A stretch of 64,000 nucleotides of DNA from contig JACRMN010000007.1 of assembly GCA_016214955.1 (NCBI GenBank), forward strand, positions 205,284-269,283. The letters run 5' to 3'. The DNA is from Deltaproteobacteria bacterium. Its GTDB lineage: Bacteria > Myxococcota > Myxococcia > Myxococcales > Anaeromyxobacteraceae. Position 1 is the stretch's first letter. Every line of letters begins with the position of its first letter. Below, in pieces: positions 1 to 64,000 of this stretch. The position numbers were made by a program, and so were the translations under genes. Under the pieces are notes generated by a model, which searched no databases, had not been told where the DNA came from, and was given only the letters and a program-made list of their open reading frames with translations.

Positions 1-165
1 GCGGTGGCCGGCGGCGGCCTCACCGTCATCGCCAACGCTCCCAACCCGGCCGGCCAGGCGCTCCTGGCGCGCCACTTCCCGGGTGGCGTCTCTCCGGGCG
101 GCCTGTTCCTGGGCGCGCTCTTGCCCACCGCGGTGGCCGCGGCCGCCTACCTCATCCTCCCCTGA
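1..165 (+). CDS. C-terminal end of a putative Na+/H+ antiporter (partial)
   Basis: The window opens inside a reading frame that ends at a TGA at 163-165, leaving 54 residues. They carry a Gly-rich stretch followed by VIANAPNPAG and a final hydrophobic segment ending LILP. This pattern recalls the C-terminus of the putative Na+/H+ antiporter family (PF07399-like), integral membrane proteins whose last helices hold a conserved Asn/Pro loop. The 5' part lies outside the window, so length, start and operon cannot be judged. The assignment rests on motif recall only; another multi-pass transporter is possible. Confidence 0.5.
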   Translation, partial: AVAGGGLTVIANAPNPAGQALLARHFPGGVSPGGLFLGALLPTAVAAAAYLILP

Positions 166-290
166 AATCGTCCGGCGCGACGGCCACTTGCCGGGCGGGG
201 GCCGGGGAGCCACCCGCGCCCCATCGGGGCGGGCGAACCAGATGGCCCCTGGCGCGCTCTCACACCCTAGAACCCCGTGGAGGGATCGCC

Positions 291-764
291 ATGCCCAGCC
301 CCACCCGCCTCGCCGCTGCCGCGCTCGCCCTGGCACTCGCCGCCCCGCTCGCCGCCCGGGCCGGCGGGAAGGAGGTCGCGCTGCCCCGAGACTTCCGGAC
401 CTGGACCCACGTGCGCTCCATGGTGGTCACCGACCCGGACGAGGGCATGTACGGCTTCCACAACGTCTACGCCAACAAGGCGGCGCTCAGGACCCTGCGC
501 GGCCAGGCCAGGAGCTACGCCGACGGCGCCGTGTTCGTGGTCTCGATCTTCGAGGTGAAGCAGGAGAAGGGGCAGGTGGTCGCCGGCGCCAAGCAGCGCG
601 ACGTGGTCCAGGTGAAGGACGCGAGCGCCACGGAGACGGGCGGCTGGCGCTTCGCCTCCTTCGATCCCTCGGGCAAGCGCACCGCGGTGGACGTCTCCAC
701 CTGCGCCGCCTGCCACGCCCAGGCGAGCGGCGGCGACCACGTCTTCACCCGCTTCGCCGAGTAG
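291..764 (+). CDS. Cytochrome P460 family protein
   Basis: A 157-residue exported haem protein. Residues 1-24 form a Sec signal peptide ending ARA. The mature part has the aromatic/Thr-rich beta fold typical of cytochrome P460 (FRTWTHVRSM near the start, GFHNVYAN in the middle). One c-type haem motif, CAACH, lies at residues 138-142 near the C-terminus, as in P460 and cytochrome c'-beta proteins. Family members oxidise hydroxylamine or bind NO in the periplasm; the lysine cross-link that separates the two activities cannot be judged from sequence alone. The start is the ATG after a GAGGGATCGCC leader. A DUF6132-type membrane protein follows 27 nt downstream and is probably co-transcribed. Confidence 0.85.
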   Translation: MPSPTRLAAAALALALAAPLAARAGGKEVALPRDFRTWTHVRSMVVTDPDEGMYGFHNVYANKAALRTLRGQARSYADGAVFVVSIFEVKQEKGQVVAGAKQRDVVQVKDASATETGGWRFASFDPSGKRTAVDVSTCAACHAQASGGDHVFTRFAE

Positions 765-791
765 CGGCCCCGCGCCGCTGGAGCACAGCCC

Positions 792-1076
792 ATGTCCGAG
801 CAGACCGCCACCGCCGGGACGCCGCCCGCGCCCGCGCCCGCCGGCGCCTTCCAGCGTTTCTGGCGCTCCCGCGCCCGCGCCCTCGCGGCCGCGGCCCTGG
901 GCGCGGCGGCCGGAGCGGCCTACGCCCACTTCATCGGCTGCCGCACCGGCACCTGCCCGCTCACCTCCAACGTGTGGACCGCCGGCCTGTACGGTGCCTT
1001 CGTGGGTGGGATCGCCGGCTGGCCGAGCCGGGTCGCCGCGGCGCCGCGCCGGGCCGCCGAGGGCTGGGAGCCGTAG
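792..1076 (+). CDS. Small membrane protein, DUF6132-like
   Basis: A 94-residue protein with two predicted membrane segments (about residues 27-46 and 60-78). Between them is the signature GCRTGTCPLTSN, a Cys-x4-Cys element characteristic of the DUF6132 family, small inner-membrane proteins of unknown function often found near thiol or sulfur-transfer genes. The first 25 residues are Pro/Ala-rich and probably disordered. It lies 27 nt behind the cytochrome P460 gene. No function is assigned; the two cysteines could hold metal or take part in disulfide exchange, which is inference. Confidence 0.7.
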   Translation: MSEQTATAGTPPAPAPAGAFQRFWRSRARALAAAALGAAAGAAYAHFIGCRTGTCPLTSNVWTAGLYGAFVGGIAGWPSRVAAAPRRAAEGWEP

Positions 1077-1133
1077 GACTCCGGGCGCGGGAGCAGGCAG
1101 GGTCCACCGTCTGTGAACGCAGGGCCCGGTCCC

Positions 1134-1151
1134 CCGCGCCCCGAGGCGCGG
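1134..1151. terminator. Hairpin between convergent genes
   Basis: A 7-bp perfect stem (CCGCGCC / GGCGCGG) with a CCGA loop lies in the 260-nt gap between the DUF6132 gene (+) and the Cys protein gene (-). There is no T-tract, so it is only a possible bidirectional terminator. Nothing else is recognised in this gap. Confidence 0.35.
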
Positions 1152-1336
1152 TAAGGGCGTTCGGTCGATGCCCGCTGCTCCCACGGACCGACGCAATGCC
1201 GGCGCCGCGCGATGAAGCGTCCCTGGCCGAGAGGCGCGCGGCGCGTTGCATTGCTCGGGGTCTGCGGAGGGAACCGGTCGCAGGTCCCTGCCGTGAAGAC
1301 CCGGCGCGGAGCGCCTGGCGCACTGCTTCCGGTGCT

Positions 1337-1504
1337 CTACGCGGCCAGCTGCTTCTTCAGCTTGGTCTGCAGCTTCTTGGCCGCGTCGCAGTCCTCGCAC
1401 TTGGCCGAGGCCTTCTTGGCGTGCACCTGGCACGTCTCCAGGCAGTTGCCCAGCGACTGGACCAGCATCCGCAGCTCCTTGGCCGACAGCTTCACCTCGG
1501 TCAT
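1337..1504 (-). CDS. 55-residue Cys-containing protein of unknown function
   Basis: A small acidic/lysine-rich protein, likely helical, with four cysteines as C21-x3-C25 and C36-x2-C39, then a lysine-rich C-terminus. The start is the ATG at 1504, chosen because an AGGAGGAGAA ribosome-binding site ends about 3 nt before it; the upstream in-frame extension has no such site and no family-like sequence. It lies about 126 nt downstream of thioredoxin reductase on the same strand, so it may be the last gene of the thiol cluster. The CxxxC/CxxC spacing could bind a metal or be a dithiol substrate. No family is recognised. Confidence 0.6.
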   Translation of the reverse strand: MTEVKLSAKELRMLVQSLGNCLETCQVHAKKASAKCEDCDAAKKLQTKLKKQLAA

Positions 1505-1630
1505 CGGTTCTCCTCCTCGAAGGGACTGCGTCGGGTGGCGACGGTCGAAGTATCGACCCCGGGGTCCGGGGCCGTCACCAGGTTTCCGGGGTTCAGTGTG
1601 CCGCACCCGCGCGCACCGGGCGGGTGCGGA

Positions 1631-2575
1631 TCACCGGGCCGCCACCGGCTTGTGGTCCTTCACGTACTTCTGGGCGGCCAGCGCCGCGATGGTGCCGTCG
1701 GCCACCGCGGTGGTGATCTGGCGGAACTTCTTCTGGCGCAGGTCGCCGGCCACGTAGAGCCCCGGCACCTGCGTGGACATGTCCTCCTGCGTCTCCACGT
1801 AGCCCCAGGGGTTGAGCGGCAGGAGCCCCTTCACCAGGTCGGCGCGGGGGACGTAGCCGATGAACACGAAGACGCCGTCGGTCGCGAGCTCGGTGACCTC
1901 CTTGGTCTTCACGTTCTCGATCTTGAGCTTGTCCAGCCCCTTCTCGCCCAGGAACTCCCGCGGCTCCGAGTCCCAGATCACCTTGATCTTGGGGTGGTGC
2001 AGCGCCTCCTCGGCGATGGCCGCCTCGGCCTGGAAGTGGTCGAACTGGTGGATGATGGTGACGCTGCGGGCGAACTGGGTGAGGAAGAGCGACTCCTCCA
2101 CCGCCGAGTTGCCGCCGCCCACCACGTGGATGTCCTTGCCCTCGAAGTAGGCGCCGTCGCAGGTGGCGCAGTAGCTGATGCCGCGCCCCTTGAAGCGGGA
2201 CTCGCCCGCCACGCCCAGGTCGCGAGGCTTCGCGCCGGTGGCGACGATGACCGCCGGGGCCTCGACCTCCTCCTCCTCGTCGAGCTCGAAGCGCTTCACG
2301 GGACCCGAGAGATCGTGCTTGGTGATCTCCACCGCCCGCCGCACCTTGGCGCCGAAGCGCTCCGCCTGGGCGGAGAAGGCCTTGGCCAGGTCGGTGCCCT
2401 TCACGTCCTCGGGGAAGCCGGGATAGTTGGAGACCTTGTGGGTTGTCTTCACCTGTCCACCGGGGACGCTCTCGTCGAGCACCAGCGTCTTCAGGCGGGC
2501 CCGGGATGCGTAGATGGCTGCCGTGAGGCCGGCCGGTCCGGCGCCCACCACGATCACGTCGTACTTCTCTGCCAT
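1631..2575 (-). CDS. trxB: Thioredoxin-disulfide reductase
   Basis: A 314-residue flavoprotein of normal length for low-Mr thioredoxin reductase. It has an N-terminal FAD dinucleotide fold (GAGPAGLTAAI, residues 11-21), the redox-active CATC at 136-139 within SYCATCDG, an NADPH-binding VGGGNSAVEE element just after it, and a C-terminal FAD-binding GLYVAGDL motif. It moves electrons from NADPH to the thioredoxin disulfide in the cytoplasm. The start ATG at 2575 has an AGGAG site 8 nt upstream. It sits 23 nt downstream of a CPPC thioredoxin gene, its likely partner. Confidence 0.95.
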   Translation of the reverse strand: MAEKYDVIVVGAGPAGLTAAIYASRARLKTLVLDESVPGGQVKTTHKVSNYPGFPEDVKGTDLAKAFSAQAERFGAKVRRAVEITKHDLSGPVKRFELDEEEEVEAPAVIVATGAKPRDLGVAGESRFKGRGISYCATCDGAYFEGKDIHVVGGGNSAVEESLFLTQFARSVTIIHQFDHFQAEAAIAEEALHHPKIKVIWDSEPREFLGEKGLDKLKIENVKTKEVTELATDGVFVFIGYVPRADLVKGLLPLNPWGYVETQEDMSTQVPGLYVAGDLRQKKFRQITTAVADGTIAALAAQKYVKDHKPVAAR

Positions 2576-2598
2576 GGCGTTCTCCTGGCGGCGGGGCG

Positions 2599-2934
2599 CT
2601 AGCCCAGCATCGCCTCGACCTGGGCCTTGATGGCGGTGCGCTTGATGTCCTCGCCGCCGAGCCGCTCCCCCACCTCCTGCCCGTTCTTGAAGAAGACGAG
2701 GGTGGGGCTCCCGGTCACGCCCAGCTTGCTGGCGAGGTCGCGGTTGCCCTGGCGGAAGATCTTGAGGAATGTGGCCTTGCCGGCGAACTGCTCGGCGACC
2801 GCCTCGTACTTGGGGGCGAGGGCCTCGCAGGGCGGGCACTCGGTGGAGAAGAAGTCGAGGACCACCGGCCCGGCGGCCTGGGCCACCTCCCGCTCGTATT
2901 CGGCGCCGGTGATCTCCTTCACGTGCTGGCTCAT
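2599..2934 (-). CDS. Thioredoxin with atypical CPPC active site
   Basis: A 111-residue single-domain thioredoxin fold with the active site C33-P-P-C36 (within STECPPCEAL) instead of the classical CGPC, and a cis-proline loop TGSPTLVFF near residues 76-84. No signal peptide is seen, so it is cytoplasmic. The start ATG at 2934 follows CCAGGAGACCCGATC, a good ribosome-binding site; the N-terminal extension upstream lacks homology. A CPPC site is expected to shift the redox potential relative to CGPC. It lies between the 33-residue Cys peptide gene and trxB, so it may service that peptide or the neighbouring enzymes. Confidence 0.9.
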   Translation of the reverse strand: MSQHVKEITGAEYEREVAQAAGPVVLDFFSTECPPCEALAPKYEAVAEQFAGKATFLKIFRQGNRDLASKLGVTGSPTLVFFKNGQEVGERLGGEDIKRTAIKAQVEAMLG

Positions 2935-3048
2935 GATCGGGTCTCCTGGAGCGCCGTTGGCTCGCGCTCGTCTCGTCCCGTGGGAGCCAGCATCGTGCGG
3001 GAGGAGTCGCGCACCGTGCCGCGGCGCCGCGCCGCGCGACCCCATAGA

Positions 3049-3076
3049 CGGAGGGCCGCCTCGCGGCGGCCCTCCG
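3049..3076 (-). terminator. Strong hairpin between the Cys-peptide gene and thioredoxin gene
   Basis: A perfect 12-bp inverted repeat (CGGAGGGCCGCC / GGCGGCCCTCCG) around a 4-nt TCGC loop, 23 nt after the stop of the 33-residue peptide gene. No U-tract follows on either strand. It may end or stabilise the peptide transcript so that the peptide is made in excess over thioredoxin, a common arrangement for small-peptide genes ahead of enzymes. Confidence 0.55.
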
Positions 3077-3099
3077 GATACCTCTTCGACCAGCGGGAG

Positions 3100-3201
3100 C
3101 TAGTCGTGGCAGCCCGACACCAGCCGGGAGGCCTTGGCGCAGCACTGCGCGACCTTCTCGGCCGTGCAGCAGGACGCCTTGGGCTTCGTGAGCAGCTTCA
3201 T
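3100..3201 (-). CDS. 33-residue Cys-rich peptide (candidate modified or metal-binding peptide)
   Basis: A very short gene with a near-ideal ribosome-binding site (AGAGGAGGAAGC just before the ATG at 3201). The peptide has a basic N-terminus (KLLTKPK), two vicinal Cys pairs at 11-12 and 20-21, a single Cys at 31, and a GCHD end: CC-x7-CC-x9-C. The stop is a TAG at 3100-3102. It is divergent from an ArsM-like methyltransferase and a radical SAM/SPASM enzyme and is followed by thioredoxin and thioredoxin reductase. Vicinal cysteines are classical As(III)/soft-metal ligands and also substrates for peptide-modifying enzymes. Either role is inference; no known precursor family is recognised. Confidence 0.6.
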   Translation of the reverse strand: MKLLTKPKASCCTAEKVAQCCAKASRLVSGCHD

Positions 3202-3263
3202 GCTTCCTCCTCTCGGGCTCGGCTTCTCCGCCCGAGCATCCCATGGGAGCCTCGGGGGAGGGC

Positions 3264-3291
3264 GAGGATTCCTGGCGCGCGGCGAATCCTC
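3264..3291. promoter_or_regulatory. Inverted repeat in the divergent promoter
   Basis: GAGGATTC and GAATCCTC form perfect 8-bp arms separated by 12 nt, midway in the 123-nt gap between the Cys-peptide gene (-) and the methyltransferase gene (+). Its position suits an operator controlling both directions. No regulator gene is adjacent. An RNA hairpin in the methyltransferase leader is the alternative. Confidence 0.4.
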
Positions 3292-3324
3292 CGTTCGCCG
3301 CCTGGCTCTCCCTGGAGGAGACCA

Positions 3325-3978
3325 ATGTCCCGTCGTGACGACACTTTTCGCGGTCGCGTGGCAGGCGCCACCCAGGCCCGCTACGACGGCCTCTCCACCG
3401 CCGGGTCGAGCCTCTCCTGCGGCGGCGCCCTCGACGACGCTGCCCCGCTGCCGGGCGAGACGGTGGTGGACCTGGGCTGCGGCCGCGGCGGCGACGTGGT
3501 GAAGGCCGCCGGGCGGGTGGGCCCCTCGGGCGCGGCGGTGGGCGTGGACGCGAGCCCCTCGATGCTGGCCGTCGCCCGCGAGCGGGCCGCCGGACATCCG
3601 CAGGCCCGCTTCGTCGAGAGCGACCTCGCCGCAGTGGCGCTACCCGACGGGCTCGCCGACGTGGTGGTCTCCAACTGCGCCATCAACCACGCGCCCGACA
3701 AGGCCGCCGTCTACCGCGAGATCCACCGGTTGCTGCGGCCGGGCGGCCGCTTCGCGGTCTCCGACGTGGTGTCGGAGGCGGAGCTTCCCGCCGCCGTGCG
3801 CGAGGACCCCGCCGCCTGGGCCGCCTGCTACGGCGGCTCCATCCCCGAGGCCGAGTACCTGGCCGCCATCGCCGCCGCCGGCTTCGCCGAGGTGGCCGTG
3901 CGGCGCCGCACCGAGCCCTACGAGAAGGGCGGCGTCCTCGTCCGCAGCATCACCGTGGAGGGGCGCCGCGCGCCCTGA
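3325..3978 (+). CDS. ArsM-like SAM-dependent methyltransferase
   Basis: A 217-residue class I methyltransferase. The SAM-binding motif DLGCGRGGD is at residues 49-57 and the acidic motif GVDAS at 73-77. Three cysteines sit where arsenite methyltransferases have theirs: C32 (SLSCGG), C118 (VSNCAINHAPDK, closely matching the ArsM motif) and C168 (WAACYGGSIPEAEY). This supports As(III) or another thiol-bound soft-metal substrate. At 217 residues it is shorter than many ArsM proteins and lacks their C-terminal extension. A strong GGAGGAG site precedes the ATG. The radical SAM gene starts 16 nt downstream. The enzyme may instead methylate the neighbouring Cys peptide or a radical SAM product. Confidence 0.8.
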   Translation: MSRRDDTFRGRVAGATQARYDGLSTAGSSLSCGGALDDAAPLPGETVVDLGCGRGGDVVKAAGRVGPSGAAVGVDASPSMLAVARERAAGHPQARFVESDLAAVALPDGLADVVVSNCAINHAPDKAAVYREIHRLLRPGGRFAVSDVVSEAELPAAVREDPAAWAACYGGSIPEAEYLAAIAAAGFAEVAVRRRTEPYEKGGVLVRSITVEGRRAP

Positions 3979-3994
3979 ACCCTCCGGAGCCGCC

Positions 3995-5347
3995 ATGAAG
4001 CTCTCGCGCCACGCCATCCTCGCCCCCGTCTCCGGCCGCCCGGAGGTCCTGCTGGTGCAGCCGCTCTCCGGCCAGGCGGCGCTGCTCGAGCCCGGCCACG
4101 CCGAGGCGCTGCGGGCGCTGACCGGCGGCGGCGCGCTGCCCGCCGGCCTGCCCGAGGAGACGCTGCGTCAGGCCGGCTTCGTGGTGGACGGCGAGGTCGA
4201 CGACGACCGGCTCCTGGCCGGCGCCCGCGCCGAGTGGAAGGAGGAGGCCTCGAAGACGCCCACCCAGCTGGTGGTGGTGCCCACCTTCGGCTGCAACCTG
4301 GCCTGCAGCTACTGCTACCAGGAGCTCTTCGACCCCACCGCCCAGGGGCTCATGGCCCCCGAGGTCATCGACGCCTTCTACGCCTGGGTGGAGCGCCACC
4401 ACGGCGGCGACTCGCCCCGCCCCTACGTCACCCTCTTCGGCGGCGAGCCGCTGCGCGACACCCCCGCCCACCGCGACCGCATCCTCCGCTTCCTCGCCGG
4501 CGCCCGCCGGCTGCGGCTGCAGGTGGCGGCGGTGACCAACGGCAACGACCTGGCCGCGCTGGTGCCGCTCCTCGCCGAGGGGCCGGTGAAGGAGATCCAG
4601 GTCACCCTCGACGGCCCGCAGGCGCTGCACGACCGGCGCCGCCCTCACAAGGGCGGCGCCGGCACCTTCGCCCGCATCGTCGAGGGCGTCGATGCCCTGG
4701 TGGCCGCGAAGATCCCGGTCAACCTGCGGGTGGTGGCCGACCGCGAGAACCTCGACGCCCTCCCGGAGCTGGCGGAGTTCGCCGCGGCCCGGGGCTGGCT
4801 CGATCTCCCCTCCTCCCGCTTCAAGACGCAGGTCGGGCGCAACTACGAGCTCTTCGGCTGCGCCAGCCGCCAGGAGAAGGGCGCGCTCTTCGACCGGGTG
4901 GAGCTCTGGGCCCGCTACGTGGAGCTCTCCGAGGCTCACCCCATCCTGCGCCGCTTCCACCAGCCCCGCTTCCACGGCATGGGCCACCTGGCCGACACCG
5001 GCGAGCTCCCCGCCCCCAACTTCGACGCCTGCCCGGCCGCCAAGAAGGAGTGGGCCTTCGGGCCCGACGGCAGCGTCTACGGCTGCACCGCCACCGTGGG
5101 CCACCCGGCCCACCGGCTGGGCCGCTTCCACCCCGAGCTGGTCCGCGACGAGGAGGCCATCGCCCGCTGGCAGGGGCGCAGCACCCTCTCGGTGGAGGCC
5201 TGCCGGGGCTGCTCGCTCGCCCCGGTGTGCGGCGGCGGCTGCGGCGCCATCGCCTGGAGCCAGAAGGGCAGCGTGCTGGCCCCCGACTGCCGGCCGGTGC
5301 CGGAGCTCTACGGCCTGGGGGCCCGCTACTACGGCCTCGGGGCCTGA
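3995..5347 (+). CDS. Radical SAM/SPASM domain protein, candidate peptide maturase
   Basis: A 450-residue protein. Residues 1-90 form an N-terminal region that could be a recognition domain. The radical SAM core opens with C100-x3-C104-x2-C107 (FGCNLACSYCYQE) and has the SAM-binding FGGEP motif near residue 152. A SPASM domain fills about residues 340-435, with the cysteine pattern CPAAKK, YGCTATVG, then CRGCSLAPVCGGGCG and a final DC, enough to hold two auxiliary Fe-S clusters. SPASM enzymes mostly modify ribosomal peptides or act as anaerobic sulfatase-type maturases. Tight linkage to a methyltransferase and to a divergent Cys peptide gene suggests that peptide as substrate; this is inference. 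Confidence 0.85.
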   Translation: MKLSRHAILAPVSGRPEVLLVQPLSGQAALLEPGHAEALRALTGGGALPAGLPEETLRQAGFVVDGEVDDDRLLAGARAEWKEEASKTPTQLVVVPTFGCNLACSYCYQELFDPTAQGLMAPEVIDAFYAWVERHHGGDSPRPYVTLFGGEPLRDTPAHRDRILRFLAGARRLRLQVAAVTNGNDLAALVPLLAEGPVKEIQVTLDGPQALHDRRRPHKGGAGTFARIVEGVDALVAAKIPVNLRVVADRENLDALPELAEFAAARGWLDLPSSRFKTQVGRNYELFGCASRQEKGALFDRVELWARYVELSEAHPILRRFHQPRFHGMGHLADTGELPAPNFDACPAAKKEWAFGPDGSVYGCTATVGHPAHRLGRFHPELVRDEEAIARWQGRSTLSVEACRGCSLAPVCGGGCGAIAWSQKGSVLAPDCRPVPELYGLGARYYGLGA

Positions 5348-5466
5348 TCCCGGAGCGCGGGCAGCGCGCCTGCGGCCTCCTCTCCTGGAGGGCCGCGGCG
5401 CCGCCGCGCCCCCGGCGAACCGACGGGACCCGCGCCGGCTCCCGGGGACCGCTGCGGCAGCCGCCG

Positions 5467-5928
5467 CTACCGGTGACCGCGGCCGTGGCCGGCCCACACC
5501 GGCACGCCCTGCAGGTCCCGCAGCGCCAGCGCCTGGTCGCCCTTCTTCACCACCTGGGCGATGAGCGCCGGCTTGCCGTCGAAGGTGATCTGCGATCCGG
5601 TGATCTCCACCTGGTCGCCGGCGGCGAGCGCCAGCTTCTGCTCCTCGAGGAACCAGGACGGGCCCACGTGCACCGGCAGCAGGCCGGAGGCGGTCTGCAC
5701 CTGCAGGCGGACGCCGCGGCCGCGCCGGCCGGCCTGCTCCACGGCGGTCACCTGGCCGGTGACGGTGGCGACGGTCCCGGTGTCGTAGAGCCGGGCGCCG
5801 CGGGCCCGAGGCCCGCGCCCCTCGCGGCAGGGGCCCGCGCCGGGGCCGCCCGGAGCGTCGGTGGCGATGGCAGCGAAGGGAGTGACGAGGAGGCCGGCCG
5901 CGAGGGCCAGCCCGAGGGTGCGGTTCAT
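5467..5928 (-). CDS. Secreted OB-fold-like protein
   Basis: A 153-residue exported protein. Its signal peptide spans about residues 1-22 (MNRTLGLALAAGLLVTPFAA). The mature part has a short Gly/Arg/Pro-rich linker, then a beta-rich domain with TVTGQVTAVEQ, VQTASGLLPVHVGPSWFL, GDQVEITGS and PALIAQVVKKGD, the alternating strands of an OB fold such as those in periplasmic BOF-like proteins. It ends in a His/Gly/Arg tail. The ATG at 5928 is preferred over one 6 nt upstream because it has proper spacing (6 nt) from AGGAG. Convergent with the radical SAM gene. A ligand cannot be named. Confidence 0.65.
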   Translation of the reverse strand: MNRTLGLALAAGLLVTPFAAIATDAPGGPGAGPCREGRGPRARGARLYDTGTVATVTGQVTAVEQAGRRGRGVRLQVQTASGLLPVHVGPSWFLEEQKLALAAGDQVEITGSQITFDGKPALIAQVVKKGDQALALRDLQGVPVWAGHGRGHR

Positions 5929-6032
5929 GGGCATCTCCTGGGGTTGGGGCGCCGCTCCGCGCGGCGCGTCTCCCCGAGGACACCCGGGCGCGGAGAAGGT
6001 TGCGTGCGGTGCGGCGACGCCGGGCGCGCGGA

Positions 6033-6872
6033 CTACGGCTCGGGCAGGTGGCGCTCGCCCGGTCCCTCGTAGCGGTAGGGGATGGCGCGGGGCATGGGCC
6101 CCTTGTTCCGCTCGCCGGTGCCGCTCTGCTCCCAGGCGTGCGCCAGGATGCCGACGCCGCGGGCCAGGCAGAAGAGGCCGCGCGCCAGCGGGGGTGCGAA
6201 GCCCAGCTCGCCGTAGACCACAGCGGTGGCCCCGTCGATGTTGAGCGGGATGTGGCGCCCCTTGCGACGCTCCAGCGCCGCCTCGCAGGCGCGCGCCACC
6301 TCGGCGAGCCGGCCGGAGACCAGCCCTGCCGCTCGCGCCTCCTCCACCAGCGCCAGCAGCCGGCCCGAGCGCGGGTCCACCGGGTGGAAGCGGTGGCCGT
6401 AGCCCGGCAGGTGCTCCTCGCCCTCGCGGGCCGCCACACCGATGGCGCCGGTGACCGCCTCGTCGAGCCCCTGGCCGGTGGCGCGGAGCGCCTCGATGCG
6501 TAGGAAGAGCTCCAGCGCCTGCTGGCCGGCGCCGCCGTGGACGTCTCCGAGGGCGTTGATCGCCGAGGCCATGGCGCCGTTGAGCGGCAGGCCGCAGGAG
6601 ACGGCGCTGCGGGCGATGGCGATGGCCGGGGCCTGCGGGCCGTGGTCCACCGAGGCCACCAGCGCTGCCTCGAGCAGCCGGGCCCGCCGCGGATCGGGCA
6701 GCTCCCCGCGCAGGAGCAGCCACAGCACCTCGGCGAAGCCGGCCCGGCCGATGAGCTCCTCGATGGGGTAGCCGCGCAGCCCGATGTGGCCGGGCCGGAT
6801 CTCGGTGATCGAGGTGCGCCAGTAGCGGGCTGCTTCCTCGAGGAGCGCGGCGGCGTCGGGGGCTTCGCTCAT
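6033..6872 (-). CDS. Citrate synthase-fold protein, citryl-CoA lyase-like
   Basis: A 279-residue protein, much shorter than citrate synthase (about 430), with the core of the citrate synthase fold. It keeps VHGGAGQQALE (H112, substrate-binding His region) and LPGYGHRFHPVDPR (H160/H163, matching the second active-site His). This short form is usually annotated as citryl-CoA lyase or citrate synthase-like and occurs beside CoA-transferases. Its start codon overlaps the end of the CaiB/BaiF gene by 4 nt (ATGA), so the two are translationally coupled and probably act in sequence on a CoA thioester. The physiological acid is unknown. Confidence 0.75.
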   Translation of the reverse strand: MSEAPDAAALLEEAARYWRTSITEIRPGHIGLRGYPIEELIGRAGFAEVLWLLLRGELPDPRRARLLEAALVASVDHGPQAPAIAIARSAVSCGLPLNGAMASAINALGDVHGGAGQQALELFLRIEALRATGQGLDEAVTGAIGVAAREGEEHLPGYGHRFHPVDPRSGRLLALVEEARAAGLVSGRLAEVARACEAALERRKGRHIPLNIDGATAVVYGELGFAPPLARGLFCLARGVGILAHAWEQSGTGERNKGPMPRAIPYRYEGPGERHLPEP

Positions 6873-8098
6873 GGCTTCCCTTTCCGGGCCGGATCGGGGC
6901 GCGGGGCGGCCACCACCCCCCGCCTCGCCAGCCCGTCGATCTCCCCCTCGGTCCAGCCCAGCTCCAGCAGCGTCTCGCGGGTGTGCATGCCCAGCACCGG
7001 CGGCGGCACCGGGTCCGGAAAGGGCTCACCCAGCAGGAAGCCGGGCCGGGTGATGCGGGCCTTCCCACCGCCCGGGACCTCCACCTCCTCGACGAAGCGG
7101 CGGCCGGCGACCTGGGGCTTCTGCAGGATGGCGTCCACCCCCAGCACCTGGCCGGCGGGCACCCCGTGGCGCGTGAAGAGCTCCTCCCACTCGGCCGCCG
7201 AGCGGGTGGCCAGCTTCTCGCACAGCACCTTGCGCAGCGCCTCGCGATGCAGGAGCCGCACCCGCCGGTCGGCGAACCGCGAGTCGTGCTTCAGCTCCGG
7301 CAGGCCGGTGAGGTCGCAGAGGGTCTCGAACTGCTTCTGCTCGTTGGCCGAGATGTTGAGGACGCCGCTGCCGGTGGGGAAGGTGCCCGAGGGCACGGCG
7401 GTGACGTTGTCGTTGCCCATGGGAGCGGGCGCCACGCCGGTGTTGAGGAAGTTGCCCACCACCCAGCCCATGGCCGCCAGGCTGGCCTCCAGCAGGGAGA
7501 CGTCGATGTAGCGCCCGCGGCCGCTGGCCCGCTGGTCGAGCAGCGCGGCGGTGATGGCGAAGGCGGCGGTCATCCCGCCGAGCGTGTCGCACACCGGGAA
7601 GCCCACGCGCAGCGGCGCCGAGGCCGGATCGCCGGTGACGGCCATCATCCCCGAGAGCCCCTGCACGATCTGGTCGTAGGCCGGGCGGTGGGCCCAGGGG
7701 CCGGTCTGGCCGAAGCCGGAGATGGCGCAGTACACCAGCCGGGGGTTGCGCCGCGCCAGCAGCGGGTAGTCGAGCCCCAGGCGCGCCATCACGCCGGGCC
7801 GGAAGTTCTCCACCAGCACGTCGGCCCGCTCCACCAGCTTGAGGAAGATCTCCTTCCCCTCGCGCTGCTTCAGGTCCACCGCCACCGAGCGCTTGCCCGA
7901 GTTGGCGGCCAGGAAGGAGAGGCCCATCTGCCGCCCGGCCAGGGCGGCGTCGGCCCCCAGCTCGCGGGCCAGGTCGCCACCGTCGGGGTTCTCGATCTTG
8001 GTCACCCGCGCGCCGAGCCGCGCCAGCTGGTAGGCGCAGAAGGGCCCGGCCAGCACGTTGGTGAGGTCGAGCACCCGCACGTCGTGCAACGGCATCAT
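6869..8098 (-). CDS. CaiB/BaiF family (type III) CoA-transferase
   Basis: A 409-residue class III CoA-transferase of normal length. The N-terminal motif VLDLTNVLAGPFCAYQLARLGA, followed by KIENPDGGD, identifies the family. The catalytic Asp is expected in GRYIDVSLLEA (about residue 185), and NSGKRSVAVDLK and VENFRPGVMARLGL are also typical. It transfers CoA between carboxylic acids such as formate/oxalate, succinate or carnitine. The immediate downstream partner is a citryl-CoA-lyase-like gene, so a citrate-like or malyl-type acid may be the substrate; this is inference. Two adjacent ATGs (8095 and 8098) are possible starts. Confidence 0.88.
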   Translation of the reverse strand: MMPLHDVRVLDLTNVLAGPFCAYQLARLGARVTKIENPDGGDLARELGADAALAGRQMGLSFLAANSGKRSVAVDLKQREGKEIFLKLVERADVLVENFRPGVMARLGLDYPLLARRNPRLVYCAISGFGQTGPWAHRPAYDQIVQGLSGMMAVTGDPASAPLRVGFPVCDTLGGMTAAFAITAALLDQRASGRGRYIDVSLLEASLAAMGWVVGNFLNTGVAPAPMGNDNVTAVPSGTFPTGSGVLNISANEQKQFETLCDLTGLPELKHDSRFADRRVRLLHREALRKVLCEKLATRSAAEWEELFTRHGVPAGQVLGVDAILQKPQVAGRRFVEEVEVPGGGKARITRPGFLLGEPFPDPVPPPVLGMHTRETLLELGWTEGEIDGLARRGVVAAPRPDPARKGKP

Positions 8099-8202
8099 CG
8101 CCGGCGCTCCCCGGCAGGGCCCGGCTCGGCTCGGCAGGGTGGCATGGATCGACGATGGAGCCGGACCCTGGGCCCGGCGTCAAGCCCGAACCACCTCGCG
8201 GG

Positions 8203-8343
8203 TCAGCGGCCCTGGTCGGAGCGCCACACCAGCCGGGTGATGCGGCCCACCATGCGCCGGCGCCGGTACCGGTGCCAGAGGCGGCGGGCCCAGTGGCCGA
8301 CGGCGACGGCGGCGCGGACCAGGAGCGAGGGCCGGGCGTTCAC
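8203..8343 (-). CDS. 46-residue basic protein of unknown function
   Basis: A short Arg/Trp-rich ORF starting at a GTG at 8343 that overlaps the stop of the upstream small ORF by 4 nt (GTGA), the usual coupling pattern in this genome. The sequence has a hydrophobic patch (LLVRAAVAVGHWARRLW) then RYRRRRMVGRITRLVW, suggesting an amphipathic, membrane- or nucleic-acid-binding peptide. No family recognised. Support is mainly the overlap geometry. Confidence 0.35.
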   Translation of the reverse strand: MNARPSLLVRAAVAVGHWARRLWHRYRRRRMVGRITRLVWRSDQGR

Positions 8344-8558
8344 GGGCCCACCCCGGGCCCGGTGTCCCGGAGGTCGGCGTCCCGCTCCAGCTCGTCGGCG
8401 CAGGCGATGAGGGCGCTCGACATGGCGCCGCGACGCCAGCGGTTCCACCAGCGCGCGCCGTCCATCAGTTCGTGGGCGGCGAGCCGCGCCACGCACGAGG
8501 CCACGCGCGTGGCGGACTGCTCACCGGCGTTGAAGCTGGCAGCGTCGTAGCGGACCAC
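8340..8558 (-). CDS. 72-residue protein of unknown function
   Basis: A small ORF starting at a GTG at 8558 with a weak GGAAGG element about 10 nt upstream. The middle is helical with two cysteines (SCVARLAAHEL and LIACADELERD) and a basic WWNRWRRG patch. Its stop overlaps the start of the next small ORF by 4 nt. No family recognised; coding potential rests on length, amino-acid balance and coupling. Confidence 0.4.
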   Translation of the reverse strand: MVRYDAASFNAGEQSATRVASCVARLAAHELMDGARWWNRWRRGAMSSALIACADELERDADLRDTGPGVGP

Positions 8559-8912
8559 GGGGCACCATCCTTCCCGAGGCGGAGCCGCGGCAGGCGCGCC
8601 GGATCGATGCAGGATTCATAGCGCGGCGAGGGGCCGGCTGCGCGCCTCGTGGGACCCGGAAGGTGTGGAAGCCGCCCGCGCCGCGCCGGAGGCCGGGCAC
8701 GAACCGTGCCGCCCCGGGCAATCGGCTGCCCTTGCTTGCCTATTCGGACCCCCGCCTCGCGGAGCCGGCCGCGGCCCGCGCGGGGAGACATTGCCGCAGG
8801 CAGGCGCTGCGCACCGCGCTGCCGGAAACGGGCCGCTGGCGGGGGCCCCGTTCAGCCCAGGCGCGGTGCCTCCGTTGCTGTCATGATGTTCACTTCGGGA
8901 AAAGGAGCAGCC
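8559..8912. other. Intergenic region, 354 nt
   Basis: This divergent gap should hold promoters for the small ORFs on both sides. It is slightly less GC-rich at 8590-8630 and 8725-8750 (CTTGCTTGCCTATTCGG). No clear operator, RNA gene or repeat is recognised. Confidence 0.4.
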
Positions 8913-9125
8913 ATGGCCAAGATCGACAGGGAGGCGCGGCGCGAACTCATCTCGCAGGCGGCAGATCGCCAGCAGCGGCGGCGCCCTCCGGTCCCCCCTC
9001 GCCGGCCCGCCGTCACCTGCCCGGACTGCACGTCCCTGTTCGAGGAGGGCGACTCACGCCGCTCCGCCGGCCAGCGCGCCGGGGACGCCGCCGAATACAG
9101 GGCCCCGGGCGCCCCGCTCCCCTAG
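8913..9125 (+). CDS. 70-residue hypothetical protein with CPDC motif
   Basis: Starts at an ATG with AGGAG 5 nt upstream. The N-terminus is basic and helical (MAKIDREARRELISQAADRQ), followed by an Arg/Pro linker, a CPDC pair within TCPDCTSLFEEGD, and a disordered C-terminus. The single CxxC could be half of a zinc site formed by a dimer. No family recognised. It sits just upstream of another small ORF on the same strand. Confidence 0.5.
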   Translation: MAKIDREARRELISQAADRQQRRRPPVPPRRPAVTCPDCTSLFEEGDSRRSAGQRAGDAAEYRAPGAPLP

Positions 9126-9135
9126 GATCTCTGGC

Positions 9136-9321
9136 GTGGATCCCTCCCTCCCCCTCCGGCCGAACGGCCGCGCCACCGCCCCGGCGGATCCGCTGGGGCT
9201 GGCCCTCGCCCTCTACGCGGAGGAGGGGATGACGGAGGGTGAGGCGCTCTGCGCCCTGCACGCCAGGGTCCTGGCCCGGGCCGCGGCGCTCGACATCCGG
9301 CTCGACGGCGAGCGCGAGTAG
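9136..9321 (+). CDS. 61-residue hypothetical protein
   Basis: Begins at a GTG (9136) with AGGA about 8 nt upstream and ends 41 nt before the convergent beta-glucosidase gene. Residues 18-60 look like a compact helical unit (LGLALALYAEEGMTEGEAL, then HARVLARAAALDIRL). The 'EEGMTEGEAL' turn resembles small regulatory or anti-sigma-like helices, but no family can be named. Probably co-transcribed with the CPDC protein 10 nt upstream. Confidence 0.45.
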   Translation: MDPSLPLRPNGRATAPADPLGLALALYAEEGMTEGEALCALHARVLARAAALDIRLDGERE

Positions 9322-9362
9322 GCGCGACCGCGCCGGCCGCGGCGCCGGGCCCCTGACGCCGC

Positions 9363-10712
9363 TCAGCCCAGCGCCTCCCCGTTGCTGGCGATCACCCGGG
9401 AGTAGAAGCGGGCGCTCTCCTTGGGGGTGCGCTCCTGCGTGGCCAGGTTCACGTGCACGATGCCGAAGCGCTTGGAGAAGCCGTGGGCCCACTCCAGGTT
9501 GTCGAGCAGCGACCAGACGAAGTAGCCGCGCACGTCGCAGCCGGCGGCGATGGCCTCGCGCACGGCCCGCAGGTGGGAGCGCAGGTAGGCCACCCGCAGC
9601 GGGTCCTGCACCCCCTCGGGCGGCGCCTGGGGCGGGTCGTAGAAGGCGGCGCCGTTCTCGGTGACGTAGAGCGGCAGGTCCCCGTACCGCTGCTTCACCC
9701 ACAGGAGCGTGTCGCGCAGCCCCTCCGGATACACCTCCCAGGCGGTCTCGGTGTGCGTGGCCTGGGCCTGGCGCACCGGCGAGGCCCGCACCGGCCAGGC
9801 GGCCGGGTCGGCGCGGTTGACGCTGCGGGTGTAGTAGTTCACCCCCAGGAAATCGATCTTCGCCTGCAGCGCCGCCACCTCGCCCGGCGGCCAGGCCGGC
9901 CAGGCCTCGCCGAACACCTCCGCCAGCTCCTCCGGGTAGGTGCCGCGCAGGGCCGGGTCGAGGTACTGCCGGTTCATGTAAGCGTCGGCGCGCCGGGTGG
10001 CGGCCAGGTCCTCCGGCCCGGTGGAGGCAGGGTGCTTGGGCTCCAGATTGACCACCAGCCCGACGCCGTGGCGCCCCTCGGCGCGGTAGGCGGCCACCGC
10101 CGCGGCGTGGGCCCGCATCAGGTGGTGCGAGGCCCGGGCCGCCTCCCAGGCGCTGCGGTGGCCAGGCGCCAGCGCGCCGTGGAGGTAGCCGCCGTCGGCC
10201 ACCACCCAGGGCTCGTTGAGCGTGGCCCAGAGCTTCACCCGGCCGTCGAGCCGGCGGTAGAGCACCCGGGCGTAGTCGGCGAACCAGCCGGCGATGTCGG
10301 GGTTGAGCCAGCCGCCCCGGTCGTCGAGCGCCGCCGGCAGGTCCCAGTGGTAGAGCGTGGCCATGGGCTCGATGCCGGCGGCCAGCAGCTCGTCCACCAG
10401 CCGCTCGTAGTGGTCGAGGCCGCGCCCGTTCACCGCCCCGGTGCCCTCGGGCAGCACCCGGCCCCAGGCGACGCTGAAGCGGTAGGCCCGGATCCCGAGC
10501 CGGCGCATCAGCGCCACGTCCTCGCGGTAGCGCCGGTACTGGTCGCAGGCCACGTCGCCGGTGTCGCCGCCGCGGATGGTGCCGGGCGTGTGGGCGAAGC
10601 GGTGCCAGTTGCTGGGCCCGGCGCCGTCGGCGAGCGGCGAGCCCTCCACCTGGTAGGCGGAGGTGGCGGCGCCCCAGAGGAAGCCCTCGGGGAAGGTGGT
10701 GTCGTCGGCCAT
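9363..10712 (-). CDS. GH1 beta-glucosidase
   Basis: A 449-residue glycoside hydrolase family 1 enzyme of standard length with no signal peptide, so cytoplasmic. The acid/base Glu is E167 in TLNEP and the nucleophile Glu is E352 in YVTENG. The N-terminus FLWGAATSAYQVEG (residues 11-24) and the late WSLLDNLEWAHGFSKRFG aglycone loop are family hallmarks. It hydrolyses short beta-glucosides to glucose. It is the last gene of the glucan operon, 65 nt downstream of the GH94 phosphorylase, and likely finishes breakdown of the remaining disaccharide. A GGGAGGACC site precedes the ATG. Confidence 0.93.
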   Translation of the reverse strand: MADDTTFPEGFLWGAATSAYQVEGSPLADGAGPSNWHRFAHTPGTIRGGDTGDVACDQYRRYREDVALMRRLGIRAYRFSVAWGRVLPEGTGAVNGRGLDHYERLVDELLAAGIEPMATLYHWDLPAALDDRGGWLNPDIAGWFADYARVLYRRLDGRVKLWATLNEPWVVADGGYLHGALAPGHRSAWEAARASHHLMRAHAAAVAAYRAEGRHGVGLVVNLEPKHPASTGPEDLAATRRADAYMNRQYLDPALRGTYPEELAEVFGEAWPAWPPGEVAALQAKIDFLGVNYYTRSVNRADPAAWPVRASPVRQAQATHTETAWEVYPEGLRDTLLWVKQRYGDLPLYVTENGAAFYDPPQAPPEGVQDPLRVAYLRSHLRAVREAIAAGCDVRGYFVWSLLDNLEWAHGFSKRFGIVHVNLATQERTPKESARFYSRVIASNGEALG

Positions 10713-10777
10713 GGATCGGTCCTCCCGGCGTCGAGCCTACCTCGGCGCCCCTCCGTTCATCCCCTCACCGCCAGCGC

Positions 10778-13700
10778 TCAACCCAGCTCCACCACCAGGA
10801 GATCGGCCCCGCCGCCGCCCAGCGCGCCCCGGAAGGTGGCCAGCGGGACCGAGGCGCCGCCGGCCCGGTACCGGTTGGGCTCGCGGGTGAAGGGCAGCCT
10901 GGCGCCGTTGAGGGTCAGCGCCTGCGGCGCGAAGCCGTCGCCGGCCACCTGGTACTCGACCTGCAGCGTCCGGCCCAGGAGCGGCACCTGGGCGCGCAGC
11001 CCGCGCAGCTCGGGGGCCACGACCGGGTCGACGATCAGCGCCTCGCCCTCGCGGCGCAGCCCCAGCATGCAGCCGGTGAGGATGGCCAGGGCGATGCCGG
11101 GGCCGCTGGAGTAGACGCGCCAGCCACCGTCGAGCGCCACCTGTCCCGCGGCCACGCGCCCGTACTCCTCCTGCGCCTGGTACCGGTCGCGGAAGGCGGC
11201 GTCGGAGGAGGAGAAGTAGCAGTTGGCCTGGCGCAGGCTTGCCTGCGGCAGCCGCTGGCGGAGCTGGACGGGGTGGGAGAGGGCCAGCGAGCGGAGCAGC
11301 CCCCTGGCATCGCCCACGTGCGCCTGCATCTGCGCGTAGCGCAGGTGGGCGTGGGTGTACATGATGCCGATCTCGCGGCCGAAGAAGGAGCTCGACTCGG
11401 CCCGCTGGAAGAGCCGCTCCGGCCCGCCGCGATAGGGCAGCGGCCTGTCGAAGAGGCGCGCGCCGTCGGGGCCCCAGAGGTGCTGGCGCACGAGCGCCTG
11501 GTGGGCGGCGGCCTCCTCGGGCGTGCAGAGCCCCTCGAGGATGGCGTGCATCATGGGCAGCAGGCTGTAGCGCACGCCGGTCCGGAGGTCGCGGGGGTGG
11601 AGCAGCGGCTCGGGCGCGTCGCCACCGGCGAAGATGGCGTAGCCGGCGATGACGCCATCGGGCATGAGCCAGCGGCGAAAGTCGCTCGCCACCCGGGCGG
11701 CCTCGGCCTCGAGCGCCGCCGACCGGGCGCCGCGCCCTGCCAGCCGCAGGGCCCGGGCCAGCGCCGCCAGCGTCTGGTGGTGCAGGGTCACCGTCCAGGC
11801 GCTGCAGAGCCGGTCGCGCATGGCGGGATCGGCGGGCTGCAGCGAGTCGTTCCAGTCGCCATGGCCGTAGGCCGCCAGCGCCGTTCCGGCCACGCGCCGT
11901 CCGGCCACCACCTCCAGCGCCCGCTCCAGGTGGCGCTCCACCGTGGCGACCTCCGCGGTGGTGCCGGGCGGGGCGTGGAAGGGCACCTCGGCGTCGAGGA
12001 GCGAGGCGTCACCGGTGGCGAGCAGGTAGCGGGCTGCGCCCAGGAGCGGCCAGAAGACCACGTCGCCGTGGGCGTCCTGCGCCCGCAGGTGGCGCTCGCG
12101 CTCGAAGAACTGGAACCACTGGGGCCAGTCACCGTCGGCGTTCTGCGCCGCGAGGACCCGGAGCAGGAGATCGCGGGCCGCCTCGCCGCGGTCGAGGGCC
12201 AGCAGCATCTCCAGCGGCCCCTGGCAGGCGTCGCGCGTGCCCCAGCCGCCGCCGGAGTACTGCTCCAGGCCCCGGGGCGAGAGGTAGTGGACGAGGGCGT
12301 CGTGGCGCAGCCAGGGCAGCATCTCGCCGAGGCGGCGCACCTCCCACGAGGAGGCCCCCTCCCCCGGGGCCCGCAGCCGCGGCAGCGGCACCGAGGCCGC
12401 GGCGGCGTGAGCCTCGGGCAGGAGCCGCCCGGAGAGCTCCAGGCCGAAGACGGTGCAGGGCTCCCCCTCCAGGCACACGAAGGGAAGCCCGCGCGACTGG
12501 CCGTCGGAGAAGAGCCGCCCGTCGCCGGCCACCCCGGCGAGCGCCGTTCCCGGCAGCGCGCCGACCGCGAAGCCGCCGCCGGGGAAGCGGGCGTGCAGTT
12601 CGCTGCCCGGGGGCACGCTCACCAGGACCTCGTCCCCCTGGCGGCGCCAGGGCACGGCGGTGGAGGCGTTGCCGTCGTCGCCGCCGAGCGCCAGGTGCAG
12701 CGTCGCCAGCCAGGCCACCGGCGGCCCCTCCAGCACCCTCCCCCGCAGCCCCAGCCGGTGGGCGCCGGGCTGGACCGCGCTCACCACCTCGAGAGTGCCG
12801 CGGGCGTGGCGGTAGACCCAGCGGCAGGCGCCGGGCCGCATCTCGAAGGCCGAGGGCACGCCGAGCTGCTGCCAGGCCCCGTCCACGCCGACGAAGAGGC
12901 GGAGCCCCGGCGAGCGGTACAGCGAGAGCCAGCCGCGGGCGGTGGAGAGGAAGCGGTTGATGGAGACGTGACCCTGCGTGACCATCGAGTGGAAGACGCC
13001 GGCCATCCACACCGTGGAGGTGAGTGCCGATTCCTCGGGCACCAGCGCCTCGCCGGTGCGCAGGATGTGGCCATGGGGCCGCTGGGTGCGCGCCTCCTTG
13101 GCGCGCAGCACCACGTGGGCGTCGTCGCCGCAGAAGAAGGAGAGCAGCTCGCCGCCCTCGCGCTCCTCGTGGCGCCACCCGGCGCCGAAGAGGCGGCGCA
13201 GCTCCGGCTCGGGGAGCGCCAGGCTCTCCAGCAGCGGCGCCGAGGCGAAGAGGCTGCGGGCGCGTGGCGCCGGCTCCGCGGCGCCGCCGTCGGACGGCGG
13301 CCAGGGGAGCGTGGCCGTCCAGGCGAGCGCCTCGTCCACCGCCGCCAGGTCGGCGTCGGAGGTGGCCGCCGGGTGGTCGGCCTGCAGCGCGGCGAAGAAG
13401 CCGCCCTGCCAGCGCCCGCCGGGCGGCAGCGTCGCCGGCTCTTCCTGGAGGGCCGCCAGGGCGTGCTCGTGCTGCAGCCGCACGCCGGGGAGCCCCTCGG
13501 CCAGGCCTCGCGGGGTGCGGCCCATGCGCTGCTCCAGCCCGTGGAGCTGCAGCCCGTCGGTGGCGTAGGAGACGGCGCGCCGCAGCGAGCCCAGCAGCGC
13601 CCAGGGGTGGCGGCCGCCCTGCTTCAGGTTCTGGCGCGCCGCCACCACCCAGCCGCAGCGCGGGTGGGCGAGCGGGGCCAGGTCGAGGTACTGGCTGACG

Positions 13701-14161
13701 TAGTACTCGTTCTGCCGCACCGCCCCCAGGCTGGCGAGCGCAAGGTCCTGCGCGTGGACCAGGTCCACCGTCACCGCGACGGCGCCGCGGTTCTCGAGCG
13801 CCACCTGCCAGCACCAGGCGGCCCGGTCGCCGGCCAGCGCCAGGCGCACCTCCACCTGCAGGCCGCCGGCGGCGCCGCGGCTCCGGAAGCCGCCCACCTC
13901 CGGCGCGGGCCGGAGGGGGGACTGCGGGCCCAGGAGCGGCACCACCTCCACGGCTCCCCCGGCGTGCAGCCGCAGCCAGAGGTTGGCCGGGCCCGGCTCC
14001 ATGCCGTTGCCCTGGAAGAGGTTGACCACCTGCTCCCCGTGGCGGATGCAGCGGATCCCGCCGTCGGGATCCAGCTCCAGCCCCAGCCCGGCGGCGTTGG
14101 CGATGCGCACCGGCCCCCGGGGCGCGGCGACGGCGCCCGCGGTCTCGATCTCTGCTCTCAC
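10778..14161 (-). CDS. GH94 phosphorylase, probable 1,2-beta-oligoglucan phosphorylase
   Basis: A 1127-residue protein with the GH94/GT36 architecture: an N-terminal beta-sandwich, a helical linker and an (alpha/alpha)6 barrel, then a small C-terminal beta region. Diagnostic motifs are GGGWGTRDACQGPLE and GHGDWNDSLQP (about residue 767; the DWND motif carries or flanks the catalytic acid in the family), and FFGREIGIMYTHAHLRY. Cellobiose phosphorylases are about 800 residues, while 1,2-beta-oligoglucan phosphorylases are about 1100, which favours the latter. It would split sophoro-oligosaccharides with phosphate to give glucose-1-phosphate. The GTG start overlaps the preceding gene by 4 nt. 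Linkage specificity is inferred from length and neighbours. Confidence 0.8.
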   Translation of the reverse strand: MRAEIETAGAVAAPRGPVRIANAAGLGLELDPDGGIRCIRHGEQVVNLFQGNGMEPGPANLWLRLHAGGAVEVVPLLGPQSPLRPAPEVGGFRSRGAAGGLQVEVRLALAGDRAAWCWQVALENRGAVAVTVDLVHAQDLALASLGAVRQNEYYVSQYLDLAPLAHPRCGWVVAARQNLKQGGRHPWALLGSLRRAVSYATDGLQLHGLEQRMGRTPRGLAEGLPGVRLQHEHALAALQEEPATLPPGGRWQGGFFAALQADHPAATSDADLAAVDEALAWTATLPWPPSDGGAAEPAPRARSLFASAPLLESLALPEPELRRLFGAGWRHEEREGGELLSFFCGDDAHVVLRAKEARTQRPHGHILRTGEALVPEESALTSTVWMAGVFHSMVTQGHVSINRFLSTARGWLSLYRSPGLRLFVGVDGAWQQLGVPSAFEMRPGACRWVYRHARGTLEVVSAVQPGAHRLGLRGRVLEGPPVAWLATLHLALGGDDGNASTAVPWRRQGDEVLVSVPPGSELHARFPGGGFAVGALPGTALAGVAGDGRLFSDGQSRGLPFVCLEGEPCTVFGLELSGRLLPEAHAAAASVPLPRLRAPGEGASSWEVRRLGEMLPWLRHDALVHYLSPRGLEQYSGGGWGTRDACQGPLEMLLALDRGEAARDLLLRVLAAQNADGDWPQWFQFFERERHLRAQDAHGDVVFWPLLGAARYLLATGDASLLDAEVPFHAPPGTTAEVATVERHLERALEVVAGRRVAGTALAAYGHGDWNDSLQPADPAMRDRLCSAWTVTLHHQTLAALARALRLAGRGARSAALEAEAARVASDFRRWLMPDGVIAGYAIFAGGDAPEPLLHPRDLRTGVRYSLLPMMHAILEGLCTPEEAAAHQALVRQHLWGPDGARLFDRPLPYRGGPERLFQRAESSSFFGREIGIMYTHAHLRYAQMQAHVGDARGLLRSLALSHPVQLRQRLPQASLRQANCYFSSSDAAFRDRYQAQEEYGRVAAGQVALDGGWRVYSSGPGIALAILTGCMLGLRREGEALIVDPVVAPELRGLRAQVPLLGRTLQVEYQVAGDGFAPQALTLNGARLPFTREPNRYRAGGASVPLATFRGALGGGGADLLVVELG

Positions 14162-17100
14162 GGCCCCTTCTCTCCTCGCGCTTCCGCGCGCCAGAGCTCC
14201 ACCCTCGCCGGCCCGGCCGGCAGCAGGAGCTCGCGTCCCTTCCAGGCCAGCTCCGAGCCGGCGTGGCTCGCCCGCGGCAGCGGTCCGGGCAGCGGCCAGG
14301 CGAGGCGCACCCCGCCCGGCGGCGGCCGGAGCCCGCCTTCCAGGTCCAGCACCCAGCCCCGCGGGGCGGGAGAGAGCCGGTAGCCGAGCGGCCCGTGGGG
14401 CGTCGACAGGTTGCGCACCGCCACGCCCGCGGCCATCCACTCCTCCGGGAGGCCCGCGCCCACCAGCAGCGCCCCGTCCTCCTCGCGCTCCCAGGCGAGC
14501 AGGTCGAGCACCGAGCGGATGTAGTCGGACGACACCCAGGCGTGCGGCATGTCGCCGAGGTAGTGGGGCTCGCGGGGATCGGGGAGGACCACCTCGGCCC
14601 ACTGGTTCCAGGCGGCCGGGCGCCGGTCGCGCAGGAACCAGCCCAGCAGCTCGTGGGCTCGGCCCGGCTCGCCCAGGCGGACCATGGCCCCCACCGTCCG
14701 CAGCTCGTAGGGCGTGTAGTCCTTCCAGGTCCGCGCGCCGGTGGCGCGCGCCCGCGTCTCCTCGAAGTAGCGCTCGAAGGTGCGGCGCAGGAGCAGCGGC
14801 GAGATCTTCGCCTGGGCCGGGTTGAGCGCCATGGTGGTGGAGGTGGCGTCGCGGTCGCCGCGGTCGGCCGCGCCGGCCACCGTGTCCATGCCGAAGCGGG
14901 CGGCGGTGGCCTCCACCGACCAGCCCAGCTCGCGCTCCGCCTCGTCCCGCGACGCGCCCCAGCCGGCCGCCTGCTTCGCCTCGCCCAGGGCGGCGGCGAT
15001 GGCGACCGCGTCCTTGTAGCCGCGCAGCGCCCAGAAGTCGTCCCAGTAGGAGTAGGCGGGCTTGTCGGAGTAGCCCTCGTGGCTGATGGAGGGAGGCAGG
15101 AGGCCCACCAGGTTGCCGGGGTTCGCCGCCCGGAAGAGCTCGGTCCGGGTGCTCTGCCGCAGCCCCTCCAGGAAGGCCATCACCTGCTGCACCCGGGGCC
15201 AGTGCCGCTCCAGGAAGGCCCGGTCGCCGGTGTGGCGCCAGACCTCGGCCACCGCGTACAGGTACTGGCCGTGGCTGTCGTTCTCCACCACCGGGTCGGC
15301 GCCGCGCGCGTCCACGCAGCAGGGCACCTTGCCGGAGGGGAAGACGTGGCCGCCGAACCAGTCCACGAAGTCGCGGGCGGCGTCCCGCTCGCCCATGCGC
15401 ACCAGGCCGGCCACCATCATCGCGCCGTCGCGGATCCAGGAGCGGGCGTAGCTGCGGGTCCCCGGCATCAGCGCGGCGCGGTCGCGCGAGAGCAGCATGT
15501 GGGCGAGCGCGGTGCGCAGCGTGTCGGCCACCGGCCGCGCCGGGGCGGGCAGCTCCAGCCCCAGCCTGTCGAGCCGCTCGTGCCAGCCGGCCGCCACCCG
15601 GGCCAGGCGCTCGTCCACCGGCGAGACCGGCGCCGGCGTGCCCTCGCCCAGGAGCGAGGTCCAGCTCAGCACCCGGGTCTCGCCCGGCCCGAGGCGCAGC
15701 TCCCACTGGAGGAGCGCCGAGGCGTGGCCCTGCGGGTCGGCGAGCGTGCCGAGGGGCGCGGCCCGGCGCAGCCCCTCCAGCCCGAGCCCGGCCTCCAGCG
15801 GCAGGGCGGTGACCCGGCCGGGCGGCTCGGCGAAGCGGAGCGTCCGCTTCCCGTTCACGGTGAGCTGCCCCCCTTCCCAGGCCAGCCGCTCCACGCGGCT
15901 GGCGCCGCCGGGCGTGTTGAGGAACTGCTGGGGCGGGTTCACCTGCCAGGGGCGGACGGCGAGGAGCAGGATGAAGGTGCGCGCGGTGGCCGAGCCGTTG
16001 GTGAGGGCGTAGCGGGCCAGCAGCTCGGGCGCACCCGGTGGCCCGTCGGCGGCGGCCTCGATCTCCAGCGAGATCTCGCCCTGCCGCCAGCCGACCCGCG
16101 GCATGGGCAGGTAGCCGTCGCGCAGGGCGTGGGCGATCTCCGCCTGGGCCCAGGTGAGGAGCCGCCCGTCGTCGCCCAGCACCGCCGGCTCGACGCTGAA
16201 GCCGCCGCGCCCCAGCTCCAGCGCGCCGTCCTCCGAGAGGAGGCCGGAGCGATCCCCTCCCCCGTCCACGCCCACCAGCGCCCAGTAGTTCTGCTCGCCC
16301 AGGAAGGCGCGCGGCACCTCGCCCCGCGCCAGGTGGCGCGCCAGCTCGGCGAGGACGGCGTTCCGGTCGGGCCACTGCCGGGCGTCGCGCAGCTCGACGC
16401 GGGGCGCGGGCCGCCCCTCGCGCATCCGGATGCGCAGGTGCCGGGCCTCGGTGTCGGGGAGGTGCAGCGCCTCGAAGCCGCCGGGGCCGCCCGTCACCTT
16501 GCGCAGCAGCCGCCAGCGGCGGCCGTCGTCCGAGGCCAGCACCTCGTAGGGCCCGGACGGCCCCGGCCCCGGCCAGGTGAGCGCCAGCCCTTCCAGCTCG
16601 CGCCGGCGCCGGTGGTCGAGCTCCAGCGTGCCCGGGACGCTGCGCACCACCGGCTCGGGCCACCGGGCCGGATCGGGCTCCCGCTCCTCCAGGCGCAGCC
16701 CGGCGGTGCACAGCGCCCCCTTGCCGCCCTCGCGGCCGGCGGCCACCACCAGCTCCAGCGCTTCGGTGCGCCGCAGCGTGCGGTCGGCGGCCGGGCCCCA
16801 GGCGAAGCTCACCTGCCGGCTCCTCAGCACCTGGTCGGCGAGGGCCGGTGGCAGGGCGTGGTTCGGGCGGTTCACCCACCAGACGTTGTCCCCGCTCGCG
16901 TCCACCAGCTTCACCTGGACGTCGTTGCGCGCCCCGCGCCCCTTCCACCGCAGGTGCAGCGCGAAGGCCCGGGGCCAGTCCACCGGCAGCCGCTGGCGCA
17001 TCACCGCGTAGCCGGAGACGGCGTGGAAGTCGTACTCCAGGCAGAGGCTGCCGTCGGGGTCGCGCACCAGGCGGGCGTCCACGCCCTCGGAGCCGGTGGC

Positions 17101-17187
17101 CTGCCAGGCGCCCGGGTCGCGGAAGTCGCCCAGCGGCCGGCCGGGGGCCGCGGCCAGGGCCGCCAGGGCCACGAGGAGCGCGCTCAT
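14158..17187 (-). CDS. F5/8-type domain plus (alpha/alpha)6-barrel protein, unassigned glycosidase
   Basis: A 1009-residue protein with a short hydrophobic N-terminus ([16 protein letters not shown], a possible signal). Residues about 20-175 look like a carbohydrate-binding beta-sandwich and 185-265 like a discoidin/F5-8 type C domain. A second beta-sandwich region follows to about 530, then a six-hairpin barrel (about 540-900) with [23 protein letters not shown] and [10 protein letters not shown]. The IRDGAM element recalls GH15/GH37/amylo-glucosidase-like clans, but no family fits clearly. It is sandwiched by 4-nt overlaps between the ABC permease and the GH94 gene, so it acts on the same sugar. 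Candidate new glycosidase type. Confidence 0.7.
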
Positions 17188-18005
17188 CCCTTCACGCTCC
17201 CCACCAGCAGCCCCTGCATGTAGTAGCGCTGCAGGAGGAGGAAGAGCAGCAGCACCGGCAGCACGGTGATCACCGCCCCGGCCATCATCAGCTCCACGTC
17301 CTGGACGTGCTCGCGCGAGAGCACCGCCAGCGCCACCGGCAGGGTCTGCACCTCGCGCTCGGTGAGCACGATGAGCGGCCACATGAAGTCGTTCCAGGAG
17401 CCGAGGAAGGTGAGCACCGCCAGGGTCACCAGGATGGGCTTGAGGAGCGGCAGCACCACGCGGGTGAAGGTGGTCCACTCCCCGGCGCCGTCCATGCGCG
17501 CCGCCTCCAGCAGCTCGTCGGGGATGGTGAGCGCGTACTGGCGCACCAGGTAGATGCCGAAGACGCTGGCCAGCCAGGGCACCAGCGCGCCCGCGTAGCT
17601 GTTCACCAGCCCCATCTCCTTCAGCATCAGGAAGAGGGGCATCATGGTCACCTGCGCCGGCACCACCAGCGCCCCCAGCAGCAGGCGGAAGACGCGGTCG
17701 CGCCCCCGGAAGCGGAGCTTGGCGAAGGCGTAGCCGGCGGTGAGGTTGAAGAGCAGCGAGAGGGCGGTGGCCAGCAGCGAGATGAGGAGGCTGTTGGCCA
17801 CCTGGCGGACGATGCCGTGCTCGGCGAAGAGCAGCCGGTAGTTGGCCCACGTGGCGGCCCGCGGCAGCATGGGCGGCGGGAAGGTGCTGGCCTCTCCCGG
17901 GGCCATGAAGGAGGCCGACACCATCCAGAAGAGCGGGAAGAGGGTGAGCAGGCCCACCGCCCAGAGCGCCAGGTTCACCCCCAGTGTCTCGACCGGCCGC
18001 CTCAC
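17184..18005 (-). CDS. Sugar ABC transporter permease, MalG type
   Basis: A 273-residue inner-membrane permease with six predicted helices. The EAA loop, which docks the ATPase, is [25 protein letters not shown], and the C-terminal KG end is typical of carbohydrate permeases. GTG start, overlapping the end of the partner permease by 4 nt; its stop overlaps the next gene by 4 nt. With the upstream permease and binding protein it makes a CUT1-type importer. No ATPase gene is present in the operon, so a shared MsmK/MalK-type ATPase encoded elsewhere is expected. Confidence 0.9.
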
Positions 18006-18880
18006 GCCGCCCCCGTGTGGCGCGCCACCCGCGCCTGCAGCAGGGTGAAGGCGAACATGAAGAGGAAGAGGACGAAGGCCACCGCCGAGGCCGGCCCCAG
18101 GCTCCACCATTTGAAGCCGTCCTCGTACATCAGGTAGAGCACGGTGACGGTGCGCTCCGCCGGGCCGCCCAGGGTCATCACGTAGGGCTCGGCGAAGAGC
18201 TGGAAGTGGGCCGACATGGTGAGGATGCTCACCATCAGCAGGATCGGCCCCAGGGCCGGCAGGGTGACGTGGCGGAGGAGGGCCCAGCGCCCGGCGCCGT
18301 CGAGCCGCGCCGCCTCGTAGAGGTCGGCGGGGATGGCCGAGAGGCCGGCCAGCAGGATGATCATGTTGTAGCCGAAGTTCTTCCACACCGAGAGCAGCAC
18401 GATGGCCGGCATGGCCCAGCGCGGGTCGCCGAGCCAGTCCACCGGCGAGAGGCCCAGGGTGGCGAGGCCGTGGTTCACCAGGCCGTAGCGGGTGTGGAGC
18501 AGGAAGCGCCACACCACCGCCACCGCCGCCAGCGTGGTCACCACCGGCGCGAAGAGCGCGGTGCGGAAGATCCCCTTCAGGCGGGCCAGCGGCGAGTGGA
18601 GCAGCAGCGCCGCGCCCAGCGAGGCGCCGATGGAGGCCGGCACGCCCACCAGCACGAAGAAGAGGGTGTTGGCGAGCGCCCGCCAGAAGAGGGGGCGCTG
18701 CAGCAGGTGCAGGTAGTTGTCGAGGCCGATGAAGCGGACGTTGTGCCAGCCGGCCAGGCCGTAGAGGTCGAAGTCGGTGACCGAGAGCAGCAGCGCCGCC
18801 GCCACCGGGACCACGAAGAAGACGGCGATGGCCACGAGCGCCGGGGCCACGAAGAGCCAGGCGATGGCGGAGCCCCTCAC
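18002..18880 (-). CDS. Sugar ABC transporter permease, MalF/UgpA type
   Basis: A 292-residue permease with about six helices, starting at a GTG that overlaps the solute-binding-protein stop by 4 nt. The N-terminal helix [18 protein letters not shown] and the EAA loop [22 protein letters not shown] are typical of CUT1 permeases; the [15 protein letters not shown] segment before the last helix is also characteristic. It pairs with the downstream MalG-type permease to import an oligosaccharide produced by the operon's glucanase. Confidence 0.9.
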
Positions 18881-20163
18881 CGGCGGGCCCTCCTGTCGAG
18901 CAGCCAGCGCCGCTTCTCCAGGATGCGGTCGGCGCGCCGGTCCAGGTCCTCGGCGGCGCTCTCCCGCGGGATGTCGCCGCGCACCACCTTCTCCATCACC
19001 AGCCGCAGGTCGGTGGCGATCCGCTCCCACTCCGGCACCTGCGGCACCGGCCGCACCCGGGTGAGCTGCTCGCGGAAGGCGCGGGCGTGGGGGTCGGCCG
19101 CCAGGCCCGGGTCGTCCCAGGCCGAGCGGCGCGCCGGCAGGTTGCCGGTGAGCCGGTAGAACTCCCGCTGCACCGCCGGACGCGAGAGGTACTCCACCAT
19201 CCGCCAGGCCTCCACCTTGCGGCGCGAGCGCCGGAAGAGCGCCAGGCTGGAGCCGCCGGCGATGGAGGCGCCCGGCCCGGCGGGGCCGGGGAGCGGGGCG
19301 GTCATCCACGAGCCCTGCAGCTCCGGCGGCAGGCGGCGCTTGAACTCGCCGATCTGCCAGGGGCCGGAGATGTAGAAGCTGAAGTAGCCGCGGCCGAACT
19401 CGTTCCAGACGTTGGCGATCTCGTTGTGGGTCACCGGCGGCGCCAGCTTCCGGTCGTAGAGCGAGAGGTAGAAGTCGAGGGTGCGGCGGAAGCCCGGGCC
19501 GCGGAAGTTGCCCCGGCGCCCGCCGTCGCGGAGCAGCTCGTCGCCCTGCTGCAGCCACAGCGCCACCATGGGCTCGAACTCGTTGAGCGGCAGCAGCACC
19601 GCGTACCGCTCCTGCCCCACCCGCCGCTTCACCGCCAGCATCATCCGGGTCCACTCGTCCCAGTCGCGCGGCGGGGCGGCGAATCCGGCCTCGGCCAGGA
19701 GGTCCTGCCGGTAGAAGAGGACGCGGGTGTCCACGTACCAGGGCACGCCGTGCTGGCGCCCCTCCAGCAGGTTGGTCTCGAGGATGCCGCGCTCGTAGTC
19801 GGCGAGGTCGAGGCCCGCGCCCCGGACCCGATCGTCGAGCGGCTCCAGGGCCTCGAGCGCCACCAGCTCCGGCAGCCAGGTGTTGCCCACCTGGGCCACG
19901 TCGGGGGTGGCGTCGCCGGCGAAGGCGGTGAGCAGCTTCTCGTGGGCCGCGGTCCAGGGGAGCTGCTCCACCTTGACCCGCAGCCCCGGGTTCTCGGCCT
20001 CGAAGCCGGCGAGCAGCTTCTGCGCCACCTCGCCCTCCCGCCCCATGGCCCAGAAGCGCAGCGGCTCGTCGCGCCGGGCGCAGGCCGCGGCGCAGAGCCC
20101 GGCCGCCCCGCCCAGGAACTGGCGGCGCGACCAGCGGCGGGCGGCGGGAGAACGGCGGCTCAT
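18877..20163 (-). CDS. Extracellular sugar-binding protein of the ABC importer
   Basis: A 428-residue family 1 solute-binding protein. The N-terminus has a twin-arginine signal ([11 protein letters not shown]) leading to a lipobox-like LCAAAC, so it is probably a Tat-exported lipoprotein. The mature domain has typical SBP elements: [31 protein letters not shown] and [18 protein letters not shown]. It delivers oligosaccharide to the two permeases encoded next. The gene lies 6 nt after the GH144-like gene. By context the ligand is a beta-1,2-gluco-oligosaccharide; the sequence alone does not show this. Confidence 0.88.
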
Positions 20164-20169
20164 GGCGGG

Positions 20170-21696
20170 TCAGCCCAGCCAGCCGCCGGTGAAGCCGGCG
20201 GCGGTGAGCCCGGCGCGCAGGGCGGCGTGCTGCCGGGTGCGGGCCCAGACCAGGCCGCCGCGGTGGTTGGCGATCTGCAGGAGGAGCGGCCCCAGCTCGA
20301 TGCCCAGCCAGTCGCCGTCCACCCAGCCGAAGCCGGGGATGACCCTGCCGTGCCCCAGGGCCACGTCGGTCCAGGAGAAGCTCTGGTTGAAGGCCGTGAA
20401 GCCGTAGGTGCCGAAGATGGCCTTCCCGAAGCGCTGGTACATGTGCTCCAGCGCCGGGAGCGCGATCTCGGGGGCGAAGGGGAGCGAGGCGCCGGCGGCG
20501 TAGGGGGCGATGGTGCCGTCGTCGTACTCGCCGGGCCCGCCCATGCCGCGCCCGGCGTAGGTCATGTACCGCCGGGTCCTGCCGTTGAAGACGCGGGTCA
20601 CGTCGGCGGGCCCGTCGCAGGCGCTGATGCCCCAGACGTCCTGCCCGTAGCCGGCCCACTGCCAGGGGTTGGCGACGGCGTAGCCCTGCTGGGCGTAGGT
20701 GGCCCGCCGCGAGTTCTCGAAGTAGTCGATGCCCTTTCCGCGCATGTATCCGTCGGCGATGCCGCGCATGTCCACCCAGGCGTGCAGGAACTGGTGGCCG
20801 AAGAGCGGCGGGAAGCGCAGGTAGGTCTGGCCGTAGTGGGTCACCCAGCCCGAGACCGGCGAGGTCTCGTAGGTGCTGCACCAGGCGGCCCAGGCGTCGG
20901 CACCCAGGGCCCGCGCGGCGCTGGGGGAGCCGAGCGCCAGCAGGTAGATGAGCGAGCCCTCGGTGTAGCCCTTCCAGTCGTAGGGGAAGAAGCCCTGCTC
21001 CGGGCTCCAGCCGGTGGCCAGGTAGGGCGCGCGGGCCTGGAACCAGGGCCAGTCGACGCGCGCGTAGATCTCGTCCACCAGCGTGCGGATGGCGGTCTCG
21101 TCGGCGTCGGCGCCGTCGAAGAAGGCCTGGCAGTGGAGCATGCCCAGGAGCAACAGCGAGGTGTCGACCGTGGAGAGCTCGCAGGTGCCGAAGCGGGCGC
21201 CGGTGCGGGTGTCGAGGAAGTGGTAGTAGAAGCCCTGGTGGCCGGCCACGCCGGTGGCCTCGGGCCCCTGGGGCGCGTCGCGGAAGAAGCGGACCGTCGC
21301 CAGCACCCGGGCGCGGGCCTGCTCGCGGGTGACGAAGCCCCGCTCGGCCCCCAGGCAACAGGCGCTGAGGGCGAAGCCCACCGAGGCGATGCTGCAGAAG
21401 GTGGGCGAGGTGAACCGGTCCCGCGCCAGGCCGCTGGCGTCGGTGGTGTCCCAGAAGTAGTCGAAGGCCCGGCGCTCCAGCGCGTCGAGGAGCGCATCGC
21501 CCGTGAGCGGCGGCAGCGTCAGGTCGGGCGGAGGGACGACCGCCGACGAGGTCTTGCCCGAGTCGCACCCCGCCTTGCAGGCCAGGAAGGGCACCGCCAG
21601 GAGCGCCGCCAGCAGGTCACGGCGCCCCAGGCGGTGCGGGCCCGCCGCGGACTCCCAGGTGGTCGGCAGCGGGGACGCTGCGTCCTTCGACTTCAT
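20170..21696 (-). CDS. Glucoamylase-family (GH144-like) endo-glucanase, exported lipoprotein
   Basis: A 508-residue protein with a lipoprotein-type N-terminus (LLAALLAVPFLACKAGCDSG). It has the PF10091 glycoamylase fold, an (alpha/alpha)6 barrel. Motifs include RRAFDYFWDTTDASG, GHQGFYYHFLDTRTG, ELSTVDTSLLLLGML, TEGSLIYLLALGSP, a DGTIAPYAAGASLPFAPE loop and the final GLVW segment. Characterised members in GH144 are endo-beta-1,2-glucanases. It probably cuts beta-1,2-glucan outside the cytoplasm to oligosaccharides for the ABC importer. The ATG at 21696 has no obvious ribosome-binding site. It is second in the operon after the TonB receptor. Specificity is inferred. Confidence 0.8.
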   Translation of the reverse strand: MKSKDAASPLPTTWESAAGPHRLGRRDLLAALLAVPFLACKAGCDSGKTSSAVVPPPDLTLPPLTGDALLDALERRAFDYFWDTTDASGLARDRFTSPTFCSIASVGFALSACCLGAERGFVTREQARARVLATVRFFRDAPQGPEATGVAGHQGFYYHFLDTRTGARFGTCELSTVDTSLLLLGMLHCQAFFDGADADETAIRTLVDEIYARVDWPWFQARAPYLATGWSPEQGFFPYDWKGYTEGSLIYLLALGSPSAARALGADAWAAWCSTYETSPVSGWVTHYGQTYLRFPPLFGHQFLHAWVDMRGIADGYMRGKGIDYFENSRRATYAQQGYAVANPWQWAGYGQDVWGISACDGPADVTRVFNGRTRRYMTYAGRGMGGPGEYDDGTIAPYAAGASLPFAPEIALPALEHMYQRFGKAIFGTYGFTAFNQSFSWTDVALGHGRVIPGFGWVDGDWLGIELGPLLLQIANHRGGLVWARTRQHAALRAGLTAAGFTGGWLG

Positions 21697-21720
21697 GCGG
21701 AGTGGCCTGGCCGGAGGGGC

Positions 21721-21751
21721 CCGCGCCGGGAACCCGAGGGCCCCGGCGCGG
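21721..21751 (-). terminator. Intercistronic hairpin between TonB receptor and GH144 gene
   Basis: Perfect 10-bp arms (CCGCGCCGGG / CCCGGCGCGG) around an 11-nt loop in the 68-nt gap. There is no T-tract. Probably a partial terminator or mRNA-stabilising stem that sets a high receptor-to-enzyme ratio. Confidence 0.45.
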
Positions 21752-21764
21752 ACCTCGGATCCCC

Positions 21765-24674
21765 CTAGAACCGGTATGCCGCCGAGACCTTCAGGGTGCG
21801 CATGGGGCCGCGCATCCCGTCGGGCTTGTCGGCGTCGAGGGCGTCGCCGCCGATGGAGTTGCCGCCGGGCGCGCCGCCGCCCCAGGGATTGGAGGGCAGC
21901 AGGTAGTTGGTGGTGTTGAAGACGTTGAAGAGGTCGCCCTTGATGATGAAGTCGCCGGGGCCGGCCTTGAACGCCTTCATCAGGCTGACGTCGAGCTGCT
22001 TGAACGAGGGCGAGGTGCCCTCGTAGACCTGGCAGCCCGCGAAGCAGCCCACGATGCGCCGGGCCAGCCCGGAGCCGTAGTTGTAGGAGGCGCCGGCGGT
22101 CAGTCCCCAGGGGATCTCGGCGAAGGCGCTGGCCTTGAAGCGGTGCCTGTCCACCAGGCGCGAGGGGTTCCAGGGCCTGTCGGTGCGGCCGTAGCTCCAG
22201 TCGAAGATGTCGTTGTCCCACTCGCGGTGCTTCGTCTTGGCGTCACTGAGGGTGTAGGAGAGCCTCACCTCCCAGGGCGACGCCTTGCTGTAGGGCTTCT
22301 CCACCATCATCATCAGCGAGCGGGTGCGGTTCTGGCCGATGAAGTCGCCGAGGATGAGGGAGCCGTAGCCGTTGGGGCCGCCCCAGAGCGGGTCGAAGGC
22401 GGGCTGGGTGGCCCAGCCGCCGTTGGCGTCGCGGTTGCCGCTGAACCACTGGAACTGGTTCTTGGCGTCCACCTGGCTGACCGACACCTCCACGTTCCAG
22501 GCGAGCACCGCCTGGCGCACGCCCAGCGACATCTGATCGGCGTAGGGCATCTTGAAGTCGTTGCGGATGAGCCAGATCTCGCCGTTGGGCTGGAGGTTCT
22601 TCTGCTTCTCGTCCAGGGCGTGGTTGGCCATGGTGCGGTCGTAGGACCGGCCCCAGCCCGCGAAGACCACGGTGTTCTTGTCGCCGAGCACGTCGAACGA
22701 GGCGCCCAGGCGAGGCGCGAAGGCGCCCAGGTAGGCCTTGCGCTTGCTCCCGTTGGCCACGTAGTCGTCGAGGTTGACGCCGCCCCTGGCCAGCGACTGG
22801 GCGTAGGTCTGTCCGGCCGGGGGGGTGATGCCCCAGCGCACGCCGTCCGCGGCGTAGAGCGCCGCCACCCGGTCGGCCGGCGTCACGTAGCCGTTGTTGA
22901 GCATGTTGGTCTCGACGTCCCAGCGGACGCCGATGTTGGCCTCGAGCCGCTTGGTGATCGTCCAGTCGTCCTGCACGAAGAGGCCGATCTGGGTGTTGTT
23001 GATGCCCACCGAGGCCGGCGCCAGGGCGCGGTCGATCTTGCACTGGTCCGAGTTGTTGCCGCCGTTGGTGATGTTGGTGCCGGTGCAGCTGGCGCCGTCG
23101 TAGTAGGGCAGGCCGGTGACGTTGTCGACCACGGCCTCGACGATGTCCACCGCCCGCGAGGTGCCGGAGAGGTCGTACTTCATGAAGTTCGCCTTGGCGC
23201 CGCCCTTGAAGACGTGATCCACCAGGCCCGAGAAGGTGAAGTTCTGCGAGAGGCCGATGCCGCTCTGGCCGCGCTTCTGGTTGTCGGGCGAGCCGCCGTC
23301 GAAGATCACGTCGCTGGAGTTGGACAGCAGGTTGGTCGGCGAGGCCTTGTACTTGAGGAACGGCGTGGCGGAGGCGGCCTTGGGGTTCCAGACCGCGTTG
23401 GTGTAGCCGACCCGGCTCTCCGACAGCCAGGCGTTGCCCAGGTTCCACTCGTGGAACAGGTCGACGTTGAAGGCGTTGTTGGAGCGCTCCTTGTCGTTGC
23501 CGTGGGCGCTGAGGTTGCGGTCCTCGGCGACGTGGTCCGACTCCAGGCGGATGAGCGCCGAGCCGCTGAGCTTGCGGTCCTCGGCGAGCTGGGCGTCCAA
23601 CTTGCCGAAGATGAGGTGCCCGTTGAAGGGATCGACGTAGGTGCCGCCCTTGGCGGCCAGCGAGGGGACGATGCCGGCTCCGCCGGGGAGCAGGTTCAGG
23701 TTCCTGGGCACCACCTGGCGGGAGTCGTTGATGTTCTTGCCGTCGTAAGAAACGGCGTAGTGGACCACGTCCTCCTTGATGGCGCCGTTGACGTTGGCGC
23801 TCCACTCGTTCTTGGAGGAGGGCAGCAGCACCTGCCCGGACCGCTCCTTCTCCCGCTCCAGCGGCGACTTGTTGCGCCAGTCGGTCTCGGTGCGGTCGAT
23901 GGAGACGCCGCCGTGCAGCTCGTTGGTGCCGGACTTGGTCACCGCGGTGATGGCGGCGCTGGAGACCTGGTCGTACTCGGCCTTGTAGTTGGAGGTGATG
24001 ACCTTGAACTGGGCGATGGCCGACTGGGGGAAGGGGTTGCCGCGGCTCGAGTCCTGCCCGGTGACGCCGCCCCGGAGGATCTGGTTCTTCTGGCTGACGC
24101 CGTCGATGAAGACGTTGACGTTGTCGTTGTTCTGCGCGCCGGCCTGCACCTTGGTGAAGCCGGTGCTCTGGTCCTGGGAGAAGACCACGCCGGGCGCGAG
24201 GTCGGCGATGGCCAGGAAGTTGCTGGTGGCCTGGGGCAGCGTCTGGATCTGCTTCTGGGTGACGCTGGTGCCGACCTCGGAGGTCTTCACCGCCTTGCGC
24301 CGGGTGCCGGTGACGACGAACTCCTCCACCCGGGCCGGGGTGTAGGCCAGGTCCACCGAGGCGGTCTCGCCCACCGCCAGGCTGATGGCCTCCGTCTTGG
24401 CCGTTCCGTCGGGGCCGGTGATGCGGATCTCGTATTCACCAGGAGGCAACCCGGCGAGCACGTACCCTCCACCGGCCTTGGTGGTGGTCTTGTAGGTGAA
24501 GCCGCTGTCCTTGTTCACGGCCACGACGGCCATGCCGGCCGGCGCGGACGCGGTCCCGGCGCTGATCTGCCCCTTGATCGTGGCGGTGCTGAGCTGGGCC
24601 TGTGCGACCCCGGCCAGCGCCAGCGCCAGCGCCGCTGCGAGGCCACGGCTTCGGAACGCATGCGAACGACTCAT
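21765..24674 (-). CDS. TonB-dependent receptor with carboxypeptidase-like regulatory N-domain
   Basis: A 969-residue outer-membrane receptor. Residues 1-26 are a signal peptide ending AQA. Residues about 30-110 form a carboxypeptidase D regulatory-like domain (TIKGQISAGTASAPAGM, then GGGYVLAGLPPGEYEI). A plug domain follows with EEFVVTGTRRK (TonB-box-like region), NNDNVNVFIDGVSQKNQI and AIAQFKVITSNYKAEYDQ, then the beta-barrel, ending in the terminal aromatic RTLKVSAAYRF. Such receptors in glucan loci carry oligosaccharides across the outer membrane. It is the first gene of the operon, divergent from the ROK regulator. Confidence 0.92.
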   Translation of the reverse strand: MSRSHAFRSRGLAAALALALAGVAQAQLSTATIKGQISAGTASAPAGMAVVAVNKDSGFTYKTTTKAGGGYVLAGLPPGEYEIRITGPDGTAKTEAISLAVGETASVDLAYTPARVEEFVVTGTRRKAVKTSEVGTSVTQKQIQTLPQATSNFLAIADLAPGVVFSQDQSTGFTKVQAGAQNNDNVNVFIDGVSQKNQILRGGVTGQDSSRGNPFPQSAIAQFKVITSNYKAEYDQVSSAAITAVTKSGTNELHGGVSIDRTETDWRNKSPLEREKERSGQVLLPSSKNEWSANVNGAIKEDVVHYAVSYDGKNINDSRQVVPRNLNLLPGGAGIVPSLAAKGGTYVDPFNGHLIFGKLDAQLAEDRKLSGSALIRLESDHVAEDRNLSAHGNDKERSNNAFNVDLFHEWNLGNAWLSESRVGYTNAVWNPKAASATPFLKYKASPTNLLSNSSDVIFDGGSPDNQKRGQSGIGLSQNFTFSGLVDHVFKGGAKANFMKYDLSGTSRAVDIVEAVVDNVTGLPYYDGASCTGTNITNGGNNSDQCKIDRALAPASVGINNTQIGLFVQDDWTITKRLEANIGVRWDVETNMLNNGYVTPADRVAALYAADGVRWGITPPAGQTYAQSLARGGVNLDDYVANGSKRKAYLGAFAPRLGASFDVLGDKNTVVFAGWGRSYDRTMANHALDEKQKNLQPNGEIWLIRNDFKMPYADQMSLGVRQAVLAWNVEVSVSQVDAKNQFQWFSGNRDANGGWATQPAFDPLWGGPNGYGSLILGDFIGQNRTRSLMMMVEKPYSKASPWEVRLSYTLSDAKTKHREWDNDIFDWSYGRTDRPWNPSRLVDRHRFKASAFAEIPWGLTAGASYNYGSGLARRIVGCFAGCQVYEGTSPSFKQLDVSLMKAFKAGPGDFIIKGDLFNVFNTTNYLLPSNPWGGGAPGGNSIGGDALDADKPDGMRGPMRTLKVSAAYRF

Positions 24675-24984
24675 GACGGGTCTCCCTGGGGTGCTGCTCT
24701 CGAACTGCGGATTGCGGGTGCGGGTTGAAGTGTCGTTTGACCGCGGGCTATATTAATTCGGGTTAAAGTCGAAAAAATACGATGCGGAGAATGTCAGGAA
24801 ACGAGCAGGAGTGAAAGAGGAACACCCACCTGGTTCGCTTTCCTTGCTCTCACTGACAGTGGACCCGCTGGCTGGACAATGAGTTGACGCATTGCGGCGA
24901 TTGTCTCGCCGCACCTCTTTGGAGGCATTCGGTCGGCGGTCGCGGAAATGGCGAAGAACGAGAAACGAGGGAGGATGCCACTCG
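24675..24984. promoter_or_regulatory. Divergent promoter region, TonB-receptor operon and ROK regulator
   Basis: A 310-nt gap whose centre (24740-24785) is unusually AT-rich for this window. It holds TTAATTCGGGTTAA at 24753-24766, an interrupted TTAA-N6-TTAA palindrome that could be the ROK operator. On the minus strand TATAGC about 50 nt upstream of TonB suggests a -10 element. The ROK side has a GGGAGG element before 24985. Exact promoters cannot be fixed from sequence. Confidence 0.45.
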
Positions 24985-26184
24985 ATGGCCGGTGACCAGA
25001 GCCTGCTCAGGCGCATCAACCGCATGGCGATCGTGCGCCACGTGAAGTCGCGCCCCGGGCTGGCGCGCGGCGAGCTGGCCGAGCTCACCGGCCTCGCCGA
25101 CTCCACCATCAGCGTGCTCGTCAACGGGCTCATCGAGGACGGCTGGCTGCGCGCCAGCGACTCGCCCGGCGAGAGCCGGGGCGCGGGCCGGCGGCCGAAG
25201 CTCCTGGCGCTCGACCCCTCGCGCCTGGCGGTGGTGGGCGCCGAGCTGGGCGTGGACTACCTGGCGGTCGCGGCCTGCGGCCTGGAGGGGCAGATCCTCT
25301 GGTCGCGCGAGGTGGCCTACCGGCACGGCGAGGTGGAGCGCTCGCTCGCCGACGTGGCCGCGCTGGTGGGCGCGGCCTGCCGCAACCTGGCGAGCACGCG
25401 GCGCCGGCCGCTGGGCGTGGGGCTCGGGCTCCCGGGCATGGTCACCACCGACCACGTGCTGCGCATCGCCCCCAACATCGGCTGGCGCGACGTGGCGGTG
25501 GGCTCGCTCCTCGAGGGCGCGCTGCGGGCCGCCGGGGTCGGCGACCTCCCCTCCTCGGTGCTCAACGACGCCAACGCCGGGGCGCTGGGCGAGTACGTCT
25601 TCTCCGCCGGGCCGGCCATCGGCTCCCTGGTCTACCTCTCGGCCGGCTACGGCGTGGGCGCGGGGCTCATCTTCGACGACCGGCTGCACCTCGGCCACGA
25701 GGGGCTCTCGGGCGAGGTGGGCCACTGGATCCTCCAGCCCGAGGGGCAGCTCTGCCCCTGCGGGCGGCGCGGCTGCGCCGAGACCTTGCTCTCGCAGAAG
25801 GCGGTGAGCCGCCTGGCCACCGGCACCGAGGACCCCACCCTGCCCATCGCCGAGCTCGCCGCCCGGCTGGAGCGCGGCGACCCGGCCGTGCTGGCCGCCG
25901 CCCGCGAGGCCGGCGCGCACCTGGGCATGGTGCTTCACAACCTGGTGGTGACCCTCAACCCGGCGGTGCTGGCGCTGGGCGGCCCGCTGTCGCGGCTCCC
26001 GCCCTTCGTGGGCACGGCGCTGGAGCGGCTGCAGCAGCTCTCGGGCCGGATCCCCTACCACCACTCCACGGTGCGGGTGGGCCAGCACGGCAACTTCGCC
26101 GGCGCGGTGGGCGCCGCGGCCGGCGTGCTCCACGACCTCTTGCACCCGCTGGCGCAGCGGCCGCAGGGCACGCGGGTGGCGTAG
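24985..26184 (+). CDS. ROK family transcriptional regulator
   Basis: A 399-residue protein. Residues about 10-65 form a winged helix-turn-helix (LARGELAELTGLADSTISVLVNGLIEDGWL). The rest is the ROK sugar-kinase fold with the zinc cluster CPCGRRGCAE, NDANAGALGEYVF and SGEVGHWIL. The phosphate-binding DxGGT loop is replaced by VGAELGVDYL, so it is a sugar-responsive regulator rather than a kinase. The start ATG at 24985 is preferred because it lies behind a GGGAGG element and begins the family-like sequence. It is divergent from the glucan operon and probably represses it until an oligosaccharide or glucose binds. Confidence 0.9.
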   Translation: MAGDQSLLRRINRMAIVRHVKSRPGLARGELAELTGLADSTISVLVNGLIEDGWLRASDSPGESRGAGRRPKLLALDPSRLAVVGAELGVDYLAVAACGLEGQILWSREVAYRHGEVERSLADVAALVGAACRNLASTRRRPLGVGLGLPGMVTTDHVLRIAPNIGWRDVAVGSLLEGALRAAGVGDLPSSVLNDANAGALGEYVFSAGPAIGSLVYLSAGYGVGAGLIFDDRLHLGHEGLSGEVGHWILQPEGQLCPCGRRGCAETLLSQKAVSRLATGTEDPTLPIAELAARLERGDPAVLAAAREAGAHLGMVLHNLVVTLNPAVLALGGPLSRLPPFVGTALERLQQLSGRIPYHHSTVRVGQHGNFAGAVGAAAGVLHDLLHPLAQRPQGTRVA

Positions 26185-26210
26185 GGCCCGACCGCGCGTC
26201 CGGAAGCGCC

Positions 26211-26242
26211 GACGGGCGGCAGCCTCGCGGCCGCCGCCCGTC
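26211..26242. terminator. Bidirectional terminator hairpin
   Basis: Perfect 10-bp arms (GACGGGCGGC / GCCGCCCGTC) with a 12-nt loop, in the 92-nt gap between the convergent ROK gene and the GcvH-like gene. Only short pyrimidine runs (CCCCTC, then TCTCGTTCTCC) follow. Confidence 0.6.
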
Positions 26243-26276
26243 CCCCTCGCAGCTCTCGTTCTCCCCGGAGTGCGGC

Positions 26277-26975
26277 TCACCTCCGCAGGAACTCCTCCTG
26301 CAGCGCCTTCCAGTCGGCGGGCGCCAGGTGCGGCGCCACCGGGCCGGCCAGCGTGCCGCCGTCCGCCGCGGCCAGGCCCAGCCGCGGCTCCAGCCAGCGG
26401 TGCAGCCGCTCGCCCTCGGCGGCCAGCCAGGCCCGCGCCGCGCCGTCGGCCACCAGGCGGGTGAGGCCGTCGCCCTCGGCCTTCATCTGGAAGAGCCAGC
26501 CGCGGGCGTAGCAGTCGCTCTTCACCAGCGACGGGTCGCGGATGGCGTCGCCGTTGACCGCGGTGACCACGCCGTCGACGGGCGCGCAGATGACCGCCTC
26601 GCGGTCGCCCGCCGCCAGCACCGCCGCCGGCTCGCCGGCGCGCAGGATGGCGCCGGGGTGTGGCAGCCGCACCGTCATCGCCCAGGGCAGGAGCCCCTGC
26701 ACCAGGTCGTCCACGCCCACCCGCACCGCGCCCGCCCGCAGGCGCAGCCAGGTGTGGCCCGGCGCGTAGCGCAGGCCGGGGCGGAAGCGGAGACCGCCGG
26801 CCTCCGTGAGCCCCTGGGCCCGGCGCCGCGCCCAGGCGGCGCCGCGGAACGCGGCCCACAGCAGCACGGCGGGGACGAGGAGCGCCAGCGCGGCCACCGC
26901 CACCACGCCGAGCCGGACGGCGATGCCTGCGAGGAAGATTCCCACCTGCTCGACGATCCCGATGATGGCGCTCAT
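26277..26975 (-). CDS. Membrane-anchored GcvH-like protein lacking the lipoyl lysine (second copy)
   Basis: A 232-residue protein. Residues about 10-47 are one or two membrane helices (GIFLAGIAVRLGVVAVAALAL). Residues about 68-170 match the glycine cleavage H-protein fold: GHTWLRLRAGAVRVGVDDL, ILRAGEPAAVLAAGDREAV, CAPVDGVVTAVN and YARGWLFQMK. In true H proteins the lipoyl lysine lies in ESVKA; here the aligned residue is Asp (AAGDRE). A C-terminal helical extension follows (about 175-232). It lies 16 nt after a paralogue with the same architecture. It cannot carry lipoate at the usual site, so the role is probably structural or a different cofactor function. Unknown. Confidence 0.75.
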   Translation of the reverse strand: MSAIIGIVEQVGIFLAGIAVRLGVVAVAALALLVPAVLLWAAFRGAAWARRRAQGLTEAGGLRFRPGLRYAPGHTWLRLRAGAVRVGVDDLVQGLLPWAMTVRLPHPGAILRAGEPAAVLAAGDREAVICAPVDGVVTAVNGDAIRDPSLVKSDCYARGWLFQMKAEGDGLTRLVADGAARAWLAAEGERLHRWLEPRLGLAAADGGTLAGPVAPHLAPADWKALQEEFLRR

Positions 26976-26991
26976 GGCTTCCCTCCTTCTG

Positions 26992-27696
26992 CTACGTCCT
27001 GAAGTACCTGCGGCAGATCTCGGCCCAGCCCCCGGGCGCGAGCTCCCTGGCGATGCCGTGCACCGGCGCGCCGCCGTCCTGCAGCACCACCCCGAGCTGC
27101 GGGGAGGCCTCGGCCGCCAGCGCCGCGCCCGCCTGCTCCACCCACCGCTGCGCCGCCTCGCCGGCGAGGAGCTGCCGCCGGTTGGCCGGGAGCCGCTCTG
27201 GCCGCACCTTGAAGAGCCAGCCAGCGCTGTAGGGCTCCACCTGCCAGGCGTCGGCGCGGAGCGCGAGCGGGTTCACCTCGGCCACCTGGCCATCCACCGG
27301 CGACACCAGCTCCACCTTCTGGGCGCCGTCGGCGGCCACGAAGGCCGGGCAGCCCTGGGCCACCGCGGTCCCCGGCGACGGCAGGCCGAGCCGCTCCACC
27401 GGCCCGATGAGCCGCGCGGCGAAGTCGTCCATCCCCACCTCCACCAGGCCGTCGGCGCCGGCCCGCGCCCAGGTGTGGCCCGGGTGCAGGAGCACGTCGG
27501 CGGGCACCGTGAACCACCCGGCGATGGCGGTGGCCGTGGCGCCGGCCGGACGCACGGCCCGCACCGCCTCCGCCACGACGGCGCGCCCGCCGTTCAGGTA
27601 GCGCCAGAAGAGCGTGAAGCAGACCAGGTAGCTGGCGCCCAGGCTGTACTCCATGAGCTTCGCGGGGTAGGCGGCGAGGAACTCTTGACCGATCAC
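26992..27696 (-). CDS. Membrane-anchored GcvH-like protein lacking the lipoyl lysine (first copy)
   Basis: A 234-residue protein with an N-terminal membrane segment (YSLGASYLVCFTLFWRYL, about residues 17-34). An H-protein-like domain spans about 65-170: LLHPGHTWARAGADGLVEVGMDDF, GCPAFVAADGAQKVELVSPVDGQVAEVN and YSAGWLFKVRPE. Aligned to GcvH, the lipoyl lysine position is Ala; a Lys lies two residues later, so modification at a shifted site cannot be excluded. The C-terminal helical extension resembles that of the neighbouring paralogue. Gene order is 23-residue membrane peptide, this gene, then the second copy. Confidence 0.75.
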   Translation of the reverse strand: MIGQEFLAAYPAKLMEYSLGASYLVCFTLFWRYLNGGRAVVAEAVRAVRPAGATATAIAGWFTVPADVLLHPGHTWARAGADGLVEVGMDDFAARLIGPVERLGLPSPGTAVAQGCPAFVAADGAQKVELVSPVDGQVAEVNPLALRADAWQVEPYSAGWLFKVRPERLPANRRQLLAGEAAQRWVEQAGAALAAEASPQLGVVLQDGGAPVHGIARELAPGGWAEICRRYFRT

Positions 27697-27784
27697 GGTT
27701 CACTCCGAGTGGCGGCCCGGCCCGGGCCGGCTGGGGTCGCGCGGGCGGCGTGCGCGGGCGCGACCGGCGAGGGGGGCGGCGCGC

Positions 27785-27856
27785 CTAGCAGGCGGAGGCC
27801 AGGTTGATGCCGAGGAGAGCTGCGCCGAGGAAGGAGATCGCGAAGGCGACGATCAT
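27785..27856 (-). CDS. 23-residue single-helix membrane peptide
   Basis: A tiny ORF with a good ribosome-binding site (AGGAG, 7 nt before the ATG at 27856) and a TAG stop at 27785-27787. The whole peptide is one hydrophobic helix (IVAFAISFLGAALLGINLA) ending SAC. It precedes the two membrane-anchored GcvH-like genes by 88 nt on the same strand. Size and position suggest a small subunit or stabiliser of a membrane complex, like KdpF-type peptides; this analogy is inference. No known family is recognised. Confidence 0.5.
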   Translation of the reverse strand: MIVAFAISFLGAALLGINLASAC

Positions 27857-28387
27857 GACCGGCTCCTGTTGGTGGCGGGACCATCCCGCTGTCCGACACT
27901 GGCTCTCCAATCCACGCGCCGGGCCAGGATCGGCGGCGCGGAGGTGCCGTGTGAATCCGCGCGCTTGGCGGGGGAGTTGAAACGGGCAGCGCAGGCGGCG
28001 TTGAGAATCTCGCCGGTGCTCCCCGCGACCGGACGCACGAAAGCCCCGACATCCCGGGCGATTGGGCCCGATTCGCGGCGATCGATGCGTTTCTCGCGGG
28101 ACCGTGGAGAAATCAAGCGCCCCGGCGAGGTGGAATTCAGCCCCGCGTGCGGAGCGGGCTCCCGGGCGATGGCGCCGGGTGGGTGGCGGCGCGCCGGGAT
28201 CACGTGGCGGCTGCGGGCAGCGCCGTGCCGTCGAGCCACCGAGCCCCGGGGGCGGCCCTGGTGAAGGAGTAGGTGGTGCGACCACCCGGGGTGCGATTCC
28301 TCCCCGTGCGCGGGAAGCCAAGCTGGCGAGGTCAGGTCGCAGGCAGGTGGCACGGGCAGTGCTCGCGCGGTGCTTCGGGGGTGTGCC
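27857..28387. other. Intergenic region, about 530 nt, with hairpins
   Basis: This gap lies between the membrane peptide gene (-) and a lipoprotein gene (+). It contains a stem-loop GGTGGT-GCG-ACCACC at 28272-28286, followed by a CCCGGGGTGCGATTCCTCCCC stretch that could also fold, and a sigma-54-like element at 28348-28363. Weak reading frames cover the region on both strands, but none has a credible start, ribosome-binding site or family. No known riboswitch class is recognised. Confidence 0.35.
28348..28363 (+). promoter_or_regulatory. Possible sigma-54 (-24/-12) promoter
   Basis: TGGCAC-N5-GTGCT matches the sigma-54 consensus TGGCAC-N5-TTGCW with one mismatch and the correct GG-to-GC spacing. 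It ends 24 nt before the ATG of the lipoprotein metallopeptidase-like gene, leaving a very short leader. A chance match is possible in GC-rich DNA. Confidence 0.3.
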
Positions 28388-28879
28388 ATGCCGGCGCAGC
28401 GAGGAGGCTCGCGCCCAGGGAGGCCGGCCGCGCGGGCCGCGACCGTGGCGGGCGCGGCCTGCGCGCTCCTGCTCCTCCTGACGCTGGCGGCCTGTGGCCA
28501 GCCCCGTCCGCACTGCTCCTTCACCGAGGCCGGCACCTGCTACGTGGTCGAGGCCGGCCGGCCTTCGGCCGACGCGCTGCACCGGGCGCGCGAGCAGGCC
28601 GAGGGCGTCTGGGGCGCAGGCGTGCTCTCCGGGTGGACGGTTCGCCTGGCGCCGGCGACCGACTGCAGCGCCTCCTCCGATGCCTGTGCCCTGCTCGACG
28701 AGCGCGAGATCGTCATCCGCTGGGTCTCGCCCTGCTCCCTGGCGCTCCTCATCCACGAGGCCGGCCACGCCGCCGTCGGCGACCCGCACCACCTCGATCC
28801 GCGCTGGGCGGTGGCCGCCGCGGCCATGGTCCGGGAGGAGCACCGCTGCCGGGAGGCGCTCGACGAGGAGGACGGCTGA
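28388..28879 (+). CDS. Lipoprotein with HEAGH zinc-metallopeptidase-like motif
   Basis: A 163-residue protein with a lipoprotein signal: basic N-terminus, hydrophobic core and lipobox LAAC at 33-36. The mature domain has five further cysteines that probably form disulfides outside the cytoplasm (HCSFTEAGTCYV, TDCSASSDAC, SPCSL). H123-E-A-G-H127 within LLIHEAGHAAVGD is the HExxH zinc-binding motif of metallopeptidases, but the domain is small and no third ligand is clear. An upstream in-frame ATG would give six more residues; the one used has the cleaner signal peptide. Function unknown. Confidence 0.6.
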   Translation: MPAQRGGSRPGRPAARAATVAGAACALLLLLTLAACGQPRPHCSFTEAGTCYVVEAGRPSADALHRAREQAEGVWGAGVLSGWTVRLAPATDCSASSDACALLDEREIVIRWVSPCSLALLIHEAGHAAVGDPHHLDPRWAVAAAAMVREEHRCREALDEEDG

Positions 28880-28897
28880 ACGGGCGAGCCGGGCTCC

Positions 28898-29641
28898 TCA
28901 GCGGCCCGAGCCCCGGCGCGGGCGGGCCGGCGCCCCGCCCAGCGCCAGGCCCCAGCGGCGCGCGGCCCCGGTGAGGTGGGCGGCGGCCGCCTCGCGGGCC
29001 GCGGCCGGGTCGCCGGAGCGGATGGCGCGGTAGAGGGCCGCGTGCTCGCGGATGGCGTCGCGCGGACCGCCGGCCACGCGGGCGGCGTTCTCCCAGGAGG
29101 CGGCGATCACCTGGTGGAGCTGCCCCGAGAGCAGGTCCACCAGCGCCACGAAGTGCGGGTTCTGGGTGGCCACCGCGATGGCGCGGTGGAAGGCGGCATC
29201 GGCGGCCGCGGCGCCGCGGGCACGCATGGCCCGGAGCGCGGCCTGGAGCCGGCGCAGGTCGGCCGGCCCGCGCCGCGCCGCCGCCAGCTCGGCGGCGCCG
29301 GTCTCGGCGTAGTAGCGCAGCTCGAACACCTCGCGCAGGCGCTCCGGCTCCCCGCCCACCGCCGGGAGGCGGAAGGCGTTCCCGGCCGGCGTCGCCGAGA
29401 CGTACACCCCCGAGCCCTTGCGGGAGACGAGCACGCCGTCGGCCTTGAGCTGGGCCAGCGCCTCGCGCAGCACCGTGCGGCTCACCCCCAGCGTGGTGGA
29501 GAGGGCCTGCTCGGCCGGCAGCCGCGCGGTGCGGGCGAAGCGGCCCGCGGCCACCTCGGCGCGCAGCGCCGCCACCACCTGCTCCACCAGGCTGGCCGGC
29601 CGGGGCAGGGCCGCGAGCGCCGGCACCTTGTCAGGCTGCAT
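28898..29641 (-). CDS. FadR-type GntR family regulator of the hydroxyacid locus
   Basis: A 247-residue protein. Residues about 15-80 form a GntR winged helix (LPAEQALSTTLGVSRTVLREALAQLKADGVLVSRKGSGVYV). Residues about 95-235 form the all-helical FCD ligand domain (LREVFELRYYAETGAAELAA, FHRAIAVATQNPHFVAL, REHAALYRAIRSGD), whose Asp/His residues bind a metal and a carboxylic acid effector. The ATG at 29641 overlaps the end of glcD by 11 nt, so it is the last gene of that operon. It probably senses glycolate, lactate or a related acid and binds the GCTGT-N3-ACAGC sites at 33541, 33681 and 38512. Confidence 0.87.
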   Translation of the reverse strand: MQPDKVPALAALPRPASLVEQVVAALRAEVAAGRFARTARLPAEQALSTTLGVSRTVLREALAQLKADGVLVSRKGSGVYVSATPAGNAFRLPAVGGEPERLREVFELRYYAETGAAELAAARRGPADLRRLQAALRAMRARGAAAADAAFHRAIAVATQNPHFVALVDLLSGQLHQVIAASWENAARVAGGPRDAIREHAALYRAIRSGDPAAAREAAAAHLTGAARRWGLALGGAPARPRRGSGR

Positions 29642-31067
29642 GCCAGCCAGTCTGGCCGGGTTCACGCGGGGGCGCAACCGGCGCGGCACCGAAGGTGAAC
29701 ATCTTGCCCGGGTTGAGGAGGCCGGCCGGGTCCAGCGCCTCCTTCACGCCCCGGCCCAGCGCCATCCCGGCCGCCCCCAGCTCGCGCTCCAGCCAGGGCG
29801 CCTTCATGCAGCCGATGCCGTGCTCGCCGGAGAGCGTGCCGCCCAGCGCCAGGGCGGCGGCGAAGAGGTCGCCGATGGCCGCCTCGGCCCGCTCCATCTC
29901 GGCCGGGTCGTCGCGGTTGGTGAGCACGTTGGGGTGGAGGTTGCCGTCGCCGGCGTGGCCGAACACCACCATCTTCACGCCGTGGCGGCGGGCGATCTCG
30001 CCCACCTCCCGCACCAGCGCCGGCACCCGGCTGCGCGGGACGGTGGCGTCCTCGGAGATCTTGGTGGGGTTGAGCTGGCCGCAGGCCGCCGAGATGGCGC
30101 GCCGCGCCCGCCACAGCCGCTCGACGTCGGCGGGGGATCCGGCCACCTGGACGTCGCGCGCCCCCTGGCGCCGGAAGGCCTCGTCCACCTGGCGCAGCTG
30201 GGCCTCGACCGCGCCCGGGGTCCCGTCCAGCTCCACCAGCAGCGCCGCCTCGGCGTCGGTGGGCAGGCCGGCGTGCAGGTAGGCCTCCACCGCGCGCAGC
30301 GTGGCGCCGTCCATGAGCTCCAGGGTGGTGGGCACCACCCCGGCGGCGATGGTGGCGCTCACCGCCGCGGCGGCGTCGTCGAGCCTGTCGAAGATCGCCA
30401 GCGCGGTGCGCTGCGCCGCCGGCCGGCCCACCAGGCGCAGGGTGATGCGGGTGACGATCCCCAGCGTGCCCTCCGAGCCCACCAGCAGCATCGCCCAGTC
30501 GGGCCCGCACCCCTCGCCGTCGAGCGGGTCGCCCACCTCGGCCACCGTCCCATCGGGCAGCACCACCTCCAGCGCCAGCACGTAGTCGCGGGTGACGCCG
30601 TACTTGAGCCCTCGCGGGCCCCCGGCGCACTCGGCCACGTTGCCGCCCACCGTGGACATCCGGGCGCTGGCCGGGTCGGGCGGGTAGAAGAGGCCCGCCT
30701 CCCAGGCCGCGGCCGCCTGGGCCGCCGTCACCACCCCCGGCTCGACGACGGCGCGCCGGCCCGCCACGTCGATGGCCAGGATGCGGTCCAGCCGGGTGAG
30801 CGAGAGGGCGATGCCGCCGTGGAGCGGGACCGCGCCGCCGGAGAGGCCGCTGGCCGCGCCGCGGGGCGTGAGCGGGACGCGGTGGGCCGCCGCCAGCCGC
30901 ACCACCGCCGCCACCTCGGCGGTGGAGCCGGGGCTCACCACCAGGTCGGGGAGCGCGTCGCGGAAGGTGGCGTCGTGGGAGTGGCAGAGCCGGTCCTCGA
31001 CGGCGGTGAGCACGTGCTCCGCCCCCACCGCCTGGCGCAGCGCCCGGAGGAGGTCGCGGTCAGCCAT
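29631..31067 (-). CDS. glcD: FAD-binding subunit of glycolate (D-2-hydroxyacid) oxidase
   Basis: A 478-residue FAD-linked oxidase of the vanillyl-alcohol oxidase/GlcD type. The PP-loop is PRGAASGLSGGAVP and the second FAD element YPPDPASARMSTVGGNVAEC. The C-terminal catalytic domain has VFGHAGDGNLHPN and SGEHGIGCMK, with the His residues typical of D-2-hydroxyacid dehydrogenases. It oxidises glycolate or D-lactate and passes electrons to the Fe-S subunit encoded just upstream. The start codon overlaps the end of glcF by 8 nt. Confidence 0.92.
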   Translation of the reverse strand: MADRDLLRALRQAVGAEHVLTAVEDRLCHSHDATFRDALPDLVVSPGSTAEVAAVVRLAAAHRVPLTPRGAASGLSGGAVPLHGGIALSLTRLDRILAIDVAGRRAVVEPGVVTAAQAAAAWEAGLFYPPDPASARMSTVGGNVAECAGGPRGLKYGVTRDYVLALEVVLPDGTVAEVGDPLDGEGCGPDWAMLLVGSEGTLGIVTRITLRLVGRPAAQRTALAIFDRLDDAAAAVSATIAAGVVPTTLELMDGATLRAVEAYLHAGLPTDAEAALLVELDGTPGAVEAQLRQVDEAFRRQGARDVQVAGSPADVERLWRARRAISAACGQLNPTKISEDATVPRSRVPALVREVGEIARRHGVKMVVFGHAGDGNLHPNVLTNRDDPAEMERAEAAIGDLFAAALALGGTLSGEHGIGCMKAPWLERELGAAGMALGRGVKEALDPAGLLNPGKMFTFGAAPVAPPREPGQTGWHAA

Positions 31068-32373
31068 GGCGCGCCTCCCGGCCGGCGGCCGCGTCCACGC
31101 TGCGCGCCAGGACCTCGGCGGTGTGGACCACCCGCAGGGCCTCGCCCCGCTGCCGGATGCCGTCGGCCATGTGCATGCGGCAGGCGGAGCAGCCGGTGAC
31201 CACCAGCGCGGCACCGGTGCCGGCCACGTCGTCGAGCTTGCGGTCGCCGATGCGGCGCGAGAGCTCGTAGTGGGAGAGGCTGAAGGTGCCGCCTGCCCCG
31301 CAGCAGCGCGCCGGCTCCTTCATCTCCGCCAGGGTGAGCCCCGGCACCTGCCGCAGCAGGGCCCGCGGCTCGCGGGTCACGCCCATGCCTCGCGCCAGGT
31401 GGCAGGGGTCGTGGTAGGTGACCCGCTCCGGCACCGGCCCGAGCGGCGCGGTGAGCCCCACCTCGGCCAGGAACGAGGTGACGTCGCGGACCTTGGCGGA
31501 GAGCGCGCGCCAACGCTCCCGGGCCGCCGGGTCGGCCAGGGTCTCGCCGTAGTCGTGCGCCAGCGCCGCCCCGCAGGAGCCGCAGGCGGTGACCACCGCG
31601 TCGAAGGATCCGGCCGAGAGCGCCGCCACGTTGGCTGCGGCCAGCAGCGCACCGGTGGCGGCGTCGCCCGAGGTGGCGGCCGGGACGCCGCAGCAGCCGA
31701 TCTCCTCGGGCACCACCGGCTCGATGCCGTTGGCCCGCAGGAGCCGCACCACCGCCAGGCCGGCCTCGGGGTAGACCCAGGTCAGCATGCAGCCCGGGAA
31801 GAAGGCCACCCGCGCCCGGGGGTGCGGGAGCGGCGCCAGCTCCCGCAGGAGCGCCCGCAGCGGCCGCCGGGCCAGCTCCGGCACCAGCCGCCGCGCGTGG
31901 AGCCCGGCCGAGGGGAGCGGGATCCGGGGCAGGCGGCCGGGGCCGTCGGGCGCGGGGCGGAAGACGGCGCGCTGGAACAGGGCGCCGAGCCGCAGCCCGG
32001 CCTCGAAGACGCGGCGGTAGCGCAGCCCGGTGAAGGCCACCCGCCTGGCGAGCGCCAGGGCGTTCTCCCGGGCCAGGGCGGTGCGGGCCGAGACGATGAG
32101 CGCGTCGGTGGGGACGCCCGAGGGACAGGCGGCCGTGCAGGCCTTGCAGAGCAGGCAGCGGGAGAACCGCTCCTGCATCCCGCGGGTCAGGTCCAGCTCG
32201 CCGCGCACCACCGCCTCCACCAGTCGCATCTTGCCGCGGGCCGCGCCGCTCTCGTCGCCGGTGGCCTCGAGCACCGGGCACACCGACCGGCAGGTGCCAC
32301 AGCGGATGCAGCGCGCCAGCCCGGCGCGCCAGCGTCGCACCACCTCCGGAGCCACGCGGGCGGTCACCACCAC
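31060..32373 (-). CDS. glcF: Fe-S subunit of glycolate oxidase
   Basis: A 437-residue protein with two N-terminal ferredoxin clusters, CIRCGTCRSVCP and CLLCKACTAACP, followed by two CCG domains (VPEEIGCCGVPAATSGD and EPARCCGAGGTFSLSHYELS). This is the standard GlcF/LutA-like architecture that carries electrons from GlcD to the quinone pool. Three consecutive GTG codons lie at its start (32373, 32370, 32367); GGGAGG upstream favours one of the first two, and the third overlaps the glcE stop as GTGA. Its end overlaps glcD by 8 nt. Confidence 0.9.
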   Translation of the reverse strand: MVVTARVAPEVVRRWRAGLARCIRCGTCRSVCPVLEATGDESGAARGKMRLVEAVVRGELDLTRGMQERFSRCLLCKACTAACPSGVPTDALIVSARTALARENALALARRVAFTGLRYRRVFEAGLRLGALFQRAVFRPAPDGPGRLPRIPLPSAGLHARRLVPELARRPLRALLRELAPLPHPRARVAFFPGCMLTWVYPEAGLAVVRLLRANGIEPVVPEEIGCCGVPAATSGDAATGALLAAANVAALSAGSFDAVVTACGSCGAALAHDYGETLADPAARERWRALSAKVRDVTSFLAEVGLTAPLGPVPERVTYHDPCHLARGMGVTREPRALLRQVPGLTLAEMKEPARCCGAGGTFSLSHYELSRRIGDRKLDDVAGTGAALVVTGCSACRMHMADGIRQRGEALRVVHTAEVLARSVDAAAGREARHG

Positions 32374-33491
32374 AGCACCCTCCCCGGATCGACCTTCCCG
32401 GCGAGGGCCCGCTCCAGGCCGGCCAGCGGCTCCGGCGCCGGCCGCCCCTGCTCCCGCGCCCACCGGCCCGCCAGCCGCGCGCCGCACGAGGCCGCCAGGG
32501 CCAGCGCCTCGGCCGCGCGCCCGGCGTCGGCGAGGCGGACCGAGAGCACCCCCTCGGCCAGCCGCCCCTGGAGGCCGGCCTGCAGCCCGCGGGCCCGGGC
32601 GCCGGCGGCGAAGGCCGCGACCACCGCCGCCGCGCCCTCCGGCTCCACCTTGAGCTCGTCGGCGAGGAGCGCGCCGGGCGCGTCGAAGGGGCCCGGCCCG
32701 GCCTCGCCGGCCCCTGCCTCCTCGGCCCAGCCCCGCGCGTGCCAGACCATGTCGCCGAAGGCGGCCGCTCCCTCGCGCACCTCCTCGGCCTCGCCGTCGA
32801 GCTCCACCTGGAGCAGCTCCTCGGTGCCGGGGGCGCCGGCCAGCCGGCGCGCCGTCCCGTCGGCCCAGAGCAGGTAGGCGGGCCGGACCCGCTCCCGCAG
32901 CAGCCGCGCCAGTGCCGCCGCCTCGCCGGCCGGGAGCCGGGCTCGCAGGGTGCGCCGGGCCGGCGGCTGCGGCAGCAGCTTCAGGGTGAGCTCCACGGCG
33001 ATGCCGAGGTGGGCCAGCGGCGCGTGGAGGAAGCGCGTCAGGTCGTACCCGGTGACGTTCTTCACGGTGCGGCCGCCCGTGGAGAGGACCGCGCCCGTGC
33101 CCAGGACGGTGCGCGAGCCCAGCAGGAAGTGCTTGGCGGCGCCGTACTTGAGCGTGCGGGCGTGGCCCGCCCCGCAGGCGTAGAGGGCGCCCGCGGTGCC
33201 GTCCGGGCCGGGGCGCGGCCCCTCGGCCGGCACGAAGCGGAGGCCCCGGGCCCGCAGCGCCTCCTCCAGCACCGGGAGCGGGACCCCGGCCTCGACGCGG
33301 GCCACCAGGTCGCCGCCGTCGATCTCCAGGATGCGGGCCAGCCTGTCGAGCCGCAGCTCCACCGCGCCCGCCGACGCCGGACGGTGCACCGCCACCCGCC
33401 CGCCCGCGGCCGCCGCGGCGCGCACCGCCTCGGCCACCTCCGCCTCGTCGGCGGGGTGGAGGACCGGGCCCGGCTCCTGCGCGGCGCTCAT
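32364..33491 (-). CDS. glcE: Second FAD-binding subunit of glycolate oxidase
   Basis: A 375-residue protein with a GlcE-like FAD-binding domain. The N-terminus (VLHPADEAEVAEAVRAAAA, then GGRVAVHRP) is typical, followed by a PDGTAGALYACGAGH element, GRTVKNVTGYDLTRFLHAPLAHLGI and a Glu-rich substrate domain. GlcE forms the GlcDEF complex with GlcD and GlcF. It is the first gene of the operon, with GGGGGAGAG before the ATG and a candidate operator 50 nt upstream of the start. Confidence 0.88.
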   Translation of the reverse strand: MSAAQEPGPVLHPADEAEVAEAVRAAAAAGGRVAVHRPASAGAVELRLDRLARILEIDGGDLVARVEAGVPLPVLEEALRARGLRFVPAEGPRPGPDGTAGALYACGAGHARTLKYGAAKHFLLGSRTVLGTGAVLSTGGRTVKNVTGYDLTRFLHAPLAHLGIAVELTLKLLPQPPARRTLRARLPAGEAAALARLLRERVRPAYLLWADGTARRLAGAPGTEELLQVELDGEAEEVREGAAAFGDMVWHARGWAEEAGAGEAGPGPFDAPGALLADELKVEPEGAAAVVAAFAAGARARGLQAGLQGRLAEGVLSVRLADAGRAAEALALAASCGARLAGRWAREQGRPAPEPLAGLERALAGKVDPGRVLWW

Positions 33492-33540
33492 CTCTCCCCC
33501 GGCGGCCGGGCCGCCCGGTCCTCCGGGTGGTCCTTGCCAT

Positions 33541-33553
33541 GCTGTCATACAGC
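33541..33553. promoter_or_regulatory. Candidate FadR-type operator, site 1
   Basis: GCTGTCATACAGC is a perfect palindrome (GCTGT-N3-ACAGC). With its right flank it reads, on the other strand, TGGCAG-GCTGTATGACAGC. It lies 50 nt upstream of the glcE start and is nearly identical to site 3 at 38512. Probable target of the FadR-type regulator encoded at 28898-29641. Confidence 0.6.
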
Positions 33554-33680
33554 CTGCCACGCGGAGCGGCGGCCGGCCGACCGGACCGGGCGCGTCGTTC
33601 CGTCGCACCCCCGGCGGCGGCGTCCCGGCGCAGCATACCTGCGGCGCGGACGCGCGCGCGACGTTCCCTGCGGCGCCAAA

Positions 33681-33693
33681 GCTGTATGGTAGC
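33681..33693. promoter_or_regulatory. Candidate FadR-type operator, site 2 (degenerate)
   Basis: GCTGTATGGTAGC matches the palindrome of sites 1 and 3 in the left half and imperfectly in the right half, and is followed by CTGGCA as site 1 is followed by CTGCCA. It lies 67 nt upstream of the TRAP permease start and could give bidirectional control. Confidence 0.45.
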
Positions 33694-33760
33694 CTGGCAA
33701 CCTGGCAGTCGCCGCAGGGAGGCGCCGCCGGCCGACGCCGGGGCGCAGGGGAGCGAGGGC

Positions 33761-35725
33761 ATGACGACGACCCAAGAGGCGCCGGCACCGGCCGAGGCGG
33801 AGGTGCCGGCGCTCCCGCAGGCGGTGATCGACACCCCGGTGCAGCCGCGCACCCGCTCGCGGCTCCTCTCCGTGCTGTTGGCGGCCTTCGTGCTCTGGTC
33901 GCTGTACGGGGCGGTGGTCCCGGTCGAGACCTACCTGTTCCGCATGGTGCACATGGCCTTCATCTTCGGCCTGGCGCTGGCGGTCTTCCCGGTGAAGAAC
34001 GACGCGCCCCGCTGGACCCGCTGGATCGACGGCGCGCTGGCGCTCCTCGGCGTGGCCACCATCGCCTGGGCGCTGTGGGACCTCGACGCCTTCATCCGCC
34101 GCTCCACCCTCCCCGACCCGCCCGACTTCTGGCTGGGCGTCGTGGCCATCGTGCTGCTGGTGGAGATCTCGCGGCGGGTGGTGGGGCTGACCTTCACCCT
34201 GGTGCTGGTCGGCTTCGTTGCCTACGTGGTCTTCGGCAACCTGGTCCCGGGCCCGCTCTGGCACAAGGGCTACGACCTCGACCGCCTCGTCGGCCACACC
34301 TACATGACGCTGGAGGGCATGTTCGGCGTGCCCCTCTCGGTGAGCGTCTCCTTCGTCACGCTCTTCGTGGTCTACGGCACGCTGATGGACGCCGCCGGCG
34401 CCGGCCACCTGTGGCTGGAGATGTCGCTGGCCATCATGGGGCGCGGCCCCTCCAGCGCCGGCCGCGGCGCCGTCATCACCACCGCGCTCCTGGGCGGGCC
34501 CCAGGGCAGCGGCGTGGCCACCACCATGTCGGTGACGCCGGTGATGTGGCCCATCCTCAAGCGGGCCGGCTACACGCCCGAGATGGCGGCCGGGCTCATC
34601 GCCGCCGGCGGCATCGGGGCGGTCCTCTCGCCGCCGCTCATGGGGGCGGGTGCCTTCCTGATCATGCAGTTCCTGGGGGTCTCGTTCTGGGACGTGGTGG
34701 TGATGGTCACCGTCCCCACGCTCCTCTACTACCTGGGCACCTTCCTGGTGGTGGAGCTGGAGGCCCGCAAGCACGGCTTCAGCCCGCCCACCTCGCCCCC
34801 GCGCCGCTTCCGCGACGTGATGCGCACCCGCGGCCACCACCTCATCTCGCTCCTGGTGCTGGTGGCGCTGCTGGCCATGGGCCGCTCGCCGGAGGACTCG
34901 GCCATCTGGGCCATCCTGGCCACCATCCTCACCAGCTTCCTCTCCAGGGACCGGAGCGAGTGGCTGGTGCCGCGGCGGCTCTGGAACGCCACCGTGGAGG
35001 GGGCCGCGGCCATGCTGCCGGTGGCCGCCCTGCTGGCCGCCGCCGGGGTCATCGTCGGCACCTTCTCCCTCACCGGCCTGGGGCTCAAGATCTCCGGCCT
35101 CATCATGTCGCTCTCCGGCGGCACGCTCCTCGGGGCCCTCTTCTTCTCGATGGTGGCCTCCTTCGTCATCGGCCTCTCCCTGCCCATCACCGCCACCTAC
35201 ATCATGACGGTGGTGATGGTGGCCCCGGCGCTGGTGAAGGTGGGGCTGCCGAGCCACGTGGCCCACCTGCTGGCCTTCTACTTCGCGGTGCTCTCGGAGG
35301 TCTCCCCGCCGGTGGGGCTCTCGCCCTCGGCGGCGGCGGCGGTCACGGGCGGCCGGCCCTTCGGCGCCATGATGCAGGCCTGGAAGTACTCCGTCCCCGC
35401 CTTCCTGGTGCCCTTCCTGTTCTCCGCCAGCCCGGAGGGGGCCAACCTGCTCATCGTCGGCGCCACCGCCAGCGGGTTCGTCCTGGCCTGCATCAACAGC
35501 GCCGTGGCCCTCTTCTTCCTGTCGGCCGGCGTGGTGGGCTGGCTCGGGGCGCCGCTCCGCGTCGTCGAGCGCGCCCTGCTGGTGGTGGTGGCCTGCGTGA
35601 TGGTGGCCGACCCCTTCGAGCTCACCGTGCTCGGGCTGCTCCCCATGCTCGCCGGCGCCGCGGTGGTGGCCCGCGCCGTCGTCCAGGCCCGCAAGCTCCC
35701 GTCCCCCCAGCCCCGCAGCACCTAG
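33761..35725 (+). CDS. TRAP transporter fused permease (4TM + 12TM)
   Basis: A 654-residue integral membrane protein combining the small (DctQ-like) and large (DctM-like) TRAP permease parts, as is usual for TAXI-type systems. The N-terminal 35 residues are Ala/Pro/Glu-rich and cytoplasmic; about 15-16 hydrophobic segments follow. Family motifs are GGPQGSGVATTMSVTPVM, GGIGAVLSPPLMGAGAF and LSEVSPPVGLSPSAAAAVTGG. It is a Na+-driven importer of a carboxylate delivered by the TAXI binding protein encoded 24 nt downstream. ATG at 33761, with GGGGAG and GAGGG just upstream. Confidence 0.93.
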   Translation: MTTTQEAPAPAEAEVPALPQAVIDTPVQPRTRSRLLSVLLAAFVLWSLYGAVVPVETYLFRMVHMAFIFGLALAVFPVKNDAPRWTRWIDGALALLGVATIAWALWDLDAFIRRSTLPDPPDFWLGVVAIVLLVEISRRVVGLTFTLVLVGFVAYVVFGNLVPGPLWHKGYDLDRLVGHTYMTLEGMFGVPLSVSVSFVTLFVVYGTLMDAAGAGHLWLEMSLAIMGRGPSSAGRGAVITTALLGGPQGSGVATTMSVTPVMWPILKRAGYTPEMAAGLIAAGGIGAVLSPPLMGAGAFLIMQFLGVSFWDVVVMVTVPTLLYYLGTFLVVELEARKHGFSPPTSPPRRFRDVMRTRGHHLISLLVLVALLAMGRSPEDSAIWAILATILTSFLSRDRSEWLVPRRLWNATVEGAAAMLPVAALLAAAGVIVGTFSLTGLGLKISGLIMSLSGGTLLGALFFSMVASFVIGLSLPITATYIMTVVMVAPALVKVGLPSHVAHLLAFYFAVLSEVSPPVGLSPSAAAAVTGGRPFGAMMQAWKYSVPAFLVPFLFSASPEGANLLIVGATASGFVLACINSAVALFFLSAGVVGWLGAPLRVVERALLVVVACVMVADPFELTVLGLLPMLAGAAVVARAVVQARKLPSPQPRST

Positions 35726-35749
35726 CTCTTCCCCAGCCAAGGAGGCGTC

Positions 35750-36727
35750 ATGACGTCGAGGAATCTCAGGCTCGTCCCCGTGCTGCTCGCCGCGCTGCTC
35801 TTGCCGGCCGCGGCCGCGGCCCAGAAGACCGCGTTCAGCATCGTCACCGGCGGCACCGGCGGCGTCTGGTACCCGCTCGGCGGCGCCATCGGCTCGGTGG
35901 TCTCGCGCACCGTGCCCAACACCGACGCCAGCTCCGAGGCCACCACCGCGGCCATCGACAACCTCAAGCTGCTGGCGGCGGGCAAGGCCGGCCTGGCCTT
36001 CGCCTACGACTACCACGCCATCCAGGCCAGCGAGGGCCGGATCGCGGCGCTGGGCAAGAAGCAGCCGGTGCGCATCGTGATGAGCTTCTACGAGCAGCCG
36101 CTCCACGTGGTCACCAAGGAGGGCACCGGCATCAAGAGCGTCCGCGACCTGAAGGGCAGGCGCGTCTCGGTGGGCGCCCCCAACAGCGGCACCGAGGAGC
36201 AGGCCGACTACGTGCTCAAGGCGCTGGGCATCGACTGGAACAAGGACCTGAAGCGCGAGAAGCTCGGTGCCTCCGAGTCGGTGGCGGCCCTCAAGGACGG
36301 CAAGCTCGACGCCTTCTTCTGGAGCGGCGGCCTGCCCACCTCGGCGATCCTCGACCTGGCCTCCACCCCGGGCCTGAAGATGGTGCTGGTGCCCATCGCC
36401 GGCGAGGCGGCCGAGGCCGTCCAGAAGGCCAACCCCTCCGTCTTCCACCGCACCAAGTTCCCCAAGGGCTGCTACAGCGGCGTGGACGCCGACGTGGAGG
36501 GGATCGCCATCACCGCGGTGCTCACCGCCATGGAGAGCTTCCCGGCCGACAAGGTGGAGCAGATCGTGGCCGCCATCTTCGCCAACACCACCGAGATCTC
36601 GGCGGTGTGGAAGGACGCCGCCAAGCTCACGCCCGAGAAGTCGATCCAGCAGATCGCCCCGGAGGCGCTGGCGGTGCTGCACCCCGGCGCGCGGAAGTTC
36701 TTCACCGCCAAGGGCGCGCTGAAGTAG
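35750..36727 (+). CDS. TAXI family TRAP transporter substrate-binding protein
   Basis: A 325-residue exported protein with a signal peptide (residues about 1-25, ending AAAAQ). The TAXI signature is FSIVTGGTGGVWYPLGGAI, followed by SSEATTAAIDNLKLLAAGKAGLAF and GTEEQADYVLKALGIDW. It captures an organic acid in the periplasm for the fused permease. AAGGAGG lies 7 nt before the ATG. Ligands of TAXI proteins include glutamate and dicarboxylates; the adjoining genes favour glycolate, lactate or a related acid here, which is inference. Confidence 0.93.
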   Translation: MTSRNLRLVPVLLAALLLPAAAAAQKTAFSIVTGGTGGVWYPLGGAIGSVVSRTVPNTDASSEATTAAIDNLKLLAAGKAGLAFAYDYHAIQASEGRIAALGKKQPVRIVMSFYEQPLHVVTKEGTGIKSVRDLKGRRVSVGAPNSGTEEQADYVLKALGIDWNKDLKREKLGASESVAALKDGKLDAFFWSGGLPTSAILDLASTPGLKMVLVPIAGEAAEAVQKANPSVFHRTKFPKGCYSGVDADVEGIAITAVLTAMESFPADKVEQIVAAIFANTTEISAVWKDAAKLTPEKSIQQIAPEALAVLHPGARKFFTAKGALK

Positions 36728-36733
36728 GGCTCC

Positions 36734-37255
36734 TTGCCCGCCGTCCTGGCCGCGCTGCTGCTCCTGGCAGGCTCCGGGCCGCCCTCCGCGGCGGTCCCGG
36801 GGCCGCCCTCGCTCACGCGGGTCGTGCTCGCCGACGGCGCCGCCGGCCGCACCCTCGCCGACCACCTGCTCTGCGAGGGGGAGCAGGCGGTGCTGCGCTG
36901 GCGCAACTCGCTCTTCGGCGTGGACGTCACCGAGACCTTCGAGGCTCGCGCCGGGGGGCTGCTCCTCACCGGCGTGACCTTCGCTTTGCCGGGCGGCGGC
37001 GAGCCGCCGCGGGTGCGGGCCGAGGACGTGGAAGACCTGTACCACACCGGCGGCCCTTTCCGGGCCGAGGGTCTGGCCCGTCCGGTCGCGCGGGTCACCT
37101 TCCGCGTCGGCGAGATCGGCCGGCCGCGCTTCACCCTGGGCGGCAGGACGGTGGCCTTCGCCGACGAGGTGGGCTTCGGCGGCACCGTGCGGCTCGTGGC
37201 CTCGGCCGCGGCGGCTACAGCCGCGTCGCCAGCCTGCCCCGCGCGTCGAAGCTGA
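36734..37255 (+). CDS. DUF1850 family protein
   Basis: A 173-residue secreted or membrane-attached protein with a hydrophobic N-terminus (LPAVLAALLLLAGSG if read from the TTG start). DUF1850 proteins are small beta-rich partners that almost always accompany TAXI-TRAP genes; LRWRNSLFGVDVTETFEARAGGLLL and EDLYHTGGPF are typical. It starts at a TTG 6 nt after the TAXI gene. Its 3' end overlaps the convergent LarA-like gene by 41 nt, an unusually deep tail-to-tail overlap, and the last 20 residues are Ala-rich and may be dispensable. Confidence 0.75.
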   Translation: MPAVLAALLLLAGSGPPSAAVPGPPSLTRVVLADGAAGRTLADHLLCEGEQAVLRWRNSLFGVDVTETFEARAGGLLLTGVTFALPGGGEPPRVRAEDVEDLYHTGGPFRAEGLARPVARVTFRVGEIGRPRFTLGGRTVAFADEVGFGGTVRLVASAAAATAASPACPARRS

Positions 37256-38495
37256 GCGGGTGCGGGCCGCCCAGGACCTCGGCGCGTCCTGCGGCCCGAA
37301 GCTCCGCCAGGAGCGCCGCCGACACCAGGCAGCGCTCCAGGTGCAGGGTGTCGGGGATGACCACCACCCGCAGCGCCGCGGGCGCGACGCCGGCCAGGCT
37401 CCGCACCGCCGCCTCCAGCACCTCTCGCTCGGTGTCGAACCACATGGGGATGGCGGCCCGGACCACGAAGGTGCTGGTGAGGCAGTTGAGGTAGGTCTTC
37501 TGCCTGTCGATCCGGTCGACGAGCGCCCGGGTGACGAAGTCGGCCAGCCCCACCCCGGTGGCGTTGCCGTGGGAGGCCTCGGAGAGATCGAGGACGGCGA
37601 TGCGGCGCACCGCGGGCCGCTCCGGCTCGGGCACGCCCTGGATGCGGGCGCGCCCGACGATGTTGGTGTCGAGGCCAGTGCCGCTGAAGTTCTTGCCCAT
37701 CTCCTGGACCACCAGGAGGTCGACGGCGTCGGAGGGCAGCGCCGGCATGAGCTCCTTGGCGCGCAGCAGCGCCGCGGCCTCGGCCGCCACGAAGCCCTGG
37801 CGGGGCACGGCCCGGATCTCGGCCGTCTCCTCGTAGGCGTTCTCGAGGATGGCGAGGCCGCCCGGCACCGGCAGCCGCGCGAGGAGCAGTTCCCCCAGCT
37901 CGACCAGCAGCCGCGGCAGCTCGGCCTGGCCCAGCCGGTGGAACTGCTCGGCGCCCGCCGGCCCGCCCAGCCCCACCACCAGCATCTTCGTGAGCCCGCT
38001 CTCCACTCGCCCCTTGAAGGAGGTGTGGCTCTTCACCCGGTTGACGGGGAGGATGGCGTCCACCTCCCGCGCCGAGCGGGCCACGTAGGCCTGGATGCCG
38101 CCGGCGATCTCGCCCACCACCTCGGAGGCGGCGCAGGGGATCACCGGGGCCCCCACCGCCGCCTCGTCGATGCCCAGGCTGTCGAGCAGCTCGCGCTGGC
38201 CCGCCTCGGTGCCGCCGCCGTGGCTCCCCATGGCGGCCAGGAGCCGGGGCTCGAGTCCCCGCTCGCGCAGCCAGGCCACCGCCGCGCGGAGGATGGGCAC
38301 CACGGCGGCGATGCCCCGGCTGCCCGCGGTGAGGCCCACGCGCTGGCCGCGGCGCAGGCTGCGCTCCAGCCCCAGGGCCTCGAGCGCGGCCCGGGTGGCG
38401 GCGGCAGGGTCGGCCACCCGTGGCCGCGGGAAGGTCTGGCGCACCGCGTACAGCGGCGGCAGGGCGGGAGCGGGAGGCGGCGCGCCGGGGCTCAC
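37215..38495 (-). CDS. LarA-like (lactate racemase domain, DUF2088) protein
   Basis: A 426-residue protein, normal length for the LarA family. The N-terminal domain has RGQRVGLTAGSRGIA, LLAAMGSHGGGTEAGQRELL and NRVKSHTSFKGRVESGLTKM, which includes the conserved His/Lys cluster used for the Ni-pincer cofactor in lactate racemase. The C-terminal part carries NFSGTGLDTNIVGR and DLSEASHGNATGVGLADFV. LarA homologues racemise or epimerise 2-hydroxyacids, consistent with the adjoining oxidase and transporter. The GTG at 38495 is the best start: a candidate operator lies 17 nt upstream. No larB, larC or larE is in the window. Confidence 0.8.
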   Translation of the reverse strand: MSPGAPPPAPALPPLYAVRQTFPRPRVADPAAATRAALEALGLERSLRRGQRVGLTAGSRGIAAVVPILRAAVAWLRERGLEPRLLAAMGSHGGGTEAGQRELLDSLGIDEAAVGAPVIPCAASEVVGEIAGGIQAYVARSAREVDAILPVNRVKSHTSFKGRVESGLTKMLVVGLGGPAGAEQFHRLGQAELPRLLVELGELLLARLPVPGGLAILENAYEETAEIRAVPRQGFVAAEAAALLRAKELMPALPSDAVDLLVVQEMGKNFSGTGLDTNIVGRARIQGVPEPERPAVRRIAVLDLSEASHGNATGVGLADFVTRALVDRIDRQKTYLNCLTSTFVVRAAIPMWFDTEREVLEAAVRSLAGVAPAALRVVVIPDTLHLERCLVSAALLAELRAAGRAEVLGGPHPLSFDARGRLATRL

Positions 38496-38511
38496 GGGGC
38501 CACGTTGGCAG

Positions 38512-38524
38512 GCTGTACGACAGC
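38512..38524. promoter_or_regulatory. Candidate FadR-type operator, site 3
   Basis: GCTGTACGACAGC is a perfect GCTGT-N3-ACAGC palindrome, preceded by TTGGCAG. Reverse-complemented site 1 shares TGGCAGGCTGTAYGACAGC with it. It sits in the divergent promoter between the LarA-like gene (-) and the aldolase-like gene (+), 17 nt from the first and 107 nt from the second. Confidence 0.6.
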
Positions 38525-38631
38525 CCGCAAGCGGCATGGCGGCGCGGCCCGGCACCCCCAGCCGGCCCGGGAGCGCTCCCGCCTTGCGGCCCGGGTCAGG
38601 CGCTGCCACGCTCCTCGCCGAGGAGCCCCCC

Positions 38632-39780
38632 ATGCCCCGCCCCGGCGATCCCCTCTCGGCCATCGACACGCCCGCCCTGGTCCTCGACCTCGACGCCATG
38701 GAGCGCAACCTGGCCCGCATGGCCGCCTTCGCCCGCAGCGCCGGGCTGCGGCTCCGGCCCCACGCCAAGATGCACAAGAGCGCCGAGCTGGCGCGCCTGC
38801 AGGTGGCGGCAGGTGCCGTGGGGGTCTGCGTCCAGAAGACCGCCGAGGCCGAGGCGCTGGCGGCCGGCGGGGTGCTCGACCTCTACGTCAGCAACGAGGT
38901 GGTGGCGCCCGGGAAGCTGGCGCGCCTGGCGGCGCTGGCCCGCGACCTCGGCTCCCGGGGCGGCCGGCTCGGCGTGGCGGTGGACTCGGCCGACGGGGTG
39001 GCGCGCCTCGACGCCGCGCTGCGCGAGGCGGCGGCGGTGGCCGACGTCTTCGTGGAGATCGACGTGGGCCAGGGGCGCTGCGGCGCGCCCCCGGCCGACC
39101 GCGAGCCGGGCGCGGCGCTGGCGCTGGCGCGGCAGGTGGCGGCCAGCCCGCGGATGCGGCTGGCCGGCCTGCAGGCCTACAACGGCAAGGCGCAGCACCT
39201 GCGCGCGGTGGAGGCGCGGCGCGCCGCCGTGGCGGCCAGCGCGGCCTCGGCCCGGGCCACCCGCGAGGCGCTGCTCGGCGCCGGGCTGCCCTGCCCGCTG
39301 GTCACCGGCGCCGGCACCGGGAGCTACTTCCTGGAGGCTGCGCTGGGCGTACACGGGGAGCTGCAGGCCGGGAGCTACCTCTTCATGGACCGGGACTACG
39401 GCGACAACGAGGGCGACCCGGCCCACCCCCACTTCGAGCACGCGCTCTTCGTGCTCGCCGAGGTGATGAGCGCCGGCTCCGCCCACGCGGTGGTGGACGC
39501 CGGCCACAAGAGCCACGCCGTGGACTCGGGCCTGCCGCGGGTCCACGACCCCGCCGGCCGGCGCCGCCTGGCCTTCGAGAACGGCGGCGACGAGCACGGC
39601 ATCCTGCGCCCGGCCGACGGCGGCCCGCCGCCGCGCCTGGGCGACCGGGTCTGGCTCGTCCCCGGCCACTGCGACCCCACCGTGAACCTGCACGCGCGCT
39701 ACGTGGGGGTGCGCGGCGGGCTCCTGGCGGGCCGGGTGGAGCGGCTCATCGCCATCGACGCGCGGGGCGCGCTCACCTGA
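38632..39780 (+). CDS. D-threonine aldolase / 3-hydroxy-D-aspartate aldolase family PLP enzyme
   Basis: A 382-residue fold-type III PLP enzyme (alanine racemase-like N-domain). The PLP lysine lies in LRPHAKMHKSAELA, near residue 45. The phosphate-binding and dimer elements AGLQAYNGKAQH and TGAGTGSYFLE follow, and the C-terminal divalent-metal site is PGHCDPTVNLHARY. Members cleave D-threonine or beta-hydroxyaspartate to glycine plus an aldehyde or glyoxylate. GAGGAG precedes the ATG. Next to glycolate oxidase, a glyoxylate-linked role is plausible, but the other genes of the hydroxyaspartate cycle are absent here. Confidence 0.85.
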   Translation: MPRPGDPLSAIDTPALVLDLDAMERNLARMAAFARSAGLRLRPHAKMHKSAELARLQVAAGAVGVCVQKTAEAEALAAGGVLDLYVSNEVVAPGKLARLAALARDLGSRGGRLGVAVDSADGVARLDAALREAAAVADVFVEIDVGQGRCGAPPADREPGAALALARQVAASPRMRLAGLQAYNGKAQHLRAVEARRAAVAASAASARATREALLGAGLPCPLVTGAGTGSYFLEAALGVHGELQAGSYLFMDRDYGDNEGDPAHPHFEHALFVLAEVMSAGSAHAVVDAGHKSHAVDSGLPRVHDPAGRRRLAFENGGDEHGILRPADGGPPPRLGDRVWLVPGHCDPTVNLHARYVGVRGGLLAGRVERLIAIDARGALT

Positions 39781-39839
39781 CGCCGCGGCTCCGGCGCCGG
39801 GGAGCGCACCCGCCCTGCGCGCGCCGCGGGCTCACGCCG

Positions 39840-41156
39840 TCAGCCGGGCGCGCCAGCTCCTTCGGCCGGCCGCGTCGCCGCGGCGCCCGGACCCGCCGTC
39901 ACTCGCGGCGCCTCCTGCCCCTGCGCGGCCTCGGCCGGGCCCGACAGCACGAAGGCCGCCACCGCCGCCGGCACCGAGGTGGAGACCACCGGCTCCTGGA
40001 GCTCGACCACCGGGAGGAGCCGGGAGACCAGGATGAACACCGCCACGCCCAGTGCCGCCATGCCCACCGTCACCGCCAGCTCACCCGCCGAGGGCCAGTA
40101 GCTCCAGCCCTCGCCGGCGTCGTAGCAGGTGAGGAAGGCGTCGATGCGCCAGAGGGAGCAGCCGGCCACCACCGCCAGCGCGCCCGCGATCCGCGCCCGG
40201 TTCTGGCGCACCCGCCGCGAGAGGAAGAGGAAGGCGGGGATCAGGAACAGCGCCAGCTCCAGCACGAAGAAGGCCAGGTGGAAGTCGGGCACCAGCAGGA
40301 GCCCGAGCTTGCCGCTCCAGGCGATGTCGGCGAGCCGCACCACCGCGAAGAGCACCAGCAGCAGGCCGTTCACCCGGGACATGTCGGCGAGGAGCAGCCC
40401 GTCGAGCCGGGCCGACCAGGTGTGCTTCATGAGCGCCGTGAGCACCACCACCGCGCCCAGCCCCATGGAGAGGCACGACACCAGCGCCAGCAGCGGCAGG
40501 AGCGAGGTGTGCCAGAGCGGGTGGAGCTTGGGGCCGGCCACGATCATCAGGCCGCCCAGCGAGCTCTGGTGCATGGTGGGGAGCAGCATCGCCAGCGCGA
40601 TGATCCAGGGCATGGCCCGGGCCAGCCGGCGGCCCCAGCGCTGGCCCCAGGCGGCGCGGGCCCGCTCCGGGCTCCGGGCGGCGTCGTCGAGCACCGCCGG
40701 CAGCATCTCGATCCAGAGCACGCAGACGTAGGCGATGACGCAGACGGCCACCTCGAGCAGCACCGAGCTCAGGTTCCAGAGCGGCGGCGCGGCCAGCAGG
40801 TACATGTTCCAGGGGCGGCCCAGCGCCACCACGATGGAGGCGCCGCCCAGCGAGTAGGCGATGGCCGCCAGCAGCACCGCCGGCCGGACGAGCGGGTGGT
40901 AGTGGCCGCGGTTCAAGAGGTAGCAGAGCAGCCCCACCGAGTAGGCCCCGGCGCCGATGCCGGTGAACACCACCACGTTGACCGGCTCCCAGATGCCCCA
41001 GGCGTAGCCGTCGTTCATGTTGCTGACCGCGCCGATGCCGTCGATGAAGCGGAAGACGATGACCGCCTCGGCGACGGCGAAGAGGGCCAGCAACCACAGC
41101 ATGGGGCGGTCCAGCAGCGGACCGCCGATGGCCCGCGCCCGCGCCTGCGCCGTCAT
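39840..41156 (-). CDS. HybB/NrfD-type integral membrane quinone oxidoreductase subunit
   Basis: A 438-residue protein with about ten membrane helices. The NrfD/HybB pattern is seen in NDGYAWGIWEPVNVVVFTGIGAGAY, LGRPWNMYLL, MHQSSLGGLMIVAG and a late RRVRQNRARIAGALAV segment. The C-terminal 45 residues are Ala/Pro-rich and disordered. It exchanges electrons with menaquinone and pairs with the HybA-like ferredoxin encoded just upstream (4-nt ATGA overlap). A hydrogenase large or small subunit is missing from the neighbourhood, so the electron partner is unknown. Confidence 0.9.
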   Translation of the reverse strand: MTAQARARAIGGPLLDRPMLWLLALFAVAEAVIVFRFIDGIGAVSNMNDGYAWGIWEPVNVVVFTGIGAGAYSVGLLCYLLNRGHYHPLVRPAVLLAAIAYSLGGASIVVALGRPWNMYLLAAPPLWNLSSVLLEVAVCVIAYVCVLWIEMLPAVLDDAARSPERARAAWGQRWGRRLARAMPWIIALAMLLPTMHQSSLGGLMIVAGPKLHPLWHTSLLPLLALVSCLSMGLGAVVVLTALMKHTWSARLDGLLLADMSRVNGLLLVLFAVVRLADIAWSGKLGLLLVPDFHLAFFVLELALFLIPAFLFLSRRVRQNRARIAGALAVVAGCSLWRIDAFLTCYDAGEGWSYWPSAGELAVTVGMAALGVAVFILVSRLLPVVELQEPVVSTSVPAAVAAFVLSGPAEAAQGQEAPRVTAGPGAAATRPAEGAGAPG

Positions 41157-42094
41157 GGCTTCTCCTCCTCGTGCGAGGGCTCCCCCTCCTGCTCCTTGCG
41201 GTTGCGGCGGACCAGGTAGGCGGCCGCCGCGTAGAGCCCGATGGGCGCCAGGCCGTTCAGGTACGGCGCGTGGGAAACGGTCTCGGAGGCGTGAGCGTAC
41301 GAGCCCTCCGGGAGCTCCGGGAAGCCCAGGTCGGCGAACGAGACCCCGGCCGCGGCCAGGTAGAGGACCTGCGTGCCGCCGCCCTCCTTCTCTCCGAAGA
41401 TCCGCTCCTGGTAGCGCCCGGGCTCCGCGGCCTGGCGGCGCCGGGCCTCGACGAGCAGGTCGGCGCGCCAGCCGTACTGCAGCGCGCCGGCGGGGCACAC
41501 CTGGGCGCAGGCCGGGTTGGCCACCGCCCTCGGGCCCTCCTGCGCCGGGTCGGCCCGGTGCCGGCAGAGCTCGCACTTGGAGATGAGCGGGAAGGCCTCG
41601 CGCCACTCGAACCTGGGGATGGCGAAGGCGCAGGCGATCTGGCAGTAGCGGCAGCCCAGGCACAGGTCCTTGTCGTAGAGGACGATGCCGGTGCCCCTCC
41701 GCTCGCCGCCCATGTCCCGCTTGCCGCGCCCCTCCTTGTGCAGCGCCCCGAGCACGCAGACCGAGACGCAGGAGGGATCCACGCAGTGCATGCACTGCCG
41801 CTTCACGAGGGCCGTGACGGCCCCGTCGGCCGCCGGCCGGCCGAGCCGCCGCGTCTTCACCACGCTGCGGGTGGTGCTGGAGAGCTCCCGGGGATCGTCC
41901 CAGGGCTGCCCGTTCGACTCCTTGCAGGCGGCCGCGCAGCCGCCGCACCCCACGCAGCGGGTCGAGTCGTAGAGCATGCCCACCGCCCCGGCCTCGGGCT
42001 CCACCCTCTCGCGGGCACGCGCCCTCTCCGGCAGCACGGCGGCCGCGCCCGCGGCCACCGCGCCCTTGAGCAGGAGGCGTCTGGAGACCCGCAT
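41153..42094 (-). CDS. HybA-like four-cluster ferredoxin, Tat-exported
   Basis: A 313-residue protein with a twin-arginine-type signal (VSRRLLLKGAVAAGA, residues 3-17) and four [4Fe-4S] motifs: CVGCGGCAAACK, CMHCVDPSCVSVCV, CLGCRYCQIACA and CELCRHRAD...CAQVC. A C-terminal hydrophobic helix (APIGLYAAAAYLV) anchors it in the membrane, as in HybA. It relays electrons between a periplasmic enzyme and the HybB-type subunit. It is preceded 2 nt upstream by a small membrane protein gene, so the three form an operon. Confidence 0.9.
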   Translation of the reverse strand: MRVSRRLLLKGAVAAGAAAVLPERARARERVEPEAGAVGMLYDSTRCVGCGGCAAACKESNGQPWDDPRELSSTTRSVVKTRRLGRPAADGAVTALVKRQCMHCVDPSCVSVCVLGALHKEGRGKRDMGGERRGTGIVLYDKDLCLGCRYCQIACAFAIPRFEWREAFPLISKCELCRHRADPAQEGPRAVANPACAQVCPAGALQYGWRADLLVEARRRQAAEPGRYQERIFGEKEGGGTQVLYLAAAGVSFADLGFPELPEGSYAHASETVSHAPYLNGLAPIGLYAAAAYLVRRNRKEQEGEPSHEEEKP

Positions 42095-42096
42095 GG

Positions 42097-42468
42097 TCAG
42101 CGCCTCGCGACCGGCGGGAAGCGGCCGATGAGGGCGTGGGCCCCGCCCACCAGCGCCAGCCACAGCACCACCGCCACCGGCGAGCCCACCATGCGGAAGG
42201 TCTCCGCGGCGCTGGCGCCCAGGAAGGAGTCGGAGGCCGCCAGCACCGCCGGCGCGGCCAGCGGCAGCAGCAGGATGCCACCCACGCAGCCCTTGACCGC
42301 CAGCACCGCCCAGCGTGGCGCGGCCGCAGCCTGGGCCGCCGCCGCCGCCGCGCGCCTCGCCGCCGGCGCCCGGACCCTCGGCGCCCGGCGCACCGCGGGC
42401 CCCTTGAAGAGCACCGGCGGCAGCACCTCGATGGGACCTGGCTCGTTGCTGCGGATCGTGGGTTCCAT
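42097..42468 (-). CDS. Small membrane protein of the HybAB-like operon
   Basis: A 123-residue protein. The N-terminal 55 residues are Pro/Ala/Arg-rich and disordered. Two membrane helices follow (about 62-83, AVLAVKGCVGGILLLPLAAP, and 98-117, SPVAVVLWLALVGGAHAL). The ATG at 42468 has GAGGG 5 nt upstream; a GTG 21 nt earlier is a weaker alternative. It ends 2 nt before the HybA-like start, so it is the first gene of this operon. No family is recognised; a third membrane subunit or haem-less cytochrome replacement are guesses. Confidence 0.6.
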   Translation of the reverse strand: MEPTIRSNEPGPIEVLPPVLFKGPAVRRAPRVRAPAARRAAAAAAQAAAAPRWAVLAVKGCVGGILLLPLAAPAVLAASDSFLGASAAETFRMVGSPVAVVLWLALVGGAHALIGRFPPVARR

Positions 42469-42712
42469 GGTTCCCTCGCTCGACGCCACCTGGCGTGTTA
42501 CCCGCCTCCTTAGCAGCCGGCGCGCCAGCCTCCGGCGCGCGCAAGCCCGCGAAACCAGGGTGCCGCAGGGAGCGCCGGGAGGGCTCCGATCGCCAACGAT
42601 CTGGACAGGGGGCGCGAAGCCGCGGGAGTCCGCGGGCCTGCGCCTGCCAACATCCTTGGCACCCTCTTCGGGGAGCGACGGGCCGCGTGCGGGCCCGGGG
42701 GGTGGGGAGGGC

Positions 42713-45693
<2,981 letters not shown>

Positions 45694-45760
45694 GTCCCCC
45701 CCAACCGCCGAGCATGATACGCCCCCCCGGTGAAGGCGGCGGTGGCGTTTCGGCGCGGGC

Positions 45761-45776
45761 CGTTCGCGGACGTTCG
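45761..45776. repeat. GTTCGCG-ACGTTCG repeat, copy 1
   Basis: CGTTCGCGGACGTTCG shares the core CGCGRACGTTCG with the reverse complements of copies at 49599-49617 and 49762-49773. It lies in the divergent gap between the histidine kinase and stress-protein genes. Nature unknown: operator or short dispersed repeat. Confidence 0.4.
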
Positions 45777-45808
45777 TGAGCCCGGCAGCGCGGCGCCGCC
45801 CGGCTCAC

Positions 45809-45828
45809 CCCGCCCTGTTTCGGGCGGG
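45809..45828 (+). terminator. Hairpin upstream of the stress-protein gene
   Basis: CCCGCCC and GGGCGGG pair across a 6-nt TGTTTC loop, followed by only two T residues. It lies 73 nt before the stress-protein ATG and could be an attenuator or structural leader element. Confidence 0.35.
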
Positions 45829-45901
45829 TTGTCGGCGGCACGGTGCTCGCAGCCCAGCGACCATGCAGAGCCGCCTCCTCCCCGGGAGGCCAGGAGATCC
45901 C

Positions 45902-46693
45902 ATGATGCACGGCAAGCAGATCCACTCCCTCGTCGCCACCTTCCCCTCTCACACCGGCGCGGAAGGTGCCATCCAGGCGCTCCACGCCGCCGGGCTGGAC
46001 ATGAAGCGGCTGTCGATCGTGGGGAGGGACTTCCACGCCGAGGAGCACGCGCGGGGCCTCTACACCTCCGGCGACCGGATGAAGTTCTGGGGCGGCCGCG
46101 GGGCGATCTGGGGCTCGCTCTGGGACCTGCTCCAGGGGGGCGGCCTCTTCTTCGTCCCCTCGATCGGACCCCTGGTGGTCATGGGACCGCTCGTCGGCTG
46201 GATCGCCGGAGCGCTGCAGGGGGCCGCCGCGGGCGGGGACATGGGCGCCCTGGGCCGCGCCCTGGCGAGCGTCGGCATCCCCGAGGAGAGCGTCGTCGAG
46301 TACGAGCGGGAGGTGAAGGCGGGGCGGTTCCTGGTCCTGGCGCACGGCTCCGCCGCGTTCGTGAACCAGGCGCGCGCCGCCCTGGCGGCCGGCGGCGCCG
46401 CCGCCATCCACACCCACCTGCGCGAGGAGTACCGGCTTCGCGACGCCATCCTGGGGCTGCTCTCCGACGTGGAGGTCGCCCGCGTCAGCGCAGCGGAAGG
46501 CGCGCCGGGTCTGGTGCAGGGCGACGAGTACCTCGACCTCGATCGCCTCGACCAGGGCGTGCACCGGGCCGCCGGCCCCACCGCCCGCGCAGGGAGCCTC
46601 CTCCCGAGGAAGGTGCTCGCCGACGACACCTGGGACCTGATCCTCTCCCGGCTGCCGTCGTCCCGCTCGCCCTCCCCGCGCCCGGCCGCGTAG
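45902..46693 (+). CDS. General stress protein-like (YflT/17M-type) domain protein
   Basis: A 263-residue protein. Residues about 8-90 match the general stress 17M-type domain (LVATFPSHTGAEGAIQALHAAGLDMKRLSIVGRDFH, then WGGRGAIWGSLWDLL). Glycine-rich hydrophobic segments (about 80-115, FVPSIGPLVVMGPLVGWIAGAL) can insert in or line the membrane. A second alpha/beta unit (about 120-165) follows, with IPEESVVEYEREVKAGRFLVLAHG. The C-terminal 95 residues are variable. AGGAG precedes the ATG. Its biochemical role is unknown. Confidence 0.65.
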   Translation: MMHGKQIHSLVATFPSHTGAEGAIQALHAAGLDMKRLSIVGRDFHAEEHARGLYTSGDRMKFWGGRGAIWGSLWDLLQGGGLFFVPSIGPLVVMGPLVGWIAGALQGAAAGGDMGALGRALASVGIPEESVVEYEREVKAGRFLVLAHGSAAFVNQARAALAAGGAAAIHTHLREEYRLRDAILGLLSDVEVARVSAAEGAPGLVQGDEYLDLDRLDQGVHRAAGPTARAGSLLPRKVLADDTWDLILSRLPSSRSPSPRPAA

Positions 46694-46702
46694 GCGCCGC
46701 GC

Positions 46703-47866
46703 TCAGGACTCCCGGACCGGCGCCCGGCGCCGGCCCCGGCTCGCCATCATCCGGCGGCCCAGCCCGGCCAGGCGCGCCAGCAGACGGCCGGCCGGGTCGA
46801 GGAGCCAGCGGCGCAGCCACGACCCGGCCTCGAGGGCGGTCATCTCGCGCGAACGGGTACAGTGCTCCTGGATCCAGGCCTCCGCCTGGGCGACGACCTG
46901 GCCGTCGTCCACCTCCACCAGCGTTTCCATGTTCGCGAGCGAGAAGGGGTCGAGGTTGAAGCTCCCCACCAGGAGGCTCCGCCCGTCGATGGTGGCCACC
47001 TTGGCGTGGAGGACGGAGCCCTGCCACTCGTGGATGCGGAGCCCCGCCGCCAGCAGCTTGCGGTGGAGGCTCCGCGTGGCGGCCCGCGCGAACGGGACGT
47101 CGCTCTGGCCGGCCAGCAGGAGGGTCACTGCCACGCCCCGCCGGACGGCCGCGGTCAGGGCTCGCACCACGCCGGCGTCGGGAAGGAAGTAGCCGTGGGC
47201 CACCTGGATCCGCACCCGGGCGCCGGCGAAGGCGTGCAGGTAGCGGCGGCGCAGGCGCCACCCGCCCCCGGGGCCGCAGAGCCAGAGCCGGAGCGCAGAC
47301 GCGATCGCGCCGGGCGGCTCCTGCCGGAGCAGCTGGCCCAGCCGGCGGCACTGCGGTCCGCGGATCTCGACGGCCAGGTCGGCCCAGCCCTGCCTCGCCC
47401 CCTCGGTCAGGTTCTCGTCGCCGATGTTGATTCCTCCCAGGAAGGCCACCTCCTCGTCGACGAGCAGGAGCTTGCGGTGGTTCCTCCCGAAGCGGCCGAG
47501 CAGCGCGGCCAGCAGCCGGTGGTAGATGCGCGCCTCGCAGCCCGCGGCCCGCAGGGTGGCCGCGACCTCGCGCCCGCCCCGCGCCGAGCCCCAGCCGTCG
47601 AGGAGCACCCGCACCGCCACGCCGCGCCGCGCCGCGGCACAGATGGCCTCCACGAAGCGGGCGCCCACGCCGGTGGCGGCGAAGCCGTAGACCTGGAGGC
47701 GGATGCTGCGCCGGGCCCTGGCGATGGCCTCGAGCATGCGCGGGTAGGCCTGGGCACCGCCGTCGAGGAGGACCACCGCCTCGGGCGCGGCGGCGCCTCC
47801 GCCGGCGGCCACCAGGGCCACCGCGGGCGCTGGCAGCCCGCTTCTCGTCGTCGCCGGTGACGGCAT
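46703..47866 (-). CDS. Phospholipase D-family (cardiolipin synthase-like) protein
   Basis: A 387-residue protein with two HKD motifs: NHRKLLLVDEEVAFLGGINIGDE (first) and LHAKVATIDGRSLLVGSFNLD (second), the catalytic pair of cardiolipin synthases and related phosphatidyltransferases. The N-terminus has a weak hydrophobic stretch but not the two membrane helices of ClsA, so it resembles ClsB-type enzymes. The C-terminus is basic. It is convergent with the stress-protein gene and lies 33 nt upstream of the end of the B12-radical SAM gene on the same strand. Confidence 0.87.
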   Translation of the reverse strand: MPSPATTRSGLPAPAVALVAAGGGAAAPEAVVLLDGGAQAYPRMLEAIARARRSIRLQVYGFAATGVGARFVEAICAAARRGVAVRVLLDGWGSARGGREVAATLRAAGCEARIYHRLLAALLGRFGRNHRKLLLVDEEVAFLGGINIGDENLTEGARQGWADLAVEIRGPQCRRLGQLLRQEPPGAIASALRLWLCGPGGGWRLRRRYLHAFAGARVRIQVAHGYFLPDAGVVRALTAAVRRGVAVTLLLAGQSDVPFARAATRSLHRKLLAAGLRIHEWQGSVLHAKVATIDGRSLLVGSFNLDPFSLANMETLVEVDDGQVVAQAEAWIQEHCTRSREMTALEAGSWLRRWLLDPAGRLLARLAGLGRRMMASRGRRRAPVRES

Positions 47867-47899
47867 ACGGTCCAGGCCCGGGGACCGCGCCCTGGGACC

Positions 47900-49471
47900 C
47901 TACGCTCCGGTCCGGGCCGGCACGGGCGCGGGCGCGGGCGCGGGGAGCTCGGCGATGGCGCGGTCGAGGCGCGGAAGCACCACCTCCTGGGTGTACCGGA
48001 TCAGGCTCTCGCCGACGATGGCCAGGGTGACGGCGCGCGGGGCGGCGGCCCTCCCGCGCCGCAGGGCCGTGAAGAGCAGGCGCCAGAAGTGGGCGCGCCG
48101 CGGCCCGCGCAGGCCGATCCCCCAGATGGCCCGGAAGAGCGCCTTGGCGCCCTCCACCGCCGAGCCGCAGGCGGTCACGCCCCTGCGAAAGCGGGTCTGC
48201 TTCACGTGGGCGATGCAGCGCCGGTAGTAGCCGTCGGCGTCGTAGAGCCCGTCGAGCAGGCGCCGGTAGCCGAGCAGCAGCGTCCGCTCGTCCATCACCG
48301 GCTCGTAGTTGGGCCGGTCGGAGGCGTCGCCGGTGGCGGGAGCGTCGCGGCGCAGGCGCCCCTGGGCGTCGAGCCGCCGCCACAGCCGGGTGCCCGGCAG
48401 GGCGGTGAGCAGGCCCACCATGGCGCGCGGGATGGGCAGGTTGGAGATGAAGTCCAGCTGCTTGTCGAAGATGTCGGGGCCGTCGGTGTCGAAGCCCACG
48501 ATGAAGCCGGCGAACACCTCCAGCCCGGCGCGGGTGAGCAGGTCCACGGCCCGCTCCTGCGGCATGCGGAGGTTCTGTGTCTTGCCCGCCGCCTGGAGCG
48601 CGGCGCCGGACGGCGTCTCGATGCCGAGGAACACCGCCGAGAAGCCGGCCGCCACCATGCCCTCGACGAGGGCGGGGTGCGAGGCCAGGTCGACGCTGGC
48701 CTCGGTCAGGAGCTCGAACGGGAACCCGTGGCGGGCCTGCCAGGCCTGGAGCACCGGGAGGAGACGCGCCACCTCGCGCCGGTTGCCGACGAAGTTGTCG
48801 TCCACGAAGAAGACGGTGCCGCGGGCCCCGCTGGCCAGGATGGCGTCGAGCTCGGCCTCGACCTGCTCCGGGCTCTTCACCCGGGGGACGTTGCCGTAGA
48901 GCTCGACGATGTCACAGAACTCGCAGTGGAACGGGCAGCCGCGCGAGTACTGCAGGGCCTGGTTGGCGTATCGGTCCACGTCGAGGAGGTCGAAGCGCGG
49001 CACCCGCGCCAGCGCCAGGTCGGGCGGGTCGTCTCCGGGCGGGGAGAGCAGCCGCGGCGACGAGGGATCCGGGACCTCCAGGGCGCCGACCAGCAGCGCG
49101 AGCCGCCCCTCGGCCTCGCCGAGGAACAGGTGGTCGGCCTCGGGAAAGGCGCCCGGGGAGCTCGTCGCCGCAGGCCCGCCCAGCACGGTGCGCCGGCCCA
49201 GGGCGCGGGCCCGGCGGAGCACCTCGCGGATCGACTCCTCCTGGACCAGCATGCCCGAGACCAGCACCACCTCCGCCCAGTCGAGGTCGGCGTCCTGGAG
49301 CGGCGCCACGTTCAGGTCGCGGACGCGGAGGGACCATGCCGCGGGCAGCAGTGCCGCCAGCGTCGTGAGGCCCAGCGGTGGCAGGGTGGTGGCCTTGCCG
49401 ACGAAGGGCAGGCTGTGCTCGTAGCTCCAGTAGGTGGTGGGCGAGCGGGGCTGTACCAGGAGAGCGTGCAT
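47900..49471 (-). CDS. B12-binding radical SAM protein, HpnP-like (DUF4070)
   Basis: A 523-residue protein. Residues about 1-130 are a cobalamin-binding-like domain. The radical SAM core holds C-x3-C-x2-C in YSRGCPFHCEFCDIVELYG, followed by FVDDNFVGNRREVARLLP and LLTEASVDLA. The C-terminal DUF4070 region has a PNYEP element and RRCIAHVK. The overall pattern resembles hopanoid C-methylases such as HpnP, which use methylcobalamin, but other lipid or pigment C-methylases look alike. ATG at 49471. The neighbouring phospholipase D-family gene would fit a membrane-lipid theme. Confidence 0.75.
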   Translation of the reverse strand: MHALLVQPRSPTTYWSYEHSLPFVGKATTLPPLGLTTLAALLPAAWSLRVRDLNVAPLQDADLDWAEVVLVSGMLVQEESIREVLRRARALGRRTVLGGPAATSSPGAFPEADHLFLGEAEGRLALLVGALEVPDPSSPRLLSPPGDDPPDLALARVPRFDLLDVDRYANQALQYSRGCPFHCEFCDIVELYGNVPRVKSPEQVEAELDAILASGARGTVFFVDDNFVGNRREVARLLPVLQAWQARHGFPFELLTEASVDLASHPALVEGMVAAGFSAVFLGIETPSGAALQAAGKTQNLRMPQERAVDLLTRAGLEVFAGFIVGFDTDGPDIFDKQLDFISNLPIPRAMVGLLTALPGTRLWRRLDAQGRLRRDAPATGDASDRPNYEPVMDERTLLLGYRRLLDGLYDADGYYRRCIAHVKQTRFRRGVTACGSAVEGAKALFRAIWGIGLRGPRRAHFWRLLFTALRRGRAAAPRAVTLAIVGESLIRYTQEVVLPRLDRAIAELPAPAPAPVPARTGA

Positions 49472-49598
49472 GCGGGTTGGATCCTCTGCCCCACGCCCTT
49501 TGCGACGCGCGTGCCTGTTACCGCGCGGTGACCTCCCACGCTGGCGCGGGCCTCTCGCTCGCCCCGGGAGCGGGTCCGCCGCCGCGCGACCGGGAAGT

Positions 49599-49617
49599 CG
49601 AACGTTCGCGAACGTCC
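49599..49617. repeat. GAACGTTC repeat, copy 2
   Basis: CGAACGTTCGCGAACGTCC lies on one side of the permease remnant. CGAACGTTCG is itself a perfect palindrome. Reverse-complemented, it aligns with copy 1 over GTTCGCGRACGTTCG. It resembles Gram-positive-type LexA boxes in base content, but no lexA or SOS gene is adjacent. Confidence 0.4.
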
Positions 49618-49657
49618 TGGCGGGGCTCGCGGCCCGCCGCGGCCCGGCAGCGGCGTG

Positions 49658-49741
49658 CCCTCGCTCGCGCCGGAGGGCCTCGATCGGGTCGAGCCGGGCG
49701 GCGCGGCGCGCGGGCAAGTGGCCGAAGAGCACCCCGATGGC
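49658..49741 (-). pseudogene. Remnant of a MacB/FtsX-type ABC permease C-terminus
   Basis: Translated on the minus strand, this stretch gives AIGVLFGHLPARRAARLDPI followed by EALRRERG. The block GVLFG-x-PARRAARLDPIEALR is the highly conserved C-terminal end of MacB-family ABC transporter permeases. No start, no ribosome-binding site and no upstream permease sequence are present, so it is a relic of about 28 codons. Confidence 0.65.
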
Positions 49742-49761
49742 TCGAGAACAGCCGCCGGGCC

Positions 49762-49773
49762 CGAACGTTCGCG
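49762..49773. repeat. GAACGTTC repeat, copy 3
   Basis: CGAACGTTCGCG lies on the far side of the permease remnant, in the same orientation as copy 2, so the two flank the relic as 12-nt direct repeats about 163 nt apart. Confidence 0.4.
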
Positions 49774-49980
49774 CGTCCCCGGGCAGATTGTCTGACAATC
49801 CGCCCAGCAGTCGCGATGAGGCCGCAGCCTCCCTTCGCACCGGGGCGTCGCCGGTGAGGCGCGCCGGCAAACCGGTCGCCGCGACGGAATGCCCTGTCGA
49901 CGCCCATGACAGCTGGGCGCAAGGAGGCACCTGTAGAAGAGGGCACTCGGGGCAAGAGCCTCCACAGGGAAGGGACCGGG

Positions 49981-51174
49981 ATGAAGACACACGAGTACCA
50001 GGCGAAGCAGATCCTCCGCATGTCCGGGGTGCCCGTTCCGCGCGGCATCCTGGCGACCAGCGCCTTCGAGGCCGAGGACGCGGCGCGCCAGCTGGGCGGA
50101 GACGTCTTCGTGGTGAAGGCCCAGATCCACGCCGGCGGCCGCGGCAAGGCCGGCGGCGTCAAGGTGGTGCGGTCGGCGGCCGACGCCGGCGACGTGGCCG
50201 AGCGCCTCCTCGGGTCGAAGCTGCGCACGCCGCAGACCGGCCCCGAGGGCCAGGAGGTCCGCAAGGTCTACGTCGAGGAGGGCTGCCGCATCGCCCGCGA
50301 GCTCTACCTGGGCATGACCCTCGACCGCGAGAAGCGGCGGGTGACCATGATGGCTAGCGCCGATGGCGGCATGGAGATCGAGGAGGTCGCCAAGAAGACC
50401 CCGGAGCGGATCCTCAAGGTGGCCATCGACCCGATGGTCGGCCTCTCGCCGTTCCAGGCGCGCCGGCTCGCCAACGGCCTCAAGCTCCAGGGCAAGACGG
50501 TGACCGAGTTCGGCCGCTTCGCCAAGGCGCTGTACGACAGCTTCATCGCCTACGACGCGTCCCTGGCGGAGATCAACCCGCTGGTGGTGACCGAGGCCGG
50601 GCAGGTGGTGGCCCTCGACGCCAAGATGGTCTTCGACGACAACGCCCTCTTCCGCCACCCGCGCGTGGCAGCGCTGCGCGACCCCTGGGAGGAGGATCCG
50701 AAGGAGGGCCAGGCCCGGGAGAACGACCTCTCCTACATCGCCCTCGATGGCGACATCGGCTGCATGGTGAACGGCGCCGGCCTGGCCATGGCGACCATGG
50801 ACATCATCCGCCTCTCCGGCGGCGCGCCCGCCAACTTCCTCGACGTGGGCGGCGGCGCGGACGAGCAGCGCGTCACGGCGGCGCTCAAGATCATCCTGGC
50901 CGACCCCAAGGTCCGTGCGGTCCTGGTGAACATCTTCGGCGGCATCATGCGCTGCGACGTCATCGCCAACGGAATCGTCGCGGCGGCGCACCAGGTGAAG
51001 CTCAAGGTGCCCCTGGTGGTGCGGCTCGAGGGCACCAACGTCAAGCAGGGCAAGCAGATCCTGGCCGCCAGCGGCCTCAAGATCATCGCCGCCGACGACC
51101 TCGGCGACGCCGCCACCAAGGCCGTGGCGGCGGCGGCCAAGCAGGCCAGGCAGGGCCAGCAGGAGGGGAAGTAG
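49981..51174 (+). CDS. sucC: Succinyl-CoA synthetase (ADP-forming), beta subunit
   Basis: A 397-residue ATP-grasp protein of normal length. N-terminal [20 protein letters not shown], the [19 protein letters not shown]-grasp element, and the C-terminal CoA-ligase part with [25 protein letters not shown] and [13 protein letters not shown] identify it. It binds ATP and succinate and works with SucD in the TCA cycle. The ATG at 49981 is taken because the conserved N-terminus starts there; further in-frame codons upstream lack homology. sucD starts 2 nt after its stop. Confidence 0.95.
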
Positions 51175-51176
51175 CC

Positions 51177-52214
51177 ATGAGCATCTTCGTCGATCAGGAC
51201 ACCCGGGTCGTCGTCCAGGGCATCACCGGCGCGGCCGGCTCGTTCCACGCCGGCCAGATGTTCGACTACGGCACCAAGGTGGTCGCCGGCGTGACACCGG
51301 GGCGCGGCGGTACCGTGTTCCAGGAGCGCGTGCCGGTGTTCGACACCGTCCACGAGGCGGTGGAGCGCTGCGGCGCCAACGCTGCGGCCATCTTCGTCCC
51401 GCCGCCCTTCGCCGCGGACGCGATCCTCGAGGCCACCGACGCCGGGGTGCCCCTCGTCGTCTGCATCACCGAGGGCATCCCCGTCCTCGACATGGTGCGG
51501 GTGAGCCGGCTGCTCGAGGTCACGCCGCACACGCGCCTCATCGGGCCCAACTGCCCCGGCGTCATCACCCCTGGCGAGTGCAAGATCGGGATCATGCCGG
51601 GCCACATCCACAAGCGCGGCCGCATCGGCGTGGTCTCCCGCTCGGGCACCCTCACCTACGAGGCCGTCAAGCAGCTCACCGACCTCGGCTACGGCCAGTC
51701 CACCGCGGTGGGCATCGGCGGCGACCCGGTGCACGGCACCGACTTCATCGACTGCCTGGAGCGCTTCGAGGCCGACCCCGACACCGACGCGGTGATCCTC
51801 ATCGGCGAGATCGGCGGCTCCGCGGAGGCCAAGGCCGCCAGGTACGCGCGCCAGCACATGAAGAAGCCCATCGTCGGCTTCATCGCCGGCCGCACCGCGC
51901 CCCCGGGGCGGCGGATGGGCCACGCCGGCGCGGTCATCTCCGGCGGCGACGACACCGCCGACGCCAAGATCGCCGCCCTGCGGGAGGCGGGCATCACCGT
52001 CTGCGAGGGGCCGCACCTCCTCGGCAAGACCATGCACGACCTGCTCACCAGCGGCCGCCGCAAGGCCGCCCGTAGGCGGTCCCGCTCCGCGGCCCAGAAG
52101 AAGGCCGCTCCCGGGCCCGCGGCCAAGGTCGTGCCCGCCCCGGCCGCCGTGCCGGCGCCGACCGCTGCCAGGGCGAGCGGCAAGGCCGCCGCCCGCCGCG
52201 TCAGGGTGGCCTAG
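51177..52214 (+). CDS. sucD: Succinyl-CoA synthetase alpha subunit with basic C-terminal tail
   Basis: A 345-residue protein; SucD is usually about 290. Residues 1-290 are typical: [20 protein letters not shown] (CoA-binding), [32 protein letters not shown] and the phospho-His in [13 protein letters not shown]. The additional residues, about 293-345, are an Ala/Lys/Arg/Pro-rich tail ([20 protein letters not shown] and more), like histone-H1 tails seen fused to other proteins in high-GC bacteria. The core should be catalytically normal; the tail may bind nucleic acid or polyphosphate, which is inference. Coupled to sucC. Confidence 0.93.
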
Positions 52215-52373
52215 GGCACGCCGGAGCAGCACCGGGACGGCGCAGGCGGCGGCGCGCATGGGCGAGCGGGGGCGCCATCGCCGGGCCCTGCGCACCCCGC
52301 CTGGCCGCGCCGAGGCTCGGCGCGGGTGCCTTCGCCGGCCGCCCCGCGGATTTCGTGGCACAGTCGGCCCGGG

Positions 52374-53429
52374 ATGGCCCACCAGGAGAGATCCCCCATC
52401 GCAGCCGGGGTCGCGCTCGCGGCAGGGGCGGCCGTGGCCTTCGGCCTGACCACGCCCTTCGTCGCCCGGGCCGGAGCGGGGCTGGGCGCGCTCACCACCT
52501 CGGCGCTCCTCTACGCCGGCGCGGCCCTCTTCTCGCTGGCGTCGCGCCCGCTGGCGGCGCGCTCGGGGCGCCGCCTCGGCAGGTCCGATGCCGGCCGGCT
52601 GGCCCTGGTGGCGCTCTGCGGGGCGGCGATCGCCCCCGCGCTCTACGTCGCCGGGCTCGGCCGGTCCGGCCCCACCACCACCTCTCTCCTCCTGAACCTC
52701 GAGGCGGTATTCACCGCCCTCCTCGCCTGGCTGCTCTACCGCGAGCCGCTCGGGCCCCGCGTGCTCCTCGCCCTGGCGCTGATGGTGGCCGGCGGCGCGC
52801 TGGCGGCAGCGACCGGTGAGGCCGGCCGGGCGCCGCTCCTCGGCGCCCTGGCGGTGGCGGGCGCCACGGCGGGCTGGGCGCTCGACAACGCGCTCTCCCG
52901 GCCGCTCGCCGAGGCCGACCCGGGGAGCGTGGTGCTGATCAAGGGTGCCCTGGGCGCCGCCCTCACCGGAGCCCTGGCCGTCCTCCTGGGTGAGGCCGCT
53001 CCGTCCGGGCCGGCAGCGGCTGCCCTGCTCGCGCTCGGGGCCTCCGGCTACGGCCTCTCCCTGCGGCTCTACCTGCTGGCACAGCGGCGCATCGGCGCGG
53101 CCCGCACCGGCTCGGTCTTCGCTTCGGGCCCCTTCGTCGGCGCCGGCGTGGCCTGGCTCCTCGGCGACCGCGGCGGCGGTGCGTCCACCTGGCTCGCCGG
53201 CGCGGCATTCCTGGCCGGCGTGGTGCTGCACGCCACCGAGCGCCACGGCCACCTCCACGGCCACGAGGCCCTGGTGCACGATCACGTCCACCGCCACGAC
53301 GACGGCCACCACGACCATCCGCACGGGAAGCCCGTGGCCGGCGCACATGCGCACCCGCACCGGCACGAGGCGCTGACCCACGCCCACGAGCACGCGCCCG
53401 ACCTGCACCACGGCCACCGGCACGGGTGA
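52374..53429 (+). CDS. EamA/DMT-family transporter with His-rich C-terminal tail
   Basis: A 351-residue protein. Residues about 8-285 form ten membrane helices of the drug/metabolite transporter fold in two EamA repeats; LLLNLEAVFTALLAWLLYREPLGPR and GALAVAGATAGWALDNALSRPL mark the repeat boundary. From about 287 the sequence is a soluble tail with some 23 His in 65 residues, in GHLHGHE, HDHVHRHDDGHHDH and HAHPHRHE patterns. Such tails usually bind Ni, Zn or Co. A metal-related export or buffering role is plausible, not proven. The ATG at 52374 is 158 nt after sucD; another in-frame ATG lies 48 nt upstream. Confidence 0.85.
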   Translation: MAHQERSPIAAGVALAAGAAVAFGLTTPFVARAGAGLGALTTSALLYAGAALFSLASRPLAARSGRRLGRSDAGRLALVALCGAAIAPALYVAGLGRSGPTTTSLLLNLEAVFTALLAWLLYREPLGPRVLLALALMVAGGALAAATGEAGRAPLLGALAVAGATAGWALDNALSRPLAEADPGSVVLIKGALGAALTGALAVLLGEAAPSGPAAAALLALGASGYGLSLRLYLLAQRRIGAARTGSVFASGPFVGAGVAWLLGDRGGGASTWLAGAAFLAGVVLHATERHGHLHGHEALVHDHVHRHDDGHHDHPHGKPVAGAHAHPHRHEALTHAHEHAPDLHHGHRHG

Positions 53430-53455
53430 GCCTCGCCGGCCGCCCGTTCCCTCGC

Positions 53456-53475
53456 GCCCGGCCGCGCGGCCGGGC
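53456..53475. terminator. 20-nt perfect palindrome after the EamA gene
   Basis: GCCCGGCCGC and GCGGCCGGGC are directly adjacent arms, 26 nt after the EamA stop. The arms leave almost no loop, so an RNA hairpin would need to open the centre. Likely part of a bidirectional terminator with the next element. Confidence 0.45.
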
Positions 53476-53488
53476 CACCTCGCCGCGA

Positions 53489-53531
53489 CCGACGGCTCCC
53501 CCGCGACGTCCGGCGGGACGGAGGCCGTCGG
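53489..53531. terminator. Stem-loop between convergent EamA and cytochrome genes
   Basis: CCGACGGC (53489-53496) pairs with GCCGTCGG (53524-53531) across a 27-nt loop that can itself fold (GTCCGGCGGGAC). It sits 21 nt from the cytochrome stop on the other strand, as expected for a shared terminator. Confidence 0.4.
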
Positions 53532-53552
53532 CCTCGCCCCGGGGCCTCCCTG

Positions 53553-54023
53553 TCAGTCGTCCCAGCTCCCCCGCTCGGCGTCCTTGTGGCAGGCCACGCA
53601 GTTGAGCCTCGACTTGACCTCCGGGCTCTTCCACCTCTCGGGCTTGATCTTGCGATGCTCCCGGACCCAGCGCGGAGTCTCGGTGATCCGCAGCGGCGTC
53701 TCGCCCGCCGGGATGCTGGCCGCGAACTTCGAGGCGGCGCGGCCCGCGCCGGGGGCATCCGCGGCATGCTCGAGGTGGTAGCGGAGCACGGCGGCCCGCT
53801 GCGCCTCCGGCAGCGAGGCGTCCTCGCCGAAGTGGCTCGCGAGCCCGTCCACCAGCTTCTGCCAGGATCTCCTGGGGAGGAACTGCGGCGGGAAGGCCAT
53901 GTGACAGCTGCCGCACTCCTTCTTCACGACCGGATCGGCGACGGGCGGCACCAGCTCGTCGCCGCCCGCCAGGGCGAGGGAAGTCGTGGTCAGCAGGAAG
54001 GCGGCGATCGCGGCGCGCATCAT
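53553..54023 (-). CDS. Periplasmic diheme cytochrome c
   Basis: A 156-residue exported cytochrome with a signal peptide (residues about 1-20, ending ALA). Two haem motifs are present, CGSCH near residue 37 and CVACH near residue 144, the latter at the C-terminal end, in the order typical of the DHC (diheme cytochrome c) family. FGEDASLPEAQRAAVL and ITETPRWVREHRKI are shared with the C-terminal domain of the cytochrome b fusion protein upstream, so the two are paralogues. Two adjacent ATGs (54023, 54020) follow an AGGAGG site. It is the last gene of the SHP-type operon and likely accepts electrons from the quinone-linked cytochrome b. Confidence 0.85.
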   Translation of the reverse strand: MMRAAIAAFLLTTTSLALAGGDELVPPVADPVVKKECGSCHMAFPPQFLPRRSWQKLVDGLASHFGEDASLPEAQRAAVLRYHLEHAADAPGAGRAASKFAASIPAGETPLRITETPRWVREHRKIKPERWKSPEVKSRLNCVACHKDAERGSWDD

Positions 54024-54031
54024 GGCTCCTC

Positions 54032-54448
54032 CTACTGCCCGCTCATGAAGGTGATGAAGTCGCCCTTCTCCGTCGCCGTGCACCCCCGCCCCAGGACCTC
54101 GGTGCAGTTCCGCTTGAACCACTTCTCCACGTTGGCGGAGTCGGTGTAGCGCGCCGGGTTCTTCGAGACCGCCATCGGGTCGATGGCCTTGCCGAGGCGC
54201 GTCTGCCCGTTGCCGAGCGGCGTGCTCCCGTGGCAGGTCGAGCAGGAGATGGGGCCGTCCTTCCCCTGGTGCGTCGCGCGGTAGAGCGTGGCACCGCGCT
54301 CCGCCGAGAACCCGGCGAAGCGCGGGTCCTCCTTCTTCGCCTGCTCGCGCAGGTCCGCGAGGATCGCGTCCCGCCGCGGCTCGGCGAGCGCCACCGAGGC
54401 GACCAGTCCGGCGGAAGCGGCCACTGCGAGGAGGCTCCAGGTCTTCAT
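54032..54448 (-). CDS. SHP-like monoheme cytochrome (DUF1924)
   Basis: A 138-residue exported protein: signal peptide residues 1-22 (ending ALA), then a single CSTCH haem motif at about 69-73, and NPARYTDSANVEKWFKRNCTEVLGRGCTATE with the cysteine pair and spacing of the DUF1924/SHP (sphaeroides haem protein) family. SHP binds oxygen transiently through an Asn ligand. It ends 8 nt before the diheme cytochrome start and begins 3 nt after the cytochrome b fusion gene, so the three form one operon of known type. Confidence 0.85.
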   Translation of the reverse strand: MKTWSLLAVAASAGLVASVALAEPRRDAILADLREQAKKEDPRFAGFSAERGATLYRATHQGKDGPISCSTCHGSTPLGNGQTRLGKAIDPMAVSKNPARYTDSANVEKWFKRNCTEVLGRGCTATEKGDFITFMSGQ

Positions 54449-54451
54449 GTG

Positions 54452-55615
54452 TCATCCCTCCGGGATCGTGATGGCCTGATCGTCGAAACGCCCGCTGCTG
54501 GCGTCCCGGTGACAGCCGCTGCAGTTCACCCTGCTCTTGATGCGCTCGCGCTTGAAGACGGCCGGCGCGATCTCGGCGTGCTTCCTCACCCAGTAGGGCG
54601 TGGCGGTGATGCGGTGCGGGCTCGCGGGCGCCACCGTGCGGAAGCGGTTGGCGGCCTCGGTGTCGAAGGTCTCCGCTGCGCTGCCCACCAGCCACACCGC
54701 CAGCGCCTGCGTGGTCTCGGGGGGCAGGCTCGCGTCCTCGCCGAAGTGGTCCTGCAGCCCCAGCATGATGCCCGCCCAGGAGGCGGCAGGGAGCAGGGAG
54801 GGGGCATGGGCGTCGTGGCAGGTGCCGCACTCCTTGTCGTAGGTCGCGTTCCGCGGCACGGCGCGAAGGCCGTGCGGGGGGGGCTGGCGCGCGACCCAGC
54901 CGATGCCCAGGGCGGCACACCCCGCGAGCGCCGCCGTGAGCGCCGCAGCGGCCCAGGGGCGCGCGGGGCGCGGGGTCGGGTGCGGAGCCTCCGGCGGGAG
55001 CGTCTTCCACCCGGTGACGATGGCGCGCACCAGGTTGTCTCCCGTCAGCACGCTCTCCGTCACCACGCCTGCCACGTGGAGCATCGACATGAGGAGGAGC
55101 AGCTGCGTGAGCGCGTGGTGGACGCGCTTCGCCCCGGAGCCCAGGGAGTAGCCGACCACCAGGGCGAGCGGGCCCTGCTTCTCCTCGCCGCCCAGCGCCA
55201 GCAGGCCGGTCGTCACCAGGGCGATCAGGACTCCGGCCAGGGCGAACACCATGAGCGCGCCGGTCGGGTTGTGCCCGACGTAGTGGGGTGGGCGCAGCAT
55301 GAGGAGGCCGCGCATGTGCTCGAGCGTGCTGCGCGGGGGGTAGACGAAGCTCACCACCCGGCTGTACTCGGGGCCGAAGACGCCCCAGACGATCCGGAAG
55401 GTGATGAGGCCCACCATCCCGTAGCCGGCCCACACGTGGACGCCCATCCACCACTCGGGGGTGAACAGCCCGGTCAACGCCCCGGTCGCCACCAGGGCCA
55501 CCAGCGACCAGTGGAAGAGGCGCGTGGGGACGTCCCAGACCTTCACGGTCCTCGCCGCGCCCGCGGGCGAAGGCTCACCGCTGGCAAGTTGGATGGGCGG
55601 AGCGTCCTGCGGCAT
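54452..55615 (-). CDS. Cytochrome b561-like membrane protein fused to a diheme cytochrome c domain
   Basis: A 387-residue fusion. Residues about 20-205 are a four-helix cytochrome b (KVWDVPTRLFHWSLVALV, HVWAGYGMVGLITFRIVWG, HHALTQLLLLMSMLHVAGVV) with paired His ligands for two b haems. A fifth helix (about 215-240) leads to a periplasmic domain with CGTCH (about 272) and CSGCH (about 370), homologous to the separate diheme cytochrome encoded two genes downstream. It would move electrons from menaquinol to the SHP and diheme cytochromes. The fusion is unusual, since these parts are often separate genes. Confidence 0.88.
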   Translation of the reverse strand: MPQDAPPIQLASGEPSPAGAARTVKVWDVPTRLFHWSLVALVATGALTGLFTPEWWMGVHVWAGYGMVGLITFRIVWGVFGPEYSRVVSFVYPPRSTLEHMRGLLMLRPPHYVGHNPTGALMVFALAGVLIALVTTGLLALGGEEKQGPLALVVGYSLGSGAKRVHHALTQLLLLMSMLHVAGVVTESVLTGDNLVRAIVTGWKTLPPEAPHPTPRPARPWAAAALTAALAGCAALGIGWVARQPPPHGLRAVPRNATYDKECGTCHDAHAPSLLPAASWAGIMLGLQDHFGEDASLPPETTQALAVWLVGSAAETFDTEAANRFRTVAPASPHRITATPYWVRKHAEIAPAVFKRERIKSRVNCSGCHRDASSGRFDDQAITIPEG

Positions 55616-55741
55616 GCCAGCCCTCTTTGGTGAGGAGGACCGCGGAGTGGCACCAGGACCCTAGCGCGCCGCGCCGCGGAGCGGCCCGTGGCACATGGCC
55701 ACGTTCGCGGAGCGAGCGGGGCGGCCAGCCGGCGGGGGCGC

Positions 55742-56158
55742 CTACGGGGACTCCGTCACCTGCGCCGGGCCAGTGGCCGCGGCGAGGAGGCCGGTCCGCT
55801 CCAGCACCGATCGGAGGGAGGCCTCGGTGAAGGGCTTCGCGAGGTAGTCGGTGGCGCCCAGCTTGATGGCTGCGGCGAGCGTCCTGGTGTTGGCTCCCGA
55901 GAGCAGGATGACAGGCATCTTGCCACCGGTCGCTCGCAGGACCCTGAGCGTGCTGGCACCGTCGAAGCGAGGCATCTCGAGGTCGAGGAAGATCACCGTT
56001 GTCGGGATCGTCCGCCAGAGGCGGACTCCAGCGGCGCCGTCGTCGGCCTCGGCGACGCTGAACCCCAGGCTCTCGAGCATGGCGCCGAGCTGGCCACGAA
56101 CGGTGGCGCTGTCGTCGACGATCAAGGCATGTCGCTGCGAGGCTGATTCCAGGCCCAC
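55742..56158 (-). CDS. Single-domain response regulator (CheY-like)
   Basis: A receiver domain without an output domain: HALIVDDSATVRGQL, phospho-acceptor in VIFLDLEMPRFDG, LLSGANTRT and the conserved Lys in YLAKPFTEASL. The start is uncertain: the GTG at 56158 has GGGAG 5 nt upstream and gives 138 residues; a GTG at 56206 would add 16 residues without homology. It probably passes a phosphate signal to another protein. No kinase gene is adjacent; the nearest genes are a LysR regulator and the cytochrome operon. Confidence 0.8.
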   Translation of the reverse strand: MGLESASQRHALIVDDSATVRGQLGAMLESLGFSVAEADDGAAGVRLWRTIPTTVIFLDLEMPRFDGASTLRVLRATGGKMPVILLSGANTRTLAAAIKLGATDYLAKPFTEASLRSVLERTGLLAAATGPAQVTESP

Positions 56159-56360
56159 CGGCACTCCCTGTCCCCCTGCCGCCTGCTGATGCACCACGGG
56201 TGCCACCGCGGGACGCCCTGCCGCCCACGAAGGGAGGCGACCTTGCGGGCCCCGACGGCGTGGGGCGAGGTCGACCCGTGGGTCGCAACGGGCGAGCGGC
56301 TGCGCGCCAGGGGGACCGGGGCCGGCCCGTCGCCACGAGGACCGCCGGGCCCTGGAGATC

Positions 56361-57281
56361 CTAGCCCGGCGTGCCGGCCACGCTCGCCTCGCCCTCCAGG
56401 AGATCCTTCATGCGCCCGAGCTCGGCGGCCAGGAAGTCCGCGAAGGCCCGGATGCGAGCCGTGCGCCGGGAGTCCCGGTGGAGCACCAGCCACAGTTCCC
56501 GGCGGACGACCTCGGCGGCGCCGAGCAAGCAGACGAGGCGAGGGTCGCCTGCAGCCGCGTAGCAGGGGAGCACGGCCAGCCCCATCCCGTGCGCCACCGC
56601 CTCGAGCATGAGGTCGACGCGGTTCGCCCGGAGCGCCCATCGCGCGCCGCCGCCGCGCTCGTCGAGCCAGCGCGCCTCGGGGATGCCCGCCAGGCCCGCG
56701 TCGTAGCCGAGCAGGACGTGCTCCTCCAGCGCTCCGGCGCCCCGGAACGGATGCCGCTCCAGGTAGTGGCGGGCCCCGTAGAGACCGTGACCCAGCACGG
56801 CCAGGCGGCGAGAGGCGAGCAGTGCCTGCCGCGGGCGAGACAGGCGCAGGGCCATGTCCGCCTCGCGGCGCACCACGTTCGCCGGCCGGACGTCGGCGAC
56901 GACCTGGAAGTCGACGAGCGGATGCCGGTCCCGGAAGCGCGCCAGCACAGGCGAGAGGAGGTGACGGCCGACGGCGTCGCTGGTGGCGATGGTCACCGTC
57001 CCGGCGAGCCGGTGGTCGGCGTGCGCGGCCTCGCGCTCCATGGCCCCCACCTCGCCCTCGACCCGCTCCGCGGAGTCGAACAGCCGCTTGCCGACGCTGG
57101 TGAGTTGGTGGCCTCGCGCGGTCCGGTCGAACAGCCGTGCGCCCACGGCCTCCTCCAGGGCCCTCACCCGGCGGCTCACCGTGGAAGGATCCACGCGCAG
57201 GGCCTCGGCGGCGCGGTCGAGCGATCCACCGCGCGCCAGGGCGAGCAGGTGCTGCAGGGCATTCCAGTCGAGGCGCGGCAT
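56361..57281 (-). CDS. LysR family transcriptional regulator
   Basis: A 306-residue protein with an N-terminal winged helix (WNALQHLLALARGGSLDRAAEALRVDPSTVSRRVRALEEAVG) and a periplasmic-binding-like effector domain (LAGTVTIATSDAVGRHLLSPVLARF, VVADVRPANVVRREADMALRL). The length is standard. It is divergent from the enoyl-CoA hydratase gene 212 nt away, its likely target. The effector cannot be predicted. Confidence 0.9.
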   Translation of the reverse strand: MPRLDWNALQHLLALARGGSLDRAAEALRVDPSTVSRRVRALEEAVGARLFDRTARGHQLTSVGKRLFDSAERVEGEVGAMEREAAHADHRLAGTVTIATSDAVGRHLLSPVLARFRDRHPLVDFQVVADVRPANVVRREADMALRLSRPRQALLASRRLAVLGHGLYGARHYLERHPFRGAGALEEHVLLGYDAGLAGIPEARWLDERGGGARWALRANRVDLMLEAVAHGMGLAVLPCYAAAGDPRLVCLLGAAEVVRRELWLVLHRDSRRTARIRAFADFLAAELGRMKDLLEGEASVAGTPG

Positions 57282-57493
57282 GGACCCATGCTACGTGCCG
57301 GCCGTCCCGGCCCGCCAGAGGGTACGCCACCAGGCGCGTGCCCCCCGTGTCACTCGTCGGACGCGTGGCGCGCCGTGGCCGGAGCCCGGCGAGCCCTTGC
57401 GAGAATGCGGGCACAGGCCCGCACCGGAGCCGGGGCCTTCGCCGCGGCGATGGGCTATCAGGCCATGGGAGCGGGGAGGCAGGAGGAGCCGCC

Positions 57494-58234
57494 ATGGCGT
57501 TTCACACGATTCTGACCGAGGTCCAGGAGTCCGGCGTGGCCATCCTGCGGCTCAACCGCCCCGCCAGGCTGAATGCCCTCTCCGTCCAGATGCGGCGCGA
57601 GGTGTCTCGGTGTCTCGCCGACTGGCGCGACGACGCGGCCGTCGGCGCGGTGATCCTCACCGGCGAGGGCCGCTCGTTCAGCGCGGGGTTCGAGCTGGAG
57701 GAGTTCCGCGACCCGGAGCTGCGCGCCGAGGTGCTGGACTCGTCCACCCGCTACCACCGGGACGTCTGGTACTTCCCGAAGCCCACCATCGCCGCCGTGA
57801 ACGGCCTGGCCGTGGGGGGCGGATTCGACCTCGCCACCCTCTGCGATCTCCGCATCGCGTCCGAGGCAGCCTGGTTCTCCCACCCCGAGCTGGCACACGG
57901 CGCACCTCCCCTCTTCACCCCGCTGAGCTGGATCGTCGGTGGCGCGGTGGCACGCGACCTGTGCCTCACCCGGCGCCGCCTCACGGCCCTGGAGGCAGAG
58001 CGGCTCGGCCTCGTGACCGACGTGGTGGCGGCGGACGAGCTGCTCGGCGAGGCGCGACGCCTGGCGCGCCGCGTGCTGGAGGCACCCGCGGGCGCGGTGC
58101 GGTACTTCAAGGAGGTGGTCGCCACGGGGTGCGGGCGCAGCTTCGACGCCGCCTTCGCGGAGGAGCACGATCGGGCGTTCCGCGAGGTGATCCTCCGCCC
58201 GGAGATGGCGCTGACGGCGCGGCCGCCGGCCTGA
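57494..58234 (+). CDS. Enoyl-CoA hydratase/isomerase family protein
   Basis: A 246-residue crotonase-fold protein. The oxyanion elements are SFSAGFELEEF (first) and NGLAVGGGFDLATLCDLRIAS (second). The catalytic Glu of classical hydratases, expected after the second element, is replaced in part by the SHPELAHGAPP stretch, where E is followed by L; the exact residue cannot be settled. GGAGGAG precedes the ATG. Probably acts on an acyl-CoA in fatty or aromatic acid breakdown. Divergent from a LysR regulator. Confidence 0.87.
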   Translation: MAFHTILTEVQESGVAILRLNRPARLNALSVQMRREVSRCLADWRDDAAVGAVILTGEGRSFSAGFELEEFRDPELRAEVLDSSTRYHRDVWYFPKPTIAAVNGLAVGGGFDLATLCDLRIASEAAWFSHPELAHGAPPLFTPLSWIVGGAVARDLCLTRRRLTALEAERLGLVTDVVAADELLGEARRLARRVLEAPAGAVRYFKEVVATGCGRSFDAAFAEEHDRAFREVILRPEMALTARPPA

Positions 58235-58488
58235 AGGCTATCCGCCGCCGCGCAGCCCCTGTTGCTGGATGACCTGGTGCGATTCACGTGACGGATTCAG
58301 GGGCGCCGCGCTGACGGTGACCAGCCGCCGGTCCGGCCAGGAGCCACCGAGATGCGGTAGCCTTCGAACCGGTAGGCACCGCCCCGGCGATTCGCTCCAG
58401 GAGGCCCGTCTCCCGCGTCAGATCGGGGGCGAGACACCGTGACACTTCGATGAAGGAGCACATCCCGACTTGCAGGCGAGCCCAGGTT

Positions 58489-58504
58489 ATCGTAATAGGG
58501 CGAT
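58489..58504. promoter_or_regulatory. Candidate ArsR operator, site 1
   Basis: ATCGTAATAGGGCGAT has ATCG/CGAT arms and lies directly over the ribosome-binding region of arsR, within 2 nt of the ATG. It shares ATCGTA and overall spacing with the site at 63609. This is in keeping with autorepression by the ArsR protein encoded next. Confidence 0.5.
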
Positions 58505-58505
58505 T

Positions 58506-58850
58506 ATGGCACCTTCCCTCAAGGCGGCGCCGACCTGCGCCCCCGCCGACGAGAAGCATGACCTCCGTCCCGTCGAGGGCAGAGCGGCCGATGAGGAACT
58601 GGCGCTCCTCACCAAGGCCGTCGGCCACCCGGCCCGCGTCCAGATCCTCCGGCTCCTGGTGCGTCGCGACTCCTGTATCTGCGGCGACATCGTCGATGAG
58701 CTACCCCTCGCCCAGTCCACCGTCTCCCAGCACCTCAAGGTGCTGAAGGAGGCGGGGCTCATCCGCGGCGAGATCGACGGGCCCCGCATCGGCTACTGCA
58801 TCGAGCCGCGCACCCTGCGGCGGCTGAAGGCCCTCGTCGGCGGCCTCTAG
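58506..58850 (+). CDS. arsR: ArsR family metalloregulator
   Basis: A 114-residue winged-helix repressor. The HTH is [21 protein letters not shown]; just before it the metal site [11 protein letters not shown] has a C-x-C pair in the ELCVC-like position of As(III)-sensing ArsR proteins. It dissociates from DNA on binding arsenite. The start ATG at 58506 follows TAATAGGG. It is first in the arsR-acr3-arsC operon, whose acr3 starts 8 nt later. The N-terminal 30 residues are an extension of low complexity. Confidence 0.9.
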
Positions 58851-58858
58851 GAGATGAC

Positions 58859-59995
58859 ATGACCGAAGCCGTCCTCCCCGCCTCGGCATCGCCGCGCGGC
58901 GTCGCCCGCAGGCTCTCGTTCCTCGACCGCTACCTGACGCTCTGGATCTTCCTCGCCATGGGCCTGGGCGTGGCGCTCGGCTACCTCGTGCCAGGCGTCG
59001 TCCCGGCGCTGAACGCACTCTCGGTCGGCACCACGTCGCTGCCCATCGCGGTGGGCCTCATCCTGATGATGTACCCGCCGCTCGCCAAGGTCCGCTACGA
59101 GGAGATGCCCCGGGTATTCCGCGACGGCAAGGTGCTGGGGTTGTCGCTCCTCCAGAACTGGGTCGTCGGCCCGCTTCTGATGTTCGGGCTGGCGGTGATC
59201 TTCCTGCGGGACAAGCCCGAGTACATGGTGGGGCTCATCCTCATCGGCCTCGCGCGCTGCATCGCCATGGTCATCGTCTGGAACGACCTCGCCCAGGGCG
59301 ACACCGAGTACTGCGCCGGCCTCGTGGCCTTCAACTCCATCTTCCAGGTGCTCTTCTTCTCGGTCTACGCCTGGCTCTTCATCACCGTGCTGCCCGGCTG
59401 GCTCGGGCTGCCGGGCGCCGAGGTTCACATCACCATCGGTCAGATCGCCGAGAGCGTCTTCATCTACCTCGGTATACCGTTCCTGGCCGGCATCGCCAGC
59501 CGCTTCGGTCTCCGCGCCTGGAAGGGCGAGGCCTGGTACCGCAGCGAGTTCATCCCGCGCATCTCGCCCATCACTCTCGTGGCCTTGCTCTTCACCATCG
59601 TGGTGATGTTCTCCATCAAGGGCGAGGCCATCGTGCAGCTCCCCCTCGACGTTGTGCGCATCGCCATCCCGCTCCTCGTCTACTTCGTGCTCATGTTCTT
59701 CGTCTCGTTCTTCATGAGCAGGCGGGTGGGTGCCTCCTACGGCCAGACCGCCACGCTCTCCTTCACCGCGGCTTCCAACAACTTCGAGCTCGCCATCGCG
59801 GTCGCCGTCGCCACCTTCGGCATGGGCCACGGGGCTGCCTTCGCCGCGGTCATCGGGCCGCTCGTCGAGGTCCCGGTCCTCATCGGCCTCGTCAACGTGG
59901 CGCTGCGGCTGCGCGACCGCTTCTTCCCGGGGGAGACGGCCCGCCTGGAGGCACTGCGGAACTGCGCCGGCACCTTCCCGGCAGGCCAGGGGTGA
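58859..59995 (+). CDS. acr3: ACR3-type arsenite efflux transporter
   Basis: A 378-residue protein with ten predicted membrane helices of the BART superfamily. Family motifs: [21 protein letters not shown] at the N-terminus, the conserved Cys in [18 protein letters not shown], the second helix-break [13 protein letters not shown] and the C-terminal [23 protein letters not shown]. It exports arsenite using the proton motive force. Sits between arsR and arsC; its stop is 4 nt before the arsC start. Confidence 0.95.
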
Positions 59996-59999
59996 AGTC

Positions 60000-60452
60000 G
60001 TGAGCGAGAGATCCTGGGAGGCCGAGGCCGAGGAGCTGCGGAAGCTCGCGCCCCGTCACTTCCTCTTTCTCTGCGTCGCCAACTCGGCACGGAGCCAGAT
60101 GGCCGAGGGCATCGCCCGCTCTCTCGCCCCGGCCAGCGTGACGGTCTCTTCCGCCGGTTCGAAGCCCTCCCGGGTGAACCCGCTGGCCATCCGCGCGCTC
60201 GACGAGCTCGGCATCGACATCCGCGGCCACCACTCCAAGAGCGTGGACTCCGTTTCCCCCGACGACGTCGAGGCGGTCATCACCCTCTGCGCCGAGGAGG
60301 TCTGCCCGGTCTTCCTCGGAAAGGCCCGTCGCATCCACTGGGGCCTGCCCGATCCGGCCGGCGCTGGCGCAACCGAGGAGGAGCAGCTCCAGTCGTTCCG
60401 GAGCGTCCGCGACGAGCTGCGCCGTCGCCTCTCCGTCGTCTTCGGTCGCTGA
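60000..60452 (+). CDS. arsC: Arsenate reductase, low-molecular-weight phosphatase type
   Basis: A 150-residue protein with the LMW phosphatase P-loop C-V-A-N-S-A-R (CX5R, in [18 protein letters not shown]) and the [15 protein letters not shown] element typical of thioredoxin-linked arsenate reductases, with later cysteines in [11 protein letters not shown] for the disulfide cascade. GTG start at 60000, 4 nt after the acr3 stop. It reduces arsenate to arsenite for Acr3. The thioredoxin system at 1.6-2.9 kb in this window is a possible reductant. Confidence 0.93.
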
Positions 60453-60467
60453 GTCACGAGGGCTCTC

Positions 60468-60602
60468 ATGCCAAAGGTCCAGGTCTTCGATCCGAGCCGC
60501 CGCGAGGCGTGGATGCCCTCGCGGCGCTGGCCCGGGCCTCCGGGGGCGGGTAGCGGCCCTCGGCGCTACTTCTTCTTCGCGTTCTCGAGCTCGAGGACGT
60601 AG
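60468..60602 (+). pseudogene. Possible ArsD-like gene remnant
   Basis: A 44-codon ORF, 16 nt after arsC, begins MPKVQVFDP, which resembles the opening of ArsD arsenic metallochaperones (xVFDPAMCC). After residue 9 no ArsD sequence or cysteine remains and the frame runs into the opposite-strand cytochrome fragment. It may be a truncated arsD; a chance nine-residue match is possible. Confidence 0.3.
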
Positions 60603-60680
60603 TCGGCGAGCCCCCAGCGCTCCTCCTCCGGCAGGTGTGCGAATGGCACCATGGTGGTGCCCACGACCCCCACGATGCTC
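60566..60680 (-). pseudogene. C-terminal fragment of a c-type cytochrome
   Basis: Read on the minus strand, this gives VGTTMVPFAHLPEEERWGLADYVLEL then a Lys-rich end and a TAG. The TxM-P-FxHLPEEERWxLADYVL pattern is the Met-ligand and C-terminal helix of class I cytochromes c. No CXXCH motif or start is found upstream, so the 5' part has been lost. Confidence 0.55.
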
Positions 60681-60783
60681 CTTTCCGAACCGAGGGAGGC
60701 GCCGCCGCTTCCGTCGGCGCCCCGCACCCCGTCGAACGCCGCGGGGTGCCGACGCTCTCCTGGCGCTCGTCGCCGCCCGGCCG

Positions 60784-61536
60784 CTATGGAGGCGTCTGCC
60801 GATAGGCGGCGCCTCTGGCCAGGAGCGGCTCCGAGAGCTCGCGATAGGCGTCGAGCAGGACCATGAAGGGTCCGGCCCGCTCGCGCTCCACCGGCTCCGA
60901 GGTGAAGGCGAACAGGGTCGCGAGCGCCGGGTGACGGGCGTACCCGGCGCCGCAGCCGATCACCGTTCGCACGCCGTTCTCGGCCACGAAGGTCCGCGCG
61001 GGCACCGCCCAGCGGCCCTGCTCGTCGAGCTCACGTGCCGCGTCGGCCACGTGCAGCACCCCCGCATAGCGGTCGGCACGGCCGGAGGCCGCGATCTCCC
61101 TTTCCCAGCGATCGACGAGGCCGAGATCGAAGCCCATGGCGCGCAGCTGCAGCTCCAGCATCGAGTGCGCAGCCACGTACGCCGCCGAGATCAGCGGGAC
61201 GCAGCGAAACCGGCGGGAGAGCGTCCGGTCGTTCCACTCCGGGCGCCGGCCCCGCGTGCCGAGGAGCGTGAGCACAGGCGTCGCCTCGCGGAGGGTGGCC
61301 AGGAGCCCCTTCTCCTCGCACTTGTCCCGCACCAGGTCGCGATCCGCCGCGGACAGTGCCGAGTACGGCAGGGTCGTGAACACGCGGAGGAGCACGAGCG
61401 AGCCGGCGAGGCGATCGTAGGTGGTGTCGACGATGGCCTGCGCCGCGTCGGCAGCGCAGGCCAAGGGGTCGAGCGAGCGCGCGTGGTCCGCCAGCTCGCG
61501 GAGCTCGTCAGCGGTGATCGCGAGCGGCGGTCCCAT
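60784..61536 (-). CDS. 250-residue protein of unknown function in the arsenic island
   Basis: Starts at an ATG (61536) behind GGGGAGGAGAGCC. The middle (about 95-180) is alpha/beta with SRRFRCVPLISAAYVAAHSM and RWEREIAASGRAD; a later domain has RTFVAENGVRTVIGCGAGYARHP, then FAFTSEPVERERAGPFMVLLD, resembling a small-molecule sensor such as a GAF-like or PAS-like fold. No catalytic motif is seen and no family is recognised. It follows the AhpD-like gene by 17 nt in the permease/sigma-factor operon, so it may sense or handle the same stress. Confidence 0.6.
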   Translation of the reverse strand: MGPPLAITADELRELADHARSLDPLACAADAAQAIVDTTYDRLAGSLVLLRVFTTLPYSALSAADRDLVRDKCEEKGLLATLREATPVLTLLGTRGRRPEWNDRTLSRRFRCVPLISAAYVAAHSMLELQLRAMGFDLGLVDRWEREIAASGRADRYAGVLHVADAARELDEQGRWAVPARTFVAENGVRTVIGCGAGYARHPALATLFAFTSEPVERERAGPFMVLLDAYRELSEPLLARGAAYRQTPP

Positions 61537-61553
61537 GCGGCTCTCCTCCCCGT

Positions 61554-61817
61554 CTAGCCGCAGCAGCCTGCGCCCGCTGCCGCCTGCTTCGCCTGACCGC
61601 CCGGAGCGAGCGTGCGCTCCGCAGCCTCCAGCACCAGCCGGGCCGGGGTCTCCTTCACCTTGGCGGCGACGGCCACGGCGGCGCGGAGCTGCTCCTCGGA
61701 CAGCCCCGCCTCGCTCGCCTTGCGCAGGTGGAACCTCACGCACGGCTCGCAATTCGCGCCGATCGCCGCGCCCACCGCCACCAACTCCTCCTGCTCCTTC
61801 GACAGTCCCGTGCTCAT
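61554..61817 (-). CDS. AhpD-like/carboxymuconolactone decarboxylase-family protein
   Basis: An 87-residue protein with the all-helical AhpD fold core: AVGAAIGANCEPCVRFHLRKASEAGL contains the CxxC (NCEPC) and downstream His of the family; a C-terminal GAGCCG tail adds a vicinal Cys pair. Single-domain CMD proteins with CxxC often act in thiol-disulfide exchange or peroxide reduction. Here it lies in an arsenic-linked operon, 72 nt after the sigma factor gene. The CC end could bind As(III), which is inference. Confidence 0.8.
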   Translation of the reverse strand: MSTGLSKEQEELVAVGAAIGANCEPCVRFHLRKASEAGLSEEQLRAAVAVAAKVKETPARLVLEAAERTLAPGGQAKQAAAGAGCCG

Positions 61818-61889
61818 CGCGTCGTCCTTTCACGTGGTTGGCCCCTCGGGGCCGGTTCGCAGGGATGGACGGATGGGGCCCGCGAGTTG

Positions 61890-62504
61890 TTACGGTTCCC
61901 GCTCGGTCTCGACCGGCTCGCAGGCGAGCTCGTTCCGCTCGTCCCGGTAGAGCGTGCAGTGGCAGGCGAGATCCTCCCTGAGCCGGGCGCGGGCGCGGTG
62001 CAGGCGGACCCGAACGCTGCCGGCGCTCGCGCCGACCGTCGAGGCGATCTCGCAGTCGTTCAGCCCTTCGCCCTCGCTGAGCAGGAGCACCTCGCGGTAG
62101 GCCTCGGGCAGCGCCTCGATCCGCTCCCGGATGCAGGAGCGCATCTCGTCCCGGATGAGCTGCTCCTCGTGGCCGTCGCCGCCTGAAGGGAGCGCGAGAA
62201 CCTCTTCGTCGATCGCGTGGTGCTCCGACCTGGCTCCTCCCTCCGCCAGCTCCGGCCGCGCGCGCCGCTGGCGGATCCTGTCGACCGCGGCGTTCCTGGC
62301 CAGGCGGAAGATCCAGGTTCGAAGGCTGCTCTCGCGGCGGAAGCTGGGCAGAGCCTTCGCCGCCCTGAGGAAGACCTCCTGGAGGACCTCCTCGGCTTCA
62401 GCGGCGCCCAGCCGTCTCGCCAGGAAGCCGAGGAGCTCGGCGCGGTGCGCCGCGTGAAGCTCGGTGAAGGTGGGCACGGCCGGCACCGGATCAGAGGGCG
62501 GCAT
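61890..62504 (-). CDS. ECF-type RNA polymerase sigma factor with Cys-containing tail
   Basis: A 204-residue sigma factor. Region 2 is in LLGFLARRLGAAEAEEVLQEVFLRAAKAL and WIFRLARNAAVDRIRQRR; region 4 in EALPEAYREVLLLSEGEGLNDCEIAS followed by a GASAGSVRVRLHRARARL helix. The C-terminus extends to ACHCTLYRDERNELACEP, with three cysteines that could bind a metal and gate activity. The ATG at 62504 overlaps the end of the ArsP-like permease by 14 nt. No anti-sigma gene is adjacent. Probably a metal- or stress-responsive regulator of this operon. Confidence 0.88.
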   Translation of the reverse strand: MPPSDPVPAVPTFTELHAAHRAELLGFLARRLGAAEAEEVLQEVFLRAAKALPSFRRESSLRTWIFRLARNAAVDRIRQRRARPELAEGGARSEHHAIDEEVLALPSGGDGHEEQLIRDEMRSCIRERIEALPEAYREVLLLSEGEGLNDCEIASTVGASAGSVRVRLHRARARLREDLACHCTLYRDERNELACEPVETEREP

Positions 62505-63573
62505 TGAAGAGCCACCCGACGAAGAGGATGCCCACCGAGACCACGCCGATGAAGGCACCGAGGAGCCGAGGCCGCAACACCCGCCGCAGGAGGATGAACT
62601 CCGGCAGCGAGAGCCCCACCACGGCCATCATGAAGGCGAGCACGGTGCCGAGCGCCGCGCCCTTGGCGAGGAGCGCCTGCACGATGGGGATGAGCGTGGC
62701 CGTTCCCGCGTACATGGGCACGCCGATGGCGACGGCGAGCGGCACCGACCACCAGGCCTGCTTCCCCATGATCCCCGCCAGGATGCCCTCCGGCACCCAA
62801 CCGTGGATGAAGGCACCGACGCCGATGCCTGCGAGCACGTAGGGCCAGGTCTTGCCGACGACCTTCCGGACCGACTCCACGCCCTTCCAGGCCCGCTCGC
62901 CGAGGCCGAGCCGCACCTCGCCTGGCAGGACGGGCCGGGCTCGCGCGTCGCGCACCCACTCCTCGACGTGCTGCTCCATCCCGAGGCGCCCCAGCACCCA
63001 GCCCGAGAGCACGGCAATGGTGAGCCCGGTGATGAGGTAGATGCTGGCGATCCGCCAGCCGAAGAGCCCGAAGAGCAGGACCAGGGCCACCTCGTTCACC
63101 ATCGGAGCCGAGATCAGGAACGAGAAGGTGACGCCGAGGGGGATGCCCGCCTCGACGAAGCCGATGAAGAGCGGCACCGCCGAGCAGGAGCAGAAGGGCG
63201 TCACCACCCCGAGGAGCGCCGCGAGCACGTTGCCCACCGCCTCGCGCCTGCCGGCCAGGATGCGGCGCGTTCGCTCGGCCGTGAACCAGGTGTTGGCGAT
63301 GCCGATGAGGAAGACCACCGCCACGAGAAGCAGCAGGACCTTGGGCGCCTCGTAGGCGAAGAAGGCGACCGCGGCTCCGAGTGCGCTCTCCTTGGCGAGG
63401 CCCAGCAGGCGGTAGGCGAGCAAGTCCCCGAGCGGCTCGGCCGCCAGGTAGGCGGCAACCCAGGCCGCGGTGGCCAGCAGGAAGGGCCGCAGTGCGAGTC
63501 GCGGCTGCACCACGGCGAGGCGGATGGGCCGGGGAGTAGGCGGGCTGCAGCAGGACGCGGTTCTCGTGGTCAT
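62491..63573 (-). CDS. ArsP-like (DUF318) permease
   Basis: A 360-residue membrane protein with eight to nine helices. The DUF318/ArsP signature is GVVTPFCSCSAVPLFIGFVEAGIPLG, with the C-x-C pair in FCSCS, and a second GVPMYAGTATLIPIVQALL near the C-terminal half. It has an N-terminal CC (TASCCSP). Members export organoarsenicals or other metal(loid)s; this agrees with the neighbouring arsenic genes. Start ATG at 63573. The candidate ArsR site at 63609 lies 36 nt upstream, so it is probably arsenic-induced. It is first in a four-gene operon. Confidence 0.85.
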   Translation of the reverse strand: MTTRTASCCSPPTPRPIRLAVVQPRLALRPFLLATAAWVAAYLAAEPLGDLLAYRLLGLAKESALGAAVAFFAYEAPKVLLLLVAVVFLIGIANTWFTAERTRRILAGRREAVGNVLAALLGVVTPFCSCSAVPLFIGFVEAGIPLGVTFSFLISAPMVNEVALVLLFGLFGWRIASIYLITGLTIAVLSGWVLGRLGMEQHVEEWVRDARARPVLPGEVRLGLGERAWKGVESVRKVVGKTWPYVLAGIGVGAFIHGWVPEGILAGIMGKQAWWSVPLAVAIGVPMYAGTATLIPIVQALLAKGAALGTVLAFMMAVVGLSLPEFILLRRVLRPRLLGAFIGVVSVGILFVGWLFNAAL

Positions 63574-63608
63574 GGAACTCTCCAGAAGGCGCGCTGGCGT
63601 TTCTACTA

Positions 63609-63624
63609 TCGTTATTCTACGATA
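63609..63624. promoter_or_regulatory. Candidate ArsR operator, site 2
   Basis: ATCGTTATTCTACGAT has perfect ATCGT/ACGAT arms with a 6-nt centre, in an AT-rich stretch (63598-63630) that is unusual here. Its reverse complement, ATCGTAGAATAACGAT, shares ATCGTA and 16-nt length with the arsR site at 58489. It lies 36 nt upstream of the ArsP-like start. Confidence 0.55.
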
Positions 63625-63858
63625 TACCAGTGCGCCATTGTCCCGTCGAGATGGATCATGCGCTGACGAGGCATCGCAGGATCGCGGACGGGGATGGAGG
63701 ACCGTGACCCACCAGCTCGGGGCCCGTGCGGAAGGCACGCTCCCCGGCAGGCTCGCCGGGGCCGGGAAGTTCGCCGGGTGAACCTCACCGTCTCGGATGG
63801 GGCGAGAGCCCGGATCCGTTGGGGGCCGCCCGCTCGGCGGTACCTCGCGGCGTCGGCC
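63625..63858. other. Gene-free stretch between the ArsP promoter and the element-like end
   Basis: No gene with a credible start is seen on either strand in this stretch. Short, Arg-rich frames run through it but have no ribosome-binding site or family. It may hold the outer flank of the arsenic island. Confidence 0.35.
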
Positions 63859-64000
63859 ACAGTAACGTCCAGTTGAGTGGTGTACGGAGCCGGTCGTGAA
63901 GTGGTGAACGGCGACCATCGCGTCATCCTTGAGGAAACACCCGGCAAGGTGGTTTCCCACAAGGAGTGAACGATGGCCGCCACGGCCAGCATCGACGCGA
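63859..64000 (+). mobile_element. Possible left end of an IS256-family-like element (truncated by window)
   Basis: CAGTAACGTCC-AGTTGAGTGGTGTAC at 63860-63885 recalls the end pattern (GGGACGT/GTGGTGTA type) of some IS256-family elements, which run from such an end into a transposase. The following 90 nt include a GGAAAC/GTTTCC hairpin (63933-63957) and a gene start at 63973. The terminal inverted repeat and the right end lie outside the window, so this is a pattern-based guess. Confidence 0.35.
63973..64000 (+). CDS. Start of an ORF cut off by the window end
   Basis: ATG at 63973 with AAGGAG 6 nt upstream, encoding MAATASIDA before the window ends. The good ribosome-binding site and its position after the element-like end suggest a transposase N-terminus, but nine residues cannot prove it. 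Confidence 0.4.

Follow-up and report, generated by a model that had tools for sequence, protein, structure and literature searches.

In the mycofactocin and PQQ systems, a precursor with conserved residues is paired with a SPASM enzyme, and the product is intracellular. SCIFF, the CteA–CteB system (TIGR03974), combines a peptide with six cysteines in 45 residues and a radical-SAM enzyme that has an N-terminal RRE-like domain and a two-cluster SPASM region. According to excerpts of PMC8326336, the short Cys-rich SCIFF peptide is broadly conserved and therefore unlikely to be an antibiotic. The mycofactocin and SCIFF peptides were first predicted from a tiny near-invariant gene together with a SPASM enzyme, as described in excerpts of PMC7470986. 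In three phyla we observed the same pattern, joined here by a redox relay and an arsenic-type methyltransferase. The locus is best read as a RiPP-type system whose product is an intracellular thiol compound. It is apparently undescribed: no account of the set was found among the open-access PMC papers listed in the searches or in excerpts of PMC10352776, PMC8326336, PMC6950371, PMC7470986 and PMC13188914.

The window, meaning the whole 64,000-nucleotide stretch of DNA analysed, carried two divergent gene groups around the peptide and methyltransferase genes. The minus-strand group consisted of the gene for a 33-residue precursor peptide (3100–3201) and those for a 111-residue thioredoxin with a CPPC active site (2599–2934), the thioredoxin reductase TrxB (1631–2575) and a 55-residue four-cysteine protein (1337–1504). 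On the plus strand, the gene for an ArsM-like methyltransferase of 217 residues (3325–3978) was followed 16 nt later by that of a radical-SAM/SPASM enzyme of 450 residues, the predicted peptide maturase (3995–5347). This confirmed the layout given in the original prediction, which had listed a divergent methyltransferase with the three ArsM cysteines, a SPASM radical-SAM gene 16 nt on, and a CPPC thioredoxin and trxB downstream of the peptide. The set was larger and more widespread than could be seen there, and it includes the 55-residue protein, outside the interval covered at the time.

Thioredoxin and TrxB were also co-located in relatives. The thioredoxin scored 79.3 bits with the general Pfam model PF00085 (cut-off 23.5) and 68.4 with the equivalog model TIGR01068, below its cut-off of 96.8; TrxB reached 359.8 bits with TIGR01292, above the cut-off of 343.45. 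The gap that separates the peptide gene from the thioredoxin gene contains a perfect 12-bp inverted repeat (4-nt loop; 3049–3076, minus strand), a possible processing or termination hairpin. A terminator scan of positions 3050–5460 did not report this repeat and gave a single terminator-like site, located within the radical-SAM gene on the opposite strand. No promoter-like site was found in the same interval with a sigma-70 consensus that may not suit the host, and an Rfam scan of window positions 1–9000 returned no match at the gathering threshold.

The window peptide (MKLLTKPKASCCTAEKVAQCCAKASRLVSGCHD) contains five cysteines in 33 residues, arranged as CC-x7-CC-x9-C, and AGGAGG sits immediately 5′ of its ATG, so the peptide and the good ribosome-binding site claimed at the outset were both present. 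The conserved part of the peptide is its C-terminal core (AQCCAKASRLVSGCHD; codons 3103–3150, minus strand). At 73 loci, the last 16 residues followed A-[Q71/L2]-C-C-[A57/S16]-K-x-[S72/A1]-x-x-x-x-G-C-H-[D71/N2], in which A, C, C, K, G, C and H were invariant (73/73). The invariant cysteines correspond to C20, C21 and C31 of the window peptide. The leader was variable and Lys-rich (MK-x-L-[T/I/V]-K-K type), and it was devoid of cysteine at 19 of the 73 loci, one of which (L153) had an uncertain start. Judged from this alignment, the leader CC of the window peptide is dispensable and lies outside the conserved motif. Because of the 19 loci, the motif is CC-x9-C followed by a C-terminal H-D; of the cysteine pattern originally proposed, CC-x9-C proved conserved and the leading CC did not belong to the motif.

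The core was compared in 16 sequences, that of the window and those of 15 relatives. Over its 16 codons, 2, 1 and 11 sites varied at codon positions 1, 2 and 3, and pairwise codon differences were 415 synonymous versus 95 nonsynonymous, counts that do not represent independent events since the sequences are related. Ribosome-binding sites preceded most of the Myxococcota and Bacillota copies. The window peptide matched no Pfam family, and neither it nor the peptides of two relatives matched an NCBIfam family. The window has a high G+C content and many overlapping ORFs, which would suit a chance ORF, but this reading is already refuted by the conservation across phyla, the codon-position pattern and the ribosome-binding sites. 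From its reading frame, conservation and codon-position pattern, we conclude that the 33-residue peptide is a real gene under selection.

The radical-SAM enzyme scored above the cut-offs of PF04055 (59.7 bits, cut-off 29.5) and of the TIGR04085 SPASM model (47 bits, cut-off 27). In a 39-row alignment, 11 cysteines were invariant, including C100, C104 and C107 of the CxxxCxxC motif. The seven-cysteine SPASM motif consists of Cx9-15Gx4C, Cx2Cx5Cx3C and a final C. It was present as C346-x12-G359-x4-C364, C403-x2-C406-x5-C412-x3-C416 and C432, invariant in the 39 rows. Residues 1–66 were modelled as three strands, then helices, and the structure model resembled CteB in an alignment that started at residue 4 and barely tested residues 1–84 (VIA). 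The N-terminal domain is predicted from the model to be RRE-like.

The closest NCBIfam matches of the enzyme were the peptide-linked radical-SAM/SPASM families TIGR04463, CefB (NF038107), Clo7bot and geopeptide (TIGR04280). The window enzyme and three relatives from other phyla were far below the cut-offs of these four families, and among the best 25 matches listed per protein none was above the cut-off of a known maturase family. The window enzyme scored 131.4 with TIGR04463 (cut-off 525; relatives 121–160), 129.3 with NF038107 (cut-off 600; relatives 129–163) and 116.6 with TIGR04280 (cut-off 400). With the SCIFF maturase model TIGR03974 it reached 61.9 of the 425 bits required. The locus shares with SCIFF a short, Cys-rich and broadly conserved peptide and a radical-SAM enzyme with a two-cluster SPASM region and, as predicted from the model, an RRE-like N-terminal domain, but differs in its five cysteines in 33 residues, of which only the three of the core are invariant, in the additional ArsM-like methyltransferase and thioredoxin relay, and in its spread over three phyla. 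In outline it also resembles mycofactocin and PQQ (for PqqE, excerpts of PMC8326336). In contrast to these systems, no cleaving peptidase or quinone-type partner was seen, the core is thiol-rich and the thioredoxin reductase is dedicated.

A defence system and a phage or plasmid origin were considered and rejected. A search of four proteins with PADLOC for a defence system gave just a mad2 methyltransferase match and a weak similarity to viperin. The closest viral relative among the matches listed was 27% identical, across a portion of the protein only, and the orthologues had no plasmid match.

Of the 24 genomes of the family, the source genome included, 17 encoded a radical-SAM orthologue (64–86% identity in the 16 relatives). 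The peptide (E below 1e-9) was found in 16 genomes, every one of which belongs to these 17. The peptide was absent at that threshold from all seven family genomes without the enzyme. In the seventeenth genome (G017), the contig stops approximately 480 bp past the radical-SAM gene, and in G016, from the same genus, the peptide gene lies approximately 2.3 kb past it. In G014 and G015 the peptide gene lies upstream of the thioredoxin gene, a position at which G017 lacks it. The members of the set stay together at the family loci though their order is rearranged between genera. A search of relatives for the gene set had been suggested in the original prediction, and it showed the peptide to be co-conserved with the radical-SAM enzyme in 16 of 17 genomes; the opposite case, conserved enzymes with no conserved peptide, was looked for and did not occur.

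A scan of public genomes yielded 200 pattern matches and 179 confirmed stretches, the best 80 of which were kept as loci. The radical-SAM enzyme was found in Myxococcota, Bacillota (Carboxydothermus, Thermoanaerobacterium, Desulfosporosinus) and Bacteroidota (Paludibacter and others). The best 80 of the 179 loci contained the peptide in 73 cases, the methyltransferase in 72, TrxB in 71, thioredoxin in 69 and the 55-residue protein in 19. Five of the seven genomes lacking a local peptide carry it elsewhere, and in the other two (L085 of G214, which is apparently G017, and L133 of G208) the contig ends near the radical-SAM gene. Outside Myxococcota, the genes ran methyltransferase–peptide–radical SAM along the same strand at 53 of 58 loci, and thioredoxin and TrxB likewise read as one frame at 53 of 58, with the domains shown in two. 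In Myxococcota, they were separate neighbours at 16 of 22 loci. Fusions also involved the radical-SAM enzyme, which was joined to DUF5714 in L125 and, as counted by protein length, in 56 of 120 matches listed, and to the methyltransferase in P0100.

Since the query alignments include some of the surveyed genomes, whose positives match by construction, the informative part of the survey is the rarity of discordant genomes: among 475 genomes from three groups, the radical-SAM orthologue and the peptide each occurred in 65, and the two together in 64. In Myxococcota (n = 195), the counts were 24 (E ≤ 1e-150), 23 and 23, respectively; in six further genomes the radical-SAM match was weaker (1e-61 to 1e-76) and the peptide absent. 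In the order of G195, represented by 198 genomes from a larger group, they were 24, 25 and 24, and in the class of G198 (n = 82) they were 17 (E ≤ 2.1e-89), 17 and 17. Counting all radical-SAM matches at E ≤ 1e-60, 64 of 72 genomes had the peptide. G251 carried the peptide alone (L161:8299–8394, minus strand), without a radical-SAM match at 1e-60 or an orthologous methyltransferase; this orphan adjoins what we take to be a peroxiredoxin-like gene and a Fur-type regulator gene. G416 had only a radical-SAM fragment (3e-63), starting at about residue 279, and no peptide. Its methyltransferase matched in three frames (L163:6588–7526, plus strand), and together with the truncated radical SAM this indicated that the cassette has decayed and the peptide is gone.

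Because the two genes co-occur almost without exception in the examined genomes, the peptide is likely a precursor modified by the radical-SAM enzyme, giving a predicted intracellular thiol compound (probability approximately 60%). The pairing of precursor and maturase is itself well supported, and the earlier proposal of the peptide as a RiPP-type radical-SAM substrate is strongly supported by near one-to-one co-occurrence, by genes that are adjacent across three phyla and by the fold modelled for the enzyme. The 55-residue protein (CxxxC-x10-CxxC) was considered as the true substrate; since it was matched at only 19 of the 80 loci, we prefer the peptide and regard this protein as an accessory member. 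It was found at 13 of 20 fetched family loci, from 13 of 16 relatives, and matched no Pfam or NCBIfam model above cut-off.

In the proposed mechanism, the Lys-rich leader would dock on the RRE-like N-terminal domain, and the enzyme would link at least one of C20, C21 and C31 to a neighbouring residue. The bond would most likely be a thioether, as made by the structural relative CteB. The ArsM-like enzyme may methylate either a core thiol or an atom that the thiols hold, and a dedicated NADPH–thioredoxin reductase–thioredoxin relay may maintain the other thiols in reduced form or regenerate the peptide once it is oxidised. We infer the thioether bond, the action of the methyltransferase on the peptide and the service of the relay to the product from fold, adjacency and fusion. 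The core is near-invariant, no exporter recurred among the neighbour families seen, and the surrounding genes point to thiol redox chemistry; these features suggest that the product acts inside the cell, cofactor-like or as a redox shuttle, rather than as an antibiotic. A bolder reading, less likely than not, is a ribosomally encoded thiol cofactor in at least three phyla. In it, a short radical-SAM-modified cysteine peptide would replace glutathione- or bacillithiol-type thiols in a single dedicated task. The peptide would be served by an NADPH–thioredoxin reductase relay of its own (mostly one fused protein outside Myxococcota) and by a methyltransferase that descends from ArsM and has been retuned to act on it.

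Recurrent neighbours at the best 80 loci (tblastn, E ≤ 1e-5) were DUF6132 (27 loci), rhodanese (24), DUF1847 (23), DUF302 (16) and DUF5714 (13), and a separate clustering of neighbours gave partly different counts. DUF1847 was fused to rhodanese in L122. Of 183 neighbour ORFs of at least 100 residues outside the core genes, at 26 non-Myxococcota loci, 149 were analysed once a near-duplicate locus and the longest ORFs had been removed. These included 17 thioredoxins, 10 DUF302, 10 IS1595-type zinc ribbon, 8 DUF1847, 5 rhodanese and 2 ArsR-type proteins. The neighbour-family tally covered the 25 commonest of 121 families.

The methyltransferase matched PF13847, and its nearest solved structure was CmArsM, with which it shares the fold and the three As(III)-binding cysteines: C32, C118 and C168, invariant in 33 of 33 rows, align with CmArsM C72, C174 and C224. 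With this triad intact, metalloid methylation, which takes up the arsenic- or selenium-binding alternative of the original prediction, is a rival reading, in which the peptide would bind As(III), Sb or Se via its three core cysteines, the ArsM-like enzyme would methylate the metalloid with electrons from thioredoxin, and the radical-SAM enzyme would shape the peptide into a ligand. However, the window enzyme lacks the C-terminal region of ArsM that follows residue 281 in CmArsM, its invariant His122 stands where CmArsM has Leu, and it scored 176 with NF008823, below the cut-off of 263 (two relatives: 213.8 and 195.2). Among the neighbour families seen, arsenic genes were not recurrent beside the cassette: ArsR-type HTH_5 occurred in just 2 of the 149 ORFs, no arsenic transporter was among the 25 commonest families, and ArsP came to notice at one locus. 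Among the genomes examined for it, G195, G209 and G210 each carry a further ArsM-like gene, more distant in sequence, at another site (E 1e-53 to 1e-57). We therefore consider this reading unlikely.

A peptide that is unmodified or merely methylated, serving as a carrier of metal or sulfane sulfur while the radical-SAM enzyme acts elsewhere in the pathway, would fit the nearby rhodanese, DUF302 and DUF1847 (24, 16 and 23 of 80 loci), the frequent second four-cysteine protein, and the peptide copies that lie apart from the enzyme in Desulfosporosinus (L162) and G251 (L161). It is nonetheless improbable, as the near one-to-one co-occurrence, the RRE-like N-terminal domain and the CteB-like fold favour the peptide as substrate. 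The nearest NCBIfam families show that the enzyme class is frequent in sactipeptide and ranthipeptide clusters, from which a secreted bacteriocin or signal could be expected. Against this stand a core that hardly varies over three phyla and the neighbour families seen, among which peptidase exporters and immunity genes were not recurrent, making a secreted product very improbable indeed. If the peptide is instead the precursor of an intracellular thiol compound, some genes resembling arsenite methyltransferase or generic radical-SAM protein genes would be members of a peptide pathway. Its chemistry and role are directly testable because some of the Myxococcota and Bacillota holders are named strains in culture.

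Additional peptide copies were observed in two cases. G014 has two different ones (L066:7265–7363 and L079:201–296, both plus strand), one upstream of thioredoxin and the other beside the 55-residue four-cysteine protein. The second copy in Desulfosporosinus, away from the cassette (L162:7821–7937, minus strand), presumably sits among nadA, nadB and nadC of NAD biosynthesis and a gene for a NifU-like protein. Upstream of one Bacillota cassette, an ArsP-type permease gene (L125:4841–5869, minus strand), presumably accompanied by an ArsR-like regulator gene, was the sole arsenic-type context noticed. IS1595-type transposase zinc-ribbon ORFs lay directly upstream of many Bacteroidota cassettes (e.g., L117:6543–6968, minus strand), and their cluster spanned 21 loci in the neighbour clustering. 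In the window, a loosely associated DUF6132 gene (792–1076, plus strand; PF19628) was present, as at 8 of 20 fetched family loci. It was accompanied by a gene for a cytochrome P460-family protein with a CxxCH motif (291–764, plus strand; PF16694), which was near the cassette in L080 too.
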